Assembly: GCF_000615975.1 (NCBI RefSeq)
Contig: NZ_BAMP01000010.1
Coordinates: 1-64,000 of the forward strand
Reading direction: 5' to 3'
Length of the DNA stretch: 64,000 bases
DNA from: Nitratireductor aquibiodomus NL21 = JCM 21793
GTDB lineage: Bacteria > Pseudomonadota > Alphaproteobacteria > Rhizobiales > Rhizobiaceae
Shown here one piece after another: positions 1 through 64,000 of this stretch. Under the pieces are notes generated by a model that was not told the DNA's origin, searched no databases, and worked only from the letters and a program-made list of their open reading frames with translations. The number at the start of each line of letters is the position of its first letter. Positions within the stretch are counted from its first letter, which is position 1. A program made the position numbers and the translations under genes.

Positions 1-2
1 CT

Positions 3-1082
3 GTCGCGCCGCAACGCGCCATCTCCGGGGCATTTGTGCCGGACGAGGTGCTTGTCACTCTTGACGGCGATGCGGATGTGGCTGCCGCCGTGGCCGCCCA
101 GTTCGGTCTGGAGCTGCGCTCGGCCCGTGCCTCCGGGTTGCTCGGGCGCACCATTGCCCGGTTCGGCATCCCGGACGGGCGTCCGGTGGCCTTTGTGCTT
201 GCACAGCTCGAGGGTGACGGCCGGCTGGCAGATCGTGTGCCGAACCACGTGTTTCAGCTTCAGCAGGCCGCCGGCGTCGTGAACTACGCCTTCGAGCGGA
301 TTGCGCTCGATGCGGGATCGGTGAGCGGCGAGAATGTGAGCGTAGCCGTTATCGACACGGCGCTGGATGGGGCGCATCCGGCCCTTGTCGATCGTGTGGC
401 AAGCGTGTTTGACGCGCTTCCCGACATGGCGGTGAAAGACCGGGAGCATGGCACGTCCATCTCTGGTCTGATTGCTGGCGGCGGGCCGTTTCGCGGCATG
501 GCGCCCGGCGTGCGGCTTCTCCATGCACGGGCTTTCGAGGGCGGTATCTCCAGCACGAATGTGCTTCTCTCCGCACTCGACTGGGCGGTGGAAGAGGGCG
601 CGCAGATCGTGAATATGAGCTTTGTCGGGCCGGAGAACCCGCTTTTCTCGTCCGCCTGCCGCAATGCGATGGCGCGGGGTGTCGTGCTTGTTGCCGCTGC
701 TGGCAACAACGGCCCCGGCGCGCCTTTCGGCTATCCAGCGGCCTATGATGGTGTGATCGCCGTGACGGCAACGGATGTGCATGACCGGGTGATGGGAAAG
801 GCCAATCGCGGTCGCTACATTGATCTTTCGGCGCCGGGCGTGAATGTGGTGGCCCCCATACCCGGCGGCATGGATGTCGTCACGGGCACGTCTTTTGCAG
901 CGGCGGTTGTCTCTGGAGCGATTGCCAACCTTATCCACGCTGGCGGAGACGCGGCCCCGGAGACGCTTTCGGAACTGTTGCGGACCACTGCGGTGGACCT
1001 TGGCGATCCGGGTCGTGACGAGGATTTTGGCGACGGGCTCCTCAACGCCAGGGCAGCGATGGAAAAACGCGTGGCCGATTAA
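3..1082 (+). CDS. Subtilisin-like serine protease (S8 family), 5' end outside window
   Basis: Peptidase S8 domain. Counting from the GTG at 36, the catalytic Asp is near residue 107 (VAVIDTALDG), His near 138 (REHGTSISG), the oxyanion Asn near 224 (AAAGNNGPG) and Ser near 286 (VTGTSFAAA), so the triad is complete. The frame stays open to the left edge of the window, so the real start is probably upstream and any signal peptide cannot be judged. Its stop overlaps the end of the convergent btuD by a few bases. It is probably an exported protease, but its substrate is unknown and nothing ties it to the neighbouring B12 operon. Confidence 0.88.
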   Translation, partial: VAPQRAISGAFVPDEVLVTLDGDADVAAAVAAQFGLELRSARASGLLGRTIARFGIPDGRPVAFVLAQLEGDGRLADRVPNHVFQLQQAAGVVNYAFERIALDAGSVSGENVSVAVIDTALDGAHPALVDRVASVFDALPDMAVKDREHGTSISGLIAGGGPFRGMAPGVRLLHARAFEGGISSTNVLLSALDWAVEEGAQIVNMSFVGPENPLFSSACRNAMARGVVLVAAAGNNGPGAPFGYPAAYDGVIAVTATDVHDRVMGKANRGRYIDLSAPGVNVVAPIPGGMDVVTGTSFAAAVVSGAIANLIHAGGDAAPETLSELLRTTAVDLGDPGRDEDFGDGLLNARAAMEKRVAD

Positions 1083-1864
1083 CCGGACGAGGACGTGTCC
1101 GTAAGCCCGACCGGTGCGATGATCAGGCCGTTTTCGTCATGGGCGCGGTGGGCGGTCACACCGTAGATCCTTGCCAGATTCTCCTGCGACAGCACGGCTT
1201 CGGGTTTACCGAGCGCTGCAAGCTTCCCTTCGTTCAGAAGTATGACCTCATCGCACCAGCGGGCAGCGAGCGTCAGATCGTGGAGCGAGACCAGCACGGT
1301 CCTTCCTTCGGCAGCGAGCCGTTTCAACGATTGCATCAGCATGATCTGATGCGCGGCATCCAGGCCAGAGGCCGGTTCATCGGCGATGAGGAGCGGTGTT
1401 TCCTGCGCGATTGCACGCGCCATCAGAACGCGGGCCTGCTCGCCGCCCGACAGCTCGGTGGCGACCCGGCGGGCAAGCGGCGCAATGTCGGCCATTGCCA
1501 TGGCGCGGGCGATCGCGGTTTCGTCCCGGGCATTCGGGCGCTGGCCGAAGCCACGCCATGGCAGGCGACCGAGCGCCACGAGATCGCGAACGGAAAGACG
1601 CCAGCCTATGGTTCTCTGCTGCGGCAGATAGGCGATGAGGTGGGCGCGTTGGGCTGGGCCGATCGCCGCTAGATCGTGTTCGCCGAGCTGCATGGCGCCC
1701 TCGGCGGCAATGTGCCCGTTCAGCGCGCGCATGAGCGTGGATTTGCCGGCGCCATTCGGCCCCAGAAGGCCAATCACCTGTCCGGGTTCAATGTCGAAGC
1801 TGATGGCATCAAGAACCTGCCTCTTTCCGAGCTTCACGCTCAAACTGTCGATGTGGAGGTTCAT
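1079..1864 (-). CDS. btuD: Vitamin B12 (cobalamin/iron-chelate type) ABC transporter ATP-binding protein
   Basis: FecE/BtuD-type ATPase that would power import of corrinoid through the BtuC permease. It has Walker [10 protein letters not shown], signature ELSGGEQARV, Walker B LLIADEP and H-loop SLHDL. The ATG at 1864 (MNLHIDSLSV) is chosen because it overlaps the permease stop as ATGA, which suggests translational coupling; a further upstream in-frame start would run into the permease. Fold family is clear. The B12 substrate is inferred from the cobalamin riboswitch ahead of the operon, since heme and siderophore ATPases look alike. Confidence 0.88.
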   Translation of the reverse strand: MNLHIDSLSVKLGKRQVLDAISFDIEPGQVIGLLGPNGAGKSTLMRALNGHIAAEGAMQLGEHDLAAIGPAQRAHLIAYLPQQRTIGWRLSVRDLVALGRLPWRGFGQRPNARDETAIARAMAMADIAPLARRVATELSGGEQARVLMARAIAQETPLLIADEPASGLDAAHQIMLMQSLKRLAAEGRTVLVSLHDLTLAARWCDEVILLNEGKLAALGKPEAVLSQENLARIYGVTAHRAHDENGLIIAPVGLTDTSSSG

Positions 1865-2844
1865 CAAAGCATCTCCCGGCGGGCGCGGACAACGAGCCAC
1901 AGGAAGAAGGGCGCGCCGATCAGTGCTGTCAGAACGCCGACATTGAGCTCGCCGGCCGGCAGGACGATCCGCGCGGCGATGTCTGCGGCGAGCAGAAGTG
2001 CGGCACCGCCGAGGCCGGCAGGCAGAAGGAGGCTGCTTGGCAGTCGGCTGGTCAGCGGGCGGATGAGATGCGGAACCACGAGGCCGATGAAGCCAATGGT
2101 GCCGGCGACCGCCGTTGCCGCGCCAACGGAGAGCGCCACACCGGCGACGATCAGGAAGCGTGCGCGGCCCATGTGAATGCCGAGGCTGGAGGCCGCTTCC
2201 TCGCCCAGTGAGAGCGCATCGATGGCTCGGGTCGACAGTGCGATCAGGAGCCAGCCACAGGCCATGAGAGGCAGGGCGAGGGCCACATGCTCCATGGATC
2301 GGTCCTTCAGAGAACCCAGCAGCCAGAAGATGATCTCATAGGCGGCGAAAGGATTGGGCGAGAGGTTGAGAACCAGCGAGGTGAGCGCTGCCGCGAGACT
2401 GGAGAGCGCCACACCTGCGAGGATGAGCGTGAGCGTCGAGCCCTGGCGCGCGGCGATGGCGAGCAGGATCAGAACGGCGATAAGCGCCCCGATCAGCGCG
2501 CCGGCAGGAAGGGCATAGAGCGAACTTCCGGCAAGGCCTGAGTAAAACACCACCACCGCGCCGAGCGCTGCCATGGAGGACACGCCGATCACGCCGGGTT
2601 CCGCCAGCGGATTGCGCAAAAACCCCTGAAGCACCGCGCCGGAAAGCCCGAGCGATATGCCGATGGCAAGGCCGAGCAGGGCGCGCGGCAGGCGGATTTC
2701 GCGCATGATGATGGCCGCCGCCTCGCCGCCGCCGGCGAAAAGGCCGGTTATGCTGTTCCCGAGGCCCAGTTCGGCGGGACCGACCAGTAGCGACACGACG
2801 AATAGCGCGAGTGCGAGGAGTGCAAGCGACGCGGAGAGCTTCAT
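1864..2844 (-). CDS. btuC: Vitamin B12 ABC transporter permease (FecCD/BtuC family)
   Basis: 326-residue polytopic inner-membrane protein of the FecCD/BtuC family with about ten hydrophobic segments. It contains the family-typical stretches RLPRALLGLAIG, LSGAVLQGFLRNPLAEPGV (near residue 70) and GTIGFIGLVVPHLIR (near residue 240). The start ATG at 2844 overlaps the upstream btuF stop as ATGA, and the stop overlaps the btuD start in the same way, so the three genes form a tightly coupled operon. Corrinoid specificity is inferred from the riboswitch. Confidence 0.88.
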   Translation of the reverse strand: MKLSASLALLALALFVVSLLVGPAELGLGNSITGLFAGGGEAAAIIMREIRLPRALLGLAIGISLGLSGAVLQGFLRNPLAEPGVIGVSSMAALGAVVVFYSGLAGSSLYALPAGALIGALIAVLILLAIAARQGSTLTLILAGVALSSLAAALTSLVLNLSPNPFAAYEIIFWLLGSLKDRSMEHVALALPLMACGWLLIALSTRAIDALSLGEEAASSLGIHMGRARFLIVAGVALSVGAATAVAGTIGFIGLVVPHLIRPLTSRLPSSLLLPAGLGGAALLLAADIAARIVLPAGELNVGVLTALIGAPFFLWLVVRARREML

Positions 2845-3710
2845 TGCGTCGCGTCCTGCGGGCAGGGGGCGATCTCGGCGCGGAGTGCGGCCAGCGCGCG
2901 CACGGCTTCCATCACTCCCGGGGCACCGCACGACAGGGAGCCTTCGGGCACGAATGCACCGATGCGGGTTTCGGGAAGGGCGGCAATCGCCGGATGGCGC
3001 GGCACGTGTTCGCCGAGTGTCGGCGCGTCCTGTTTTCTGCTGATGCTGATGACGTCGGGCCGGGCGGCGATCACCTGTTCCAGGGGGAAGGGTGCCATAC
3101 CGACGACACCGAGATCGGCGGCCAGATTGGCGAAGCCCGCGGCACGCATCACGGAATCGGCCAGCGTGCTGCTGCCGGGCGCGATGCCGTTCTGATCGTA
3201 GGCGATCATGGTGGGGCGCCTGTCGCATTGGCGTGCGGCAATTGCTTCGAGTTCGCCTGTGAAATCGCCTGCTATTCTTTCGGCCTTCTCTTCCTGACCG
3301 AGGAGCGCGCCCATACGGCGGATTTCGCCCGGAATGGTCTCGAGGGTCTGCGCGAACGAAAACTCCTCGACATGAAAGTCCAGCCTTTTCAAGAGGGCGG
3401 TCGTGTTGTGGAGCGCGTAGGTGCCGGTGACCACGAGGTCGGGCTTTTCAAGGAATACCTCTTCGGCAAGTCCGCGATTGACCGGGTAGGCCTGCGCTTC
3501 TTCATGCAGCATTGAGAGGCTCGGCTCGCGCGAAAGGAAGGAGACGGAGACGAGCTGATCCGGCCCAGCCAGCGTCATGGCAAGCTGGTCAGTGCACAGA
3601 TTGAGCGACATGACGCGTTTTGGCGCGGCCGAAACCGGCGCAACAAGAAGCGCGCCGGCCAGAAAAGCAAGGCCGGAAAGGCGAGGGAGGCTTCTCCGAC
3701 TCCGCAGCAT
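2841..3710 (-). CDS. btuF: Periplasmic cobalamin-binding protein (BtuF/FecB-like)
   Basis: 289-residue class III periplasmic binding protein. It has an N-terminal signal peptide (basic MLRSRRSLPRL, hydrophobic core, cleavage near VSAAP), followed by RVMSLNLCTDQLAM and KPDLVVTG, as in Fe-chelate/B12 binding proteins. It would deliver the ligand to BtuC. Start and stop both overlap neighbours (btuB and btuC) by the ATGA arrangement. It could bind another iron chelate; the B12 call rests on the upstream riboswitch and the BtuB-like receptor. Confidence 0.82.
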   Translation of the reverse strand: MLRSRRSLPRLSGLAFLAGALLVAPVSAAPKRVMSLNLCTDQLAMTLAGPDQLVSVSFLSREPSLSMLHEEAQAYPVNRGLAEEVFLEKPDLVVTGTYALHNTTALLKRLDFHVEEFSFAQTLETIPGEIRRMGALLGQEEKAERIAGDFTGELEAIAARQCDRRPTMIAYDQNGIAPGSSTLADSVMRAAGFANLAADLGVVGMAPFPLEQVIAARPDVISISRKQDAPTLGEHVPRHPAIAALPETRIGAFVPEGSLSCGAPGVMEAVRALAALRAEIAPCPQDATQ

Positions 3711-5570
3711 CAGGGAGCGAACTTTGCCCGGAAGCCAGCGAAGACCCCGAAGCCCGGTGTGTTGTAGCCGCGTACCGTCTGATAATCCTGATCAAGCAGG
3801 TTTTCCGCGCGGACATAGAGTTCGGTGTCCTCGGTCGGCTTGTAGGCGACCCTGGCGTTGACAAGCAGATAATCGTCAAGCTCGAAACCGCCGGTATCGA
3901 CCGTATCCATAGCCGCCCTGGCAGATGCCGATATTGTCCACTTCTCTGCGGGCTTCACGCTGGCGGTCAGGCCGATTTCGTGGCGTGGCACGCGCGTCAG
4001 GCGAACGTCGTTCTGATCCACCGAGTGTGTATAGGTGTAGGCGCCGGTGAGGATCAGCCAGTCGGTCGCGGCATAGCGGAGCGAAGCCTCGACGCCGCGC
4101 TGGCGCGACGTGCCCGCGATCTGCTCATAGTGCGTCGTGTAGCCGATCAGATCGTCTATCTCGAGCTGGAAGTAGGTGAGATCGGCAACCACCGCTCCAT
4201 TCCAGAAACGTTGCTCAACGCCGATGTCGAAGCCGAAGCTGGTTTCGGGCCGAAGCTGGGGTTTGCGCCGAAGGGACCGAAGAGTTCATTGAGGCTGGGG
4301 GCGCGGAAGCCGGTTCCCACGGAGCCGTGCAGGCGCGTCTCGGTCTCATTGAAAAGATAGGACGCGGTCGCGCGATATGTGGTGTGCCCCCCAAATTCGC
4401 TGTGTTCGTCCTGCCTGACACCGGCGGTCAGCGTCAGGTTTTCCAGCGGTGTGGCGATGGCTTCACCCCAGACACCGGCAATCCAGAAACTGGAATCAAT
4501 CTCGGGATTGAACAGGCCGGCAGGAAAGACCGCGTTCTGGCGCTCGTAATCTGCGCCGCCCTGAACGACCAGCCATTCATTGACGTCAAAAGCGCCCTGA
4601 TAGTCGGCCTTGTAGCGGCGGCCATTATAGCTTCCATCGAAGCCCGTACCGGTAATCGACCGTTCGAGGTCAAAGGCCTGCACGGAGACCGTGTTGCGGA
4701 AGCGGCCGTCCATGAGGTCGAGATTGAAACCGGCGCGGCCTGCGCGTTGTCTGCTGTGGTTGGTGGCCGTTGGATTGTCACTCGGCAGAAGAGTGCCGAA
4801 ACCCTGATTGTCGAACTCGGCCTCTGCGTCGATATAAAGCGCCGACCCGAAGACGGAGAAGACTTCGGAGAACGCATGTTCGGCGTTTGCATCGAACGTG
4901 ATGTTCTCGTAGCCGTCGCGCTCGGTGCCGGAGCTGCGGCCGAAATGCCGTCGGTGCGGAAGCCCGTGGCGTTGATGGAGAGTTTCGACTGCTCGCTGCC
5001 AGCTCTGAAACCGTAGGAACCACCAAACGTGCCATGCGAGCCACCTTCGCCGTGAAGGATGTGGGTGATGCCGGGCTCGACGTCGTCCAGTGTCGACAGG
5101 CTTATCACTCCCGCAATGGCGTCGGAGCCGTAGAGGGTGCTCTGTGAGCCCTTGAGGACTTCGATGCTCTGCAGCCCACCGGACAGGAGATATTGGTAGG
5201 ATGTCTGCACCTGGGTGCTGGTCGGGTCGGAAATGTCGATGCCGTTGTAGAGGGTTTTCACGTAGCGGCGGGGCGCGCCGCGGATCGACAGACTGCCCTC
5301 CGCGCCCGCGCCCCCTGGCGATGACAGGCTTACACCCGGCAGAAGGTCAAGATATTCCACCGCAAGTGGCAGAGACTGTTCTTCGATCTCTTCGCGCCTG
5401 ATCACTTCCACCGTGGAGCCCACTTTGGAAGCCTCTGTTGGCGTGCGGCTGGGGGTGATGACCAGTGTGTCGAGCTCGAAGTCTTCAGCCTGCGTGGTGA
5501 GCGTGGAGAAGCCCAGTATCAGCGCGGTCGTGCTGGACAGGATAGAGTTTCGGTGTCGATTTGAACGCAT
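3710..5570 (-). CDS. btuB: TonB-dependent vitamin B12 receptor BtuB, frame broken twice
   Basis: Outer-membrane TonB-dependent receptor: signal peptide, TonB box region (FELDTLVITPSRTP), plug domain with SIRGAPRRYVKTLYNGI and LKGSQSTLYGSDAIAGVI, then a beta-barrel ending in the aromatic-rich strand GVFAGFRAKFAP. The frame breaks near 4940 (after TDGISAA; a frame one base away continues GTERDGYENIT) and near 4246 (NPSFGPKP; the other frame gives ETSFGFDIGVEQRF). Each break is repaired by adding one base, giving about 620 residues, normal for BtuB. It is the first gene of the B12 uptake operon. Confidence 0.88.
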
Positions 5571-5699
5571 GCGTGTGCTCCAGAACCAAGTTTTTCCGGT
5601 TTGCTGGAGAGCGACAGACGCCTGACTTCAATCCCCCCGCCAGCGATGACAATCGCCACCACTGCGAGAAACACAGCCCCGGAAGCGTCCCGCATCCGG

Positions 5700-5890
5700 T
5701 CGGTGACGGCCTGAGGCAGGTTTCCTGGCTCGCGCTTCGTCGGCTGCCTCGCCTTCCCGGGCCTTGCACCCAGTGGCATTGGAGGAGCCTCAGCGCTCAC
5801 AGTTGCGGGAGCAGCCACGGCTGCGGTCACATGAAGAATGACCGTTCCGTGTTCCCTTTTCCTCCGGCGGGCGGACACCTGCCGGAGCAC
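5700..5890 (-). promoter_or_regulatory. Cobalamin riboswitch (B12 element) upstream of btuB
   Basis: Read on the minus strand, the leader carries the conserved core segment GCTCCCGCAACTGTGAGC (complement of about 5793-5812) and, downstream, the B12 box GAGCCAGGAAACCTGCC (complement of about 5716-5733). Spacing and order match the cobalamin riboswitch family. It lies about 130-320 bases upstream of the btuB start, so it should repress the B12 uptake operon when adenosylcobalamin is plentiful. The outer limits are approximate. Confidence 0.92.
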
Positions 5891-6184
5891 CTCAAGCGAA
5901 CCGAAATCGCTTAGCAACTGGCTCCGGCAGCGTCAATCGGCAGGTGCGCGCAGGTCTGCCAAGTGTGCTGCTTCGGGTCAGTGCTTGTCATGAGGGTAAG
6001 GTGGCTCTTGTTGCAGAATCGGCTCTTCGTGTAGTTTTTGCGGCAATACTGTCGCAAATCCGTCATTGGAATTGTCGAAAAAGTTGCAGAATTCGCTTTC
6101 CAAACCCTGGTGAATTTTGACATCGGGGGCGGGATGGGAAATGCTAATCGAGAACCGAAAACGGTAGATAACGGGAGTGCGTCG
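5891..6184. other. Intergenic region between the btuB leader and the ABC transporter
   Basis: About 290 bases without a convincing gene. It should hold the divergent promoters of the B12 operon (minus) and the peptide-type ABC transporter (plus). A run of GGGAG near 6170 precedes the binding-protein start. No strong operator palindrome was recognised. Confidence 0.5.
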
Positions 6185-7836
6185 ATGACGTTTTTCAAGA
6201 GCAATGGCGAGAAGGTGCCGGCCCGCGTTGCCGAAATGGCGGATGAGGCACGAGCCGGCCGAATGGACCGGCGTGAGTTTCTTGCGCTCGCAAGCGCACT
6301 CGGCGCATCGACGGCGGCAGCCTATGGAATGCTGGGCCTGGCCGCTCCCGAGCAGGCCATGGCGCAGGAGCCGAAAATGGGTGGCACGCTGCGTGTCGCC
6401 ATGTTCATCAAGGACCCGAAAGACCCGCGCACGGCCGACTGGTCGGAGATCGCAAACGCCATGCGCCAGACGCTTGAGCCGCTGGTGAAGTACACGCGCG
6501 ATTTCACCTTCGAGGGCAAGCTTATCGAAAGCTGGGAAGTCAACGAGGATGCGACCGAATACATTCTCCACGTGCGCCCGGGCGTGACCTGGAACAATGG
6601 CGATGCCTTCACGGCAGATGACGTGATCTACAATTTCAACCGCTGGTGCGACCAGACCGTGGAAGGCAATTCCATGCCGGCCCGTATGGCCTCGCTCGTC
6701 GATCCTGAGACCAAGAAGGCGCGCGAAGGCGCGATCGAAAAGGTCGACGACATGACGGTGAAGCTTAACCTGTCGGCGCCTGATATTTCGATCATTCCCG
6801 CATGTCGGACTATCCGGCCCTCATCGTTCATCCGAGCTTTGACGAGACGGGCCGCGATTTTGTCGCCAATCCCATCGGCACCGGTCCCTTTGAGCTCGTG
6901 TCCTACGAGGTCGGCAACCGGGTTGAGCTGAAGAAGCGGGCCGACGGCAAATGGTGGGGCGGCGAAGCCTATCTCGATGGCATCGAGTTCATTGACTACG
7001 GCACGGATCCGTCCGCGACCGTCAGCGCGTTTGAATCCGGAGAAATCCACGCGAATTACGAGACCACTGCCGATTTCGTGGATATTCTCGATTCCCTGGG
7101 GTTGGTGAAATCAGAGGTCACAACCGCTACAACGATCGTGGCCCGCACCAATGTCAACAACAAGCCCTATGATGACGACAAGGTGCGCCGCGCGCTGCAG
7201 CGCGCCGTGGACAACACGACCGTTCTGGCGCTTGGCTACAACAATGCCGGCGAGGTGGCCGAGAACCACCATGTCTGCCCGATCCATCCTGAATATGCGG
7301 AGCTGCCGAAGCTTGAGCGCAATCTGGACGAGGCCAAGGCGCTCATGGAAGAAGCCGGCCAGATGGACCATGAGCACGAACTCATCACCGTGGACGAGGA
7401 CTGGCACAAGAATACGGGCGACGCCATCGCCGCCCAGTTGCGCGAGGCCGGCTTCAAGGTGAAGCGCACGGTGCTGCCCGGCTCCACCTTCTGGAACGAC
7501 TGGACGAAGTATCCCTTCTCCATGACCAACTGGAACATGCGTCCGCTGGGCATCCAGGTGGTGGCGCTCGCTTACCGCACGGGCGAGGCGTGGAACGAAT
7601 CCGCCTATTCCAATCCGGAGCTCGACAAGCTGATCGAGGAGGCGCTGGCCATTCCGGATCCGGACAATCGCCGCGAGGTGATGAAGCAGATCGAGGAGAT
7701 CATCCAGGGTTCGGGCATCATTCTCCAGCCCTACTGGCGCAAGCTCTACAATCACTCGGTGGAGGCCGTGAAAAACCACGGCATGCACCAGACCTTTGAG
7801 ATCGATCTCGAAAAGGTCTGGCTCGACGAGGGCTGA
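6185..7836 (+). CDS. ABC transporter substrate-binding protein, family 5 (peptide type), frameshifted
   Basis: Extracellular solute-binding protein family 5 (DppA/OppA type). A twin-arginine signal ([16 protein letters not shown]) near residues 25-40 suggests Tat export. Mature-domain landmarks are [20 protein letters not shown] and [20 protein letters not shown]. The frame breaks near 6796, between SIIP and [10 protein letters not shown]; one added base joins the halves into about 551 residues, normal for the family. ATG 6185 is chosen by the nearby GGGAG and the Tat motif position. It starts an operon with two permeases and a double ATPase. The ligand is unknown. Confidence 0.85.
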
Positions 7837-7848
7837 GACAAGAACCTG

Positions 7849-7870
7849 AAGGGGCCGAAAGGCCCCTTTT
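7849..7870 (+). terminator. Hairpin with T-run between binding protein and permease genes
   Basis: AAGGGGCC-GAAA-GGCCCCTTTT forms a GNRA-capped hairpin followed by Ts. It lies within the operon, so it may partially terminate transcription or protect the upstream mRNA, keeping the binding protein more abundant than the permeases. Confidence 0.75.
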
Positions 7871-7917
7871 GCGCAGGCAATCAATAACAACCTCCGTCAA
7901 CGGGGGAAGGGGAAACC

Positions 7918-8954
7918 GTGCTTGGGTTTATTCTGAGACGTCTGGGCGTCATGGCATTGACGATGCTGTGTCTGACCCTTGTCGTTTTCTTTCTGGTCAA
8001 TCTGGAGCCGAACCTCAAAAAGCTCGCGATCAGCCAGCTCGACATGCGCTCCTCGGCGGAGCAACTCGAGAGCTGGCTGCAGAAAAACGGCTATCGCCAG
8101 AATTTCTTCGTGCGTTATGGCCAGTGGCTTGGCGTCGTGCAGAAACAGCGAATATCGATCCGGAAACCGGGGTGGCTTCACCGCGGTTTTCCTATTGCGA
8201 CGAACCGGCGGAACCCTATTACGGCGGCATACTTCAGGGCGACTTTGGCTGTTCGACCAAGTTCAAGGTGCCTGTGGCCGAAAAGCTCTTTCCGGCGCTA
8301 GGCGCCACCGGCATCCTGATGTTCTGGGTCATGGTGGTGATGGTTCCCGTCGCACTTCTGATCGGCGTTCTTGCGGGGATGCGGGAGGGTACGCGAACGG
8401 ACCGAACGCTTTCCGTCGCCTCGATCGCCACCACGGCAACACCGGAATATGTGTCCGGCGTGATCTTTGCGGTCATCTTCGCCTCATGGCTCGGCTGGCT
8501 GAACGGCTCGGCCGCGACAGCCACGCGGCAGGGCATCTCCTTCTACAATTTCACCCTGCCGGTGATGACGATGGCGATTTACGGCATCGGCTATATCGCG
8601 CGCATGACACGGGCCTCCATGGTGGAGGTGATGACGCAGCAATATATCCGCACCGCCCGCCTCAAGGGGCTGGGCTTTCGCGCCGTGGTGATCAAGCACG
8701 CGCTGCGCAATGCGCTGATCGCGCCCTTCACGGTCATCATGCTGCAGTTTCCCTGGCTTTTGACGGGTGTCGTCATCGTCGAAGTGATGTTCCGCTATCA
8801 GGGTTTTGGCTTCACGCTGGTAGAGGCGGCCAGCAACAACGACATCGATCTGCTTTTAGGCTGTTCTCTGGTGTCGGTCTTCGTCGTCCTGTCCACGCAG
8901 CTTATTTCGGATGTGGGCTATGCCTATCTTAACCCGCGCATTCGCGTGCAGTAA
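7918..8954 (+). CDS. ABC transporter permease (DppB-like), frameshifted
   Basis: Inner-membrane permease of the DppB/OppB family. It starts at GTG 7918 (MLGFILRRLGVMALTM) with GGGGAAGGGG upstream. The N-terminal membrane helix and periplasmic loop run to about 8140, where the frame breaks (LGVVQK versus ETANIDPETGV one base away). The remainder has the BPD_transp_1 domain with five membrane segments and the EAA-like loop TARLKGLGFRAVVIKHALRNAL. One added base gives about 346 residues. The large loop before the core domain is longer than in E. coli DppB. Confidence 0.85.
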
Positions 8955-8966
8955 GGAGGACGCGCG

Positions 8967-10124
8967 ATGCAGGTAGAAACCCTTGGAACCTTCGGCATCA
9001 TCTTCGGCGTGCTGGCGCGCTTCTGGCCGGTGTGGATCGCGCTGGCGGTCATTCTGTTCTTCAGCCTGCGTTTTCGTGAACGCATCGGCCTCTACGGTCA
9101 GCTCTTTGAGACGGGCGTCGGCGTCGCCGGTGTTCTGATCTGCTTTTTCTGGCTGTTCACGGCGCTCTTCGCCGCAACGGTCGCTCCGTTCGACCCACTG
9201 GCGCAGTTCCCGATTATGAAGAATGTCCTGCCCGGCGCCATCGAACCGGAAAGCGGGCAGGCTTTTCTCTTCGGCGGTGACAGGCTGGCACGCGATGTTT
9301 TTTCGCGCATGGTCTATGGCAGCCAGATCGTTCTCATCATCGCGCCTGCCGCGACGCTCTTCGCGCTGATGGTGGGCACCACGCTCGGCCTGCCAGCCGG
9401 TTATTATGGCGGGCGGATCGACAGTTTTCTCTCCTTCCTCGCCAATCTGGTCCTCGCTTTCCCGGTCATTCTGCTCTTCTATCTTTTGGTGACGCCGGGC
9501 ATCCGCGAGACGCCTATTCCGCAATGGATGGCGGGTGTTTTCTTCATCTTCCCGATCGTGTTTTTCGTGACACTCTTCTGGACGCGCTATCGAAGCCGCC
9601 CTCAGCTTCTGGCTATACAGCTTGCCGTGACATTGCTGGTTGGTGGCTGGGCCTATCTGGGCCTCGTGTTCGATGCCGATCCGCTCGGCATCATCTCGAT
9701 CAGCTCCAATCAGCTCAACATTTTCGTGGCCGTGGTCTTTGCCTCGTCCCCGGGCGTTTTCCGCATCGTTCGCGGGCTGGTGATGGACATCAAGACGCGT
9801 GACTATGTGGCGGCTGCGCAGACGCGCGGCGAGACGCCCTGGTACATAATGCTGTGGGAAGTGCTGCCCAACGCGCGCGGTCCGCTCATTGTCGATGTGT
9901 GCCTGCGCATTGGCTACACGACCATCCTTCTTGGAACACTCGGCTATTTTGGCCTCGGTCTTGCGCCCGAAAGCCCGGACTGGGGTACCGGCATCAAGGA
10001 ATCGAGCCGCCTGCTCAGGGCCTATGTGCACCCGGCGCTGCCCCCCGTTTTTGCCCTCATGTCCTTCGTGCTCGGGCTGAACCTGCTTGCCGATGCGCTG
10101 CGTGAGCAGTCACTGAAGGATTGA
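8967..10124 (+). CDS. ABC transporter permease (DppC-like)
   Basis: 385-residue second permease, intact. AGGAGG lies just before ATG 8967. It has several N-terminal hydrophobic segments, a periplasmic region with FGGDRLARDVFSRMVYGSQI typical of DppC/OppC, then the transport domain with loop TRDYVAAAQTRGETPWYIML. The region around residues 160-250 carries extra membrane segments compared with the roughly 300-residue E. coli DppC. It pairs with the preceding permease to form the channel. Confidence 0.9.
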   Translation: MQVETLGTFGIIFGVLARFWPVWIALAVILFFSLRFRERIGLYGQLFETGVGVAGVLICFFWLFTALFAATVAPFDPLAQFPIMKNVLPGAIEPESGQAFLFGGDRLARDVFSRMVYGSQIVLIIAPAATLFALMVGTTLGLPAGYYGGRIDSFLSFLANLVLAFPVILLFYLLVTPGIRETPIPQWMAGVFFIFPIVFFVTLFWTRYRSRPQLLAIQLAVTLLVGGWAYLGLVFDADPLGIISISSNQLNIFVAVVFASSPGVFRIVRGLVMDIKTRDYVAAAQTRGETPWYIMLWEVLPNARGPLIVDVCLRIGYTTILLGTLGYFGLGLAPESPDWGTGIKESSRLLRAYVHPALPPVFALMSFVLGLNLLADALREQSLKD

Positions 10125-10125
10125 G

Positions 10126-12764
10126 ATGAACACTGAGAGCGACGCCATGAACGAAGCCATCAGCATCACACGCGGCCAGAAGAGCGGTAAGCCGATCCTC
10201 GAAATTGAAAACCTCTCCATTTCCTTCTTCACGCGTGCCGGCGAGATCCCGGCTGTGATGGATTTCTCCTGCGAGGTCATGCCCGGCGAGGCGATGGGCA
10301 TTGTGGGCGAATCCGGCTGCGGCAAGTCGACCGTTTCACTCGGCATCATGCGCGACCTGTCCAATGTCGGGCAGATCGTCGGTGGCCGCATCAGGTTCAA
10401 GGGCCGTGACATGGCCGAGATGAGCGAGGAGGAACTGCGCCAGATCCGCGGCAATGAGATTGCATGATCTATCAGGAGCCGATGGCGAGCCTCAACCCGG
10501 CCATGAAGATCGGCCAGCAGCTCATGGAAGTGCCGCTCATTCACGACAATGTCTCGAAGGGCGAGGCGTGGCGCCGCGCTCTGGAGATGGTGGAGGCGGT
10601 GCGGCTGCCCGATCCCGAACGCATGATGCGGTCTTATCCGCACCAGCTCTCCGGCGGCCAGCAGCAGCGCATCGTCATCGCCATGGCGCTTCTGTCGAAG
10701 CCGGCCCTGCTTCTTCTCGACGAGCCGACAACCGCGCTCGACGTGACAGTCGAGGCGGGCATCGTCGAACTGGTGAAGGGGCTGGGCAAGAAATACGGCA
10801 CGTCGATGATCTTCGTGTCGCACAATCTGGGCCTTATCCTTGAAACCTGCGATCGCGTGACGGTCATGTATTCGGGCGAGGCGGTGGAAACGGGCCGCGT
10901 TGAAGACGTGTTCGACCGGATGCGCCATCCCTATACGCAAGGGCTGTTCCGCTCCATTCCGCTGCCGGGTGCCGACAAGAATGAGAGGCCCCTGATTGCC
11001 ATCCCCGGCCAGTTGCCGCTGCCGCATGAGCGCCCGAAGGGCTGCAATTTCGGCCCGCGCTGCCAGCATTTCAAGGAAGGTCTCTGCGATGCCGGAGAGG
11101 TGCCGATGCTGCCGATTGAAGGGCATGAGCGGCACCATTCCCGCTGCCTGCGCTTTGATGAGATCGACTGGAATGCGCTGCCGGAAGGCGCGCTCGCAGA
11201 CAAACAGCCTATCGAGCCCGGCAAGCCGATGCTCCGCATCGAAAATCTGAAAAAATACTATCACGTGGCTGCCAACAGCATCTTCGGCGGCGGCGATACC
11301 AAGACCGTCAAGGCCAATGAGCAGATCAGCTTTGAGGCGCGGGAATCGGAAACCGTCGCAATAGTGGGCGAATCCGGCTGCGGAAAATCGACCCTGGCCA
11401 AGGTGCTTCTCGGGCTGGAGACAGCGACGGATGGCGAAGTGGTGCTGGCAAACGAGCCCATTCAGTCCACGGCGGTCGAGGACCGGGATACGGGCACGGT
11501 CGCCGGTATCCAGATGGTGTTTCAGAACCCGTTCGACACACTCAATCCGAGCCATTCCGTGGGTTCGCAGATTGTGCGGACGCTGGAGAAGTTCAACGTC
11601 GGCAAGACGCTGGCCGACCGCAGGCAGCGCATGCTGGAACTGCTCGATCTCGTGAAGCTGCCACGGGCCTTCGCAGAACGTATGCCGCGACAGCTTTCCG
11701 GCGGGCAGAAGCAGCGCATCGGTGTTGCCCGTGCCTTTGCCGGCAACGCCAAGGTGGTGGTGGCGGACGAGCCCGTCTCCGCGCTTGATGTTTCCGTGCA
11801 GGCGGCGGTGACCGAACTGTTGATGGACATTCAGCGCAAGAACAAGACCACCATGCTGTTCATCAGCCATGACCTGTCCGTCGTGCGCTATCTGGCCGAC
11901 CGTGTGGTGGTCATGTATCTCGGCCATATCGTGGAGCAGGGGACGACCGACCAGATATTCGCGCCGCCCTATCATCCCTATACAGAAGCGCTCCTTTCGG
12001 CGATCCCGATTGCCGACACGTCTGTCCGCAAGAAGCATATCGTGCTTGAAGGCGACATTCCCTCGGCGATGAATCCGCCCTCGGGCTGTCCGTTCCAGAC
12101 ACGATGCCGTTACAAGGACCAGGTTCCGGGCGGCAAGTGCGAGCGGGAGGTGCCGCCGTTGAAGGACCTCGGCGACGGGCATTTCAGCCTTTGCTGGCTG
12201 GACGATGACGTTCTGAAATCCATGGAGCCGGTGATCAGTTTCGACGCGCCGCGGAAAACCGGCAAACCGGCGCGCCGGCAGGGGAAGGCAAAGGCGGCCA
12301 GTCAGAAACCGAAGGCAAAGGGCGAAATCCGGCCGATTGCCGGAGGTCGAAAGCCGGTCAGGGCTTCCGCGGCGGGCCTGTCAGCGGTGCCGGGCTCCTC
12401 CTCGCCGAAACGTGTTCAGGCGGAGGCCGGCGGCGGGCGTCAGGCGGCATCTACCCGCGTGAAGCCGGCCACCGCGAAGATCGGGAAAGATGCGAAGCCC
12501 GCCCGTATGCGCAAACCGAAGCAGCCGGATGATCTGAAGCTGATTTCCGGCGTGGGGCCGAAGCTGGAGGCGCGGCTCAACGATCTCGGCGTCTACACCT
12601 TTGCGCAGATCGCGGCCTGGAAAAAGGCTGAGCGCGACTGGGTGGACGATCATCTGAGCTTCAAGGGACACATCGAACGAGACGACTGGGTGAAACAGGC
12701 CAAAGCACTCGCCAGGGGCGGTGTTGAGGAATATATGCGGGTGTTCGGCAAGAAGCCGCGCTGA
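10126..12764 (+). CDS. Fused double ATPase (DppD-DppF type) with C-terminal helix-hairpin-helix domain, frameshifted
   Basis: Both peptide-importer ATPases in one chain of about 880 residues. The first unit has Walker [10 protein letters not shown] (61-69), Q-loop [10 protein letters not shown], signature LSGGQQQRI, Walker B LLLLDEP and an oligopeptide C-terminal zone ([11 protein letters not shown]). The second has [18 protein letters not shown] and VVVADEP. A Lys/Ala/Arg-rich linker follows, then a helix-hairpin-helix-like tail ([20 protein letters not shown]). The frame breaks near 10463, where ATTGCATGATC should read ATTGCNATGATC. It closes the ABC operon. Confidence 0.87.
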
Positions 12765-12861
12765 GCGTGGTCCCGTCTGGTATTTTAAGCGATCTCTTCT
12801 GGATATCGTTACGACTTTGCAGCACTTTGCGCCGGCCAGTCGATGTGCGAAGGAGAGTCGC

Positions 12862-13809
12862 GTGCCTGCCCGGATCGTTCAGATTTTGCTTGTGTTGCTG
12901 ATCTTTGCCGGTTTGTCGGTTTCTTTTTCGGATGACGCCCACGCACGGCGTGGCGTGGAAGCCGAGGCGACGGCTGATTTGAAGCTGCGCGAGGGGCCGG
13001 GCCTGCGCCATAGAGCCGTTCTCACCATCCCGCGCGGCGCGCGTGTTGCGACACTGCGGTGCACGCGCCGCTACGCCTGGTGCGAGGTTGGCTATGCAGG
13101 GCGCAGCGGCTGGGTTTCCGCGCAGTATCTGCGTGACACTCGTCCGCATTATGGGGAACGACCGATTTCGGATGTCGGTGCCCTGATTGGTCTTGAGATC
13201 TTTGACTTCGTGATGCGTGAATTGGATGAGCGCGACCGCGGCAGGGCGTTTGAAGAGGCCGGAGGGGCTGGCGGAGATCGACGCCCCACGCCGCGCAATG
13301 CCTGTTTCTACGATCGCCCGAATTTCAAGGGCCGCCGGTATTGTGCGGGGATCGGAGATGACGTGCGCGGCTTGCGCGGGCGCATCGCTTCGATCCGGGT
13401 TGGAGAGCGCACATCGGTCGAGATCTGTTCGTGGCCTGATCGTGACGGGCGCTGCAGCCTGCTCACGCGCGATGTGCCTTTGCTTCGCCGGGGTGACGCG
13501 GCTTCCAGTTTTCGCGTTCTTCGCCGGCGGGCAGGGGATGAGCAGGACTTTGAGCCCATGAGCCGGGCCTGTTTCTATGAAGGGGTGGATTTTCGCGGGG
13601 CGAGCCTCTGTTTCGATGCAGGTGACGGAAGCCCACGGTTGCCGCGTGAATGGATCGGTCGCATTGCGTCCGTCCGTCTTGAGGGCGGGGCCGAGGCGCG
13701 CATCTGCGAGCGGCGCAATTTGACGGGCTGGTGTGAAACGATTGAACGCAGCATGCGACGCCTGCGCGATTACTACACCGACGACATTCGCTCCATTGAG
13801 GTCTACTGA
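12862..13809 (+). CDS. Exported SH3-domain protein with two crystallin-like repeats
   Basis: About 315 residues. GTG 12862 is preferred because AGGAG lies just before it and the product then opens with a signal peptide (IVQILLVLLIFAGLSVSFS, cleavage near AHA). A bacterial SH3 domain follows (LKLREGPGLRHRAVLTIPRG), then two similar modules, each opening ACFYD/ACFYE followed by F(K/R)G and a Tyr-Cys or Leu-Cys pair, which resembles beta/gamma-crystallin Greek-key units. It is probably periplasmic or cell-wall associated. No enzyme motif is seen; function unknown. Confidence 0.75.
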   Translation: MPARIVQILLVLLIFAGLSVSFSDDAHARRGVEAEATADLKLREGPGLRHRAVLTIPRGARVATLRCTRRYAWCEVGYAGRSGWVSAQYLRDTRPHYGERPISDVGALIGLEIFDFVMRELDERDRGRAFEEAGGAGGDRRPTPRNACFYDRPNFKGRRYCAGIGDDVRGLRGRIASIRVGERTSVEICSWPDRDGRCSLLTRDVPLLRRGDAASSFRVLRRRAGDEQDFEPMSRACFYEGVDFRGASLCFDAGDGSPRLPREWIGRIASVRLEGGAEARICERRNLTGWCETIERSMRRLRDYYTDDIRSIEVY

Positions 13810-13931
13810 GTGAGGATCGGCAGCGGATCCTTCAGAACACCGGCCTGCACATGGGCGTTTTTGCAAGAAATATCTGAAACTTAAAACATGACAATTAAAT
13901 TCATCTTTCTTTTCAAAGGGATGTGCGGCGC

Positions 13932-13955
13932 GTCAAAATTTGACCGATTGATAAA
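13932..13955 (+). promoter_or_regulatory. Palindrome and weak RutR-like sequence upstream of preT
   Basis: The AT-rich region ahead of preT contains the perfect palindrome GTCAAAATTTGAC (13932-13944), overlapping TTGACCGATTGATAAA (13940-13955). The latter keeps the left half (TTGACC) of the RutR consensus TTGACCAnnTGGTCAA but a poor right half. A plausible operator, but unproven. Confidence 0.35.
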
Positions 13956-14004
13956 AAAATGAAACTGCGTTAGCCTTTCCCCAATAATAAAAGGGGAATA
14001 CGGA

Positions 14005-15357
14005 ATGGCTGATGGTCTCTATGCGGACGGCATCGCCGCCGGCCGCCTTTCCGGTGAGGAGTACGACAGGAACTTCTCCGACCTGCATCCACCGCTCGAC
14101 CGCCACGAGGCGGCCGTGGAGGCGGATCGCTGCTACTTCTGCTTCGATGCGCCGTGCATGACGGCGTGTCCGACATCGATTGACATACCCATGTTCATCC
14201 GCCAGATCGCCACGGACAATCCGCTGGGGTCTGCCAGAACAATCTTCGACCAGAACATTCTTGGTGGCATGTGCGCCCGCGTCTGCCCGACGGAGACGCT
14301 GTGCGAAGAAGCCTGCGTGCGTGAAGAAGCGGAGGGCAAGCCGGTGCAGATCGGCCGCCTGCAACGCTATGCCACCGATGCGGCGATGGCCGCAGGCGCA
14401 CAGTTTTATGAGCGTGCCGCGCCAACCGGCAGGCGGGTTGCCATCGTCGGGGCCGGACCGGCGGGACTTGCCTGCGCGCATCGTCTGGCCGTGCACGGGC
14501 ATGACGTCACGATCTTTGAGGCAAGGCCGAAGCCCGGCGGCCTCAACGAGTTCGGCATCGCCGCCTACAAGACGCCGGACGGGTTTGCCCAGGCCGAGGT
14601 GGATTATGTGATGGCGATTGGCGGCATCACGCTTGAGGAAGGCAAGGCGCTGGGGCGGGATTTCTCGCTCGGTGATCTCAGCCGGGATTTCGACGCCGTG
14701 TTCCTGGGCATGGGGCTGGCCGGCGTCAACGCGCTCGGTGCTGAGGGTGAAGATGTTGAAGGTGTGGAGAGGGCGGTGGACTACATCGCACATCTGCGCC
14801 AGGCGCAGGATCTTGCCAGCATGCCGGTTGGTCGCCGTGTCGTCGTGATCGGCGGTGGGATGACGGCCATTGATGCTGCGGTGCAGGCAAGGCTTCTTGG
14901 CGCCGAGGAGGTCACGATCTGCTATCGCCGGGGCCAGGAACACATGAACGCATCGGAGTTCGAGCAGGATCTGGCCGCCTCCAAAGGCGTTGTCATCCGG
15001 CACTGGCTGCAGCCCCGGCGCATTCTTGCCGACAAGGGCAGGGTCACGGGGATCGAGCTCGAGTACACGGTGCTGAAGGACGGAAAGCTTTCAGGCACCG
15101 GTGAGGCACTGACCCTGCGCGCCGACCAGGTGTTCAAGGCCATCGGGCAGTCTTTCGAGGTCGGGGTTCTGAACGGCTCCAGCGCATCGATTGCGCTTGA
15201 GGGGCGTCGCATCAAGGTGGACGAAGAAGGGCGAACCTCCATGCCGAAGGTCTGGGCCGGGGGCGACTGTATCGCCGGTGGCGACGATCTCACCGTTTCG
15301 GCGGTCGCGCAGGGGCGTGACGCGGCCGAGAGCATCCACCGCGCATTGGCCGGCTGA
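14005..15357 (+). CDS. preT: NAD-dependent dihydropyrimidine dehydrogenase subunit PreT
   Basis: 450-residue GltD-like flavoprotein that passes electrons from NAD(P)H to PreA for reduction of uracil and thymine. Cys clusters for two N-terminal 4Fe-4S centres are seen (CYFCFDAPCMTACP near residues 45-58; CARVCPTETLCEEACV near 90-105). These are followed by the FAD site VAIVGAGPAGLACAHRL and the NAD(P) site VVVIGGGMTAIDAA. ATG 14005 follows AAAAGGGGAA. It is 14 bases ahead of preA. The rest of the pathway is encoded at 36-41 kb. Confidence 0.93.
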   Translation: MADGLYADGIAAGRLSGEEYDRNFSDLHPPLDRHEAAVEADRCYFCFDAPCMTACPTSIDIPMFIRQIATDNPLGSARTIFDQNILGGMCARVCPTETLCEEACVREEAEGKPVQIGRLQRYATDAAMAAGAQFYERAAPTGRRVAIVGAGPAGLACAHRLAVHGHDVTIFEARPKPGGLNEFGIAAYKTPDGFAQAEVDYVMAIGGITLEEGKALGRDFSLGDLSRDFDAVFLGMGLAGVNALGAEGEDVEGVERAVDYIAHLRQAQDLASMPVGRRVVVIGGGMTAIDAAVQARLLGAEEVTICYRRGQEHMNASEFEQDLAASKGVVIRHWLQPRRILADKGRVTGIELEYTVLKDGKLSGTGEALTLRADQVFKAIGQSFEVGVLNGSSASIALEGRRIKVDEEGRTSMPKVWAGGDCIAGGDDLTVSAVAQGRDAAESIHRALAG

Positions 15358-15371
15358 GGAGCGAGAAACCC

Positions 15372-16682
15372 ATGGCAGACATTCGCAGCAATTTCGTTGG
15401 TATCAAGTCTCCCAATCCGTTCTGGCTCGCTTCCGCACCGCCCACGGATAAGGCCTACAATGTTGAACGCGCCTTCAGGGCGGGCTGGGGCGGTGTCGTC
15501 TGGAAGACGCTTGGCGAGGAGGGCCCACCGGTCGTCAATGTCAATGGGCCGCGCTATGGCGCGATCTGGGGGGCTGACCGCCGGCTTCTCGGCTTGAACA
15601 ACATCGAGCTCATCACCGACCGCGATCTTTATCTGAACCTGCGCGAGATCAAGCAGGTGAAGAAGAACTGGCCTGACCGGGCACTGGTGGTTTCGCTCAT
15701 GGTGCCCTGTGAGGAACAGGCCTGGAAGGCGATCCTGCCACTGGTGGAGGAAACCGAAGCCGACGGGATTGAGCTCAATTTCGGTTGTCCGCACGGTATG
15801 AGCGAGCGCGGCATGGGCTCCGCCGTGGGGCAGGTGCCCGAATATGTCGAGATGGTGGTGCGCTGGTGCAAGCAGACCACGCGAATGCCGGTCATCACCA
15901 AGCTGACACCGAACATCACCGATGTGCGCAAACCGGCCCGCGCCGCTCATGCCGGCGGCACGGATGCGGTGTCGCTGATCAACACGATCAACTCGATCAC
16001 GGGAGTGGACCTCGACAGCTTTGCGCCCGAGCCCACCATTGATGGCAAGGGCTCTCATGGCGGCTATTGCGGCCCGGCGGTGAAGCCGATTGCGCTCAAC
16101 ATGGTGGCCGAGATCGCCCGTGATCCTGAAACTGCCGGTCTGCCGATCTCCGGCATTGGCGGTGTCACCACATGGCGGGATGCCGCCGAGTTCCTGGCGC
16201 TTGGGGCCGGGACAGTTCAGGTCTGCACCGCCGCCATGACCTATGGCTTCAAGATCGTCGAGGAGATGATCGAGGGGCTGGAAAACTGGATGGACGCCAA
16301 GGGGCACGCCACACTCGATGATGTGATCGCCCGGGCAACACCAAACGTGACCGACTGGCAGTATCTCAATCTAAACTACGTCACCAAGGCGCGGATCGAT
16401 CAGGATCAATGTATCAAATGCGGTCGCTGCCACATCGCCTGCGAGGACACGTCGCATCAGGCGATCACCGCCATGGTGGACGGAAAGCGCCATTTCGAGG
16501 TGATCGAAGAGGAGTGCGTCGGCTGCAATCTGTGCGTCAATGTCTGTCCGGTAGAAGGCTGCATCGACATGGTGCCACTGGCCGCCGGCGCGCTCGACAG
16601 GCGCACGGATGAAGAAGTTCAGCCTTCTTATGCCAACTGGACGACACATCCCAACAACCCGTCCAGGGTGGCTGCCGAATAG
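15372..16682 (+). CDS. preA: NAD-dependent dihydropyrimidine dehydrogenase subunit PreA
   Basis: 436 residues. The N-terminal FMN TIM barrel of the dihydroorotate dehydrogenase type includes NFGCPHGMSERGMGSAVGQ, holding the likely active-site Cys, and NTINSITGVDLD. Two C-terminal 4Fe-4S motifs follow (CIKCGRCHIACE and CVGCNLCVNVCP). It reduces uracil or thymine to the dihydro form using electrons from PreT. It has a GAGGAG ribosome site and a hairpin after the stop. Length matches the family. Confidence 0.94.
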   Translation: MADIRSNFVGIKSPNPFWLASAPPTDKAYNVERAFRAGWGGVVWKTLGEEGPPVVNVNGPRYGAIWGADRRLLGLNNIELITDRDLYLNLREIKQVKKNWPDRALVVSLMVPCEEQAWKAILPLVEETEADGIELNFGCPHGMSERGMGSAVGQVPEYVEMVVRWCKQTTRMPVITKLTPNITDVRKPARAAHAGGTDAVSLINTINSITGVDLDSFAPEPTIDGKGSHGGYCGPAVKPIALNMVAEIARDPETAGLPISGIGGVTTWRDAAEFLALGAGTVQVCTAAMTYGFKIVEEMIEGLENWMDAKGHATLDDVIARATPNVTDWQYLNLNYVTKARIDQDQCIKCGRCHIACEDTSHQAITAMVDGKRHFEVIEEECVGCNLCVNVCPVEGCIDMVPLAAGALDRRTDEEVQPSYANWTTHPNNPSRVAAE

Positions 16683-16689
16683 CATTGGT

Positions 16690-16714
16690 GAGCGGCGGCG
16701 GGATGCCGCCGCTC
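16690..16714. terminator. Hairpin between convergent preA and the glutathione transferase gene
   Basis: GAGCGGCGGC-loop GGGAT-GCCGCCGCTC is a perfect 10-bp stem placed between two convergent genes. The T-run is short (CCGTTT), so it is a moderate bidirectional terminator candidate. Confidence 0.6.
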
Positions 16715-16724
16715 CCGTTTGGGC

Positions 16725-17396
16725 TCAGGCGGTGACTGTGTGCCGACGCAGGATCACGCCATCTTTCCTCTCCAGAAAGCGTTTCAGCCGTTCGGGATAG
16801 TCATGCACCACGGCTTCGCGCACCGAAGCGCGCTCGGCGAGCGTTTTGCGCCATTTTTGTGTTCTGGGGAGATCATCGAAAACACCCAGATCAGCAATCT
16901 CGTCGAAGACATCGAAATAGCGGAACGCCGGTGCAAACACCGCGTCGACGATGGTGAAGCGGTCACCGGCGAAGAAAGGCCCTTCGCCGAGTTCGTTTTC
17001 GATGCGTACGAATTTCTCTTTCAACGCGATGATGGCGGCGTCGAAAGCGGCCTCGTCCTTCGTCGTCTCGAGCGTCCAGATGTCAGAGAGGGTAGCGGAA
17101 CCGAACTCCATCCAGGCGCGATGCCGGGCGCGGGTGACGGGATTTTCGGGGTGGAGGCGAGGTGTTTCGGTCTGGTCCAGATACTCGACGATCGCGGCGC
17201 TTTCGAACAGCACGTCATCACCGACCCGCAGGACGGGCACCTTGCCGCGCGGCGATATCTTCAGGAACCAGTCGGGCTTGTTTTCAAGATCGATGTCGAC
17301 GCGTTCGAATGCCACGTCCTTTTCGGCAAGGACGATGGCCGCACGCTGCACATAGGGGCAGAGGTCGAAGGAGATCAATGTGGGCGTTTGAGACAT
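16725..17396 (-). CDS. Glutathione S-transferase family protein
   Basis: 223-residue cytosolic GST. The N-terminal thioredoxin-like domain opens TPTLISFDLCPYVQRA, with SPRGKVPVL (cis-Pro) and ESAAIVEYLDQ for glutathione binding; an all-helical C-terminal domain contains GDRFTIVDAVFAPAFRY. A Cys in the CPYVQ motif points to the omega/beta-like thiol-transferase type. It is divergent from a MarR regulator across two identical palindromes, so it is probably that regulator's target. Substrate unknown. Confidence 0.87.
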   Translation of the reverse strand: MSQTPTLISFDLCPYVQRAAIVLAEKDVAFERVDIDLENKPDWFLKISPRGKVPVLRVGDDVLFESAAIVEYLDQTETPRLHPENPVTRARHRAWMEFGSATLSDIWTLETTKDEAAFDAAIIALKEKFVRIENELGEGPFFAGDRFTIVDAVFAPAFRYFDVFDEIADLGVFDDLPRTQKWRKTLAERASVREAVVHDYPERLKRFLERKDGVILRRHTVTA

Positions 17397-17423
17397 TGGA
17401 TTGCTCGTTCATGGTTGATGTCG

Positions 17424-17478
17424 ATGCAATTGCATTTATATTGCCGGTTTAGGATTGTCAAACTTGATGCAATTGCAT
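17424..17478. promoter_or_regulatory. Two identical MarR-type operator palindromes between GST and marR genes
   Basis: The perfect 12-bp palindrome ATGCAATTGCAT occurs at 17424-17435 and again at 17467-17478, centres 43 bp apart (about four helical turns), each preceded by G. The 100-bp divergent intergenic region contains little else. The arrangement fits an autoregulatory MarR dimer controlling both genes. Confidence 0.72.
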
Positions 17479-17499
17479 CTAATAACGTTTTGGTGAAGC

Positions 17500-17934
17500 A
17501 TGACCTCCACACCTGATGACGCCGCCGTTTCCGCCTGGCTCGCGCTGGCGCGCGCTTATCGACTGGCTTTCGCGACCTTCGAGGCACGGCTGAAGGCGGA
17601 GAACCTGCCGCCGATGGCCTGGTACGATGCGCTTTGGGAGCTGGAAAAGGCAGGTGAGGCGGGTCTCCGCCCGTTCGAGCTTGAGCAGGCAATGCTCTTT
17701 GAGCAGTACAATCTCTCCCGGCTGGTGGAACGCCTGGCCAGGGTCGGTCTTGTGGAGCGCTGCGCATGCCCGGAAGACCGGCGGGGTCAGGTTCTGTCCA
17801 TCACCGCTGAAGGCAAGGCAACGCGCGCACGCATGTGGCGCGTTTATGGGGAGGCGCTTGCGGAGACCATCGGAGGCCGGCTTGATGACGGGGAGTTGCG
17901 GTTGCTCGCCGATCTTTTGCGCAAGCTCGGATAG
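17500..17934 (+). CDS. MarR family transcriptional regulator
   Basis: 144 residues. Winged-helix MarR fold: MAWYDALWELEKAG, recognition region ELEQAMLFEQYNLSRLVERLARVGLVER, and the wing CACPEDRRGQVLSITAEGKA. ATG 17500 follows a TTGGTGAAG stretch. It is divergent from a glutathione transferase gene and separated from it by two copies of a 12-bp palindrome. It probably represses both in the absence of an electrophilic or phenolic ligand, which is inference. Confidence 0.87.
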   Translation: MTSTPDDAAVSAWLALARAYRLAFATFEARLKAENLPPMAWYDALWELEKAGEAGLRPFELEQAMLFEQYNLSRLVERLARVGLVERCACPEDRRGQVLSITAEGKATRARMWRVYGEALAETIGGRLDDGELRLLADLLRKLG

Positions 17935-17980
17935 GTCTCCCTTCGCTCCTTTGTCAGGAAGAGTCAGAAGTCTGTTGTTT

Positions 17981-18029
17981 CCTTATTGTAGATATAAAAT
18001 ATCCGGGATATATTTTATCTACAATAAGG
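17981..18029. promoter_or_regulatory. Long palindromic operator of the Rrf2 gene
   Basis: An interrupted palindrome of nearly 49 bp. Outer arms CCTTATTGTAGATA and TATCTACAATAAGG are perfect 14-bp inverted repeats, and the centre ATATCCGGGATAT is itself near-symmetrical. The right arm ends in the AAGGAG ribosome site of the regulator gene at 18038, so bound protein would block its own transcription. Confidence 0.7.
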
Positions 18030-18037
18030 AGAGCGAA

Positions 18038-18528
18038 ATGAAACTGAGCGAAGGTGTTGAAGCGGCAATCCACTGCGCCACGCTTCTGGCGCAGCTGGAG
18101 GAGGGGCGAGCCATGCCCGCCAGCGCGCTTGCCGAATATCACGGGCTTTCGCCGAGCTATCTCCTGAAACATCTGAAGACGCTCGCGGCGGCAGGGATTC
18201 TGGAATCCGTGCCCGGCCCGCATGGCGGCTATCGGCTGGCGCTGTCGCCCGATGCGATCACCCTGCTCGACGTGGTGCTGGCCATTGAAGGGCCGAAGCC
18301 GGCTTTTCGCTGTGCGGAAATCCGCCAGCGCGGGCCGGGGGCGCTGGAGCCCCGGGCTTACACGCGGCCATGCGGCATCAAGCTGCGATGCTGCGGGCCG
18401 AGCAGGCCTATCGCGCCGAGCTGCGCAAGACGCGGCTCTCAGATGTGATCGCCAATTATCAAGCAGGCGCTGATCCCCGCGCGCTCGCATTCGGCTGTGC
18501 CTTTGTGGAGCGCCATCAGCGCCCCTAG
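18038..18528 (+). CDS. Rrf2 family transcriptional regulator, frameshifted
   Basis: About 163 residues when repaired. An N-terminal winged helix opens MKLSEGVEAAIHC, with YHGLSPSYLLKHLKTLAAAGILESVPGPHGGYRLA. It has a Cys-containing sensor loop (FRCAEIRQRG ... PCGI), as in Rrf2 proteins that bind Fe-S or sense redox. The frame breaks near 18381: ATCAAGCTGCG should read ATCAANGCTGCG, after which the other frame continues AAMLRAEQAYRAELRKTRLS to TAG 18526. It is followed by AhpD-like and DoxX genes, suggesting an oxidative or electrophile stress regulon. Confidence 0.82.
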
Positions 18529-18578
18529 GGTCAGGACCCTAGGCCGAAACCGGTTTCCCGCAGAGAAAGGATATGATC

Positions 18579-19046
18579 ATGCAGGAACGTCTGAACTACA
18601 TGAAGATCGCCCCGGAACTGATCGGCGCTGTGCTGAACCTGAAGAAGGCCGTGGACAGATCGGGTCTCGACCATCGGCTGATCCATCTGGTGAACCTCCG
18701 CGCCTCGCAGATAAACGGCTGCAGCTACTGCGTCGACATGCACACCCGCGAAGCGCGGCGGGACGGCGAGAGCGAACAACGCGTGCATCTCGTCTCGGCA
18801 TGGCGGGAATCGCCGCTTTACACCGAGCGCGAACGCGCCGCTTTCGCCTGGACCGAGCGCCTGACGAATATTTCCGACGGTCCGGTCGAAGATGCGCTTT
18901 ATGCGGAGATGCTGGAGCATTTTAGCGAGGAGGAGCTGGTGCAGCTCTCCGTGCTCGTTGGGTTGATCAATGTGTGGAATCGGATTGCGATCCCGTTCCG
19001 CTCCGTTCATCCGGTCGTCAGCGATCAGGAGATAGCCGCCGCCTGA
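18579..19046 (+). CDS. Carboxymuconolactone decarboxylase / AhpD-like peroxidase family protein
   Basis: 155-residue all-helical AhpD-like protein. The redox motif CSYCVDMHTREARR (near residue 48) has the CxxC and following His of the alkylhydroperoxidase AhpD family. ATG 18579 is preferred over an ATG six bases earlier because the GAGAAAGG ribosome site is then at normal spacing. It sits between an Rrf2 regulator and a DoxX gene, a common antioxidant arrangement. The physiological substrate is not known. Confidence 0.85.
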   Translation: MQERLNYMKIAPELIGAVLNLKKAVDRSGLDHRLIHLVNLRASQINGCSYCVDMHTREARRDGESEQRVHLVSAWRESPLYTERERAAFAWTERLTNISDGPVEDALYAEMLEHFSEEELVQLSVLVGLINVWNRIAIPFRSVHPVVSDQEIAAA

Positions 19047-19062
19047 TCACGCTGGGCACAAC

Positions 19063-19090
19063 AGCCCCACCCGCCGTGGGTGGGGCTTTT
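19063..19090 (+). terminator. Rho-independent terminator after the AhpD-like gene
   Basis: AGCCCCACCC-GCCGT-GGGTGGGGCT followed by TTTT: a perfect 10-bp stem with a short T-run, between the AhpD-like and DoxX genes. Some read-through to the DoxX gene 14 bases downstream is likely. Confidence 0.85.
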
Positions 19091-19103
19091 GAAAGAGAAA
19101 GCC

Positions 19104-19478
19104 ATGTTCCATTCCGAATTCATGCTTCTGCCTTTTCTGGGGAGCCTGCTCCTTGGTGGGGCGTTCGTCTTCGCAGGATTGCGTAATCTCGCCAACGTCT
19201 CCTTTTTAACCGGCGCTCTCGCAGCCCGCGGGGTGCCTCTGGCAAAGGTGATGCTTTTCGCCGGGATTGCGCTTCAGTGCGGCGCAGGTGCGTTGCTGGC
19301 GGCGGGCGTTTTTCCCGTCTATGCGGCGGCTGCATTGATTGTCTTCCTCGTCACCGCAACCCTGATCTTTCACAATTTCTGGGATCATGAAGGGGCGGAC
19401 CGCGTGGCGCGGATCAACGGCGTCGTCTCCAATGTGGCACTTGCCGGTGGGTTTCTGCTGATCATGGCCAATGGCTGA
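19104..19478 (+). CDS. DoxX family membrane protein
   Basis: 124 residues with four hydrophobic segments, typical of DoxX/YphA-type small membrane proteins. Visible are FLGSLLLGGAFVFAGLRNL, VMLFAGIALQCGAGALLAAG and LIFHNFWDHEGADR. ATG 19104 (MFHSEF) follows GAGAAAG. DoxX proteins often accompany thiol/peroxide detoxification genes, in keeping with the upstream AhpD-like gene and Rrf2 regulator. Biochemical role is unsettled. Confidence 0.83.
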   Translation: MFHSEFMLLPFLGSLLLGGAFVFAGLRNLANVSFLTGALAARGVPLAKVMLFAGIALQCGAGALLAAGVFPVYAAAALIVFLVTATLIFHNFWDHEGADRVARINGVVSNVALAGGFLLIMANG

Positions 19479-19570
19479 TCCAGCGTCCGTCATTCTCGAG
19501 AAGAGTCCGGAAACCGGTTTCGGTTTGCGGGCTTTTTCTTTAAACAAGCAGGCACAATGGGGAGGCCGGC

Positions 19571-20515
19571 TTGACGGACACCGCAGAGTTGAAAGCGGCG
19601 CGGCGTGAGGCGCATCGCGCTAGTGCAACAGGCGTGGAGAAGCGGCTGGGGCATCTGGCCATGCTTGGCTTTGCCACGCTCGTGGCTGGTTCCTTCTCAC
19701 TGGGGTCGCTTGCCGCGCCACATATTGGCCCGGTCGCGCTCAATGCGGCGCGCTTTCTGATAGGCATCCTTTTCATGGGGCTGGTGGTGCGTTTCGTGCT
19801 GCGCCAGCCTCTCCCCTTTCCAAAAGCCCCGTGGCGCTTTCTGGTCCTGGGTGGGCTGATGGCGTTCTATTTCGTCACCATGTTCATGGCGCTCGGCATG
19901 ACAAGCCCCGTTTCCACCGGGGCCGTGTTCACGCTGATGCCGCTGCTCAGCGCGTTTTTCGGCTTTGTTTTTCTGCGGCAGGTGCCGCGTGGGCTGGTTA
20001 TTCCAAGCCTCGTTCTGGCCGGGCTCGGTTCCGTGTGGGTCATTTTCGACGGGGATTTCGAGGCGATGCGCCGTTTCGACATTGGCGAGGGCGAGCTCAT
20101 TTTCTTCGCCGGTGTCGTCGGACACGCAGCCTATGCGTCGCTCGTCCGGCTTTACAATCGCGGCGAACCGGTGATCGCCTTTACCTTCTGGACGCTTCTG
20201 GCGACCGGCGTTCTGATCGCTCTTTACGGCATCGGCGAAATCGCTGCGACGAACTGGACTGCATTGCCCTCCATCACCTGGGTCGCAATCTTCTATCTTG
20301 CCATCTTCACAACGGCCGGCACATTCTTCCTGCTGCAGTTTGCCGCCCTGCGATTGCCGGCCTCCAAGGTGCTGGCCTACAACTATCTGACGCCGACACT
20401 GATCATCATGTTTGAAGGGCTGCTCGGCCATGGATGGGCGAGCCTTTCGGTCATGGCAGGCGCGGTCCTCACCATTCTTGGTCTGGTCATTCTGGCGCTT
20501 TCGCCCGAAATGTGA
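19571..20515 (+). CDS. EamA (DMT superfamily) transporter
   Basis: 314 residues, ten predicted membrane helices in two EamA repeats. The first runs through TLVAGSFSLGSLAAPHIGPV and FYFVTMFMALGMTSPVSTGA; the second contains AVIFYLAIFTTAGTFFLLQFAALRL-like helices and ends VMAGAVLTILGLVILAL. The likely start is TTG 19571, with GGGGAGG a few bases before; no in-frame ATG has a comparable ribosome site. Drug/metabolite exporter; substrate unknown. Confidence 0.85.
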   Translation: MTDTAELKAARREAHRASATGVEKRLGHLAMLGFATLVAGSFSLGSLAAPHIGPVALNAARFLIGILFMGLVVRFVLRQPLPFPKAPWRFLVLGGLMAFYFVTMFMALGMTSPVSTGAVFTLMPLLSAFFGFVFLRQVPRGLVIPSLVLAGLGSVWVIFDGDFEAMRRFDIGEGELIFFAGVVGHAAYASLVRLYNRGEPVIAFTFWTLLATGVLIALYGIGEIAATNWTALPSITWVAIFYLAIFTTAGTFFLLQFAALRLPASKVLAYNYLTPTLIIMFEGLLGHGWASLSVMAGAVLTILGLVILALSPEM

Positions 20516-20549
20516 GGCCCCGCGCAACTCTCCGTTTCAGGGAAATGCT

Positions 20550-21448
20550 TCACCGGCCGAAACGGCGCTGGAAACTGTCCGTATTCGCAAGGGGCGGCAG
20601 GCCGGCATGATCGAGCCAGTTTTCGCTCGGCTCCATCAGGCGTCGATAGACTTCGCGTACCAGCTTCGTGCTTCTTCGCCGGGCCAGTCCTTCGGCAGGA
20701 GGGCCATGGGCAGGCCGGGATCGCGCAGGACAATCCGCCGCCAGTCGTGGATGAGCAGGGTGCGTGCGGCCATGGCGTCCACCGGGGCGGGAAGCGGGGA
20801 CACAGCAAGGCTACCGGCAAGGGCCGAATATTCGACAATGAGTTCGCGATAGGCTTCGGCAATCTCGTCAGAGGGCCACAGGCTCCGCAGCATTTCGGGA
20901 TGCTCGGCGCTGGAACCGTGGATAATAAGCATGTCGTTCAGTGGCGCGGCGCCGGAAGTCGGGCCGTCATCTGGTCCGGGGGTGCGGGGCAGGAGATAGA
21001 CACCATCGGCGATCTTCAGAAAGCCGTGTTCCTTTAGTGTCTCTTCGTGCACGCCGTTGCTGCCGGGTGCTGCGATAGCGACAGTCCATGAACCATCCCA
21101 GTCGGGCGCGCCGGCTGCATAGATGCGCCGTGTCGCCAGGTCGAAGGCATGCTGGCCATGCCGGTCGAGGGAGAAAAACGAGTTGCGACCGCGCCGTTCG
21201 CGCACCACCCAGCCATCGCTGGCGAGCCGCGACATTGCGGTGCGGAGTGCTCCCGCCTCGATGCCGAGCCGCGCCATCACCGCTTGAAGCACCGCCAGCG
21301 GTGCTTCGCCGCCGCGCGGCACGATGGCGTCACCAAAAAGGGTGATCACCAGAGACCAGACCCGAACGCGTCCGCGCCGGTGCAGGCGATCGATCAGGCC
21401 GGCAAGGGCGGTTTCGGGAGGTTCTGTCGGTACATCCATCTTTTCCAA
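20550..21448 (-). CDS. paaX: Phenylacetate catabolism repressor PaaX, frameshifted near C-terminus
   Basis: PaaX family, about 299 residues when repaired. Landmarks are VRVWSLVITLFGDAIVPRGG (N-terminal winged helix), EAGALRTAMSRLASDGWVVR and DGSWTVAIAAPG. The frame breaks near 20662: after EEARSWY the given frame stops, while one base away it continues REVYRRLMEPSENWLDH to a stop at 20550, which matches the PaaX C-terminus. It represses paa genes and is relieved by phenylacetyl-CoA in known systems. It lies downstream of paaK-paaR. Confidence 0.85.
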
Positions 21449-21479
21449 ATGCCACGGGATCGCCGGACGGGCAAGATTG

Positions 21480-22076
21480 TCAGGGAAGCTCCTTTACGCC
21501 GCTCACAAGCAGGTGGGCGGTGAGCTTCGCATAGTCTTGTCTCGAAATTCCGCGATCCTCGCGAAACCACATGTAGAACCAGTTGAGCATACCGAAAAGG
21601 CTCATCGTGACCGGTTTCAGAAGTGGCCTGTTGTCGAAGGCGTCGGGGTTCACCTGCCGTATGGCCTCCGCGAAGATCGCCACCAGCCGGCGTTCCAGCG
21701 CCTTCAGCTCTTCCTGCTGCGCATCCGGCAGAAGCTGCAGACCGGAAAGCTGAACGCGGTGCTCATTGTCCGCATCGCGATACGCTTCGAGCAGGGCCGT
21801 CACCAGCCCTTCCAGCCGCGCCTGCGGAGCTTCATGCGGCTGATCAGCCTCTTCCACGGCTTCCACCAGTTCCTGCAGATGCGTTTCGATGATGTCGAAA
21901 AGCAGGGCCTCCTTGGAGGTGTAGTAGTGATAGAGAAGGGCCTTCGAGACACCCAGCTCCGTTGCAAGCTGGTTCATCGAGGCGCGGTCATAGCCGTCGC
22001 GCGCGAATATGCGCGCTGCGCCATGCAGCATGGCGTCGCGCTTGTCGTCATAGTCCTTGGCGCGGGTGCGGGCCAT
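21480..22076 (-). CDS. TetR family regulator of phenylacetate genes (PaaR-like)
   Basis: 198 residues. N-terminal TetR helix-turn-helix: AARIFARDGYDRASMNQLATELGVSKALLYHYYTSKEALL. The C-terminal domain ends MWFREDRGISRQDYAKLTAHL, in the style of the PaaR-type TetR regulators found with paaK in other Proteobacteria. It is co-directional with paaI-paaK and paaX. It is the best candidate to bind the perfect palindrome ACCGACCGGTCGGT at 23939 between paaI and the P450 gene. Confidence 0.8.
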   Translation of the reverse strand: MARTRAKDYDDKRDAMLHGAARIFARDGYDRASMNQLATELGVSKALLYHYYTSKEALLFDIIETHLQELVEAVEEADQPHEAPQARLEGLVTALLEAYRDADNEHRVQLSGLQLLPDAQQEELKALERRLVAIFAEAIRQVNPDAFDNRPLLKPVTMSLFGMLNWFYMWFREDRGISRQDYAKLTAHLLVSGVKELP

Positions 22077-22119
22077 TAGCAGCTCTCACAGAGTGGATGC
22101 TTGTGAATGTGCGGCAATG

Positions 22120-23429
22120 TCACTGTTTCACCCGCTTGTCGACGATGCGCACGGCCTTGCCCTGGCTGCGGGCGACGCCGCCGGGATCGGTCGCGTGGAC
22201 GCGCACCGTCACGCCGACCACATCCTTGATGCGTTCGCCGAGCTGGCGGCAGGCGGCAAGCCGCACTTCCTCGCCGGCCTCGAGCGTTTCCATCTCCACA
22301 TGGATCGTCATCGCATCCATGCGGCCTTCCTGCGTGAGCTCGATCTGGAAATGCGGCGCGAGCCCGTCAACGGTAAGGATCTGCTCTTCGATCTGGGTGG
22401 GGAACACATTGACGCCGCGCAGGATCATCATGTCGTCCGAGCGGCCGGTGATCTTTTCCATCCGGCGCATGGAGCGCGCCGTGCCCGGCAGAAGTCGCGT
22501 CAGGTCGCGGGTGCGGTAGCGCACGATGGGGAAGGCTTCCTTGGTGAGCGAGGTGAACACCAGTTCGCCCATTTCGCCATCCGGCAGCACTTCGCCGGTC
22601 TCCGGGTCGATGATCTCGGGATAGAAATGATCTTCCAGATGTGCAGCCCGTCCTTGGTTTCCACGCATTCGTTCGCCACGCCCGGCCCCATCACCTCCGA
22701 CAGGCCGTAAATGTCGACCGCATGCATGTCGAATGCGTATTCGATCTCGGCGCGCATGGCGTTGGTCCATGGTTCCGCACCGAAAATGCCCACCTTGAGC
22801 GGGCTCTTGCGCGGGTCGAGGCCGCGCGCGCGGTATTCGTCGAGGATCGACAGCATGTAGGAGGGCGTGACCATAATCGTGTCGGCCCGGAAATCCTCGA
22901 TCAGCGTGACCTGGCGTGCCGTCATGCCGCCGGAGGCTGGCACAACCGTTGCGCCCAGCCGCTCTGCGCCGTAATGCGCACCCAGACCGCCCGTGAAGAG
23001 CCCATAGCCATAGGCCACGTGAACGATGTCGCCCGCCCGCGTGCCAGACGCGCGGATCGAGCGCGCCATCACCTCGGCCCAGGTGTCGATGTCCTTTGCG
23101 GTGTAGCCCACAACGGTCGGCTTGCCGGTCGTGCCGGACGAGGCGTGAATGCGCGCCACCTTCTCGCGCGGTACCGCGAACATGCCGAACGGATAATTGT
23201 CGCGCAGATCCGTTTTTACGGTGAAGAGGAACTTCGAGAGGTCGGAGAGCTCTTTCAGGTCGTCGGGGTGAACGCCGGCAGCGTCGAAACTCTTTTTGTA
23301 GTGTGGCACATTCTCATAGGCATGGTTCAACGACCATTTGAGACGCACCAGCTGCAACGCCTGGATTTCGTCGCGTGAGGCGATTTCAATGGGATCCAGC
23401 TCTTCTTTTCTTGGGGTCAGGTCTTTCAT
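22120..23429 (-). CDS. paaK: Phenylacetate-CoA ligase, frameshifted
   Basis: Activates phenylacetate to phenylacetyl-CoA with ATP, the first step of the aerobic hybrid pathway. AMP-binding motif SSGTTGKPTVVGY (near residue 95), YGLSEVMGPGVANEC and GRSDDMMILRGVNVFPTQIE are PaaK signatures. The frame breaks near 22640: CTGCACATCTGGAAGATC lacks one G, and adding it gives LHIWEDHFYPEIIDPETGEV. The repaired protein is 436 residues, the usual length. It sits 19 bases after paaI and is followed by paaR and paaX. Confidence 0.92.
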
Positions 23430-23448
23430 TTTTTCTCTCCCGAAGCTC

Positions 23449-23895
23449 TCAGGCCTCCTCCTCGAAATGTTTGCCGCTGATCACGCGAGAATTGCCACGA
23501 AACTCCGCGATCAGCCTGCCGTCCTGATTTTCAACCCGCACATCATAAATGCCGGAGCGACCAAACCGCGCGACCTCCCGCGCGACTGCCGTAAGCCGGT
23601 CGCCGAGCGTGCCGGGTGCCACGAAGGTGATGGAATTGTGCTGTGCGACAACGATCTGGTTGTAGGAGTTGCAGGCAAAGGCAAAGGCCGAATCCGCCAG
23701 CGTGAAGATGTAGCCACCATGGCAGATGTCGTGCCCATTGGTGTGATGCTTCTCCACCGTCATCGACAGGATCGCGCTGCCCGGCGCCACGGCATCGAGG
23801 CTGCACCCCAGCCATTTGGATGCATCGTCGCGCGCCCACATGGCCTGCGCGCTGCGCTCTGCGATCTCCTGTGGAGACAGTTGCATTTGTGACAT
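23449..23895 (-). CDS. paaI: Phenylacetate-pathway hotdog thioesterase PaaI
   Basis: 148 residues, hotdog fold. HTNGHDICHGGYIFTLADSAFAFACN contains the PaaI signature, with the catalytic Asp in the TLADSAFAF helix. It hydrolyses stalled ring-hydroxylated phenylacetyl-CoA esters, sparing free CoA. It is the first gene of the minus-strand paaI-paaK-paaR-paaX set and faces the P450-paaZ pair over about 105 bases that carry the ACCGACCGGTCGGT site. Confidence 0.9.
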   Translation of the reverse strand: MSQMQLSPQEIAERSAQAMWARDDASKWLGCSLDAVAPGSAILSMTVEKHHTNGHDICHGGYIFTLADSAFAFACNSYNQIVVAQHNSITFVAPGTLGDRLTAVAREVARFGRSGIYDVRVENQDGRLIAEFRGNSRVISGKHFEEEA

Positions 23896-23938
23896 CTAGG
23901 CTCCTCCCAACGGCGTCGGTGAAAGCAGACTTGCATAA

Positions 23939-23952
23939 ACCGACCGGTCGGT
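23939..23952. promoter_or_regulatory. TetR-type operator palindrome in the paaI/P450 divergent promoter
   Basis: ACCGACCGGTCGGT is a perfect 14-bp palindrome placed between the divergent paaI and P450 starts. Its ACCGACC..GGTCGGT form agrees with operators described for TetR regulators of acyl-CoA/phenylacetate genes. It probably binds the TetR protein encoded at 21480-22076. Confidence 0.68.
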
Positions 23953-24001
23953 CAATAATACTGTTGAGAGGAGGCGGTGGGGCCGCTTCCGGGAGGAGAG
24001 C

Positions 24002-25240
24002 ATGGCAAAAACGGCAGACAACGCTGCAACGAATGGCGAGAAACTGGCGGAGGACTTTGAATTGACGGCGCTGCCAGAGGGCTTCGTGGACGACCCGTTT
24101 CCGGCCTATCACGCACTTCTGGAGCACGCGCCCCTGAAGCGTTTCGCCGACGGCTCGGTCATGCTGTCGCGCTATGAGGATCTCGACCGCGTCTATCGCG
24201 ACACGAAAACCTTTTCCTCCGACAAGAAGGCCGAATTCCTGCCGAAGTTCGGCGACACGCCGCTTTACGAGCATCACACGACGAGCCTCGTCTTCAACGA
24301 TCCGCCGCTTCACACGCGGGTGCGCAAGATCATGATGGGCGCGCTCACGCCGCGCGCGCTGGCGGCCCTCGAGCCGGGCCTGGTCACGCTGGTCGATGGC
24401 CTGCTCGACCGTATGGAAGAGAAGGGCGCGGTCGATCTCATCGAGGATTTCGCCGCCGCGATCCCCGTCGAAGTCATCGGTAACCTGTTCGACATCCCCC
24501 ACGAGGAACGCGAGCCGCTGCGCGACTGGTCCCTCGCCATTCTCGGTGCGCTGGAGCCGGTCCTCACCGACGAACAGCAGCAATGGGGCAATACCTCCGT
24601 CACCGATTTCAAGGCCTATCTCAAGGCGATCGCCGACGACCGGCGCCGCAATCCCGGCGACCCGGCGACCGACGTTTTGACCCGTCTCATCAACGGCAAT
24701 GAGGGGGAAGAGCTCTCCGAGGTCGAGCTTTTGCAGAACTGCATCTTCATCCTCAATGCCGGTCACGAGACCACCACGAACCTGATCGGCAACGCCCTTT
24801 ACGAGCTGTTGCACTGGCCCGAAGAGAAAGCGCGGCTTGAAGCCGACCCGGACCTGATCGCAACGGCCGTCGATGAGTTCTTACGCTTCCAGAGCCCCAA
24901 TCAGCTCGGCAACCGCATGGCGGTGGAGCCGGTGGAGTTCCATGGCGAAACCGTGGAGCCGGGCACGCCGATCCATCTCTGCATTGGTGCTGCCAACCGC
25001 GATCCGCGCCAGTTCGCCGATCCGGACCGACTCGACGTGGGGCGTAAGCCCAACAGGCATCTGGCCTTTGCCGGTGGTCCTCATCTGTGCGCGGGCTTCT
25101 CGCTTGCGCGGATGGAAGGACGCATCGGCATTTCGCATTTTCTCAAACGTTTCCCCGACTACCGGCTGACAGGAGAACCGGAGCGCACCGGACGTGTGCG
25201 CTTTCGCGGCTTCGCCCGGCTGCCGGCGCGGGTGCGCTGA
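24002..25240 (+). CDS. Cytochrome P450
   Basis: 412 residues, soluble bacterial P450. The I-helix oxygen-binding motif is AGHETTTN, the K-helix ExxR is in DEFLRFQ, and the heme loop is FAGGPHLCAGFSLARME with the axial Cys. ATG 24002 follows GGGAGGAGAG. It is co-transcribed with paaZ (18-base gap) and divergent from paaI-paaK, so it is probably induced by aromatic acids. It has no ferredoxin or reductase partner in the window. The substrate, perhaps a phenylacetate precursor or side product, is unknown. Confidence 0.9.
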   Translation: MAKTADNAATNGEKLAEDFELTALPEGFVDDPFPAYHALLEHAPLKRFADGSVMLSRYEDLDRVYRDTKTFSSDKKAEFLPKFGDTPLYEHHTTSLVFNDPPLHTRVRKIMMGALTPRALAALEPGLVTLVDGLLDRMEEKGAVDLIEDFAAAIPVEVIGNLFDIPHEEREPLRDWSLAILGALEPVLTDEQQQWGNTSVTDFKAYLKAIADDRRRNPGDPATDVLTRLINGNEGEELSEVELLQNCIFILNAGHETTTNLIGNALYELLHWPEEKARLEADPDLIATAVDEFLRFQSPNQLGNRMAVEPVEFHGETVEPGTPIHLCIGAANRDPRQFADPDRLDVGRKPNRHLAFAGGPHLCAGFSLARMEGRIGISHFLKRFPDYRLTGEPERTGRVRFRGFARLPARVR

Positions 25241-25258
25241 CCAGTAAAGGAGTTTTCC

Positions 25259-27289
25259 ATGAGCGTGATGCGGCTTGAAAGCTATGCGGCAGGGGCGTGG
25301 GTTGCGCCTTCCGGTGACCTCAAACCCCTGCGGAGTGCGGTCACCGGCGATGTCGTTGCCGAACTCGGTTCGCAAAAGCTGGACTTCGTCCGCATGGCCG
25401 ACCATGCCCGCCAGGTGGGCGGGCCGGCGCTGCGCGCGATGACGTTCCACGACCGCGCCTTCGCCATCAAAGCGCTGGCGCAGTATCTGAACGACCGCCG
25501 CGAAGCGCTCTACGAGCTTTCCTACGAGACCGGCGCGACCAAGCCTGACTCGATGATCGACATCGATGGCGGCATCGGCACGCTGTTCGTCTATTCGTCC
25601 AAGGCAAGGCGCGAGCTGCCGGACGATCACGTCTATGTGGATGGCGTGCTGGAGCAGCTTTCCCGCTCCGGAAACTTCGTTGGCCAGCACGTGGCGACGC
25701 CGCTTCAGGGCGTGGCCGTCCACATCAACGCCTTCAACTTTCCCGTCTGGGGCATGCTGGAAAAGCTTGCGCCGACGCTGATCGCCGGCGTTCCGGCCAT
25801 CGTCAAGCCGGCCTCCGCCACCGCATGGCTCGCCGAAGCCTGTTTCCGCATGATCGTGGAATCGGGCCTGTTCCCGGAAGGCACGGTGCAGTTCATCGCG
25901 GGCTCCACCGGAGACCTGCTTGACCGCCTGACCGGTCAGGACGTGGTGTCCTTCACGGGCTCTGCCTCCACCGCATCCATGCTGCGCGCCAACCCGAAGA
26001 TTATCGGCAATTCAGTGCGTTTCGTGGCCGAGCAGGATTCGCTCAACGCTTCGGTGCTTGGCCCGGACGCTGCGCCAGGAACCCCAGAATTCGATGCCTT
26101 CCTCAAGGAAGTGCACCGCGAGATGACGGCCAAGGCCGGCCAGAAATGCACCGCCGTGCGCCGCATTTTCGTGCCCGACGCGCACCGCGACGCGGTCACC
26201 GACGCGCTCATCGCCCGGCTTGAGAAGACCGTGGTTGGCAATCCGCGCAGCGAAGGCGTGCGGATGGGCGCGCTCGCAAGCCTCGCCCAGCGCGACGACG
26301 TTCTTGAGAAGGCCGGCATTCTCGCCACCGAGGCCCGCCGTGTGTTTGGCGATCCGGATGCCTTTTCGGTCACCGATGCCGATGCGGCTGCGGGCGCATT
26401 CGTGCCGCCCATGCTGTTCTCCTGCGGCGATCCCGATGGCGCTCAGAAGCTGCATTCCGTCGAAGCGTTCGGCCCCGTGTCCACCATCATGCCGTATCGC
26501 GATCTCGGCCATGCGCTGAAACTCGCCAATCGCGGCGAGGGTTCGCTTGTCGCCTCGGTCTTCACGCATGATCCGGCGGTGGCCCGGCAGGCGGTTCTGG
26601 AGGCCGGTGCCTTCCATGGCCGGCTCTATTTCGCCAACCGCGACACCGGCAAGGAGGCGACCGGCCACGGTTCGCCGCTGCCGCACATGGTGCATGGCGG
26701 CCCCGGCCGCGCCGGCGGTGGCGAGGAGCTTGGCGGTGTCCGTGGCGTGATGCACTACATGCAGCGCACCGCGATCCAGGCAAGCCCCGATCTGATCGCC
26801 GGCATCACCAACCGCTATGTGGCGGGCGCTTCGACCGAAGAGATAGAGCCGCATCCCTTCCGCCTGACCTTTGGCGAGCTGGAGCCCGGCCGCACGCTCT
26901 GGGCCGGTCCGCGCGAGGTGACGCTGGCGGACATCGAGCATTTCGCCGAGTTCACCGGCGATACGTTCTACGCGCATATGGACGAGGAGGCGGCTGCCGC
27001 CAATCCGTTCTTCCCCGGCCGTGTCGCCCATGGCTATCTTATCCTGTCCTTTGCAGCGGGCATGTTCGTCGAGCCGGCGCCGGGCCCGGTGCTTGCCAAC
27101 TACGGCCTCGACAATCTGCGTTTCATGAAGCCGGTTTCGCCCGGCGATACGCTGAAAGTGCGGCTCACGGTCAAGCAGAAGACGCGCCGCAAGGACGAAT
27201 ATGGCGAAGTGCGCTGGGATGTCGGCGTCTACAATCAGGACGGCGAGCAGGTTGCCGCCTACGAACTCCTGACCATGAATGCCATGTAG
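25259..27289 (+). CDS. paaZ: Bifunctional oxepin-CoA hydrolase / 3-oxo-5,6-dehydrosuberyl-CoA semialdehyde dehydrogenase
   Basis: 676 residues. An aldehyde dehydrogenase domain (about 1-520; [20 protein letters not shown]-like helix, FTGSAST, catalytic Cys in [11 protein letters not shown]) is fused to a MaoC-like hydratase domain (about 535-676; [27 protein letters not shown]). PaaZ opens the oxepin-CoA ring and oxidises the aldehyde formed. The start ATG 25259 follows AAAGGAG. It is intact and follows the P450 gene. Other beta-oxidation paa genes (F, G, H, J) are not in this window. Confidence 0.93.
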
Positions 27290-27328
27290 CTTCTGAAGCG
27301 GTTTGGCATTTTGACGGCACGGCGCAGG

Positions 27329-27390
27329 CCCCTCATCCGCCTGCCGGCATCCTCTCCCCGCTTGCGGGGAGAGGGTAAAGATGAGGGGCG
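27329..27390. repeat. Rhizobial intergenic palindromic repeat, copy A
   Basis: CCCTCATCCGCCTGCCGGCA is followed by the hairpin CTCTCCCCGC-TT-GCGGGGAGAG and ATGAGGGGCGAG. It is similar in plan to copies at 35307 and 53470 and resembles the mosaic elements (RIME type) common between rhizobial genes. It lies between convergent paaZ and pcaB. Confidence 0.7.
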
Positions 27391-27399
27391 AGCGCCCCG

Positions 27400-28463
27400 C
27401 TAAATGCTCCTGGTCTTGAACGTCAGCCCGTCCACCAGTTCCGAGGCTTTAAGCGTTGCCGTACCCGTTGCGACAATCATCTGCGGCAGGAGCATCCATT
27501 CCAGCGTCCATGCCGTGCCGGAGCGTTCGTTTTCGTGCACCAGCGCCTGATGCATTCCGCCCACAAGCGCCGCGTTGAAGCGGGCAAGCGCCACCAGCGT
27601 TTCGGCGGCGACCGGGTTCTTCTTGTGCGGCATGGCGGAAGATCCGCCGCCTGCAGCCAGTTCGACCTCGCCAACCTCGCTCTGTGCGGCAAGCACAATG
27701 TCCTGCCCCATCTTGCCGAGCTGCCGGTGATGAGCGAAAGGACGGAGGCAAAGGCGACAATTCCGTCGCGCTCACTGTGGCGGGGGTGTTCGGGCAGAGC
27801 TAGGTCAAGTCTCGCCGCAAGTCGCCCGGCAACGGGTTCCCCCTTCTCGCCAAGCCTGTCGAGCGTACCGGCCGCGCCGCCGAAATGCAGCACCACAACC
27901 TCGTCCAGTGCCTTCTCAAGCCTCTCCGCATGGCGCAGGAGCGGCGCGCGCCAGGAGCGGATTTTCCGGCTGGCGGATACCGGGATGGCGGCCTGCATCC
28001 GCGTGTGCGCCATGACCTCGATCTGGCCATCGCGTTTTTCCAAAGATTCAAGGGACTGGATGAGCCTGCCCAGTCTCTTGCCGAGAATTTCAATCGCCTC
28101 CCGTGCGCGCAGCGCAAAGCCCGTGTCGATCACATCCTGGCTCGTCGCGCCGAGGTGCAGGTGGGCACGCCACGCTTCAGACAGACCGGCACGGATCTGC
28201 GCAATGAGGGCGGGGATCACGACCCCATCCTGCGCTACACCTGCCTTCAGAGCGGCGATGTCGGGGCTGAAGCCGGCAAGCAAATCGGCAATCTCCTGCG
28301 CCGCCTCCTGCGGGATCGCACCCTGATCGGCCTGTGCCAGGGCAAGCTCCGCCTCAAAACGCAGCATCGCCTCGATCTCAGCCCGCGCCGAAAAGAGCGG
28401 CTCCAGTTCCTCGTCCCCGAGGAGCCCTGAAAGGATGGGATGGTCGAAGGCGGAAATGGTCAT
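27400..28463 (-). CDS. pcaB: 3-carboxy-cis,cis-muconate cycloisomerase, frameshifted
   Basis: Fumarase/adenylosuccinate-lyase superfamily enzyme converting 3-carboxymuconate to 4-carboxymuconolactone in the protocatechuate branch. Visible are HLGATSQDVIDTGFALR, HTRMQAAIPVS and the superfamily signature GGGSSAMPHKKNPVAAE. The frame breaks near 27726: after LITGSS the other frame continues LGKMGQDIVLAAQSEVGEVE. One added base gives 354 residues, typical of rhizobial PcaB. Last gene of the pobA-pcaCHGB set. Confidence 0.9.
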
Positions 28464-28509
28464 GGGTTTCTCGTGCCTGATTGACGCCCGAAGGATCGGT
28501 TATGGCCGA

Positions 28510-29124
28510 TCATATATCGAAAAACACTGTTTCCCATTCACCCTGGAGATGGATGTCGAAGAGGTAATGCGCGCTTTCCTTCCGTGCGATCAGGGTCTCC
28601 ACTCTGTTCTGATGCTCGAGCCGCGTCAGCACCGGGTCTTCGGCGTTGGCCGTTTCCTCGTCACTGAAATAAAGGCGCGTCGCCAGCCCCAGATTGATGC
28701 CACGGGCGACAATCCAGAGGCTGATATGCGGCGCCATCAGGCGCCCGTCTGGGAAGGGGACGCGGCCCGGTTTGATGGTTTCGATTGCGATCTCGCCGGT
28801 CTCCATATCGGAGGGGAAACGCCCCCAGCCCTGAAAGTTTGGATCTGCTTTGCCACGGGTTTCAGAAGGCGAATTGTATAGCCCGTCGGCGTCTGCCTGC
28901 CAGGTTTCGACCAGCGCATCCCCGAGCACCGTGCCGGTTCCGTCGAAGATGCGCATCTTGATGGTGATGCGTTCGCCTCGCGCTTTCGCATCCACCGGCC
29001 CGGAACCCAGATCATGAGGGTAGACGCCCGCGATGCCACCGAAATTCGGCGTAAGGCCGATATGCACATAGGGGCCTGCGGTCTGCGAGGCAGTTTCCTT
29101 CAGGCGTCCGACCGACTGAGCCAT
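28510..29124 (-). CDS. pcaG: Protocatechuate 3,4-dioxygenase alpha subunit
   Basis: 204 residues. Intradiol dioxygenase fold with TAGPYVHIGLTPNFGG, ALVETWQADADGLYNSP and APHISLWIVARGINLGL. The alpha subunit lacks the iron ligands held by PcaH; together they cleave protocatechuate between the hydroxyls. ATG 29124 overlaps the pcaH stop as ATGA, so translation is coupled. Intact. Confidence 0.93.
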   Translation of the reverse strand: MAQSVGRLKETASQTAGPYVHIGLTPNFGGIAGVYPHDLGSGPVDAKARGERITIKMRIFDGTGTVLGDALVETWQADADGLYNSPSETRGKADPNFQGWGRFPSDMETGEIAIETIKPGRVPFPDGRLMAPHISLWIVARGINLGLATRLYFSDEETANAEDPVLTRLEHQNRVETLIARKESAHYLFDIHLQGEWETVFFDI

Positions 29125-29863
29125 CAGTTTCCCTCCATGCGGTTTTCGAACAGGGTCGAACGCCGGCCGCGCAGTACGATGTCGAACCTGTAGGCGCGTG
29201 CATCCATCGGCACCGCGGCCTCCATGTCGAGCGCGGCAATCAGACCCTCCACGGCTTGACGGTCTGGGATGGTGGAGACGATCGGGCAGCGCCAGATCAT
29301 CGGATCGCCCTCGAAATACATCTGTGTGATAAGGCGTTGGACGAAACCGTGTCCGAAAATGGAAAAATGAATGTGCGCGGGCCGCCAGTCATTGATGCCA
29401 TTCGGCCATGGATAGCTCCCGGCACGATGGTGCGAAAGAAATAGTGGCCCTCCGAATCGCTTATGGTGCGCCCGCATCCGCCGAAATTAGGGTCGAGTGG
29501 CGCCAGATAGCCATCTTTCCGGTGCCGGTAGCGACCGCCTGCATTGGCCTGCCAGAATTCCACGAGAACGTTGGGTACGGGCCGGGCGTTTTCGTCGAGC
29601 ACACGTCCGTATACGATGATCCGCGGGCCTATGGCACTTTCGCCGGGTGTGGCAAAGTTCACCGTCAGGTCATTGTCCAGTGCGCCGAGAATGCTGTGGC
29701 CGAAGACCGGGCCTGTCACCTCCGAAAGCGTGTGCGGAAAGGAGACCGGTGCCCGCCGCGGCGAGCGGGCAACGGATGTCTTGTAAAGCGGGGTCAGGGC
29801 AGGCGGATGCCAGCCGCGGTCTCGCTGGAAGAAGCATTCTGTATGGTGCTGTTCGTTCTTCAT
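29124..29863 (-). CDS. pcaH: Protocatechuate 3,4-dioxygenase beta subunit, frameshifted
   Basis: Iron-binding beta subunit. [37 protein letters not shown] and [16 protein letters not shown] carry the Tyr/His Fe(III) ligands in the expected order. The frame breaks near 29415: after FRTIVPGA the other frame continues [14 protein letters not shown]. One added base gives 246 residues, normal length. The start ATG 29863 overlaps the pcaC stop as ATGA. Confidence 0.92.
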
Positions 29864-30261
29864 GCCTCTCTCCCCTCCATCTCCGCCAGTGCCTGCTTGA
29901 CGATCTTGATAGCGTGATTGGCCGCCGGAACGCCGGCATAGATCGCTACATGCAGCATGGCTTCACGCAGATCTTCTGCGCTCGCGCCCGTGTTGGCGGT
30001 GGCGCGCACATGCAGGGCAAGTTCCTCGTCCTGTCCGAGCGCCGCCAGAAGTGCGATGGTCACCAAGGAGCGCTCGCGTTTGCTCCATTCGCTGCGTGAC
30101 CAGACATGGCCCCAGGCCGCTTCGGTGATCAGGTCCTGAAACGGTTCGTCGAAGGCTGTTTTGCGCGCTTCGGCCCCGTCCACCCAGGCATCGCCCAGAA
30201 CGCTGCGCCGGGTTTCCATCCCCTGCCGGTAGCGCTCGCTTTTTTCCCTGTCGGACATCAT
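29860..30261 (-). CDS. pcaC: 4-carboxymuconolactone decarboxylase
   Basis: 133 residues, AhpD-like fold. [34 protein letters not shown]-type N-terminus and [40 protein letters not shown] match PcaC, which decarboxylates 4-carboxymuconolactone to the enol-lactone. Short single-domain form, not fused to PcaD; no pcaD is seen here. It lies between pobA (15 bases upstream) and pcaH (overlap). Confidence 0.92.
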
Positions 30262-30276
30262 CGTCTCCCTCGGATA

Positions 30277-32461
<2,185 letters not shown>

Positions 32462-32470
32462 CGCCGGTCG

Positions 32471-33454
32471 CTACATCGCCTTCTTGGAAACCTCATGGGT
32501 GAAGGCGCCTTCCGGTTCTTTCGTGATCACAGGATCGGACCCGCCCTGCAGAAGCGTGTCCACGGTCTGCTTGTAGGCGGCTTCGTCGAGCGTGGCATCC
32601 TCACCCAGAAGTTTGGCGATTTCGCCCATCATGCGTGTCTGGTGCTTTTCGGTCTGGGCACCCGTCGCGTCATTGTCGAGAACGATCATGGCCGCTTCTT
32701 CCGGATTGTCCCGCGCCCACATCCAGCCTTTCATGGAGGCTTTCACGAAGCGCGCCATCCTGTCGACGAATTCGGGGTCCTGAAGCTTGTCTTCCAGCAC
32801 ATAGAGCCCGTCTTCCAGCGTGGCCACGCCCTCGTCGGTGTAGTTGAACACCACGATGTCGTCTTCGCTCAGCCCGGCATCGATCACCTGCCAGTATTCA
32901 TTGTAGGTCATGGCGGTGATGCAGTCGGCCTGCTTCTGCAAAAGCGGGTCGACATTGAAGCCGATCTTCTGGATCGTCACGCCATTCTCGGACCCGTCGC
33001 GCGGCAGGTCTAGCTTCGACAGCCAGCTATAGAGCGGATATTCATTGCCGAAGAACCAGGTACCGAGCGTTTTGCCCTTGAAGTCTTCCGGGCTCTCGAT
33101 GCCGGTCTCCTTGCGACAGACCATGGTGAGGCCCGAGCGGGCGAAGGGCTGGGCGATGTTGACCACCGGCACGCCCTTTTCGCGCGCGGCGAGCGCTGAC
33201 GGGAGCCAGTCCACCATCACATCCGCGCCGCCGCCGGCCAGCACCTGAACGGGCGCGATGTCCGGACCGCCGGGCTTGATCTCGACATTGAGGTCTTCTT
33301 CTTCGTAGAAACCCTGATCCTTGGCGACGTAGTAGCCGGCGAACTGCGCCTGCGTCACCCATTTGAGCTGCAGGGTCACGTCGTCGGCTGCAAGAGCTTG
33401 CGAAGCGGCGAGCATCAGCGCGCCGGAAAATAGGCCTGTGACTGCGTGTTTCAT
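32471..33454 (-). CDS. ABC transporter substrate-binding protein, NMT1/THI5-like (pyrimidine operon)
   Basis: 327 residues. The signal peptide MKHAVTGLFSGALMLAASQALA is followed by an NMT1/THI5 domain: LQLKWVTQAQFAGYYVAKDQGFYEEE and GGGADVMVDWLPSALAAREKG. ATG 33454 follows GAGGGAAGCG. It is the last gene of the operon containing dihydropyrimidinase and carbamoyl-beta-alanine hydrolase. It therefore probably binds a pyrimidine base or reduced derivative rather than thiamine precursor, although the family also serves hydroxymethylpyrimidine. Confidence 0.85.
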   Translation of the reverse strand: MKHAVTGLFSGALMLAASQALAADDVTLQLKWVTQAQFAGYYVAKDQGFYEEEDLNVEIKPGGPDIAPVQVLAGGGADVMVDWLPSALAAREKGVPVVNIAQPFARSGLTMVCRKETGIESPEDFKGKTLGTWFFGNEYPLYSWLSKLDLPRDGSENGVTIQKIGFNVDPLLQKQADCITAMTYNEYWQVIDAGLSEDDIVVFNYTDEGVATLEDGLYVLEDKLQDPEFVDRMARFVKASMKGWMWARDNPEEAAMIVLDNDATGAQTEKHQTRMMGEIAKLLGEDATLDEAAYKQTVDTLLQGGSDPVITKEPEGAFTHEVSKKAM

Positions 33455-33497
33455 TTCGCTTCCCTCTTTGATTGGGCCGTTCTCCTCACGGCCGTGA

Positions 33498-34358
33498 TTA
33501 TCCACTCCTGATGGATGGATGCCAGAATGTGACGGCGCGCTCCAGAAGCGCAACCGCACCGTAGAAGAGCGAGCCGGCGAGTGCGGCAATCGCAATCTCG
33601 GCCCACACCATGTCGATGTTCATGCGCCCCACCTCGGTGGAAATGCGGAACCCCATGCCCACAATCGGCGTGCCGAAGAATTCGGCAACGATCGCTCCGA
33701 TCAGCGCCAGCGTGGAGTTGATTTTCAGCGCATTGAAAATGAAGGGGGCTGCTGCCGGCAGGCGCAGCTTGAAGAGCGTCTGCCAGTAGGACGATGCATA
33801 GGTGCGCATCAGGTCGCGGTCGATGGCGGACGAGGCGGTCAGCCCCTGCACGGTGTTCACCAGCATGGGAAAGAAGGTCATGATGATGACGACAGCGGCC
33901 TTGGACGGCCAGTCGAAGCCGAACCACATGACCATGATGGGTGCGACGCCGATGATCGGCAGTGCGGAAACGAAATTGCCAAGCGGTAGGAGCCCGCGCT
34001 GCAGGAAGGGTGAGCGGTCGATGGCGATAGCCGTCAGGAAGCCCGCGCCGCAGCCGATGGCGTAGCCGATCAGCACCGCTTTCAGGAAGGTCTGCTGAAA
34101 ATCCGCCCACAGGGTTGGAACGGACGAGACCAGCCGCGCCCATATGGCGCTCGGCGGTGTCAGAAGCACGGGCGAGATGTTGAAGCCACGCACCAGCCCT
34201 TCCCAGACCACCAGAAGCGTGATGCCGAAAATGGCCGGGATCAGAATGCCGAGCGCGCGTTTGGCTGGCGCCGAGCGCGGGTTCAGCTTTGCAAGCCACT
34301 CATTGAGCGCCCACGCCGCCGCCCAGAAAAGAAGTGCTCCGGTCAACGCCCAGTTCAT
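33498..34358 (-). CDS. ABC transporter permease (pyrimidine-type importer), subunit 2
   Basis: 286 residues, BPD_transp_1 permease of the SsuC/ThiX kind. Membrane segments include IFGITLLVVWEGLVRGF, AIGCGAGFLTAIAID and ALAGSLFYGAVALLE; the ATPase-contact loop is MRTYASSYWQTLFKLRLPAAAPFIF. ATG 34358 overlaps the stop of the other permease gene as ATGA. Intact. Confidence 0.87.
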   Translation of the reverse strand: MNWALTGALLFWAAAWALNEWLAKLNPRSAPAKRALGILIPAIFGITLLVVWEGLVRGFNISPVLLTPPSAIWARLVSSVPTLWADFQQTFLKAVLIGYAIGCGAGFLTAIAIDRSPFLQRGLLPLGNFVSALPIIGVAPIMVMWFGFDWPSKAAVVIIMTFFPMLVNTVQGLTASSAIDRDLMRTYASSYWQTLFKLRLPAAAPFIFNALKINSTLALIGAIVAEFFGTPIVGMGFRISTEVGRMNIDMVWAEIAIAALAGSLFYGAVALLERAVTFWHPSIRSG

Positions 34359-35280
34359 GGCTTTTCTCCCATCCGCGCCATAACCATGCGCTGGCCGATG
34401 CCAACCACGCCCACCAGAATGGCGGCGAGGGCGGCAGCCATGAAAAGGGCGGACCAGATCTGCACCGTCTGGCCGTAATAGGAGCCGGCCAGAAGCCGCG
34501 CGCCGAGACCCGAAACCGCCCCTGTCGGCAGTTCGCCGACAATCGCGCCGACAAGGCTGATCGCCACCGCCACCTTCATGGAGGTGAAGAGATAGGGAAG
34601 GGCGGCCGGCCAGCGCAGTTTCCAGAAGGTCTGTGCGCCGCTGGCATTGTAGGTCCGCATCAGATCGAGCTGGAAGGCTTCCGGGCTGCGGAAGCCTTTC
34701 ACCATGCCCACGACGACGGGAAAGAACGAAAGATAGGTGGAGATCAGCGCTTTGGGCAGAAGGCCCGACAGGCCGATGGCGTTCAGCACCACGATAATCA
34801 TCGGCGCGACTGCCAGGATCGGGATTGTCTGGCTGGCGATCACCCACGGCATGACGGATTTGTCCATCGCCCTATTGTGCACGATGCCAACGGCAAGCAG
34901 CACGCCAAGCGCGGTGCCGATCACGAAACCGAGCAGGGTGGAGGAGAGGGTGATCCAGGCGTGGTAGAACAGGTTACGCTTGGATGTGAGCCGGGTTCCG
35001 ACCGTGGTTTTCCAGATTTCCGCCACCACCTGATGCGGCGAGGGCAGCACGGGCCGCTCCTGCGCCATCGTATCGCGCACCAGATCGGCGGCTGTCCATT
35101 CCGTCCCCGCCCGCTCATAGGCGTCGATCTGCATGGGGCGTTGAGATGCACGGTGAAGGCGTACCAGATCAGGAGAATGACGCCGAGCACGATCAGGATC
35201 GGCAGCGTCTTGCCTTCCACCGCCCGGCGGAAGACGGGCGTTGTGGTGCGGGTCGGGGCTGTGTCCGTCGCCGCCGTCAT
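34355..35280 (-). CDS. ABC transporter permease (pyrimidine-type importer), subunit 1, frameshifted
   Basis: SsuC/ThiX-type permease. The N-terminus MTAATDTAPTRTTTPVFRRA with a membrane helix (LPILIVLGVILLIWYAF) is in one frame from ATG 35280. Near 35136 the frame breaks (TVHLNAP then MQIDAYERAGTEW one base away), and the core domain with MRTYNASGAQTFWKLRWPAALPYLF follows. One added base yields 308 residues. It is paired with the next permease by ATGA overlap. Confidence 0.85.
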
Positions 35281-35306
35281 AGTTTCACCTGCTGGGCGGG
35301 GTGCTG

Positions 35307-35420
35307 CCCCTCATCCGCCTGCCGGCACCTTCTCCCCGCACGCGGGGAGAAGGACGAAGCGGCGACGTCTATGCCTCCTTCTCCCCGTATGTGGGGAGAA
35401 GGTGAGGATGAGGGGCGGGC
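35307..35420. repeat. Rhizobial intergenic palindromic repeat, copy B (double hairpin)
   Basis: Opens CCCTCATCCGCCTGCCGGCA, then hairpin CTTCTCCCCGC-AC-GCGGGGAGAAG, a 25-base spacer, a second hairpin CTTCTCCCC-GTAT-GGGGAGAAG-like stem and GATGAGGGGCGGGC. It lies inside the pyrimidine operon, between the ATPase gene and the first permease gene, so it may process or partially stop the operon mRNA. Confidence 0.75.
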
Positions 35421-35439
35421 GCAAACGGCAATCATTGGC

Positions 35440-36264
35440 TCAATCATCGCCATGCCCCGCACGCAGGCCCTCGCGCACCCGGTGCGCGATTTCAAGAAAC
35501 TCCGGCGATTCTCGAATGTCGAGCGGCCTTTCCTTCGGCAATGGCGACACGATCACATCGGTCACGCGGCCGGGCCGCGGCGACATGACGATGATGCGCG
35601 TCGAAAGATAAACCGCCTCCGGTATCGAGTGTGTCACGAAGCCGATGGTTTTGCCGGTGCGGGCCCAAAGGTCGAGCAATTGCTCGTTCAGATGGTCGCG
35701 CACGATTTCGTCGAGCGCGCCGAACGGCTCGTCCATCAGAAGGAGATCGGCGTCGAAGGCCAGCGCGCGGGCAATCGAGGCGCGTTGCTGCATGCCGCCC
35801 GAAAGCTGCCAGGGAAACTTTTTCTCGAAGCCGGCAAGGTTCACGAGATCGAGCGTGCGGTGCACGCGCTCTTTCTGCTCCGCCTTCGAATAGCCCATGA
35901 TTTCCAGCGGCAGGGCGACATTCTGCTCGATGGTGCGCCAGGGAAAGAGCCCGGCCGCCTGAAACACATAGCCATAGGCCCGCTTGCGGCGCGCCTCTTC
36001 CGGCGTCAATCCGTTGACGAGGATTTCGCCGGCGGTGGGCTGCTCCAGATCGGCGATCACGCGCAAAAACGTGGTCTTGCCGCAGCCCGATGGGCCGATG
36101 AAGGAGACAAACTCGCCCTTGTTGATGGTGAGATCCACATCGGCGAGCGCGCGCACCGGCCCGTCATTGGTCTCGAAGGTGAGGCCGAGCCCCTTCGCTT
36201 CCACGACGGGCTGGCTGGTTTGAGGGGAGGACGCTTCCTGGCGGATGGCTGGGTTGGCGTTCAC
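35440..36264 (-). CDS. ABC transporter ATP-binding protein (pyrimidine-type importer)
   Basis: 274 residues, SsuB/TauB/ThiZ-type ATPase. Walker A GPSGCGKTT, Q-loop VFQAAGLFPW, signature LSGGMQQRA, Walker B LLLMDEP, H-loop THSIPEA. GTG 36264 is preferred because GGGAG precedes it and because it clears the upstream hydA stop by 14 bases; an ATG 78 bases further upstream would overlap hydA. It energises the two permeases and NMT1-like binding protein that follow. Confidence 0.86.
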   Translation of the reverse strand: MNANPAIRQEASSPQTSQPVVEAKGLGLTFETNDGPVRALADVDLTINKGEFVSFIGPSGCGKTTFLRVIADLEQPTAGEILVNGLTPEEARRKRAYGYVFQAAGLFPWRTIEQNVALPLEIMGYSKAEQKERVHRTLDLVNLAGFEKKFPWQLSGGMQQRASIARALAFDADLLLMDEPFGALDEIVRDHLNEQLLDLWARTGKTIGFVTHSIPEAVYLSTRIIVMSPRPGRVTDVIVSPLPKERPLDIRESPEFLEIAHRVREGLRAGHGDD

Positions 36265-36278
36265 TGGATCGTTTCTCC

Positions 36279-37730
36279 CTATACCCCGCTCGCCGGAATG
36301 CCCGTTCGCTCCACCTTGCGGGGCGCGGTCACTTCCTTCCATTGCGACAGCGCCCTGTTCACCGCCATGTGCGGCTTGCGCGCCACGAATTTTCCGTGGC
36401 CCGGCTTCGCTTTGACCACGCCGTCCTCGACCACGATCTCACCGCGCGACAGCACTGACTTCGGCAGGCCCTTCACCTCGATGCCCTCGAACACATTGTA
36501 GTCGATGGCCGACTGCTGGCTCTTGGCCGAAATCGTCTTCGTGGCTTCCGGATCCCAGATCACGATGTCCGCATCGGCGCCCTCAACGATGGCGCCCTTC
36601 TGCGGGTACATATTGAGGATTTTCGCGATGTTGGTGGAGGTGACGGCGACGAATTCGTTCATCGTCAACCGCCCGGTGTTGACCCCATAGGTCCACAACA
36701 CCGGCATGCGGTCCTCAAGCCCGCCGGTTCCATTGGGGATTTTTGTGAAATCGCCTACGCCATAGCGTTTCTGGTCCGTCGTGAAGGCGCAATGGTCGGT
36801 GGCCACCACCTGCAGCGATCCCGCCTGCAGGCCCGCCCACAGCGAATCCTGATGCTGCTTGTTGCGGAAGGGCGGGCTCATCACGCGGCGTGCCGCATGG
36901 TCCCAGTCGGCATTGGCATATTCGCTTTCGTCCAGAACCAGATGCTGGATCAGCGGTTCACCGTATACGCGCATGCCCTTCTGCCGCGCCCGGCGGATCG
37001 CCTCGTGGCTCTGCTCGCAGGATGTGTGCACCACATAGAGCGGCGTGCCTGCCATGTCGGCGATCATGATGGCGCGGTTGGTGGCCTCGCCCTCCACCTC
37101 CGGCGGGCGCGAATAGGCGTGCGCCTCCGGCCCATTGTTGCCTTCCTCCAGAAGCTTTGCCTGAAGCTGCGCGACCACATCGCCGTTTTCGGCGTGCACA
37201 AGTGGCAGCGCGCCAAGCTCGGCGCAGCGCTGGAACGACGAATACATTTCGTCATCGTCCACCATCAGCGCGCCCTTGTAGGCCATGAAATGCTTGAAGG
37301 AGGTGATGCCCTTTTCCACCACCTCAGGCATCTCGTTGAACACCTGCTCGCTCCACCAGGTGATGGCCATGTGGAAGGAATAGTCGCAGGTCGCCCGGGT
37401 CGACTTGTTGTCCCACATCTGGATGGCTTCCAGCAGGGATTGGCCGGGCGAGGGCAGGCAGAAATCCACCACCATGGTGGTGCCGCCGGAAACGGCAGCG
37501 CGGGTTCCGCTTTCGAAATCGTCGCTCGAATAGGTGCCCATGAAGGGCATTTCCAGATGGGTGTGCGGGTCGATCCCGCCCGGCATCACATAGCAGCCGG
37601 TGGCGTCGATCTCATGATCGCCGTGAAGATCGTGGCCGATCGCCACGATCTTGTCGTGCTGTACGAGAATGTCGGCCTTCCACGTCCGGTCGGCCGTGAC
37701 GATGGTTCCGTTTCTGATGACCTTGGACAT
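36279..37730 (-). CDS. hydA: Dihydropyrimidinase
   Basis: 483 residues. Opens dihydrouracil to N-carbamoyl-beta-alanine. Amidohydrolase landmarks: DPHTHLEMPF (metal HxH), the likely carbamylated Lys in ITSFKHFMAYKGAL, LPLVHAENGD, YVVHTSCEQSHEAI and TDHCAFTTDQK. It acts directly after PreTA in the reductive pathway. It stands 51 bases after the carbamoylase gene in the same operon. Intact and of normal length. Confidence 0.94.
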   Translation of the reverse strand: MSKVIRNGTIVTADRTWKADILVQHDKIVAIGHDLHGDHEIDATGCYVMPGGIDPHTHLEMPFMGTYSSDDFESGTRAAVSGGTTMVVDFCLPSPGQSLLEAIQMWDNKSTRATCDYSFHMAITWWSEQVFNEMPEVVEKGITSFKHFMAYKGALMVDDDEMYSSFQRCAELGALPLVHAENGDVVAQLQAKLLEEGNNGPEAHAYSRPPEVEGEATNRAIMIADMAGTPLYVVHTSCEQSHEAIRRARQKGMRVYGEPLIQHLVLDESEYANADWDHAARRVMSPPFRNKQHQDSLWAGLQAGSLQVVATDHCAFTTDQKRYGVGDFTKIPNGTGGLEDRMPVLWTYGVNTGRLTMNEFVAVTSTNIAKILNMYPQKGAIVEGADADIVIWDPEATKTISAKSQQSAIDYNVFEGIEVKGLPKSVLSRGEIVVEDGVVKAKPGHGKFVARKPHMAVNRALSQWKEVTAPRKVERTGIPASGV

Positions 37731-37781
37731 GAGTTTCCCCTCTTATTGTGTTGTCCTCGGCGGATTTGGGGGATCGTCAGA

Positions 37782-39032
37782 TCATTCGACGATCTCCGCC
37801 GTTTCCACCACGGCATGGAAAAGAACGTCCGCACCCGCTTGCGCCCACTCCTTCGTGATCTCTTCCGCCTCATTGTGCGAAAGCCCGTCGACGCAGGGGC
37901 ACATCACCATGGCGGTCGGCGCCACCTGATTGATCCAGCAGGCGTCGTGTCCGGCGCCCGAAACGATGTCGCGATGCGAATAGCCAAGCCGTTCGGCGGC
38001 GTCGCGGATCGCCTTCACGCAGCCTTCGTCGAAGGTGACCGGGGCGAAATGGCCGACCGGCTCGATCTCGAATTTGATGTCGAGCGCGTCGCAGATCGTC
38101 TCGATGCCCGCCTCGATCTTCGCGCGCATTTTGTTCAGCGTCTTCTCGTCAGGCGAGCGGATGTCGACGGTAAACACCGTCTTGCCCGGAATGACGTTGC
38201 GGGAATTGGGGTAGACCTCCACATGGCCGATGGCGCCCACGGCGTTTGGCTGGTGGTCCATCGCCACTTCATGCACCAGCTCCGTCACCCGCGCCATGCC
38301 GAGCCCGGCATTGCGGCGCTTGGGCATCGGTGTCGAGCCGGTGTGGCTGTCCTTGCCGGTCAGCGTCACCTGCAGCCACCAAAGCCCTTGGCCATGGGTG
38401 ACGACGCCGATATCGACGAATTCGTCTTCAAGGATCGGGCCCTGCTCGATGTGCAGTTCGAAGAAGGCCTTCATCTTGCGCTGGCCGACGGGCTCGTCGC
38501 CCTTCCAGCCGATGCGCTCCAGCTCGTCGCAAAAGCGCTTGCCTTCCGCATCGGTGCGGTCATAGGCCCAGTCGCGCTCATGTTCGCCGGCGAACACGCC
38601 CGACGCCAGCATGGCAGGCGCAAAGCGCGTGCCTTCCTCATTGGTCCAGTTGGTCACCACGATAGGGTGTCTGGTCTTGATACCGAGATCGTTCATCGAG
38701 CGGATGATTTCGAGCCCGCCCAGAACGCCGAGCACGCCGTCATACTTGCCGCCCGTCGGCTGGGTGTCGAGGTGGGAGCCCACATAGACGGGCAGGGCGT
38801 CCGGGTCTGTGCCCGCGCGTGTCGCGAACATGGTGCCCATTTCGTCCACGCCCATTTCGAGCCCGGCTTCCTCGCACCATTTCTGAAAGAGCTTTCGGCC
38901 TTCGCCGTCCTCGTCGGTCAGTGTCTGGCGGTTGTTGCCGCCGGCCACACCGGGCCCGATCTTCGCCATTTCCATGAGTGAATCCCAAAGGCGGTCGGCG
39001 TTGATCTTCAGGTTCTCGCCCGGTGCGGCCAT
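37782..39032 (-). CDS. Zn-dependent N-carbamoyl-beta-alanine amidohydrolase (M20 family)
   Basis: 416 residues, hydantoinase/carbamoylase branch of M20. Metal-binding and catalytic segments: VGSHLDTQPTGGKYDGVLG, NWTNEEGTRFAPAM, FFELHIEQGPILE, DSHTGSTPM and SGAGHDACWINQ. Context with dihydropyrimidinase and a beta-alanine-type transaminase makes beta-ureidopropionase the best reading: it releases CO2, ammonia and beta-alanine. Allantoate amidohydrolase is a sequence-similar alternative. Confidence 0.88.
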   Translation of the reverse strand: MAAPGENLKINADRLWDSLMEMAKIGPGVAGGNNRQTLTDEDGEGRKLFQKWCEEAGLEMGVDEMGTMFATRAGTDPDALPVYVGSHLDTQPTGGKYDGVLGVLGGLEIIRSMNDLGIKTRHPIVVTNWTNEEGTRFAPAMLASGVFAGEHERDWAYDRTDAEGKRFCDELERIGWKGDEPVGQRKMKAFFELHIEQGPILEDEFVDIGVVTHGQGLWWLQVTLTGKDSHTGSTPMPKRRNAGLGMARVTELVHEVAMDHQPNAVGAIGHVEVYPNSRNVIPGKTVFTVDIRSPDEKTLNKMRAKIEAGIETICDALDIKFEIEPVGHFAPVTFDEGCVKAIRDAAERLGYSHRDIVSGAGHDACWINQVAPTAMVMCPCVDGLSHNEAEEITKEWAQAGADVLFHAVVETAEIVE

Positions 39033-39045
39033 GTTGTGTTGTCCC

Positions 39046-39339
39046 TTACTTTAATTCCACTTCGACGAACGACATCGGTTTGTCGCCGCCATTGATGACA
39101 TTGTGCTCCACGCCCTCGTCGCGGCGGTAGGAGACACCCGCTTCAAGGTTGTTGTGCACGGTCTCGCCGCCCGGCATTTCCAGATGGAAGGCGCAGGGCG
39201 TGAGCGTGGTGATGACATAGTCCATGCCATGGCGATGCCAGCCGGTCTCCGCGCCCGGCGCGAAATCCCAGCGGGTCACGCGCACGCGCTCGTCGTCGAT
39301 CAGCACCTCATGGGTGGCCTTTTCGCGTTCGGTGGCCAT
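39046..39339 (-). CDS. Small cupin-domain protein in the pyrimidine operon
   Basis: 97 residues, a single cupin barrel: FAPGAETGWHRHGMDYVITTL with metal-type His residues and VSYRRDEGVEHNVINGG. ATG 39339 is preferred; a TTG three codons earlier would overlap the transaminase gene. Placed between transaminase and carbamoylase. Function unknown; it could bind a pathway intermediate or protect against a reactive aldehyde, but that is speculation. Confidence 0.75.
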   Translation of the reverse strand: MATEREKATHEVLIDDERVRVTRWDFAPGAETGWHRHGMDYVITTLTPCAFHLEMPGGETVHNNLEAGVSYRRDEGVEHNVINGGDKPMSFVEVELK

Positions 39340-39340
39340 C

Positions 39341-40669
39341 TCAGTCAATCATCCTCAAAACGTCGCGCAGATTGTCGATCAGTTCGTCGATCTGGCCGCG
39401 GGAGATGATAAGCGGCGGTGAAAGCGCGATGATGTCGCCCGTGGTGCGGATCAGGAAGCCGCGCTCATAGGCCTTGAGGAAGGCGGAGAAGGCGCGTTTG
39501 GTCGGTTCGCCGGGGATGCCCTCCAGCTCCACCGCGCCAACAAGGCCGATGTTGCGGATGTCGATCACATGCGGCTCGCCCTTGAGCGAATGCAGCGCAT
39601 CTGCCCAGTGGTCGGCAAGCTCCGAGGCCCGTGTGAGCAGCCCCTCTTCCTGATAGGTGTCGAGCGTCGCCAGACCCGCGGCACAGGCAATCGGATTGCC
39701 CGAATAGGTGTAGCCGTGGAAAAACTCGATCAGGTGCTCCGGCCCGTTCATGAAGGCGTCGTGGATTTCCTTCTTCACGAACACCGCGCCCATGGGGATG
39801 ACGCCGTTGGTCACGCCCTTGGCGGTGGTCATGATGTCTGGCACCACGCCGAAATAATCCGCCGCAAACGGCGTGCCGAGACGGCCGAAACCGGTGATGA
39901 CCTCATCGAAGATCAGCAGAATGCCGTGCTTGTCGCAGATATCGCGCAGGCGCTTCAGATAGCCCTTCGGAGGGATCAGGACACCCGTGGAACCGGCCAC
40001 CGGCTCGACGATCACCGCCGCCACCGTCGAGGCGTCGTGCAGTGTTACGATGCGCTCCAGCTCGTCGGCCAGGTCGCCGCCATGCTCGGGCTCGCCGCGC
40101 GTGAACGCGTTCTGGCCGGGCAGGTGCGTGTGCGGCATGTGGTCGACGCCTGTCAGAAGAGTGCCGAACATCTTGCGGTTGGCCACGATGCCGCCCACCG
40201 AGATGCCGCCGAAATTGACGCCGTGATAGCCGCGCTCGCGGCCGATCAGGCGGAAGCGGGAGCCGTCGCCCTTGGCACGGTGATAGGCAAGCGCGATCTT
40301 CAGAGCCGTATCGACGCTCTCCGAGCCGGAATTGGTGAAAAACACATGGTCCATGCCTTCCGGCGCAATCGCTGCCAGCCGGTTGGCGAATTCGAACGCG
40401 ATGGGGTGCCCCATCTGGAAGGCGGGCGCATAGTCGAGCTGTGCCGCCTGTTGCTGAATGGCCTCGGTGATCTTCGGCCGGCAGTGGCCGGCATTGACGC
40501 ACCATAAGCCCGCCGTGCCGTCCATGATCTTGCGGCCGTCCTCGGCCGTGAAGTGCATGTCCTTGGCGGCGACCAGCATGCGCGGCGTTTCCTTGAACTG
40601 CCGGTTCGCGGTGAACGGCATCCAGAACGCAGACAGATCGTTCGGCCTCTTGTTGAGCCTGTCGAGCAT
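39341..40669 (-). CDS. Beta-alanine (omega-amino acid)-pyruvate aminotransferase
   Basis: 442 residues, class III PLP transaminase. FTNSGSESVDTALKIAL, ERGYHGVNFGGISVGG, LLIFDEVITGFGRLG and the Schiff-base Lys in TTAKGVTNGVIPMGA. It would convert beta-alanine, the end product of pyrimidine reduction, to malonate semialdehyde. The start ATG 40669 (MLDRLNKRPNDLSAFWMPFT) follows GGGGAAGC. First gene of an eight-gene minus-strand operon whose promoter region carries a RutR-like site. Confidence 0.9.
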   Translation of the reverse strand: MLDRLNKRPNDLSAFWMPFTANRQFKETPRMLVAAKDMHFTAEDGRKIMDGTAGLWCVNAGHCRPKITEAIQQQAAQLDYAPAFQMGHPIAFEFANRLAAIAPEGMDHVFFTNSGSESVDTALKIALAYHRAKGDGSRFRLIGRERGYHGVNFGGISVGGIVANRKMFGTLLTGVDHMPHTHLPGQNAFTRGEPEHGGDLADELERIVTLHDASTVAAVIVEPVAGSTGVLIPPKGYLKRLRDICDKHGILLIFDEVITGFGRLGTPFAADYFGVVPDIMTTAKGVTNGVIPMGAVFVKKEIHDAFMNGPEHLIEFFHGYTYSGNPIACAAGLATLDTYQEEGLLTRASELADHWADALHSLKGEPHVIDIRNIGLVGAVELEGIPGEPTKRAFSAFLKAYERGFLIRTTGDIIALSPPLIISRGQIDELIDNLRDVLRMID

Positions 40670-40753
40670 GACCAAGCTTCCCCTGATTGTTGTTTCGCTC
40701 GGCTTGTCCCGGTCAATGCTTGGTGCTTTGCGCGAAGATATGCTACGCAATTT

Positions 40754-40769
40754 TTGACCGTTTGGACAA
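40754..40769. promoter_or_regulatory. Candidate RutR operator between the pyrimidine operon and its regulator
   Basis: TTGACCGTTTGGACAA matches the E. coli RutR consensus TTGACCAnnTGGTCAA at 12 of 14 defined positions. It lies 85 bases upstream of the transaminase start and 145 bases upstream of the divergent RutR-like gene, a fitting place to control both. Confidence 0.7.
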
Positions 40770-40914
40770 ACGTTAACACCGCCATGTGGGCGGTCAAGGG
40801 GATAGTAGGGGAAATGTCCTTGCGCTGGCGCATTCCACAGTGGACTAATCGGCTAGACCAGCGTGGCCTTTCGCCATGGGCTGGCGATGTCCGCCATGCG
40901 GGCGAGGCCACCTG

Positions 40915-41531
40915 ATGGACAAGCCCGCCGCCCGTCCAAAGCGCACCCGCATCCAGCGCGAAAAGCGCGAACTGATCGGCGAAGCCGCGCTGGAGGTTTT
41001 TTCCCAGCACGGGTTTCGTGGCTCGACCATTGACCAGATTGCCGATGCGGCGGGCATGTCGAAGCCCAATCTCCTCTATTATTTCAAGAACAAGGAGGAG
41101 ATTTTTGCGACTTTGATTCACCGTCTCATGGAGACCTGGCTCGCCCCCCTGCGCGAGATGGATGCGACAGGCGATCCGCACACCGAAATCCGCTCCTATA
41201 TTCGCCGCAAGATCGAGATGTCGCGTGATTTCCCGCGCGAGAGCCGGCTGTTTGCCAATGAGATTCTGCAGGGCGCACCGCGTATCCTGCCGCTGTTGGA
41301 AGGCGAATTGAAGGAACTGGTGGACGAGAAAGCCGCGATCATCGCCACCTGGATGCGCGCGGGACGCCTGAAAAAGAGCGATCCCTACCACTTCATCTTC
41401 GCCATCTGGGCGACCACCCAGCACTATGCCGATTTCGACGTGCAGGTGCGTGCAGTGCTGGGCGAAAACCGCGGTGGCGAGGGCCGTTTCGAGGAGCTGC
41501 GCGGTTTCTCGAGGGGTTGTTTCTGGCCTGA
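40915..41531 (+). CDS. rutR: TetR family pyrimidine regulator RutR-like, frameshifted at C-terminus
   Basis: TetR/RutR-type regulator. RTRIQREKRELIGEAALEVFSQHGFRGSTIDQIADAAGMSKPNLLYYFKNKEEIF is the helix-turn-helix region, and FAIWATTQHYADFDVQVRAVLG is characteristic of RutR. The frame breaks near 41497: GAGGAGCTGCGCGG lacks one base, and repair gives EAARFLEGLFLA and stop at 41529, for 205 residues. RutR senses uracil/thymine and releases its operators; divergent pathway genes support that role. Confidence 0.85.
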
Positions 41532-41714
41532 GGAACGGCGCTTATCAAGACGGTTCGTCACGAGGATGCGATAAGGGCTGGCCCCGTCCGGGGATAAACC
41601 CGCGCTCATACCCGCAATCCTGATCTTTTTTCTTTTCCCAAGCATCCGACCAAGCATCTGAATTGTCTTCGGAACGCGCATCGTTCCTCGCATCGCATCA
41701 AGAAAAATGTAGGA
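41532..41714. other. Intergenic region left of the insertion element
   Basis: About 180 bases between the RutR-like gene and the insertion element. No gene or clear terminator seen. Without the element it would run straight into the 38 bases that precede the toxin gene at 44177, so it may contain that gene's original promoter. Confidence 0.4.
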
Positions 41715-41722
41715 ATTTTATC
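41715..41722 (+). repeat. Target-site duplication, left copy
   Basis: AATTTTAT directly abuts the left inverted repeat and is repeated at 44131-44138 beside the right one. Eight AT-rich bases is the duplication expected for IS1595-family insertion. Confidence 0.9.
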
Positions 41723-41745
41723 CTAATTATATACTTGACGTACTA
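41723..41745 (+). repeat. Left terminal inverted repeat of the IS1595 element
   Basis: 23 bp, identical to the reverse complement of 44108-44130; begins CCTAATTATATACTTGACGT. It overlaps the probable transposase promoter region. Confidence 0.93.
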
Positions 41746-41783
41746 TCGAGCATTTGCGATAACAAAGCCAAGGAGTTACCGCG

Positions 41784-42757
41784 ATGTTTGACCTCACCAA
41801 CGAGATTTACACCGACGCAGACAAGGCCCGTGAACATCTGGAGGCCATTCACTGGCCGAATGGCCCTGTCTGCCCTCATTGCGGCAACATCAATGCAGAA
41901 CGCATCACCAAGATGCAGGGCAAATCCACTCGCCCCGGCGTCTACAAGTGCAATGAATGCCGCAAGCCATTTTCCGTTACCGTTGGCACAGTGTTTGAGC
42001 GCTCCAAAATCCCACTGAACAAATGGGTTCTGGCATCGCATCTCATGGCCGCTTCCAAGAAGGGCATGAGCGCACACCAGCTTCATCGTATGCTTGGCGT
42101 TACCTATAAAACCGCTTGGTTCATGGCTCACCGCATCCGCGAAGCTATGAAAGAGGATAACGACACCTCCGGTCCGCTTGGCGGTGAAGGCAAGACCGTT
42201 GAAGCCGACGAGACCTATCATGGTCGCCGCGAAGACGGTTATGTTTCACCGCAGCGTAAAGGCCGCCCCTACCTAAAGCGCAAGAAGCCCCTCAAGCGCA
42301 CCATTGTTGGCTGGTGGAGCGTGGTGGCCGTGTTCGCACCTTTCATGTGAAGCACGCAACCAAAGGCAGTGTGCGCGATATTCTCGTGCGCAACGCTGAC
42401 CGTAAATCCATCCTCTACACCGACGAAAGCAACCTCTACCCGGCCACGGGTAAGGAGTACGCGAAGCACGGCACTGTGAAGCACTCCGCGAAGGAATATG
42501 CCCGTCGCGAAGGCGATACCGTTGTACACACCAACACGATTGAGAACGTGTTCTCAGTGTTCAAGCGCGGCATGATTGGCGTCTATCAGCATTGCGGCGA
42601 AGCCCATCTTCACCGCTACCTTGCCGAATTTGATTTCCGCTATAACCGCCGTGCCGCGCTAAAGATCAGCGATGCAGAACGCGCCGAAGACTTGCTTCGC
42701 ATGGCTCGCGATAAGCGCCTTACCTATCGGCGGATTGGTGAAGCCAATTACGCCTAA
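41784..42757 (+). CDS. IS1595 family transposase, frameshifted
   Basis: N-terminal zinc ribbon CPHCGNINAERI ... YKCNECRKPFSVTVGTVFERS, then the DDE (ISXO2-like) domain with VEADETYHGRRE (Asp), ILYTDESNLYP (Asp) and HTNTIENVFSVFKRGMIGVY. ATG 41784 follows CAAGGAG. The frame breaks near 42313 (RTIVGW versus VERGGRVRTFHV one base away). One added base gives 324 residues, normal for the family. If the deletion were real the element would be dead, but the same kind of error recurs through the window. Confidence 0.9.
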
Positions 42758-43101
42758 GCAGAAGGCGCGACGACTTCTCCACAGGCGCAAGAAGAAGCGA
42801 TTCGACTCCCTGAAATAGTTCAGCATACCATCCGAATCACTGTGGCCCCTTCCTCGCGCCCGTCTGCCAATCGGAGAACGCTGGAAGGTCACGCCACAGC
42901 CCATGCCGAACTCGCGAAGGATTGCGCTCAAACCGCAACAACCTGACCGATCAGTCGGAGGCATATGGGACGTACCAGAAACGGCACGTGACGCGGACGG
43001 TACACCGATGCTGCCATGAAGGCCGGGTAAGACCTTCGATGGACCGGATGGTTTCAACCTTACGGGGTTGTACCGGTACTCCCCGTTAGGGATATGCACA
43101 A
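42758..43101 (+). other. Passenger region of the element without a recognised gene
   Basis: About 340 bases between the transposase and the 30-residue peptide gene. Reading frames on both strands give no familiar protein. Short palindromes occur (for example CCGATCAGTCGG near 42951 and GTACCGGTAC near 43071). It may be a decayed gene or a structured RNA; neither can be supported further by eye. Confidence 0.35.
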
Positions 43102-43194
43102 ATGCGCAAATCACTAACGGTAACTATAGAGGTGAAAGTGAGTGTCTCGCTCTGCCTATTTGGCATCGCGGCCATTCTCTCGATCTTCTTTTAA
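43102..43194 (+). CDS. Putative 30-residue hydrophobic peptide inside the insertion element
   Basis: ATG 43102 to TAA 43192. A charged N-terminus (MRKSLTVTIEVKVS) is followed by one membrane-spanning stretch ending in LFGIAAILSIFF. Two hairpins follow directly (43206-43259), so the frame ends where transcription probably ends. A weak GGGATATG ribosome site precedes it. The layout (short peptide, single helix, tight terminator) is like a type I toxin or small membrane regulator, but no homology is recognised. Confidence 0.45.
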   Translation: MRKSLTVTIEVKVSVSLCLFGIAAILSIFF

Positions 43195-43205
43195 TACAGG
43201 GGGGC

Positions 43206-43259
43206 GGCGACTTCGGTCGTCGCCTTTCTCTTTCCCGCCTTTCGGATCAGGCGGGGTCT
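43206..43259 (+). terminator. Two consecutive hairpins inside the insertion element
   Basis: GGCGAC-TTCGGTC-GTCGCC followed by TTTCTC (43206-43230), then CCCGCCT-loop-AGGCGGG (43234-43255) followed by GTCTT. The first is a good rho-independent terminator candidate for the transposase/peptide transcript. Confidence 0.7.
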
Positions 43260-43321
43260 TCAACAGGCGGCGCAATACCTCGTCGCCTTTTTCCTGGTCT
43301 TTGTCTCTGGGGTCTTTTGAC

Positions 43322-43960
43322 ATGCCAAGCATCCACCTCAACAACATCCCATTTCCTGACGACGACATAGACGATGACGAACGCAATGTCGCCCTAGGCA
43401 GGTTTATGACCGCTTGGGCCCAAGTCGAGGTCCTTTGCGGATTCCTCTTCAGGAGATTCACTGACTTGGACGCCAATATCTCTACCATCATTTTCGATAA
43501 TGTTGGCAACAAAGAGCAAATCGAAATGCTCCTTGAATTCGCGGAGTTCATGCCAAATGACGCTGACGCCGCGCGCATCACGGAACATATTCGTACAGCC
43601 AAGACCATAAGCGTACAGCGCAACAAGATCGTTCACGCAAGTTGGGGGCTTCTCGATTCAGAACCCGCCCGCTTCTGGTCGGGCCTTACTTCCGCACACT
43701 TCGATCGGATCATGGATGGCGGTCAAAAAGGAAACTCCATGCTCGAAAAATTCGTGTTCCCCGTATCTCGCCTAAAAAAGCTAACCAAAGAAACCATCTT
43801 ATTACGTGGTCTGCTACAAGAAGACCTTGCTCTCACGTTCCCCGACGGCCCGCGATCTCGGCACGAAAAAGACATGAGAAAAAGGATGGAAGAGCGCCGC
43901 GCGGAAGCGCTCAAGCAGATCGAAGAGATGCGCGCGTCATCGCACGGTAAACCTGAATGA
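43322..43960 (+). CDS. Passenger protein of unknown function with HEPN-like RNase motif
   Basis: 212 residues from ATG 43322. The N-terminal part is acidic, then mainly helical: FMTAWAQVEVLCGFLFRRFTD, EQIEMLLEFAEFM. The motif QRNKIVHASWG near residue 100 fits the Rx4-6H signature (Arg-Asn ... His) of HEPN ribonucleases, which are widespread in toxin and abortive-infection systems. The C-terminus is a charged coiled-coil-like helix (MRKRMEERRAEALKQIEEMR). Family not identified; the HEPN reading rests on one motif and helical content. Carried inside the IS1595 element. Confidence 0.6.
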   Translation: MPSIHLNNIPFPDDDIDDDERNVALGRFMTAWAQVEVLCGFLFRRFTDLDANISTIIFDNVGNKEQIEMLLEFAEFMPNDADAARITEHIRTAKTISVQRNKIVHASWGLLDSEPARFWSGLTSAHFDRIMDGGQKGNSMLEKFVFPVSRLKKLTKETILLRGLLQEDLALTFPDGPRSRHEKDMRKRMEERRAEALKQIEEMRASSHGKPE

Positions 43961-44102
43961 CGAGCTCTTGGCCAAGCTTTTCAGGCAACGGCTCGTACAA
44001 AACGTCAACCATGGCTAACTCTCCCGCCTCGACCATCTCGGGCGTGATCTCAATTTCCTCCTGATTTAGCGCCGGCCTGTCATCGCCAGTCATAGGAATC
44101 AT
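43911..44102 (-). CDS. Small acidic hypothetical protein at the right end of the insertion element
   Basis: 63 residues, acidic, starting at ATG 44102 (or 44093). The segment EEIEITPEMVEAGELAM resembles small proteins of Rhizobiales containing ITPEM(I/V)EAG. Its 3' end overlaps the convergent HEPN-like gene by 50 bases, and it starts a few bases inside the right inverted repeat. Could be an antitoxin-like partner, but nothing proves it. Confidence 0.5.
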   Translation of the reverse strand: MIPMTGDDRPALNQEEIEITPEMVEAGELAMVDVLYEPLPEKLGQELVIQVYRAMTRASLRSA

Positions 44103-44107
44103 CCCTT

Positions 44108-44130
44108 AGTACGTCAAGTATATAATTAGG
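44108..44130 (-). repeat. Right terminal inverted repeat of the IS1595 element
   Basis: 23 bp, exact reverse complement of 41723-41745; ends ...AATTAGG at 44130, immediately followed by the target duplication. Confidence 0.93.
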
Positions 44131-44138
44131 AATTTTAT
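44131..44138 (+). repeat. Target-site duplication, right copy
   Basis: AATTTTAT, identical to 41715-41722. It is followed after 38 bases by the toxin gene start, so the element inserted directly upstream of that gene. Confidence 0.9.
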
Positions 44139-44176
44139 CCTCGTTGCCCGCAGCGGCCCGATCATAGCCCCGTTGA

Positions 44177-44926
44177 ATGAGGCGGGGGCAGATGGTCAGC
44201 GAAGGCGACGAGCGAGAACTTGCCAGGGATTATGCGGCGCTGCGCGCGGCCTATGCCGAAGGCGCGTTTCTGATACGGGCTTGGCATTTGCAGGCCTTGC
44301 TGGAGGCGCGGGCGAATTTTAATCCCGGTCAGCCGCGTGTTCCGCGTGGTTACCGCTTTGGCGGACGGTGGACCGGGCCGGGTGGCGACTGGGGCGGACC
44401 TGCACGGGACGATGGCCGTGCGAGAATTGTGGCCGTCAGCGGCGACCCGGACGAGCCGAAGATCCCCCACAGGAGACCTGCGCGGGCGCGTCAGCGCAAT
44501 CGGATCGGCCGTGCTGCGGCCCGGTATCTGCGGACGCTTCCGCTTTGGCAGCAGGTTCGCTTTCTCGCGCGGGTCGGCTGGCTGGCGAACGAAGCCGGGC
44601 ACACGACCCGATCCTACTCTGACGAGCCGCGCGCGCTGGAGGAACTTAAGGAACGTGCGACTGTACCGAGTCCGGGCTATGATATACACCATATAGTTGA
44701 GAAAACGCCGGCATATCGTGACGGATTTTCGCGGGAGATGATCGAGAGCCCCGACAACAAGGTGCTGGTTCCACGGTACAAGCATTGGGAGATCACGGCC
44801 TGGTATGCCAGCAAGAATGAGGAGTGGGGTGGAGTTAGTCCTCGCGCGTATCTTAGGGGAAGAAATTGGGAGGAACGCGAATTGATGGGGCGATATGCAC
44901 TGAGAAAGTTTGGAGTGCTGAAATGA
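44177..44926 (+). CDS. Nuclease-type toxin tip with PRVPxG...GGxWT linker (tail type A)
   Basis: 249 residues, no signal peptide. A short helical N-terminus ends in NFNPGQPRVPRGYRFGGRWT, a linker motif known ahead of C-terminal toxin domains in alphaproteobacteria. The C-terminal domain has GYDIHHIVEKTPAYRDGF and ESPDNKVLVPRYKHWEITAW, an HNH/endonuclease VII-like His-His pattern, and ends RELMGRYALRKFGVLK. The stop overlaps the following immunity gene as ATGA. It lacks any large delivery domain, so it is an orphan or phage-derived toxin module. An insertion element lies 47 bases upstream of its start. Confidence 0.72.
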   Translation: MRRGQMVSEGDERELARDYAALRAAYAEGAFLIRAWHLQALLEARANFNPGQPRVPRGYRFGGRWTGPGGDWGGPARDDGRARIVAVSGDPDEPKIPHRRPARARQRNRIGRAAARYLRTLPLWQQVRFLARVGWLANEAGHTTRSYSDEPRALEELKERATVPSPGYDIHHIVEKTPAYRDGFSREMIESPDNKVLVPRYKHWEITAWYASKNEEWGGVSPRAYLRGRNWEERELMGRYALRKFGVLK

Positions 44927-45300
44927 AGTCCAAAGCCGCTCGTTTTGCAAACCAGTCGGACGACAGTCTCATCGCGCGTGCCGCTGAAATTGGCATGGAA
45001 CAGGATCATGCGCTGTTGGGAAATGAAATTTCCCGTTTTAACAAGCTCTTCGACGAACTGATGTTGATTAAGAATGAACTGCGTACGCGGCCAGGAGATC
45101 GGCGGCGGCTGTTCATGAAACTCTATGAACATCGAAACATGCAGGTGCGTCTGAATTCCGCCAAGGCGACCCTCGCCGTCGCGCCGCAGGAGGCGCGGGC
45201 GCTCCTGGAGTGGATCGCGGAATCGAAGCATAATCCACAAGCTGGCGATGCCGGGATGTGTCTCTGGGCGCTGGATGAAGGGATCTTCGTTCCAGAATAA
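44923..45300 (+). CDS. DUF2019 family probable immunity protein, type A
   Basis: 125 residues, helical. LIARAAEIGMEQDHALLGNEISRFNKLFDELMLIKNELRTRPGDRRRL and MQVRLNSAKATLAVAPQEARALLEWIAES and the PQAGDAGMCLWALDEG tail are DUF2019 hallmarks. ATG 44923 overlaps the toxin stop, as expected for a cognate antidote. A close relative lies at 47425-47802, again directly after an RYALREFGVLK toxin tail. Confidence 0.8.
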   Translation: MKSKAARFANQSDDSLIARAAEIGMEQDHALLGNEISRFNKLFDELMLIKNELRTRPGDRRRLFMKLYEHRNMQVRLNSAKATLAVAPQEARALLEWIAESKHNPQAGDAGMCLWALDEGIFVPE

Positions 45301-45338
45301 GGCATCCCGGATTGGCAGCCTTGGCAGAAGGGAGTAGC

Positions 45339-45707
45339 GTGGCGAAGAAGGGAGAAAATGTTTCCGTCGACAAGATGCTGCAACGCTTCATCGAACTGAG
45401 CCTGACGCAGCATGGAGCGCTGCTATATCTTGAGACCGGGCCTTACAATCGCGCTTATATGAAAATCAAAAAGCTGGTTGAAGAACTGGAAGCGCGCCCC
45501 GGTGATCAGCGTCATGCGCTGATCGATCTGTTCGACCATCCAAACCCTCAAGTGCGATTGAACGCAGCCAAATATGCTCATCCTCTTTTCCCCGAGGAGT
45601 CCATTCAAGTCGTTCAATCCATCATTGATGCCAAAAAATACCCGCAGGAAGCGCATGCCAGGAGCGCGCTTGATTATCTGATGTTCGGGCCATTGCCCCG
45701 AGAATGA
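45339..45707 (+). CDS. DUF2019 family probable immunity protein, type B (no toxin directly upstream)
   Basis: 122 residues from GTG 45339, with GGGAG just before. VDKMLQRFIELSLTQHGALLYLETGPYNRAYMKIKKLVEELEARPGDQRHALIDLFDH and QVRLNAAKYAHPLFPEE define a second DUF2019 subtype, clearly different from type A. It has no toxin tail in front of it, so it is an orphan immunity gene that could protect against related attackers. Confidence 0.78.
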   Translation: MAKKGENVSVDKMLQRFIELSLTQHGALLYLETGPYNRAYMKIKKLVEELEARPGDQRHALIDLFDHPNPQVRLNAAKYAHPLFPEESIQVVQSIIDAKKYPQEAHARSALDYLMFGPLPRE

Positions 45708-45796
45708 TGGTTGTCCAGCGTTGTTGACGTAGGACGTCGCTCCTGAACCCACGGCAATCCATCCGCGAGAGCGCGGTGGATATTGAGATTGCATAA

Positions 45797-46411
45797 GCAA
45801 GTTTCAACCCGCACCAACCCCGTGTTCCGCGTGGTTACCGCTACGGTGGGCGGTGGACTGGGCCGGGCGGCGACTGGGGCGGACCTGCACGGGACGATGG
45901 CCGTGCGAAAATTGTGGCCGTCAGCGGCGATCCGGACGAGCCGAAGATCCCCCACAGAAGGCTAGCGCGGGCGCGTGAGCGCAATCGGATCGGCCGTGCT
46001 GCGGCCGGGTATCTGCGGACGCTTCCGCTTTGGCAGCAGTTTCGCTTTCTCGCGCGGGTCGGCTGGCTGGCGAACGAAGCCGGGCACACGATCCGATCCT
46101 ACTCTGACGAGCCGCGCGCGCTGGAGGAACTTAAGGAACGTGCGACTGTACCGAGTTCGGGCTATGATATACATCATATAGTTGAGAAAACGCCGGCATA
46201 TCGTGACGGATTTTCGCGGGAGATGATCGAGAGCCCCGACAACAAGGTGCTGGTTCCACGGTACAAGCATTGGGAGATCACGGCATGGTACGCCAAAAGA
46301 AATGGCAAGTTCGGTGGCCTCTCTCCTCGAGAGGCTCTCCGTAATGCCACTTGGCGCAGGCGGGTAGAGATAGGACTGTCGGCATTCAGGGAACATGGAG
46401 TTTTGAGATGA
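45797..46411 (+). pseudogene. 5'-truncated toxin tip, tail type B
   Basis: Near-copy of 44331-44812: the frame after TAA 45794 reads ASFNPHQPRVPRGYRYGGRWT and continues almost identically through GYDIHHIVEKTPAYRDGF and PRYKHWEITAWYA. It then diverges to KRNGKFGGLSPREALRN and the tail GLSAFREHGVLR. The 5' portion of the gene is missing; the only internal start is GTG 45914. The stop overlaps the type B immunity gene at 46408. This is what an orphan cassette of a polymorphic toxin looks like: constant core, new tip, matching antidote. Confidence 0.75.
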
Positions 46412-46779
46412 CGGTGAAGAAGAGAAGTGAGCTCTCCGTCGATCAGATTATCCGGCGGTTTATCGACCTCAGCCTGACGCAGCATGAGGCTGTGCTATAT
46501 CTCGAAACACGGCCCTACAATCGCGCTTATCTTAAGATTAAAGGTTTGGCGGAAGAACTGGAAGCACGCCCCGGTGATCAGCGGCATGTTCTGGTCGATC
46601 TTTTCGACCATCCAAACCCGCAAGTGCGTTTGAGCGCAGCCATATATGCCCATCCCCTTTTCCCAGGTCCGGCCATTAAGGTCGTTCAATCCATCATCGA
46701 TGCCAAAAGACATCCACAGGAAGCGGAAGCCAGGACCGTGCTTGACTACTTGATCAATGGACCTCTTGAACCGGAATGA
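46408..46779 (+). CDS. DUF2019 family probable immunity protein, type B
   Basis: 123 residues. SVDQIIRRFIDLSLTQHEAVLYLETRPYNRAYLKIKGLAEELEARPGDQRHVL groups it with the type B proteins at 45339 and 46987. ATG 46408 overlaps the stop of the truncated type B toxin as ATGA. Helical, HEAT-like; presumed to bind and neutralise the tail B nuclease. Confidence 0.8.
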   Translation: MTVKKRSELSVDQIIRRFIDLSLTQHEAVLYLETRPYNRAYLKIKGLAEELEARPGDQRHVLVDLFDHPNPQVRLSAAIYAHPLFPGPAIKVVQSIIDAKRHPQEAEARTVLDYLINGPLEPE

Positions 46780-46799
46780 TGGAGTTGTTGCGAAGATGA

Positions 46800-46990
46800 C
46801 ATCTCGACATCATACCGAAACCCAGGCCCGTTCATTGAACATGCTGGATGGGTTGGACGCTTGGATAGGTCTGCTGCCAAATCCAATGATTTGGGAGGAT
46901 TCTTGTTTCAGCAACTTCTTCGAGGGCTTCAGGGCGCGGGCGGGTAGAGGCCGGTCTTTTGCGTTGCAGCGGCTTGGAATTTTCAAATGA
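46800..46990 (+). pseudogene. Remnant of a toxin tail (type B-like)
   Basis: Only the end is recognisable. GGCGGGTAGAG at about 46938 and the final LGIFK-stop align with the tail B sequence GGCGGGTAGAG ... HGVLR-stop of 46359-46411, with one base fewer between them. The 5' part gives no homology. It is followed by ATGATGA and a type B immunity gene, so the tail-antidote order is kept although the toxin is destroyed. Confidence 0.5.
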
Positions 46991-47360
46991 TGACGAGACG
47001 CAAGAATAACGCTCCCGTCGACGAGATGCTGCAACGCTTCATAGAACTGAGCCTGACGCAGCATGAGGCGCTGCTATATCTTGAGACCGGGCCTTACAAT
47101 CGCGCTTATATGAAAATCAAAAAGCTGGTTGAAGAACTGGAAGCGCGCCCCGGCGATCAGCGTCATGCGCTGATCGAACTGTTTGATCACGACAATCCTC
47201 AAGTGCGGCTGAACGCCGCCAAACATGCCCACCCTCTTTATCCGGATAAGGCCATTCAGATTGTTCAATCCATCATTGATGCCAAGCGCTTCCGCAGGAA
47301 GTCTATGCCAAGGATGTACTTTCATTTCTGATGTATGGATCACGGTTTGGGCGAAGGTAG
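46987..47360 (+). CDS. DUF2019 family probable immunity protein, type B, frameshifted at C-terminus
   Basis: Starts APVDEMLQRFIELSLTQHEALLYLETGPYNRAYMKIKKLVEEL, near-identical to the protein at 45339. The frame breaks near 47293: CGCTTCCGCAGG should read CGCTTNCCGCAGG, after which FPQEVYAKDVLSFLMYGSRF runs to TAG 47358. The repaired product has 124 residues, matching its sisters (122-125). Confidence 0.76.
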
Positions 47361-47371
47361 AAAGCCGCCGG

Positions 47372-47428
47372 GAGGAACGCGAATTGATGGGGCGATATGC
47401 ACTGAGAGAGTTTGGAGTGCTGAAATGA
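47372..47428 (+). pseudogene. Remnant of a toxin tail (type A)
   Basis: Only the last 18 codons survive: EERELMGRYALREFGVLK, differing from the intact toxin tail at 44872-44926 by one residue. The upstream sequence is the end of another immunity gene. The stop overlaps the following type A immunity gene at 47425. Direct evidence of a past toxin copy deleted by recombination. Confidence 0.75.
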
Positions 47429-47802
47429 AGTCCAAAGCCGCTCGTCTTGCAAACCAGTCGGACGATAGCCTCATCGCGCGTGCCGCTGAAATTGGTGCGG
47501 AACAGGACCATGCGCTGCTGGGAAATGAAATTGCCCGCTACAACAGACTTTTCGATGAGTTGATGGGAATCGAAGAAGAACTGCGTGCGCGGCCAGGAGA
47601 TCGGCGGCGGCTGTTCGTCAAACTCTATGAACATCGAAACATGCAGGTGCGTCTGAATTCCGCCAAGGCGACCCTCGCCGTTGCGCCGCAGGAGGCGCGG
47701 GCGCTCCTGGAGTGGATCGCGGAATCGAAGCATAATCCACAAGCTGGCGATGCCGGGATGTGCCTCTGGGCGCTGGATGAAGGGATCTTCGTTCCGGAAT
47801 GA
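47425..47802 (+). CDS. DUF2019 family probable immunity protein, type A (second copy)
   Basis: 125 residues, about 90 percent identical by eye to the protein at 44923 (KSKAARLANQSDDSLIARAAEIG; identical C-terminal half), with scattered silent and coding differences, so it is a true paralogue. It overlaps the type A toxin-tail remnant just before it. Confidence 0.8.
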   Translation: MKSKAARLANQSDDSLIARAAEIGAEQDHALLGNEIARYNRLFDELMGIEEELRARPGDRRRLFVKLYEHRNMQVRLNSAKATLAVAPQEARALLEWIAESKHNPQAGDAGMCLWALDEGIFVPE

Positions 47803-47884
47803 GTTTCAGCAAATCCAGTGGGCGCAGCCTTCGTCTTGGATCAGCAGAGAAAAAAACACCATCCTGGTCAGAAGGATACCGCAC

Positions 47885-48103
47885 ATGCGGCCAGCGCTCA
47901 GGGCGAAAGCCATTGCCATCTGCGAAGAGAAAATCGCGAAGAAGGGCGAGGGCGTCGGGCTCTCTTTCTATGCCTTCTTCGCCAACAGGAATGACGATCC
48001 CGAACTGCTCATGGAAGCGGCGGAATGGTGGATCAGAACGCACGCGCTGGATCATTTCGAAAAGGCGGTGAAAATTCGCGACATGATCCGGTCCGGCAAA
48101 TAG
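47885..48103 (+). CDS. Hypothetical protein closing the immunity array
   Basis: 72 residues from ATG 47885 with AGAAGGA upstream. AKAIAICEEKIAKKGEGVGLSFYAFFANRND and LLMEAAEWWIRTHALDHFEKAVKIRDMI suggest a small all-helical soluble protein. It is not DUF2019-like. Its position after the last immunity gene suggests another antidote type, but this is only contextual. Confidence 0.6.
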   Translation: MRPALRAKAIAICEEKIAKKGEGVGLSFYAFFANRNDDPELLMEAAEWWIRTHALDHFEKAVKIRDMIRSGK

Positions 48104-48203
48104 TCACCGCTTTCCCGAATGGTTCGTGCCCCCGGCGCATTCCATTCGCGCCGGTCAGTCCCCATATTGGGGGCATCCGAGTTTGAACCGTTTGAGACAG
48201 GCC

Positions 48204-48692
48204 ATGCGTTTTTCCCTCCCGACCCTTGCCGCATCACTCATCGCGTCCGTTTTCATCGCAGCCCCCGCATCCGCCGAGCAGGTGGGCGAAATCGGTGTCG
48301 ACTGGCTCGGCAACGACATTATCATCGAGGCCGTGCGCGATCCCAAGGTCGAGGGCGTGACCTGCCACGTCACCTATTTCGACCGGGGTGTGATCGACCG
48401 TCTGCAGAAGGGGAACTGGTTCGAGGATCCGTCAAATTCCTCCATTTCCTGCCGCCAGACCGGTCCTATCGTTGTTGGTGACATCGATCTTGGCGAAGAT
48501 GGCGAGGAGGTGTTCAAGCAGCGCCAGTCGCTGATCTGGAAGTCCGTCGTCGTCAAGCGCATTTATGACGAGAAGAATGACACGCTGATCTATCTTTCCC
48601 ACGCTCGCCAGGTGCAGGACGGTTCGGCCAAGATGGCGATCTCGACCGTGCCACTCTACGCGCAGGAAGCGGTCTGGACAGAAGAGAAATAG
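48204..48692 (+). CDS. creA: CreA family protein
   Basis: 162 residues. A signal peptide (MRFSLPTLAASLIASVFIAAPASA) is followed by the CreA domain: GVDWLGNDIIIEAVRDPKVEGVTCHVTYFDRG, SISCRQTGPI and VFKQRQSLIWKSVVVKRIYDE. Probably periplasmic. ATG 48204 is chosen because the signal peptide begins there. Function of CreA is not established despite wide conservation. Confidence 0.88.
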   Translation: MRFSLPTLAASLIASVFIAAPASAEQVGEIGVDWLGNDIIIEAVRDPKVEGVTCHVTYFDRGVIDRLQKGNWFEDPSNSSISCRQTGPIVVGDIDLGEDGEEVFKQRQSLIWKSVVVKRIYDEKNDTLIYLSHARQVQDGSAKMAISTVPLYAQEAVWTEEK

Positions 48693-48705
48693 GCTGTCGC
48701 AGGAG

Positions 48706-48728
48706 GCGGGTGCGGTCTGCGCACCCGC
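48706..48728 (+). terminator. Hairpin after creA
   Basis: GCGGGTGCG-GTCTG-CGCACCCGC, a perfect 9-bp stem between convergent creA and the minus-strand gene at 48744. No T-run, so termination efficiency is uncertain. Confidence 0.5.
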
Positions 48729-48743
48729 AGATGTCAATGCCGT

Positions 48744-49079
48744 CTATTGAGATTCGGCAAGTCGAGGCCTGTCGTATGGGCACCACCAGTACGCGCGGTA
48801 GACACAGTTGCCCTGTGCGTCGCCAAAAGCGTGATAGGTGCGCTTGAAGCGCTTTTCTTCGATGCCGAAAAGGGCGGCCACCTCGGCGATCTGAAAATCG
48901 TTGAGCCCGGCTTTCGCAAGATCCCCGAAATAAATCTTTGAAACAAAGCCGTTTTCGTCAAAATCCAGGCAATGACGGAAGAAGGAGATTTCCTCATTGC
49001 TGAGGATCGAAAGGTGCGATGAATCAAGCTTCTGGTCGTCCCCGCAAAATTCATCGAAATCTTCAAATGATCTGATCAT
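48744..49079 (-). CDS. Hypothetical protein
   Basis: 111 residues, acidic N-terminus (FEDFDEFCGDDQ), then ISFFRHCLDFDENGFVSKIYFGDLAKAGL, and a Cys/Trp-rich C-terminus (CVYRAYWWCPYDRP). Six Cys overall but no clear zinc motif. Codon use is more AT-rich than its neighbours, hinting at transfer. No family recognised. Confidence 0.6.
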   Translation of the reverse strand: MIRSFEDFDEFCGDDQKLDSSHLSILSNEEISFFRHCLDFDENGFVSKIYFGDLAKAGLNDFQIAEVAALFGIEEKRFKRTYHAFGDAQGNCVYRAYWWCPYDRPRLAESQ

Positions 49080-49179
49080 AACTTTCCTCCACGGCGCAAT
49101 TGCAGTGAGAATTGCAAGGTCAGGCTACTTTAATTTTGACTGAACTGTCACTCGAAATAAAACGTGCGGTCGTGGAAGT

Positions 49180-49614
49180 TTATCCGTCAAGATATGCGTA
49201 AGCACCAGTTGCCGTGAAGGCGAGGCGGGTGTCGCCCTCGGCTCGCATCTCCACCCGCACATAGGCCATGCGCCTTCCGTTCGACAGAACCTCGACCCGG
49301 ATCGCCACCGGACCGGGTTTGAGTGGCCGAATGAAATGCGTGGTCATGTCCACCGTGGTGCAGGTGCGGAAGCGGCCATTGGCTGCGGAAAGGGCCGCCA
49401 CCGCGCATGTATCGGCTGCCGAGGCGGTCGCCTGTCCACAGACGACACCGCCGGCATGCGCAAGGTCCACGTTTTCCGGCAGGCGGAAGTCCGCGCCCGT
49501 TTCGTCGGCTGAAAGCGCTTCTATTTCAAGGGCCGCGATCCATGGTGCGAACACCGTTGCAAGCGTGTCGCGCGCGGCCTTGAGGGCCGCCTCTCCGGTG
49601 GTCGTTTCGCTCAT
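49180..49614 (-). CDS. PaaI family (hotdog) thioesterase
   Basis: 144 residues. LAHAGGVVCGQATASAADTCAVAALSA with an Asp at the catalytic position of PaaI-type hotdog thioesterases, and TTVDMTTHFIRPLKPGPVAIRVEV. It is divergent from paaABCDE, with about 120 bases between. It is distinct from the canonical PaaI at 23449; probably releases CoA from an acyl- or aryl-CoA. Confidence 0.82.
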   Translation of the reverse strand: MSETTTGEAALKAARDTLATVFAPWIAALEIEALSADETGADFRLPENVDLAHAGGVVCGQATASAADTCAVAALSAANGRFRTCTTVDMTTHFIRPLKPGPVAIRVEVLSNGRRMAYVRVEMRAEGDTRLAFTATGAYAYLDG

Positions 49615-49637
49615 CTGTCCTCCATTCGCGAAAAAGC

Positions 49638-49680
49638 GTTACGAAATATTGCAAGTTTAGAGAATTTTTGTTACATATCG
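49638..49680. promoter_or_regulatory. Direct repeats in the paaA promoter region
   Basis: GTTAC occurs at 49638-49642 (GTTACGAAATAT) and 49670-49674 (GTTACATATCGAA), 32 bases (three helical turns) apart in an AT-rich stretch upstream of paaA. Possible regulator site, for example PaaX, but the match to any known motif is not established. Confidence 0.3.
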
Positions 49681-49731
49681 AATGTGGGCTTTGCCCCGCC
49701 CTGAGCCGCGCGTGAGCATGGAGGACGAGCG

Positions 49732-50726
49732 ATGTATAGCCAAGGGCTTATCGGCGCGAAAACCGATACCACCGAAGACGAGGCCTTTCTCGCCGCCTTT
49801 CAGGCGCGGGTCGATGCCGAAGAGAAGATCGAGCCCAACGACCCGATGCCGGAGGGTTATCGCAAGACGCTCGTTCGCCAGATCGGCCAGCACGCGCATT
49901 CCGAGATCGTCGGCATGCTGCCGGAGGGCAACTGGATCACGCGCGCGCCGTCGCTGCGCCGCAAGGCGGCCCTGCTTGCCAAGGTGCAGGATGAGGGCGG
50001 CCACGGGCTCTATCTCTATTCCGCCGCCGAAACGCTGGGCGTCTCGCGCGAGGAAATGACCGAAGAGCTTCTGTCCGGCAAGGCAAAATATTCCTCCATC
50101 TTCAACTATCCGACGCAGACCTGGGCCGACATCGGCGCGATCGGCTGGCTGGTGGATGGCGCGGCCATCATGAACCAGATCCCGCTTTGCCGCTGTTCCT
50201 ACGGCCCCTATGCCCGCGCCATGATCCGGGTGTGCAAGGAAGAGAGCTTCCATCAGCGCCAGGGCTACGAGATCATGATGACGCTGGCGCGTGGCACGCC
50301 CGAGCAAAAGGAGATGGCGCAGGATGCGCTGAACCGCTGGTGGTGGCCCTCGCTCATGATGTTCGGTCCTTCGGACGGTGACAGCCAGCACAGCGACCAG
50401 TCGATGAAATGGAAGATCAAGCGGTTCACCAATGACGAGCTGCGCCAGAAATTCGTCGATGCGACGGTGCCGCAGGGCGAGTTCATCGGCCTGACCTTTC
50501 CCGATCCCGACCTCAAGTGGAACGATGAGAAGGGCTCTTACGATTTCGGCCCCATCGACTGGGACGAGTTCTGGCGCGTGGTGAAGGGGCATGGGCCCAT
50601 GAACCGCGAGCGCATCGAGGCCCGGCGGAAAGCTGGGATGATGGCGCATGGGTGCGCGAGGCGGCACTCGCGCATGCGGAAAAACGGAAAGCCCGCCGCG
50701 AAGCGGCGAAAATGGCGGCGGAGTGA
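49732..50726 (+). CDS. paaA: Phenylacetyl-CoA 1,2-epoxidase catalytic subunit PaaA, frameshifted at C-terminus
   Basis: Di-iron monooxygenase subunit that epoxidises the ring of phenylacetyl-CoA. [35 protein letters not shown] and [22 protein letters not shown] carry Glu/His iron ligands. The frame breaks near 50634: GCGGAAAGCTGGGATGATG lacks one base, and repair gives [20 protein letters not shown] and a stop at 50724, for 331 residues. First gene of paaABCDE; ATG 49732 follows GGAGGACG. Confidence 0.93.
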
Positions 50727-50731
50727 GCCAC

Positions 50732-51019
50732 ATGACGAAGAACCTGATCCCCCTTTGGGAAGTTTTTATCCGCCCGCGCAACGGGCTGGCCCACAAGCAT
50801 TGCGGTTCTGTTCATGCCGCCGACGAGGTGATGGCGCTTCAGGCCGCGCGCGATGTCTATACGCGCCGGGGTGAGGGCACCTCCATCTGGGTCGTGCCGT
50901 CGTCTGCGATCACCGCGTCGGACCCGGAAAACAAGGACGAGAATTTCGAGCCGTCTCTCTCGAAGGTCTACCGTCACCCGACCTTCTACGACATTCCTGA
51001 AGATGTGGGGCATATGTGA
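50732..51019 (+). CDS. paaB: Phenylacetyl-CoA epoxidase subunit PaaB
   Basis: 95 residues. [51 protein letters not shown] is diagnostic for PaaB, the small structural subunit needed for complex assembly. ATG 50732 lies five bases after the repaired paaA stop. Intact. Confidence 0.94.
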
Positions 51020-51792
51020 TGGCCGCCGCTTCTCCCGTTTCCGGCGAGATGCTGACGGCGTTTCTGCTGCGGCTTGCCGACGATCATCTGATCTTAGGTC
51101 ACCGGCTTTCGGAGTGGTGCGGTCACGCGCCCATGCTGGAAGAAGACCTCGCCATGCCAAACATGGCGCTCGATCTCATCGGTCAGGCGCGGTCGCTCTA
51201 CCAGTATGCCGGCGAGGCTGAAGGCAAGGGCCGCGACGAGGATCAACTGGCCTATGTGCGCCGCGAACGTGAATATGTGAACTGCCTGATGGCCGAGCGC
51301 CAGAACGGCGATTTCGCGCACACCATGCTGCGCCAGTTCTATTTCGCAGCCTTCATGCAGCCTCTCTGGCAGGCCATAATGTCGTCGACCGACGCGCGGC
51401 TGGCGGGCATTGCCGCCAAGGCCGAGAAGGAAGTCGCCTATCACATTCGCCATGCCGGCGAATGGGTGGTGCGCCTTGGCGATGGCACTGAGGAAAGCAC
51501 GCGCCGCATGAAGGCGGCGGTCGAGGCGCTCGCTCCCTACGTGGACGAGCTGTTCGAGAGCGACGAGGTTTCGCGGGCTGTGGCCGAGGCTGGCATCGCG
51601 CCCGATCCGTCCACTTTGCGACCTGCCTTCGACGCCATCGTCGGTCCAGTGTTCGCCGAAGCGGGGCTCGACTGGGTGGAAACGCCCTATGGCCAGACCG
51701 GCGGTCGGCAGGGCCGCCATGGCGAGGCGCTGGGCTTCCTGCTTGCAGAACTGCAATACATGCAGCGCACCTATCCGGGGATGACGTGGTGA
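51019..51792 (+). CDS. paaC: Phenylacetyl-CoA epoxidase subunit PaaC
   Basis: 257 residues. Ferritin-like subunit without a functional di-iron site, pairing with PaaA. DDHLILGHRLSEWCGHAPMLEEDLAMPNMALDLIGQARSLYQY and TPYGQTGGRQGRHGEALGFLLAELQYMQR are typical. ATG 51019 overlaps the paaB stop; a GTG one codon earlier is an alternative start. Confidence 0.94.
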   Translation: MAAASPVSGEMLTAFLLRLADDHLILGHRLSEWCGHAPMLEEDLAMPNMALDLIGQARSLYQYAGEAEGKGRDEDQLAYVRREREYVNCLMAERQNGDFAHTMLRQFYFAAFMQPLWQAIMSSTDARLAGIAAKAEKEVAYHIRHAGEWVVRLGDGTEESTRRMKAAVEALAPYVDELFESDEVSRAVAEAGIAPDPSTLRPAFDAIVGPVFAEAGLDWVETPYGQTGGRQGRHGEALGFLLAELQYMQRTYPGMTW

Positions 51793-52325
51793 TCGGCGAA
51801 ACGGTGGTGACGGCCTTTCCTTCAGGCCGCCTTTTCCCCGCAGGCGGGGAGAAGGAAGAGCGCGCCTATAGCGCCGCCGCCGCTGTGGTCGATCCGGAAA
51901 TCCCCGCCGTCACCATTGCCGAACTCGGCATCCTGCGCGGTGTCGAGATGGATGGCGATGTGGCCGTCGCCCGCGTCACGCCCACCTATACGGGTTGCCC
52001 GGCGGTGCTCGCCATTGAACTGGCGGTGGAAACGGCGCTGCGTGAAGCGGGTTTCGAACCGCGCGTGGAGCGCGTCATTTCGCCCGCCTGGACGACGGAC
52101 TGGATCACGGAGGAGGGGCGCGAAAAGCTGCGCGCCTATGGCATCGCGCCACCCGTAAAAGCCTCCAACTCCATTCGCGCGCTGTTTGGCGAGACGGAAG
52201 TGGCGTGCCCGCGCTGCGGCTCGCTTGAGACCGCGCGCATTTCCGAATTCGGCTCCACGGCCTGCAAGGCGCTTTACCGCTGCCAGAGCTGCCACGAGCC
52301 TTTCGACTATTTCAAATGTATCTGA
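51789..52325 (+). CDS. paaD: Phenylacetate epoxidase assembly protein PaaD with repeat-derived N-terminus
   Basis: 178 residues, DUF59/MIP18-like N-terminal half (VVDPEIPAVTIAELGILRGV, TYTGCPAVLAIE) and a C-terminal Cys cluster (CPRCGSLETARISEF ... CKALYRCQSCHEPF) for Fe-S or zinc. Thought to mature the epoxidase complex. GTG 51789 overlaps the paaC stop. Residues about 9-25 are encoded by a CTTTTCCCCGC/GCGGGGAGAAGG palindrome (51829-51855) of the intergenic repeat type, inserted in frame ahead of the conserved domain. Confidence 0.9.
   Translation: MIGETVVTAFPSGRLFPAGGEKEERAYSAAAAVVDPEIPAVTIAELGILRGVEMDGDVAVARVTPTYTGCPAVLAIELAVETALREAGFEPRVERVISPAWTTDWITEEGREKLRAYGIAPPVKASNSIRALFGETEVACPRCGSLETARISEFGSTACKALYRCQSCHEPFDYFKCI
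51829..51855. repeat. Intergenic-type palindromic repeat inside paaD, copy C
   Basis: CGCCTTTTCCCCGC-AG-GCGGGGAGAAGG has the stem of the repeats at 27352, 35330 and 53481 but lies within the first 25 codons of paaD, where it is translated without breaking the frame. Confidence 0.65.
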
Positions 52326-52347
52326 CCGACCCCAGACCGAGGTGACC

Positions 52348-53426
52348 ATGGCCCCGCGTTTTCACGATCTGAAAGTGACCTCCATCGAGCGGCAGACCCC
52401 TGAAGCCGTGGCGATCGCCTTTGAAATCCCGGCGGATCAGGTGGAGGCGTTTGCCTTCACGCCCGGCCAGTATCTGACGCTTGCCACCGAAATTGACGGC
52501 AAGGAAGCCCGCCGCTCCTATTCCATCTGTTCCGCGCCCGGCGATCCCTATCTGCGCGTCGGCGTGAAGAAAGTTGCCGACGGCCGCTTCTCCACCTTCG
52601 TCAACGATGTGCTTTCCGTCGGCGACACGATCCGCGTGATGCCGCCGCAGGGCCGTTTTACCGCGCTCAAGGGCGAGCGCCACGATTACCTTCTCTTCGC
52701 CGCCGGCTCCGGCATCACGCCGATGCTTTCCATCGCCCGCACGGTTCTGGCCCATGAGCCCGACAGCACGATCACGCTGGTCTATGGCAACCGCTCCACC
52801 GAGACGATCATGTTTCTTGAGGAACTGAATGACCTCAAGGACCGCTATATGGGCCGCTTCACGCTGATCCACCTTCTGTCGCGCGAAACGCAGGATGTGG
52901 ACATTCTGAACGGCCGCATCGAGCTTCGCGCGTCGGCGAACTCGCCGATGGCGGCCTCATCGAGCCCGCCGCCATGGATGGCGTGTTCCTGTGCGGCCCC
53001 GGCGAGATGATCGACGCGGTATCCGGCACGCTTCAGACCATGGGTGTGGAGCGGGACCGCATCCGCTTCGAGCGCTTCACGCCGTCGGGCGAAGCGCCGG
53101 CCCCGCGCAAGGCGTCGAAGGCCGCGCGTGAGGCTGTTCAGGAAGGTGTTGCGGTCGAAGTCGTGGTCGATGGCGTGCGCCGCAGCTTTTCCATGCAGGA
53201 TGCCGATGGCACCGTGCTTGACGCGGCCCACAAGGCCGGCATCGAACTGCCTTATTCCTGCGCCGGCGGCATGTGCTGCACCTGCCGCTGCCGCGTGGTG
53301 GAGGGGCAGTCGGAAATGGCGGTGAACTTTTCGCTGGAACCCTGGGAAGTCGAAGCCGGCTTCACGCTCGCCTGCCAGACCCGCCCCACGGCAAAAAAGC
53401 TGGTCCTCGATTTCGACGCCGCCTGA
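52348..53426 (+). CDS. paaE: Phenylacetyl-CoA epoxidase reductase PaaE, frameshifted
   Basis: FAD/NADPH and 2Fe-2S reductase feeding the PaaABC oxygenase. An N-terminal ferredoxin-reductase domain has RRSYSICSAP and LLFAAGSGITPMLSI; a C-terminal plant-type ferredoxin has LPYSCAGGMCCTCRCRVVEG. The frame breaks near 52932 (ELRASANS versus GELADGGLIEPAAMDGVF). One added base gives 359 residues, normal length. Last gene of the operon. Confidence 0.92.
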
Positions 53427-53840
53427 CCAGCGCGCTTCTGGGTTCCGCGTGTCAGCCAATGACACGCTCGTTCTCCCCGCTGGCGGGGAGAAGGTCCCGG
53501 CAGGGGGATGAGGGACAAGCGTCTGCTCTTATTGATTTCACGCTGCACCCTCCATGCCGCCCCCGCCCTTCGACAGGCTCAGGATGAGGGCTGTGTTGGT
53601 GAGGGCTGTGTTGGTGGATGAGCTTTGCTGAGAGCGGCTCTTAGATTACGAATGGTTTCAAACAGGCTGAGCAATCTTCCAGCCCGTTTCGCACTCTATG
53701 CAGAAACCTAATTACAGTCTCGCCCATTCGAAGCCACAACGGTTGATCTGCCTTCTCCCTCATCCTGAGCTCGTCGAAGGGCGGGGGAGAAGGCACGCGC
53801 TGCCGGTGCCACAGGCTCACGCCCGAAGCACACATCAACC
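53427..53840. repeat. Intergenic repeat cluster between paaE and the ThDP enzyme gene, copy D
   Basis: No gene in about 410 bases. It holds TTCTCCCCGC-TG-GCGGGGAGAA (53471-53492) followed by GGGATGAGGG; CCCTTCGACAGGCTCAGGATGAGGG (about 53568-53590) and its near reverse complement CCTCATCCTGAGCTCGTCGAAGG (about 53758-53780); and a 15-bp tandem duplication GAGGGCTGTGTTGGT (about 53586-53616). All are typical dispersed repeats of GC-rich alphaproteobacteria. Confidence 0.65.
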
Positions 53841-55487
53841 TCAGCGCTTCTCGCGAATATCCGTGAGCGTCTTTGCCGGCGTGATAGCTTCCGGGTCGAG
53901 CTTGATCTCGATCAGCGCCGCTTTCCCGCTCGCCTGCGCGCGCTCGAAGGCGGCTGCAAAGTCCTCGGTCTTTTCCACCGTCTCGCCATGCCCGCCATAG
54001 GCGCGGGCGAGGGCTGCGAAATCGGGGTTGTTGATCGAGGTGCCGGAAACGCGGCCGGGATATTCGCGCTCCTGATGCATGCGGATCGTGCCGTAAATGC
54101 CGTTGTTCACCACCACCACGATGATCGGCAGGTTCTCCTGCACGGCGGTGGCGAATTCCTGACCGTTCATCATGAAGCAGCCATCGCCGGCAAAGGCCAG
54201 CACCGGGCGTTCGGGAAAGAGCGCCTTCGCGGCCACGGCCGCCGGCGTGCCGTAGCCCATGGAACCGGAGGTCGGCGCGCCCTGCGTGGCGAAACGGCGG
54301 AAGCGATGAAAGCGATGCACCCAGGTGGCGTAATTGCCCGCACCATTGGTGAAGATCGCATCGTCCGGCAAAACGCTTTCGAGATAGTCCATGATCGGGC
54401 CCATCTGCACCGCGCCGGGACCGGTCTTCGGCGGGGTCGACCAGTCGAGATAGGCCTGATGCAGACGCTCGGTTTCCGCCGCCCATGGCGCGTCGCTCGG
54501 CGCAAGTGCGGCAAATGCCTCCGCGAAAGCGGCTGCCGAAGCGTTGATCGCAAGTGTCGGGCGGTAAACGCGACCCAGTTCGCCGGCGTCGGCGTGCACA
54601 TGCACCAGCTTCTGTTCGGGATAGGGGCTCTTGATGAGCGAGTAGTCGGAGGACGGCATTTCGCTGAACCGGCCACCAACGAGCAGCACCAGGTCGGCTT
54701 CCTTGATTGCCGCCGCAAGCTTCGGGTTCGCGCCGATGCCCACATCGCCCGCATAGGAGGGATGCAGATGATCGAACAGCATTTGCCGGCGGAACGAGCA
54801 ACCAACGGGCAGGGACCACGCTTCCGCCGCCTTCTGGAAGTCGGCCACGGCCTTCTCGTTCCAGCGTGAGCCGCCGAGAATGACGAAGGGACGCTTGGCG
54901 TCCTTCAGAAGCGCCGCAAGCTCTTCCATTTCGGCGTTGCCCGGACGTGTTTCGACCGGCGTGAAGGGCTGTGGTGCGGGCGCATCCACCATATCTGTCA
55001 GCATGTCTTCCGGAAGCGAAATCACCACTGGACCGGGGCGACCGGAGGTGGCGACCGAGAAGGCGCGCGTCAGGATTTCGGGAATCCGGGCCGCATCGTC
55101 GATTTCGGTCGCCCATTTGGCGATGGGGCCGAAGAAGGCGCGGTAATCCACTTCCTGAAACGCCTCGCGTTCACGCGCGTGGCTCGCCACCTGTCCGATG
55201 AACAGGATCATCGGCGTGGAGTCCTGCATGGCGATGTGGATGCCAGGCGAAGCGTTGGTCGCGCCGGGGCCGCGCGTGACGAAGCAGATGCCGGGCTGGC
55301 CGGTCAACCGCCCGTGACAGTCGGCCATCATTGCCGCGCCGCCTTCCTGACGGCAGACGATGTTGCGGATTTTTGAATCGTGTAGCGCGTCGAGCACCGC
55401 CAGGTAGCTTTCGCCCGGCACGCTGAAAATGCGGTCGACGCCATTGGCTTCAAGGCTGTCGACGATGAGCTGGCCGCCGGTCTTCAT
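53841..55487 (-). CDS. Thiamine diphosphate-dependent enzyme (acetolactate synthase-like)
   Basis: 548 residues, three-domain ThDP fold. The catalytic Glu is in VCRQEGGAAMMADCHGRL; PGATNASPGIHIAMQDSTP follows; the ThDP motif is GDGCFMMNGQEFATAVQENLPIIVVVVNNGIYG. ATG 55487 overlaps the stop of the upstream CoA-transferase gene, so the two work together. It is not a clear IlvB (no small subunit nearby). Oxalyl-CoA decarboxylase-like or another 2-keto acid decarboxylating role is possible given the CoA-transferase partner. Confidence 0.82.
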   Translation of the reverse strand: MKTGGQLIVDSLEANGVDRIFSVPGESYLAVLDALHDSKIRNIVCRQEGGAAMMADCHGRLTGQPGICFVTRGPGATNASPGIHIAMQDSTPMILFIGQVASHAREREAFQEVDYRAFFGPIAKWATEIDDAARIPEILTRAFSVATSGRPGPVVISLPEDMLTDMVDAPAPQPFTPVETRPGNAEMEELAALLKDAKRPFVILGGSRWNEKAVADFQKAAEAWSLPVGCSFRRQMLFDHLHPSYAGDVGIGANPKLAAAIKEADLVLLVGGRFSEMPSSDYSLIKSPYPEQKLVHVHADAGELGRVYRPTLAINASAAAFAEAFAALAPSDAPWAAETERLHQAYLDWSTPPKTGPGAVQMGPIMDYLESVLPDDAIFTNGAGNYATWVHRFHRFRRFATQGAPTSGSMGYGTPAAVAAKALFPERPVLAFAGDGCFMMNGQEFATAVQENLPIIVVVVNNGIYGTIRMHQEREYPGRVSGTSINNPDFAALARAYGGHGETVEKTEDFAAAFERAQASGKAALIEIKLDPEAITPAKTLTDIREKR

Positions 55488-56659
55488 TCGCTGTCGTCTC
55501 CGATTTCGCGCAGGATCTCTGCTGTGTGTTCGCCAAGCCTTGGGCTTGGCCGTTCATAGGAAAGCGGGGTTTTGGAAAGGGCGATGGGCGCGCGCACCGA
55601 AGGCAGCGCCGTGCCGTGTCCGTCATCGAGCGAAAGCTGCATGCCGCGCGCCTTCACCTGCGGATCGTCGAACATTTCCTCAATGGTGTTGATCGGGCTT
55701 GCCGGCACCGCATTGGCGTCGAACCTGCCCAAAAGCTCCGCCTTTTCCCAGCCCGCCAGTGTGGCGACGATGCGCTCACGCAGCGCTGCGCGGTTGGCCA
55801 CGCGCGCCGGGTTGGTTGCAAAGCGTTTGTCTTCCGGCAGGTCGCCAAGGCCGACGATCTTGCAGAAGCGCTGGAACTGGCCGTCATTGCCCACGGCGAG
55901 GATGATGTGCCCGTCCTTCACCGGCAGCACCTCATAGGGCGCGATGTTCATATGCGCATTGCCCATCTGCACCGGGCTGTTGCCGGAGATGAGATAGTTC
56001 ATGTTCTGGTTGGCAAGCACCGCCACCTGGCTGTCGAGCAGCGCCATGTCGATCATCTGGCCTTCGCCGGTCGCTTCCGCATGGCGCAGGGCGGCCTGAA
56101 TGGCGATCACCGAGTAGAGCCCGGTGAAGATGTCGCTCACCGCCACGCCCACCTTCTGCGGCTCGCCGCCCGGCGCGCCGGTGATGGACATCAGGCCCGA
56201 CATGCCCTGAATGATGAAGTCGTAGCCCGCGCGTGGCGCATAGGGGCCGGTCTGGCCGAAGCCGGTGATGGAGCAGTAGACGAGGCGCGGGTTGATGGCT
56301 TTCAGGCTTTCATAATCGAGCCCGTATTTTTTGAGACCACCCAGCTTGAAATTCTCGATCAGAACGTCGGCGGTGGCGATCAGCTTTTTCAGCTTCCTGG
56401 CCTCTTCCGGTTTCGAGAAGTCGAGCGCGATGGATCGCTTGCCCCGGTTGCACGAATGGTAATAGGCGGCCGAAAGGTTCTCGCCATCCGCACCTTCCAC
56501 GAAGGGCGGTCCCCATTTGCGGGTGTCGTCGCCGCCATTGGGGTTTTCGACCTTGATGACATCGGCGCCCAGATCGGCCAGAACCTGACCTGCCCATGGG
56601 CCGGCCAGAATGCGCGCCAGTTCGATGACGCGAACGCCCTTCAGGGGTGGGTTGTTCAT
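55484..56659 (-). CDS. CaiB/BaiF family (class III) CoA-transferase
   Basis: 391 residues. LKGVRVIELARILAGPWAGQVLADLGADVIKVENP is the family opening; the catalytic Asp lies in RAGYDFIIQGMSGLM; DALLDSQVAVLANQN-type and VRAPIALSKTPLSYERPSPRLGEHTAEIL complete the match. ATG 56659 (MNNPPLKGVRV) is chosen by homology to the usual start. It moves CoA between carboxylates. Coupled by ATGA overlap to a ThDP enzyme. Confidence 0.87.
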   Translation of the reverse strand: MNNPPLKGVRVIELARILAGPWAGQVLADLGADVIKVENPNGGDDTRKWGPPFVEGADGENLSAAYYHSCNRGKRSIALDFSKPEEARKLKKLIATADVLIENFKLGGLKKYGLDYESLKAINPRLVYCSITGFGQTGPYAPRAGYDFIIQGMSGLMSITGAPGGEPQKVGVAVSDIFTGLYSVIAIQAALRHAEATGEGQMIDMALLDSQVAVLANQNMNYLISGNSPVQMGNAHMNIAPYEVLPVKDGHIILAVGNDGQFQRFCKIVGLGDLPEDKRFATNPARVANRAALRERIVATLAGWEKAELLGRFDANAVPASPINTIEEMFDDPQVKARGMQLSLDDGHGTALPSVRAPIALSKTPLSYERPSPRLGEHTAEILREIGDDSE

Positions 56660-56748
56660 GATCGCCCGCAGCCCTCCAATATTCATGTGCTTTTGAGTAG
56701 CAAACGGCCCGGTGGCCTTCCAGATGCGCAGACCGCATTATTTCGGCA

Positions 56749-57677
56749 TTAATTGATGAGTTTTCCGGCCCAGTGGACAAAATCCTCCATTGCCTTTTCC
56801 CGGCCGATTTCGTTGAGAGATTCGTGCCGGAAACCGTCGTAAATCGTTGTTTCCAGATTCGAAAAGCCACTCTCTCGCAGTCGGCTTTCGAGCTTGCGCA
56901 CGATCTTCCCGCCTTTGGTGGAGGGGTCCTCGCTGCCGCCGACGAGCATGAAGGGCAATGTCTTGCGGGCGGCCTCCAGTGCCGCATTGTCGGCCGCCTT
57001 CAGGCTGAGATCGAACAGCGCGGTCCAGATGCCGATGGACGCCTCCCAGCCGGAGAGGGGGTCTGCGATATATTTGTCCACTTCGCTCTCATCCCGCGAC
57101 AGCCAGTCGGCATCGGTACGCCGGTCGGGAAAGGCACGCGCCCAATTGGCGAAGGTGAGTTTCGGCAACAGCGTGAGGGAACGTCCGAGCCCAGCCGGAA
57201 ACGCTCCCATGCGAGCACTGCCTTCCCGGCAAGCGCCTCGGCCCGCGTTGCAAGTGGCGCGTTCCAGATCGCCGCGCCAGCGAGGCGGTGGCCATTGCGG
57301 AGCGCATAGTTGATCGCGATCATGGCGCCCATGGAGTGGCCGAAAATGATGATCGGGAGGCCGGCACGCTCCTGAGCAATGTGTCTGTGGACGGCTTCCA
57401 CGTCCTTCAGAAGCGTTCCGGCGGTCGCCTTTGGCCCGATATGACCGAGCGGAGCACCCGGCGCCGTGGTCGCTCCATGGCCGCGATGGTCATGCGCATA
57501 GACGTCGAAACCGTTTTCAGACAGAAAATCCGCAAAACCGGCATAGCGGGCCGCATGCTCTGCAACACCATGGTTGATCTGAACCGCGGCACGGACCTTT
57601 CCACTCGCCCGGCGCGTGAAAAGGCGCAGATCGGAGCCGGCCGGCGTTACGAGCCGGGTTTCAGCATCGAAGCCCAT
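56749..57677 (-). CDS. Alpha/beta hydrolase, lysophospholipase/monoacylglycerol lipase type, frameshifted
   Basis: Serine hydrolase of the PldB group. QINHGVAEHAARYAGFADFL, YAHDHRGHGATTAPGAPLGH and the nucleophile elbow IIFGHSMGAMIAINYAL (GHSMG), followed after the break by PFMLVGGSEDPSTKGGK (Asp) and IYDGFRHESLNE (His). The frame breaks near 57200, between RFRLGSDVPS and LGRSLTLLPKL; one added base gives 309 residues. Start ATG 57677 (MGFDAETRLVTPAG). Confidence 0.87.
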
Positions 57678-57778
57678 CTTCCCTCCGTGCAGCGGATTGC
57701 CCCGCCGCTTCGTTTGGCCTACATACGCTGCGCAACAGGTTCCCCCCAATTCGAGTGAGACGGAGCGCGACGAGCCAC

Positions 57779-59426
<1,648 letters not shown>

Positions 59427-59458
59427 ACAGGCGCGGTCTTGTCGGTAAAATGTTTCCG

Positions 59459-59490
59459 GGAGGGGCCTCGGCCCCTTCATCATTTTGACA
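59459..59490 (+). terminator. Terminator after ettA
   Basis: AGGGGCC-TC-GGCCCCT stem with TTCATCATTTT downstream, about 35 bases after the ettA stop. Confidence 0.75.
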
Positions 59491-59609
59491 TTTAGATTCT
59501 GTTTGAGTGTTTCAATCAGTATCGGATCGTGAACGTCCGCGAGCGTGTTTCCTTGACACCATGGCGTTTCAGCGTAAATCCGCCTTGAAGGCAAACACAG
59601 GCACGGATC

Positions 59610-60788
59610 ATGCTGCGCACCAGCGAGCAAGAGGCTTCAGATTTTGCACCGCACCACTCCAACGCCATGACGCGCGTCTGCGTTGGCGGGATTGGCGTCG
59701 AAATCCCCGAAGCGTCCATTTCCAATGAAGAGCTGGTCGACAGCTTCAACGCGTGGGTCGATGCGGAAAACCCGAATCGCGAGGCGAGGGGGCTGCCGCC
59801 TCTGGCGAAGTCCGATGCGGAGTTCATCGAGCATGCTTCCGGCATCAGGCAGCGTCACGTCTATGAGCGTGACGGCATTCTCGATCCCGCGCGCATGGCG
59901 CCCAATATTCCTGCCCGGGCCGACGACGAGCTTTCCGTCATGGCCGAGTTCGGCGCTGCCGCAGCCAGAAAGGCGCTCGCCCATGCCGGTGTCGAGGCGC
60001 GCGATGTCGATCTCGTCATCTGTGCTTCCGCCCATCATCAGCGGCCCTATCCGGCCATTGCCATCGAAATCCAGAAAGCGCTTGGCACCAGCGGTGCAGG
60101 CTTCGACATGGGGCTTGGCTGTTCCTCGGCGCTCGCCGGTCTGCATGTGGCGACCAATCTCGTCCGCTCCGGCGCGCATCGCCGTGTGCTCGTCGTCACG
60201 CCGGAGCTCATCACCGCGCATCTCAATTTCCGCGACCGGCAGACCCATTTCATCTTCGGCGACGCGTCCGTGGCCGTTCTCGTCGAGGCGTTGGGCGCCA
60301 GCGAAGAGCGGCCCGGGCGTTTCGAGATTGTCGACACGCGCAGCTGGACCCAGTTTTCCAACAACATCCGCACTAATTTCGGCTTCATGAGTCGTCTGGC
60401 GCAGGAGGATCCGTCCTATCTCGCCATGGAAGGCAATCTCATCAAGCAGAATGGCAACAAGGTCTTCAAGGACGTGACCATTGCCGGTCACAAGTTCATT
60501 GTCGACTTTCTGGCGGAGCACGGCCACACGCCGGAGACGATGCGCCGCTTCTGGCTGCATCAGGCGAATGCCCGCATGAACGCCATGATCCTCAAGCTCG
60601 CCTTCGGTGGCGAGGTGGGACAGGATCGTGCCCCCACGGTGCTCGACCGGCTGGGCAACACCGCTGCCGCCGGCGCGATCATCGCGCTTGAGGAAACACA
60701 TCGCGACATGAAGCCCGGCGAGCACGGTCTGCTCTGCGCCTTCGGTGCGGGCTACTCCATCGGCGGTGCGCTTCTGCGCATGATGTAG
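59610..60788 (+). CDS. 3-oxoacyl-ACP synthase III family protein (KAS III)
   Basis: 392 residues from ATG 59610, or 373 from ATG 59667 (MTRVCVGGIGVEIPEA), which has equal claim since neither start has a clear ribosome site. Thiolase fold with catalytic Cys in GLGCSSALAGL, His in FWLHQANARM and Asn in RLGNTAAAGAI. It is longer than FabH (about 320), with an extended N-terminal region (FNAWVDAENPNREARGLPPL). It condenses an acyl-CoA starter with malonyl-ACP; the precise starter is unknown. Confidence 0.85.
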   Translation: MLRTSEQEASDFAPHHSNAMTRVCVGGIGVEIPEASISNEELVDSFNAWVDAENPNREARGLPPLAKSDAEFIEHASGIRQRHVYERDGILDPARMAPNIPARADDELSVMAEFGAAAARKALAHAGVEARDVDLVICASAHHQRPYPAIAIEIQKALGTSGAGFDMGLGCSSALAGLHVATNLVRSGAHRRVLVVTPELITAHLNFRDRQTHFIFGDASVAVLVEALGASEERPGRFEIVDTRSWTQFSNNIRTNFGFMSRLAQEDPSYLAMEGNLIKQNGNKVFKDVTIAGHKFIVDFLAEHGHTPETMRRFWLHQANARMNAMILKLAFGGEVGQDRAPTVLDRLGNTAAAGAIIALEETHRDMKPGEHGLLCAFGAGYSIGGALLRMM

Positions 60789-60801
60789 GCGCGGCTGCTT
60801 T

Positions 60802-61137
60802 TCAATCCTGCCGGGCTTCCAGCCCGTCTTCTTCTTCCGGGGCCAGCAGGCGGGTGGCGCGCCAGCGCGTGAGCACTGTGTTGATGTCATCGACGATAAA
60901 ATGGCGGGCGGCGTCCCGGTCGTAACCGTCTTCGAGCATGGAATCGTAATCCGTATGCTCATGGCGGATATGGGTGATCGTTGCCAGCCATACCGCTATT
61001 GCCGGCGGCAGGGTGCGTAGCTTGCGGTCATTGGCCCTGTCGCGGATCACTTCGGCATCGGCCATGGGCGCCCATGGAATAAGCAGCGTCAACGCCTTGT
61101 CGACCGATTTGCGCCGCCCGGTGGATGCCCGCTTCAT
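60802..61137 (-). CDS. DUF2293 family protein
   Basis: 111 residues. IPWAPMADAEVIRDRANDRKLRTLPPAIAVWLATITHIRHEHTDYDSMLEDGYDRDAARHFIVDDIN matches the DUF2293 domain, common in Rhizobiales. Function unknown. Convergent with the KAS III gene. Confidence 0.82.
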   Translation of the reverse strand: MKRASTGRRKSVDKALTLLIPWAPMADAEVIRDRANDRKLRTLPPAIAVWLATITHIRHEHTDYDSMLEDGYDRDAARHFIVDDINTVLTRWRATRLLAPEEEDGLEARQD

Positions 61138-61188
61138 ATTCTGGAACCTGTTCCCGCACGCCTTCTGCGCATTGCCGCATAGAGCATC

Positions 61189-61219
61189 GGACCGAAAAGT
61201 GGAAACCGGTTTTCGGATT
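61189..61219. repeat. AAACCGGTTT-type intergenic repeat
   Basis: GACCGAAAAGTGGAAACCGG followed by TTTTCGGATTG, a palindrome-centred sequence. Related cores occur at about 18544 (CCGAAACCGGTTTCCCGC) and 19506 (CCGGAAACCGGTTTCGG). Dispersed intergenic repeats of this sort are frequent in Hyphomicrobiales. Confidence 0.5.
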
Positions 61220-61334
61220 GTTCCGATGCTCCATTAAAAGTTTGGATCGTCCTTTGTGCGTCCGGATGGACGCACGGCGATCTAGTGTGAACATTGAACC
61301 CTGTCATCTTGCCAAGCAAGCCCAAACGATATAA

Positions 61335-61350
61335 ACATATCTTTATATGT
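61335..61350. promoter_or_regulatory. Palindromic operator upstream of the ArsR-methyltransferase gene
   Basis: ACATAT-CTTT-ATATGT, an inverted repeat in an AT-rich stretch 15 bases before the start codon and immediately upstream of the GGGAG ribosome site. The position favours autoregulation by the ArsR domain. Confidence 0.62.
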
Positions 61351-61364
61351 ATTGGGAGAAGCGC

Positions 61365-62384
61365 ATGCTCATGCGTCCGGCAATTCATCTCGACCAGATG
61401 GTCGACACGTTGAAGGCGGCGGCCGAAACCAGCCGCCTGCGTATCCTTGCGCTCCTTTCGCAGGGTGATCTGACCGTGACCGACCTGACAGAGATTCTCG
61501 GCCAGTCGCAGCCGCGCGTTTCCCGTCATCTGAAGCTCCTGCTCGAGGCGCAGCTCATCGTTCGCTATCAGGAAGGGTCCTGGGCTTATTTTCGCCTGTC
61601 GGATGCCGATGCGGCGCGTGAATTCGTCGATGGTGTCGTTGGTCGGCTCGACCAGGCCGATGCCGTCATCGAGCGCGATCTGGAGCGTCTCGGGGCCATC
61701 AAGCGCCGGCGTGAGGAGAGAGCGGCGGAGTATTTTTCGCAGAATGCGGCGAGCTGGGATCAGATTCGCTCGCTCCACGTGCCCGATAAGGCCGTGGAGG
61801 AAGAGCTTTTGAAACTCATCGGCGCGCGGCCGTTCCAGTCCATGGTGGACCTTGGTACCGGCACGGGCCGTATGCTGGAACTCTTTGCGCCGCTCTATCA
61901 GCGCGCTGTCGGTATCGATCTTTCCCGAGAGATGCTGGCGGTGGCGCGGGCAAATCTCGATCGTGCCGGCATCGCCCACGCGCAGGTGCGGCTTGGCGAT
62001 ATTTCGGCACCGCAGCTAGAGCGCGATGCGCATGATCTGGTGACCATCCACCAGGTGCTGCATTACATCGACAGACCGGCTGTGGCCATTCGAGAGGCCG
62101 CCCGGCTGCTCCGACCGGGTGGGCGTCTTGTGATTGTCGATTTCGCGCCACATGAGCACGAGTTCCTGCGCGAGGAACATGCCCATATGCGGCTCGGGCT
62201 GGCCGACAGCCAGATTGCCGAGTGGCTTGAAGAGGCCGAGCTAGACCTCACCGAAACACTGGAATTTGCGCCACGGGGCGAGGCTGGAGAGGGCCTGACG
62301 GTCAAGCTCTGGCTTGCCCACGACCGGCGCATGCAGATTGCCGACGGCATAGTGCCGTCGTTTGCCCAAAAGGAGACGGCTTGA
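61365..62384 (+). CDS. ArsR-type regulator fused to a SAM-dependent methyltransferase domain
   Basis: 339 residues. N-terminal ArsR winged helix (DTLKAAAETSRLRILALLSQGDLTVTDLTEILGQSQPRVSRHLKLL) lacking the usual metal-binding Cys motif, then a class I methyltransferase domain (MVDLGTGTGRMLELFAPLYQRAVGIDLSREML; TIHQVLHYIDRP). ATG 61365 follows GGGAG. The stop overlaps metF, so it probably senses SAM or S-adenosylhomocysteine and controls methionine-cycle genes. This is a context-based inference. Confidence 0.87.
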   Translation: MLMRPAIHLDQMVDTLKAAAETSRLRILALLSQGDLTVTDLTEILGQSQPRVSRHLKLLLEAQLIVRYQEGSWAYFRLSDADAAREFVDGVVGRLDQADAVIERDLERLGAIKRRREERAAEYFSQNAASWDQIRSLHVPDKAVEEELLKLIGARPFQSMVDLGTGTGRMLELFAPLYQRAVGIDLSREMLAVARANLDRAGIAHAQVRLGDISAPQLERDAHDLVTIHQVLHYIDRPAVAIREAARLLRPGGRLVIVDFAPHEHEFLREEHAHMRLGLADSQIAEWLEEAELDLTETLEFAPRGEAGEGLTVKLWLAHDRRMQIADGIVPSFAQKETA

Positions 62385-63304
62385 TGCCGCAACAGCGTTT
62401 TTCCCGCCAGCCCGACGTGGCCGGCAAACTCCGTGTGTCGTTCGAGTTCTTCCCGCCGAAGACCGACACGATGGAGGCCCGGCTCTGGGAGACGGTGCAG
62501 CGTCTGGAACCCCTGGCCCCGTCCTTTGTCTCCGTCACCTATGGTGCGGGTGGCTCTACCCGTGAGCGCACGGCCCGCACGGTCAGGCGCATTCTCGACG
62601 AGACCAGCCTCACGCCGGCCGCGCACATGACCTGTGTCGATGCTTCGCGTGAGGATGTCGACCAGGTGGTGGGCGAGTTTGTCGATATGGGCGTAAAGCG
62701 CTTCGTGGCGCTGCGCGGCGATCCGAGCGCCGGTGTCGGAGCAGCATACCGCCCGCATCCCGACGGCTACGCCAATGGCGCGGAGCTGGTGGGAGCGATG
62801 AAGCGTCAGGGCGATTTCGACATTTCGGTGTCGGCCTATCCCGAGAAGCATCCGGAAAGCCCGGACTTCGCCACCGATATCGACATGCTCAAACGCAAGG
62901 TCGACAACGGGGCGACGCGTGCCATCACCCAGTTCTTCTTCGACAACGATCACTATGAACGCTATGTCGAGCGTGCGCGGCGCGCGGGCATCTACATTCC
63001 CATCGTGCCGGGCATTCTGCCGGTGCACAATTTCACACAGGTTGCCAATTTCGCCGGGCGTTGCGGCGCCAGTGTTCCCGGCTGGCTGGCCGAGCGTTTC
63101 GAGGGGCTGGAAGACGAGCCGCAGATTCATGCGCTTGTGGCTTCGGCCGTCGCTGCCGAGCAGGTGCTCGACCTTATGGAACGCGGGATTGACGATTTCC
63201 ACTTCTACACGATGAACCGGGCCGATCTCGCCTATGCGGTCTGCCACATGATCGGCATTCGTCCGCGTCCCAGCAAGGGCCTGGAACAACCTGCCGCCGC
63301 ATAA
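62384..63304 (+). CDS. metF: Methylenetetrahydrofolate reductase
   Basis: 306 residues, FAD TIM barrel. VSFEFFPPKTDTMEARLW (catalytic Glu), VSVTYGAGGSTRERT, FVALRGDPSAG, AYPEKHPES and TQFFFDNDHYERYV are MetF signatures. It reduces methylene-THF to methyl-THF for methionine synthesis. ATG 62384 overlaps the regulator's stop; AGGAG lies at 62371. A terminator follows. Confidence 0.94.
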   Translation: MPQQRFSRQPDVAGKLRVSFEFFPPKTDTMEARLWETVQRLEPLAPSFVSVTYGAGGSTRERTARTVRRILDETSLTPAAHMTCVDASREDVDQVVGEFVDMGVKRFVALRGDPSAGVGAAYRPHPDGYANGAELVGAMKRQGDFDISVSAYPEKHPESPDFATDIDMLKRKVDNGATRAITQFFFDNDHYERYVERARRAGIYIPIVPGILPVHNFTQVANFAGRCGASVPGWLAERFEGLEDEPQIHALVASAVAAEQVLDLMERGIDDFHFYTMNRADLAYAVCHMIGIRPRPSKGLEQPAAA

Positions 63305-63309
63305 AATAA

Positions 63310-63334
63310 AGGGCCGGATCGACCGGCCCTTTCT
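63310..63334 (+). terminator. Terminator after metF
   Basis: AGGGCCGG-ATCGA-CCGGCCCT followed by TTCT, six bases after the metF stop. Confidence 0.85.
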
Positions 63335-63394
63335 CGTATCGTATCAACAAATTCCGGATCCGCTGCCTTGAAGGTGGCTGCTCCGGTCATGCGT

Positions 63395-63481
63395 TTACGG
63401 CAAAACGCCCATTACCAGGGCGCCGATGAACACGAATGCCGCGCAAATCATCAGTGCATTCACAGGCCGTGTCAGTCCCAT
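63395..63481 (-). CDS. 28-residue single-helix membrane peptide
   Basis: ATG 63481 to TAA 63395. GAGGAG lies eight bases before the start, an almost ideal ribosome site. The product opens MGLTRPVNALMICAAF and has one long hydrophobic segment ending GALVMGVLP, so it should span the inner membrane. It fills an otherwise empty stretch between metF and the EamA gene. Too small for standard gene calling; function unknown. Confidence 0.68.
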   Translation of the reverse strand: MGLTRPVNALMICAAFVFIGALVMGVLP

Positions 63482-63652
63482 GGCAAAGCTCCTCTGCTTA
63501 TTTACCCGCTGGATTCTATGGATGAGGTGCCGTCCGGCAAGCGGATTTTATGCTGCGCTGCGGTAGGTTTGTGAAAAAAACTACCGCCCGTCGCCGCGTT
63601 CATTTGAAATCATTGGTGAAATCATTGGGCAACTGGTCCGATTCACTTTGTG

Positions 63653-64000
63653 TTAACGGATGCGCGCAAGAAGCCGCCCGTCGATGATGATCAATCCGGT
63701 GGCGATCAGCACCATTCCTGCGATTTCGAAGGGCGTGAGTCGTTCGCCCAGAACAAGACTTCCCAGCAGGATGGCGCTGACAGGATTGAGGAAGGTAACG
63801 AGCGATGCATTGGTAGCGCCCGCACTTGCCAGCACCCGGAAATAGATCAGATAGCAAACGCCGTTGACAGAACGGCAAGCCCGATGACCGCAGCCCAGAT
63901 GTTGCCGGAAAAGCTGAACAGGTTTCCCGGCTCGTAGAGCGTGAGCACCAGCGGAATCATGATGATGGTGGAGGCGGTGAGCTGCCCCGTGGCGACGGCA
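63653..64000 (-). CDS. EamA family transporter, 5' part outside window, frameshifted
   Basis: Last third of a DMT transporter. From the window edge the frame reads AVATGQLTASTIIMIPLVLT and VIGLAVLSTAFA, then breaks near 63858; one base away it continues YLIYFRVLASAGATNASLVTFLNPVSAILLG and IAGMVLIATGLIIIDG. One added base joins them (STAFAYLIYFRVL). It is separate from the EamA gene at 19571. Substrate unknown. Confidence 0.82.
   Translation of the reverse strand, partial: CRRHGAAHRLHHHHDSAGAHALRAGKPVQLFRQHLGCGHRACRSVNGVCYLIYFRVLASAGATNASLVTFLNPVSAILLGSLVLGERLTPFEIAGMVLIATGLIIIDGRLLARIR

Follow-up and report, generated by a model that had tools for sequence, protein, structure and literature searches.

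A candidate arylacetate hydroxylase of the cytochrome P450 superfamily behind a predicted PaaR-type operator in the phenylacetate genes of Nitratireductor aquibiodomus

The DNA analyzed here (the window) comprises the first 64,000 nucleotides of contig NZ_BAMP01000010.1 of Nitratireductor aquibiodomus NL21 = JCM 21793, whose genome assembly spans 4.51 Mb in 207 contigs and is 86.6% complete. Its open reading frames include an intact, unfused cytochrome P450 of 412 residues with an ATG start (table 1), which matches the Pfam profile PF00067 (p450) above its cut-off (6.1e-30) and carries the superfamily's features: an I-helix A253-G254-H255-E256-T257, E292-F-L-R295, and the heme loop F356AGGPHLCAG365, in which an A at position 2 is the single deviation from the PROSITE pattern. 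The 412 residues match PF00067 only and are thus without the fused FMN/[2Fe-2S] reductase of the CYP116B type. Nine NCBIfam P450 models matched the protein, every one far under its cut-off, and its best matches among 24 loci retrieved by protein similarity (up to 96%) are from Nitratireductor. The closest solved structure by sequence is P450BioI (PDB 3ejb, 236 bits), which was also the best match in a fold search with an AlphaFold model (32–33% identity); the model agrees with a P450 fold and tells nothing beyond it, and its mean pLDDT of 57 (19-row alignment) means that the pocket is not readable from it. P450BioI acts on an acyl-carrier-bound fatty acid, and we see no sign of a common substrate. 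We know of no assay for any member of the subfamily to which the window P450 belongs.

The initial annotation placed the P450 gene ahead of paaZ and divergent from paaI–paaK, an order that the open reading frames bear out (table 1). The P450 stop codon lies 18 bp from the start of paaZ on the same strand, and the two genes probably form one operon; the 5′ end of paaI faces the P450 gene across a 106-bp intergenic region that separates two divergent units. Downstream of paaZ are pcaB, pcaG and pobA (NCBIfam) as well as pcaH and pcaC (named by eye), and paaABCDE lies within the same window at 49.7–53.0 kb. The annotation's further claim that no redox partner is nearby stands for the neighbors scanned, since neither a ferredoxin nor a ferredoxin reductase was found among the P450 neighbors given to NCBIfam or Pfam, a part of the window's open reading frames; it does not extend to the window as a whole, which encodes PaaE, an NAD(P)H-flavin-[2Fe-2S] reductase, about 27 kb from the P450. 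Frameshift-like breaks occur in paaK (22120–23429), pcaB (27400–28463), pcaH (by eye; 29124–29863) and paaE (52186–53010). Both paaK and paaE are unbroken in relatives, and the presence of multiple broken frames in one draft contig suggests that sequencing or assembly errors are more likely than decay.

Table 1. Genes and promoter elements around the P450 gene and at the paaABCDE genes of the window
Feature	Position	Strand	Evidence
Cytochrome P450, intact	24002..25240	+	ORF list, Pfam
paaZ	25259..27289	+	TIGR02278, 998 bits
paaI, thioesterase	23449..23895	-	TIGR02286
paaK N-terminal piece, frame broken	22500..23429	-	ORF list, NCBIfam
paaK C-terminal piece, frame broken	22120..22770	-	ORF list, NCBIfam
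TetR-family regulator, candidate PaaR	21480..22076	-	NCBIfam, Pfam
PaaX-family regulator	20636..21448	-	TIGR02277 at 187.5 bits (cut-off 264.55, not reached); PF07848 and PF08223 above cut-offs
ORF holding paaA, phenylacetyl-CoA epoxidase subunit	49732..50874	+	TIGR02156 match at 49798-50634
paaC, PaaA_PaaC family	51016..51792	+	Profile match
paaE 5′ part	52186..53010	+	tblastn match to L222 PaaE (= TIGR02160)
PaaR-type operator ACCGACCGGTCGGT, perfect palindrome	23939..23952		Equals the B. cenocepacia paaA inverted repeat
-35 box TTGCAT of P450-paaZ promoter, inferred	23931..23936	+	By eye
-10 box AATAAT, inferred	23954..23959	+	By eye

The intergenic region contains the palindrome ACCGACCGGTCGGT, which almost fills the 17-nt spacer between the putative −35 and −10 boxes of the P450–paaZ promoter; these boxes were read by eye, and a consensus promoter scan did not report the TTGCAT-17 nt-AATAAT promoter. 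TTGCAT is conserved in 23 rhizobial loci, and the −10 box reads AATTAT in L055. The operator recurs with 0–2 mismatches in 23 of 23 rhizobial paa–P450 loci, and variants such as ACCGAACGGTTGGT occupy the divergent promoter before the P450-containing unit in 13 of 14 Rhodobacteraceae loci (the exception is L162) and in both of the Ruegeria plasmids described below; L209 and L210 carry a weaker form (by eye). The exact repeat occurs once in the window and once in its whole assembly. At up to two mismatches the assembly holds 31 sites versus 34 for a reversed control pattern, so that relaxed matches are no commoner than the control and the meaning of the motif lies in the exact site in its place.

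The same 14-bp repeat was mutated at the paaA promoter of Burkholderia cenocepacia by Hamlin and co-workers, who, in the available portion of their paper, describe it as required for negative control, attribute repression through it to the TetR protein PaaR and locate it between −35 and −10 (PMC2770484). Later binding tests on PaaR-type repressors, with phenylacetyl-CoA as the inducer, are summarized in the available sections of a review (PMC9493321). The window resembles these promoters in the identical repeat, in its position between the putative −35 and −10 boxes and in the TetR gene (candidate PaaR) of the same cluster, a homolog of which is present in 23 of the 24 P450 loci retrieved by protein similarity and in the Ruegeria clusters. 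It differs in that the B. cenocepacia repeat controls paaA, paaH and paaZ, whereas here the P450 gene stands between repeat and paaZ, and in that no operator at ≤3 mismatches was found in the 330 bases upstream of the window's paaA ORF. PaaR-type control of the P450 promoter is, for a prediction from sequence, well supported, and the earlier assignment of the P450 to the phenylacetate regulon thereby gains both support and a specific form, a PaaR-type operator inside the putative promoter of the gene.

The annotation had tied its proposal to conservation of the neighborhood, and the neighborhood is indeed conserved. Our set consists of 24 loci on named contigs from one protein-similarity scan with the window P450; the P450 gene adjoins paaI and paaK in 23 of them, including L059 (the same locus as L219), whose broken P450 aligns to residue 310 only. 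The arrangement is also kept on large plasmids of Ruegeria sp. THAF33 and AD91A, where the P450 gene lies between TRAP genes and paaZ. In 21 of the 24 loci paaZ begins no more than 350 bp downstream, in the same orientation; L042 ends 97 bp past the P450, and L060 has no paa genes around it. An insert of ~0.8 kb in L052 (4508–5400), resembling a small toxin–antitoxin pair by eye, separates P450 and paaZ. A gene annotated as 'FAD-dependent oxidoreductase' in the Ruegeria paa cluster (L036, 6989–9022) was considered as a redox partner and ruled out, being a FadJ-like enoyl-CoA hydratase/3-hydroxyacyl-CoA dehydrogenase.

Among Rhodobacteraceae (a family to which G193 is assigned by inference, its family holding close matches to Ruegeria's genes), the subfamily was detected at E ≤ 1e-130 in 48 of 394 sampled genomes. 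All 48 contexts were retrieved as far as the contigs extend, and 15 of them are paa contexts: 14 in the first set, plus L242, in which the P450 gene precedes paaZ-paaX-paaABCDE. In the 14 loci of the first set the P450 gene always lies directly before paaZ, and in 11 it is itself directly preceded by TRAP genes. On a tree of 104 P450 sequences the label 'paa' needs 3 changes versus a mean of 32.9 for shuffled labels (0 of 500 shuffles as low), a low count that close relatives make easy to attain; the tree covers the loci retrieved up to that point, omits the incomplete or stop-containing sequences of L059, L119, L121 and L219 as well as L212–L216, which have no P450, and scores L222 as 'other'. 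At the level of gene order and sequence, the placement of a P450 gene in this divergent promoter is conserved over two orders.

The P450 gene is an accessory gene of the paa pathway. A search of 247 Rhizobiaceae genomes found paaZ in 85 and the P450 subfamily in 45, and 44 of the 85 paaZ-positive genomes gave no P450 match at 1e-130, so that the P450 does not belong to the core enzymes of the canonical phenylacetyl-CoA pathway. In five loci (L212–L216) the operator separates divergent paaI and paaZ genes and the P450 is absent; one of their genomes (G945, L212) has two genus-mates that possess it (G858, G1007). The idea that the P450 depends on an adjacent paaZ was dropped on account of L209–L211, where it stands beside paaK/paaI and a paaZ of another type is located elsewhere. 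We likewise dropped the idea that the whole subfamily serves the paa pathway: 30 of 384 other genomes in a class-wide sample hold a relative at 47–65%, and paaK, paaI and paaZ were not found in any of the 30 stretches around them, some of which are short.

The contexts of the 45 Rhizobiaceae members are correspondingly varied, with 30 in a paa context, 6 with hmgA-fahA, 1 in a TRAP–Rieske cluster and 8 in which our queries found none of these. The paa contexts consist of 27 with paaK/I/Z, 23 of them with the P450 directly before paaZ, and 3 in which the P450 directly follows paaABCDE (L222, L228, L229); in G009 the P450, accompanied by paaI and paaK, sits where the contig ends, and in G832, G993 and G944 it accompanies paaK/paaI with no adjacent paaZ. 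The six hmgA-fahA members lie in or beside homogentisate genes (L218, L220, L221, L224, L225, L231). The P450 ORF of L225 starts at the final base of fahA; the L231 cluster comprises hmgA, fahA, P450, a metallo-hydrolase, a PRK08132-type flavin monooxygenase and maiA; and in L218 and L220 hmgA and fahA are on the opposite strand beside the P450, with an IclR-type gene and TRAP genes present. In another family, the P450 of L121 (one of the 30 relatives at 47–65%, where hmgA was seen later) ends in GTGA, the GTG of which is the start of hmgA (TIGR01015, 604 bits). Altogether 7 of 83 loci that fall outside the initial paaK/I/Z groups have hmgA no more than 8 kb from the P450, and they represent three or four lineages. 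Another 19 loci, L224–L242, were retrieved after the homogentisate idea arose; the three of them that hold hmgA are not independent, since two belong to the same genus as L221 and the remaining one (L231, another genus) has the same gene order. L221, L224, L225 and L231 all combine hmgA-fahA and P450 with a PRK08132-type flavin monooxygenase, an assignment checked by profile for L221 and L231, and these clusters possibly form a set for several hydroxyphenylacetate isomers.

Other surroundings also recur. L169 (6164–13623) and L217 (3187–13967), from two families, have in common a module of TRAP transporter, P450, a reductase encoded next to the P450 and a benzoate-dioxygenase-like Rieske oxygenase, the Rieske matches being under the model cut-offs; the L217 module, the TRAP–Rieske cluster of the Rhizobiaceae, also includes a CoA ligase and an acyl-CoA dehydrogenase. 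Many P450 relatives lie among other or housekeeping genes. An orphan P450 near an ndk-like gene (by eye) is seen in Rhodobacteraceae (L168, L173, L175–L178, L180, L186, L188–L190), and in L173 (2081–5856) the P450 adjoins a gene that resembles anthraniloyl-CoA monooxygenase by eye.

A substrate that fits both the paa and the hmg contexts and is oxidized by a P450 would plausibly be a hydroxyphenylacetate. We consider it likely that the P450 is an arylacetate hydroxylase, with 2-hydroxyphenylacetate as the best single guess for its substrate; the complete reading, that 2-hydroxyphenylacetate leaking from the epoxide of the paa pathway is what it converts to homogentisate, with a substrate and a redox partner that we infer, is given a probability of roughly 0.43. 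The hydroxyphenylacetate and shunt-product roles guessed in the initial annotation are thus favored by the hmgA-fahA contexts; its alternative of styrene or arylalkane feeding gains nothing, as no such genes were recognized among the neighbors examined. In the proposed mechanism, the neighboring TetR protein (PaaR) would keep the promoter shut until phenylacetyl-CoA appears, and its opening by phenylacetyl-CoA would mean that P450 and PaaZ are made together. Part of the ring-1,2-epoxyphenylacetyl-CoA would leak to 2-hydroxyphenylacetyl-CoA; a thioesterase such as PaaI would release 2-hydroxyphenylacetate, the P450 would hydroxylate it at C5 to homogentisate, and HmgA, FahA and MaiA would degrade the product. 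Electrons may come from PaaE, the nearest candidate, or from a ferredoxin encoded elsewhere in the genome, and the relatives beside hmgA/fahA in other species would be the same type of enzyme acting on externally supplied 2-hydroxyphenylacetate.

Fungal CYP504 enzymes are P450 phenylacetate hydroxylases that lead phenylacetate to homogentisate, and they resemble our proposal in offering a P450 route between these compounds while differing in being eukaryotic. Closer in chemistry is OhpA, a CYP116B enzyme that converts 2-hydroxyphenylacetate to homogentisate and whose gene is accompanied by those of an IclR regulator and a transporter (ohpR-ohpT-ohpA), as described in the available part of PMC8449657, which also cites fungal phacA; CYP116B234 performs the same conversion according to the accessible part of PMC11889516. 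The P450s studied here are likewise linked to homogentisate genes, and in L218 and L220 the further presence of an IclR-type gene and transporter genes parallels the ohpR-ohpT-ohpA layout. Unlike the window protein, a bare P450, OhpA has 783 residues with a fused reductase, and the PaaR-type operator and paa neighbors of the window P450 have no counterpart in the available main text of PMC8449657, from which 'paa' is absent. In the portions of papers available to our literature search, we recognized none that reports a paa cluster with a P450.

Our reading predicts that hmgA accompanies the P450, and hmgA was present in 41 of 41 genomes tested with a paa-linked P450, including that of the window (C171), and in 102 of 119 genomes with paaZ and no P450. 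The latter comprise 32 of 39 Rhizobiaceae genomes (one hmgA partial; the test covered 39 of 44 genomes of this kind) and 70 of 80 tested Rhodobacteraceae genomes (68 above cut-off). Fisher's test gives p = 0.007 combined, 0.036 for Rhizobiaceae and 0.35 for Rhodobacteraceae, uncorrected for kinship, and hmgA is present in the genomes of L212–L216 (one partial) although the P450 is absent. The predicted co-occurrence survived but is not sharp, hmgA being common in both families anyway. Within Rhodobacteraceae, hmgA lies ≤21 kb from the P450 in 3 of 14 paa loci (G767, G619, G522) versus ≤21 kb from paaZ in 2 of 80 P450-negative genomes (G438, G458; paaZ positions cover part of the 80), a weak and post hoc difference (p = 0.02).

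Sequence motifs bear on whether paa and non-paa members share a substrate. We aligned 42 paa members with 27 orphan-clade members and with L218, L220, L221 and L222; the B–C loop, part of the F-helix, the I-helix, the segment that follows ExxR and a C-terminal RxRF, which from P450 topology we take to line the pocket, are identical or nearly so, and paa and orphan members are separated at 6 positions only. The motif positions were chosen for their invariance, which makes the one-substrate argument partly circular. In a control of 25 more distant members, none with a paaK/I/Z neighborhood, the motif positions agree with the window protein at 88%, compared with 53% for the full length, and agreement falls at W176–L178, N246, I250, N300, G303 and G403. 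An identity of 88% in distant members indicates that the motifs mark the whole subfamily; this control weakens the one-substrate argument and lowered our confidence in the arylacetate-hydroxylase reading from 0.45 to 0.43.

Several further observations weigh on the proposal. Our literature search returned no paper tying 2-hydroxyphenylacetate or 2-hydroxyphenylacetic acid to an epoxide leak of paaG/paaZ. Among pathway intermediates PaaI is described as narrow for phenylacetyl-CoA in the available sections of a review (PMC9493321), so that release of 2-hydroxyphenylacetate by PaaI is not secured, and JMP134 grows on phenylacetate with no need for hmgA and no ohpA induction according to the available part of PMC8449657, so that a flow from phenylacetate to 2-hydroxyphenylacetate is not general. 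The TRAP genes before the P450 in Rhodobacteraceae loci suggest an imported substrate. The benzoate-dioxygenase-like Rieske contexts of L169 and L217, the other or housekeeping contexts and the P450 losses in L212–L216 also count against our reading. The available main text of PMC9007349, consulted for fitness data, does not mention a P450.

There is room for a feeder role, given the specificity of PaaI, the findings in JMP134, the TRAP and Rieske contexts, the motif control and the absence of the P450 from some paa loci. In such a role the P450 would convert an aryl acid imported by the TRAP system, such as a methoxy- or alkyl-phenylacetate, to a phenylacetate suitable for activation by PaaK. 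We regard this as unlikely, though a serious contender. Besides the TRAP genes of the Rhodobacteraceae paa loci, it is favored by TRAP large-permease genes ≤8 kb from the P450 in the non-paa loci L101, L105, L122, L169, L179, L217, L218 and L220, and by L209–L211, in which the P450 stays with paaK-paaI where paaZ is elsewhere; however, no TRAP genes were recognized beside the window's P450, the product would have to suit the paa, homogentisate and Rieske contexts alike, and the TRAP system might just import phenylacetate.

It is distinctly improbable that the P450 acts as a hydroxylase of phenylacetate itself and provides a bypass to homogentisate once the CoA route is saturated: the enzyme would compete with PaaK for phenylacetate, and a single step yields 2-hydroxyphenylacetate and not homogentisate, even if the operator shared with paaZ, the presence of hmgA in all 41 genomes and the fungal P450 2-hydroxylation of phenylacetate cited in the available part of PMC8449657 speak for it. 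Detoxification of a shunt product from PaaG/PaaZ, either bound to CoA or with a seven-membered ring of the tropone type, would fit the position directly before paaZ in 21 of the 24 named loci and 14 of the 14 Rhodobacteraceae paa loci, and BioI, the nearest solved relative, accepts carrier-bound acyl groups; yet that fold match is just 32–33% identical and comes from a poor model, and hmgA-side members with no paa genes in their stretch share the likely pocket motifs, and we hold this explanation to be very improbable. Equally remote is a mere passenger in the operator-controlled unit with no pathway role, as the absence of the P450 from the five loci that keep paaZ and operator (L212–L216) and the one broken copy (L219) might suggest, since the gene has been kept over two orders with intact catalytic motifs and a conserved operator and lies recurrently beside paa or hmg genes.

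Returning to the hydroxylation of 2-hydroxyphenylacetate, we tentatively suggest, as a broader scheme that we hold to be less probable than the enzyme's role itself, that in these alphaproteobacteria the paa pathway includes a salvage branch of its own in which a dedicated, PaaR-induced P450, perhaps fed by PaaE, would turn leaked hydroxyphenylacetate into homogentisate. Pyomelanin formation in hmgA mutants would then offer a simple color test. If true, the proposal would explain how some bacteria handle the 2-hydroxyphenylacetate leak of the epoxide route, would give a large P450 subfamily a natural function and the OhpA reaction a second, unfused enzyme family, and would join two ring-cleavage pathways that have been held to be separate.
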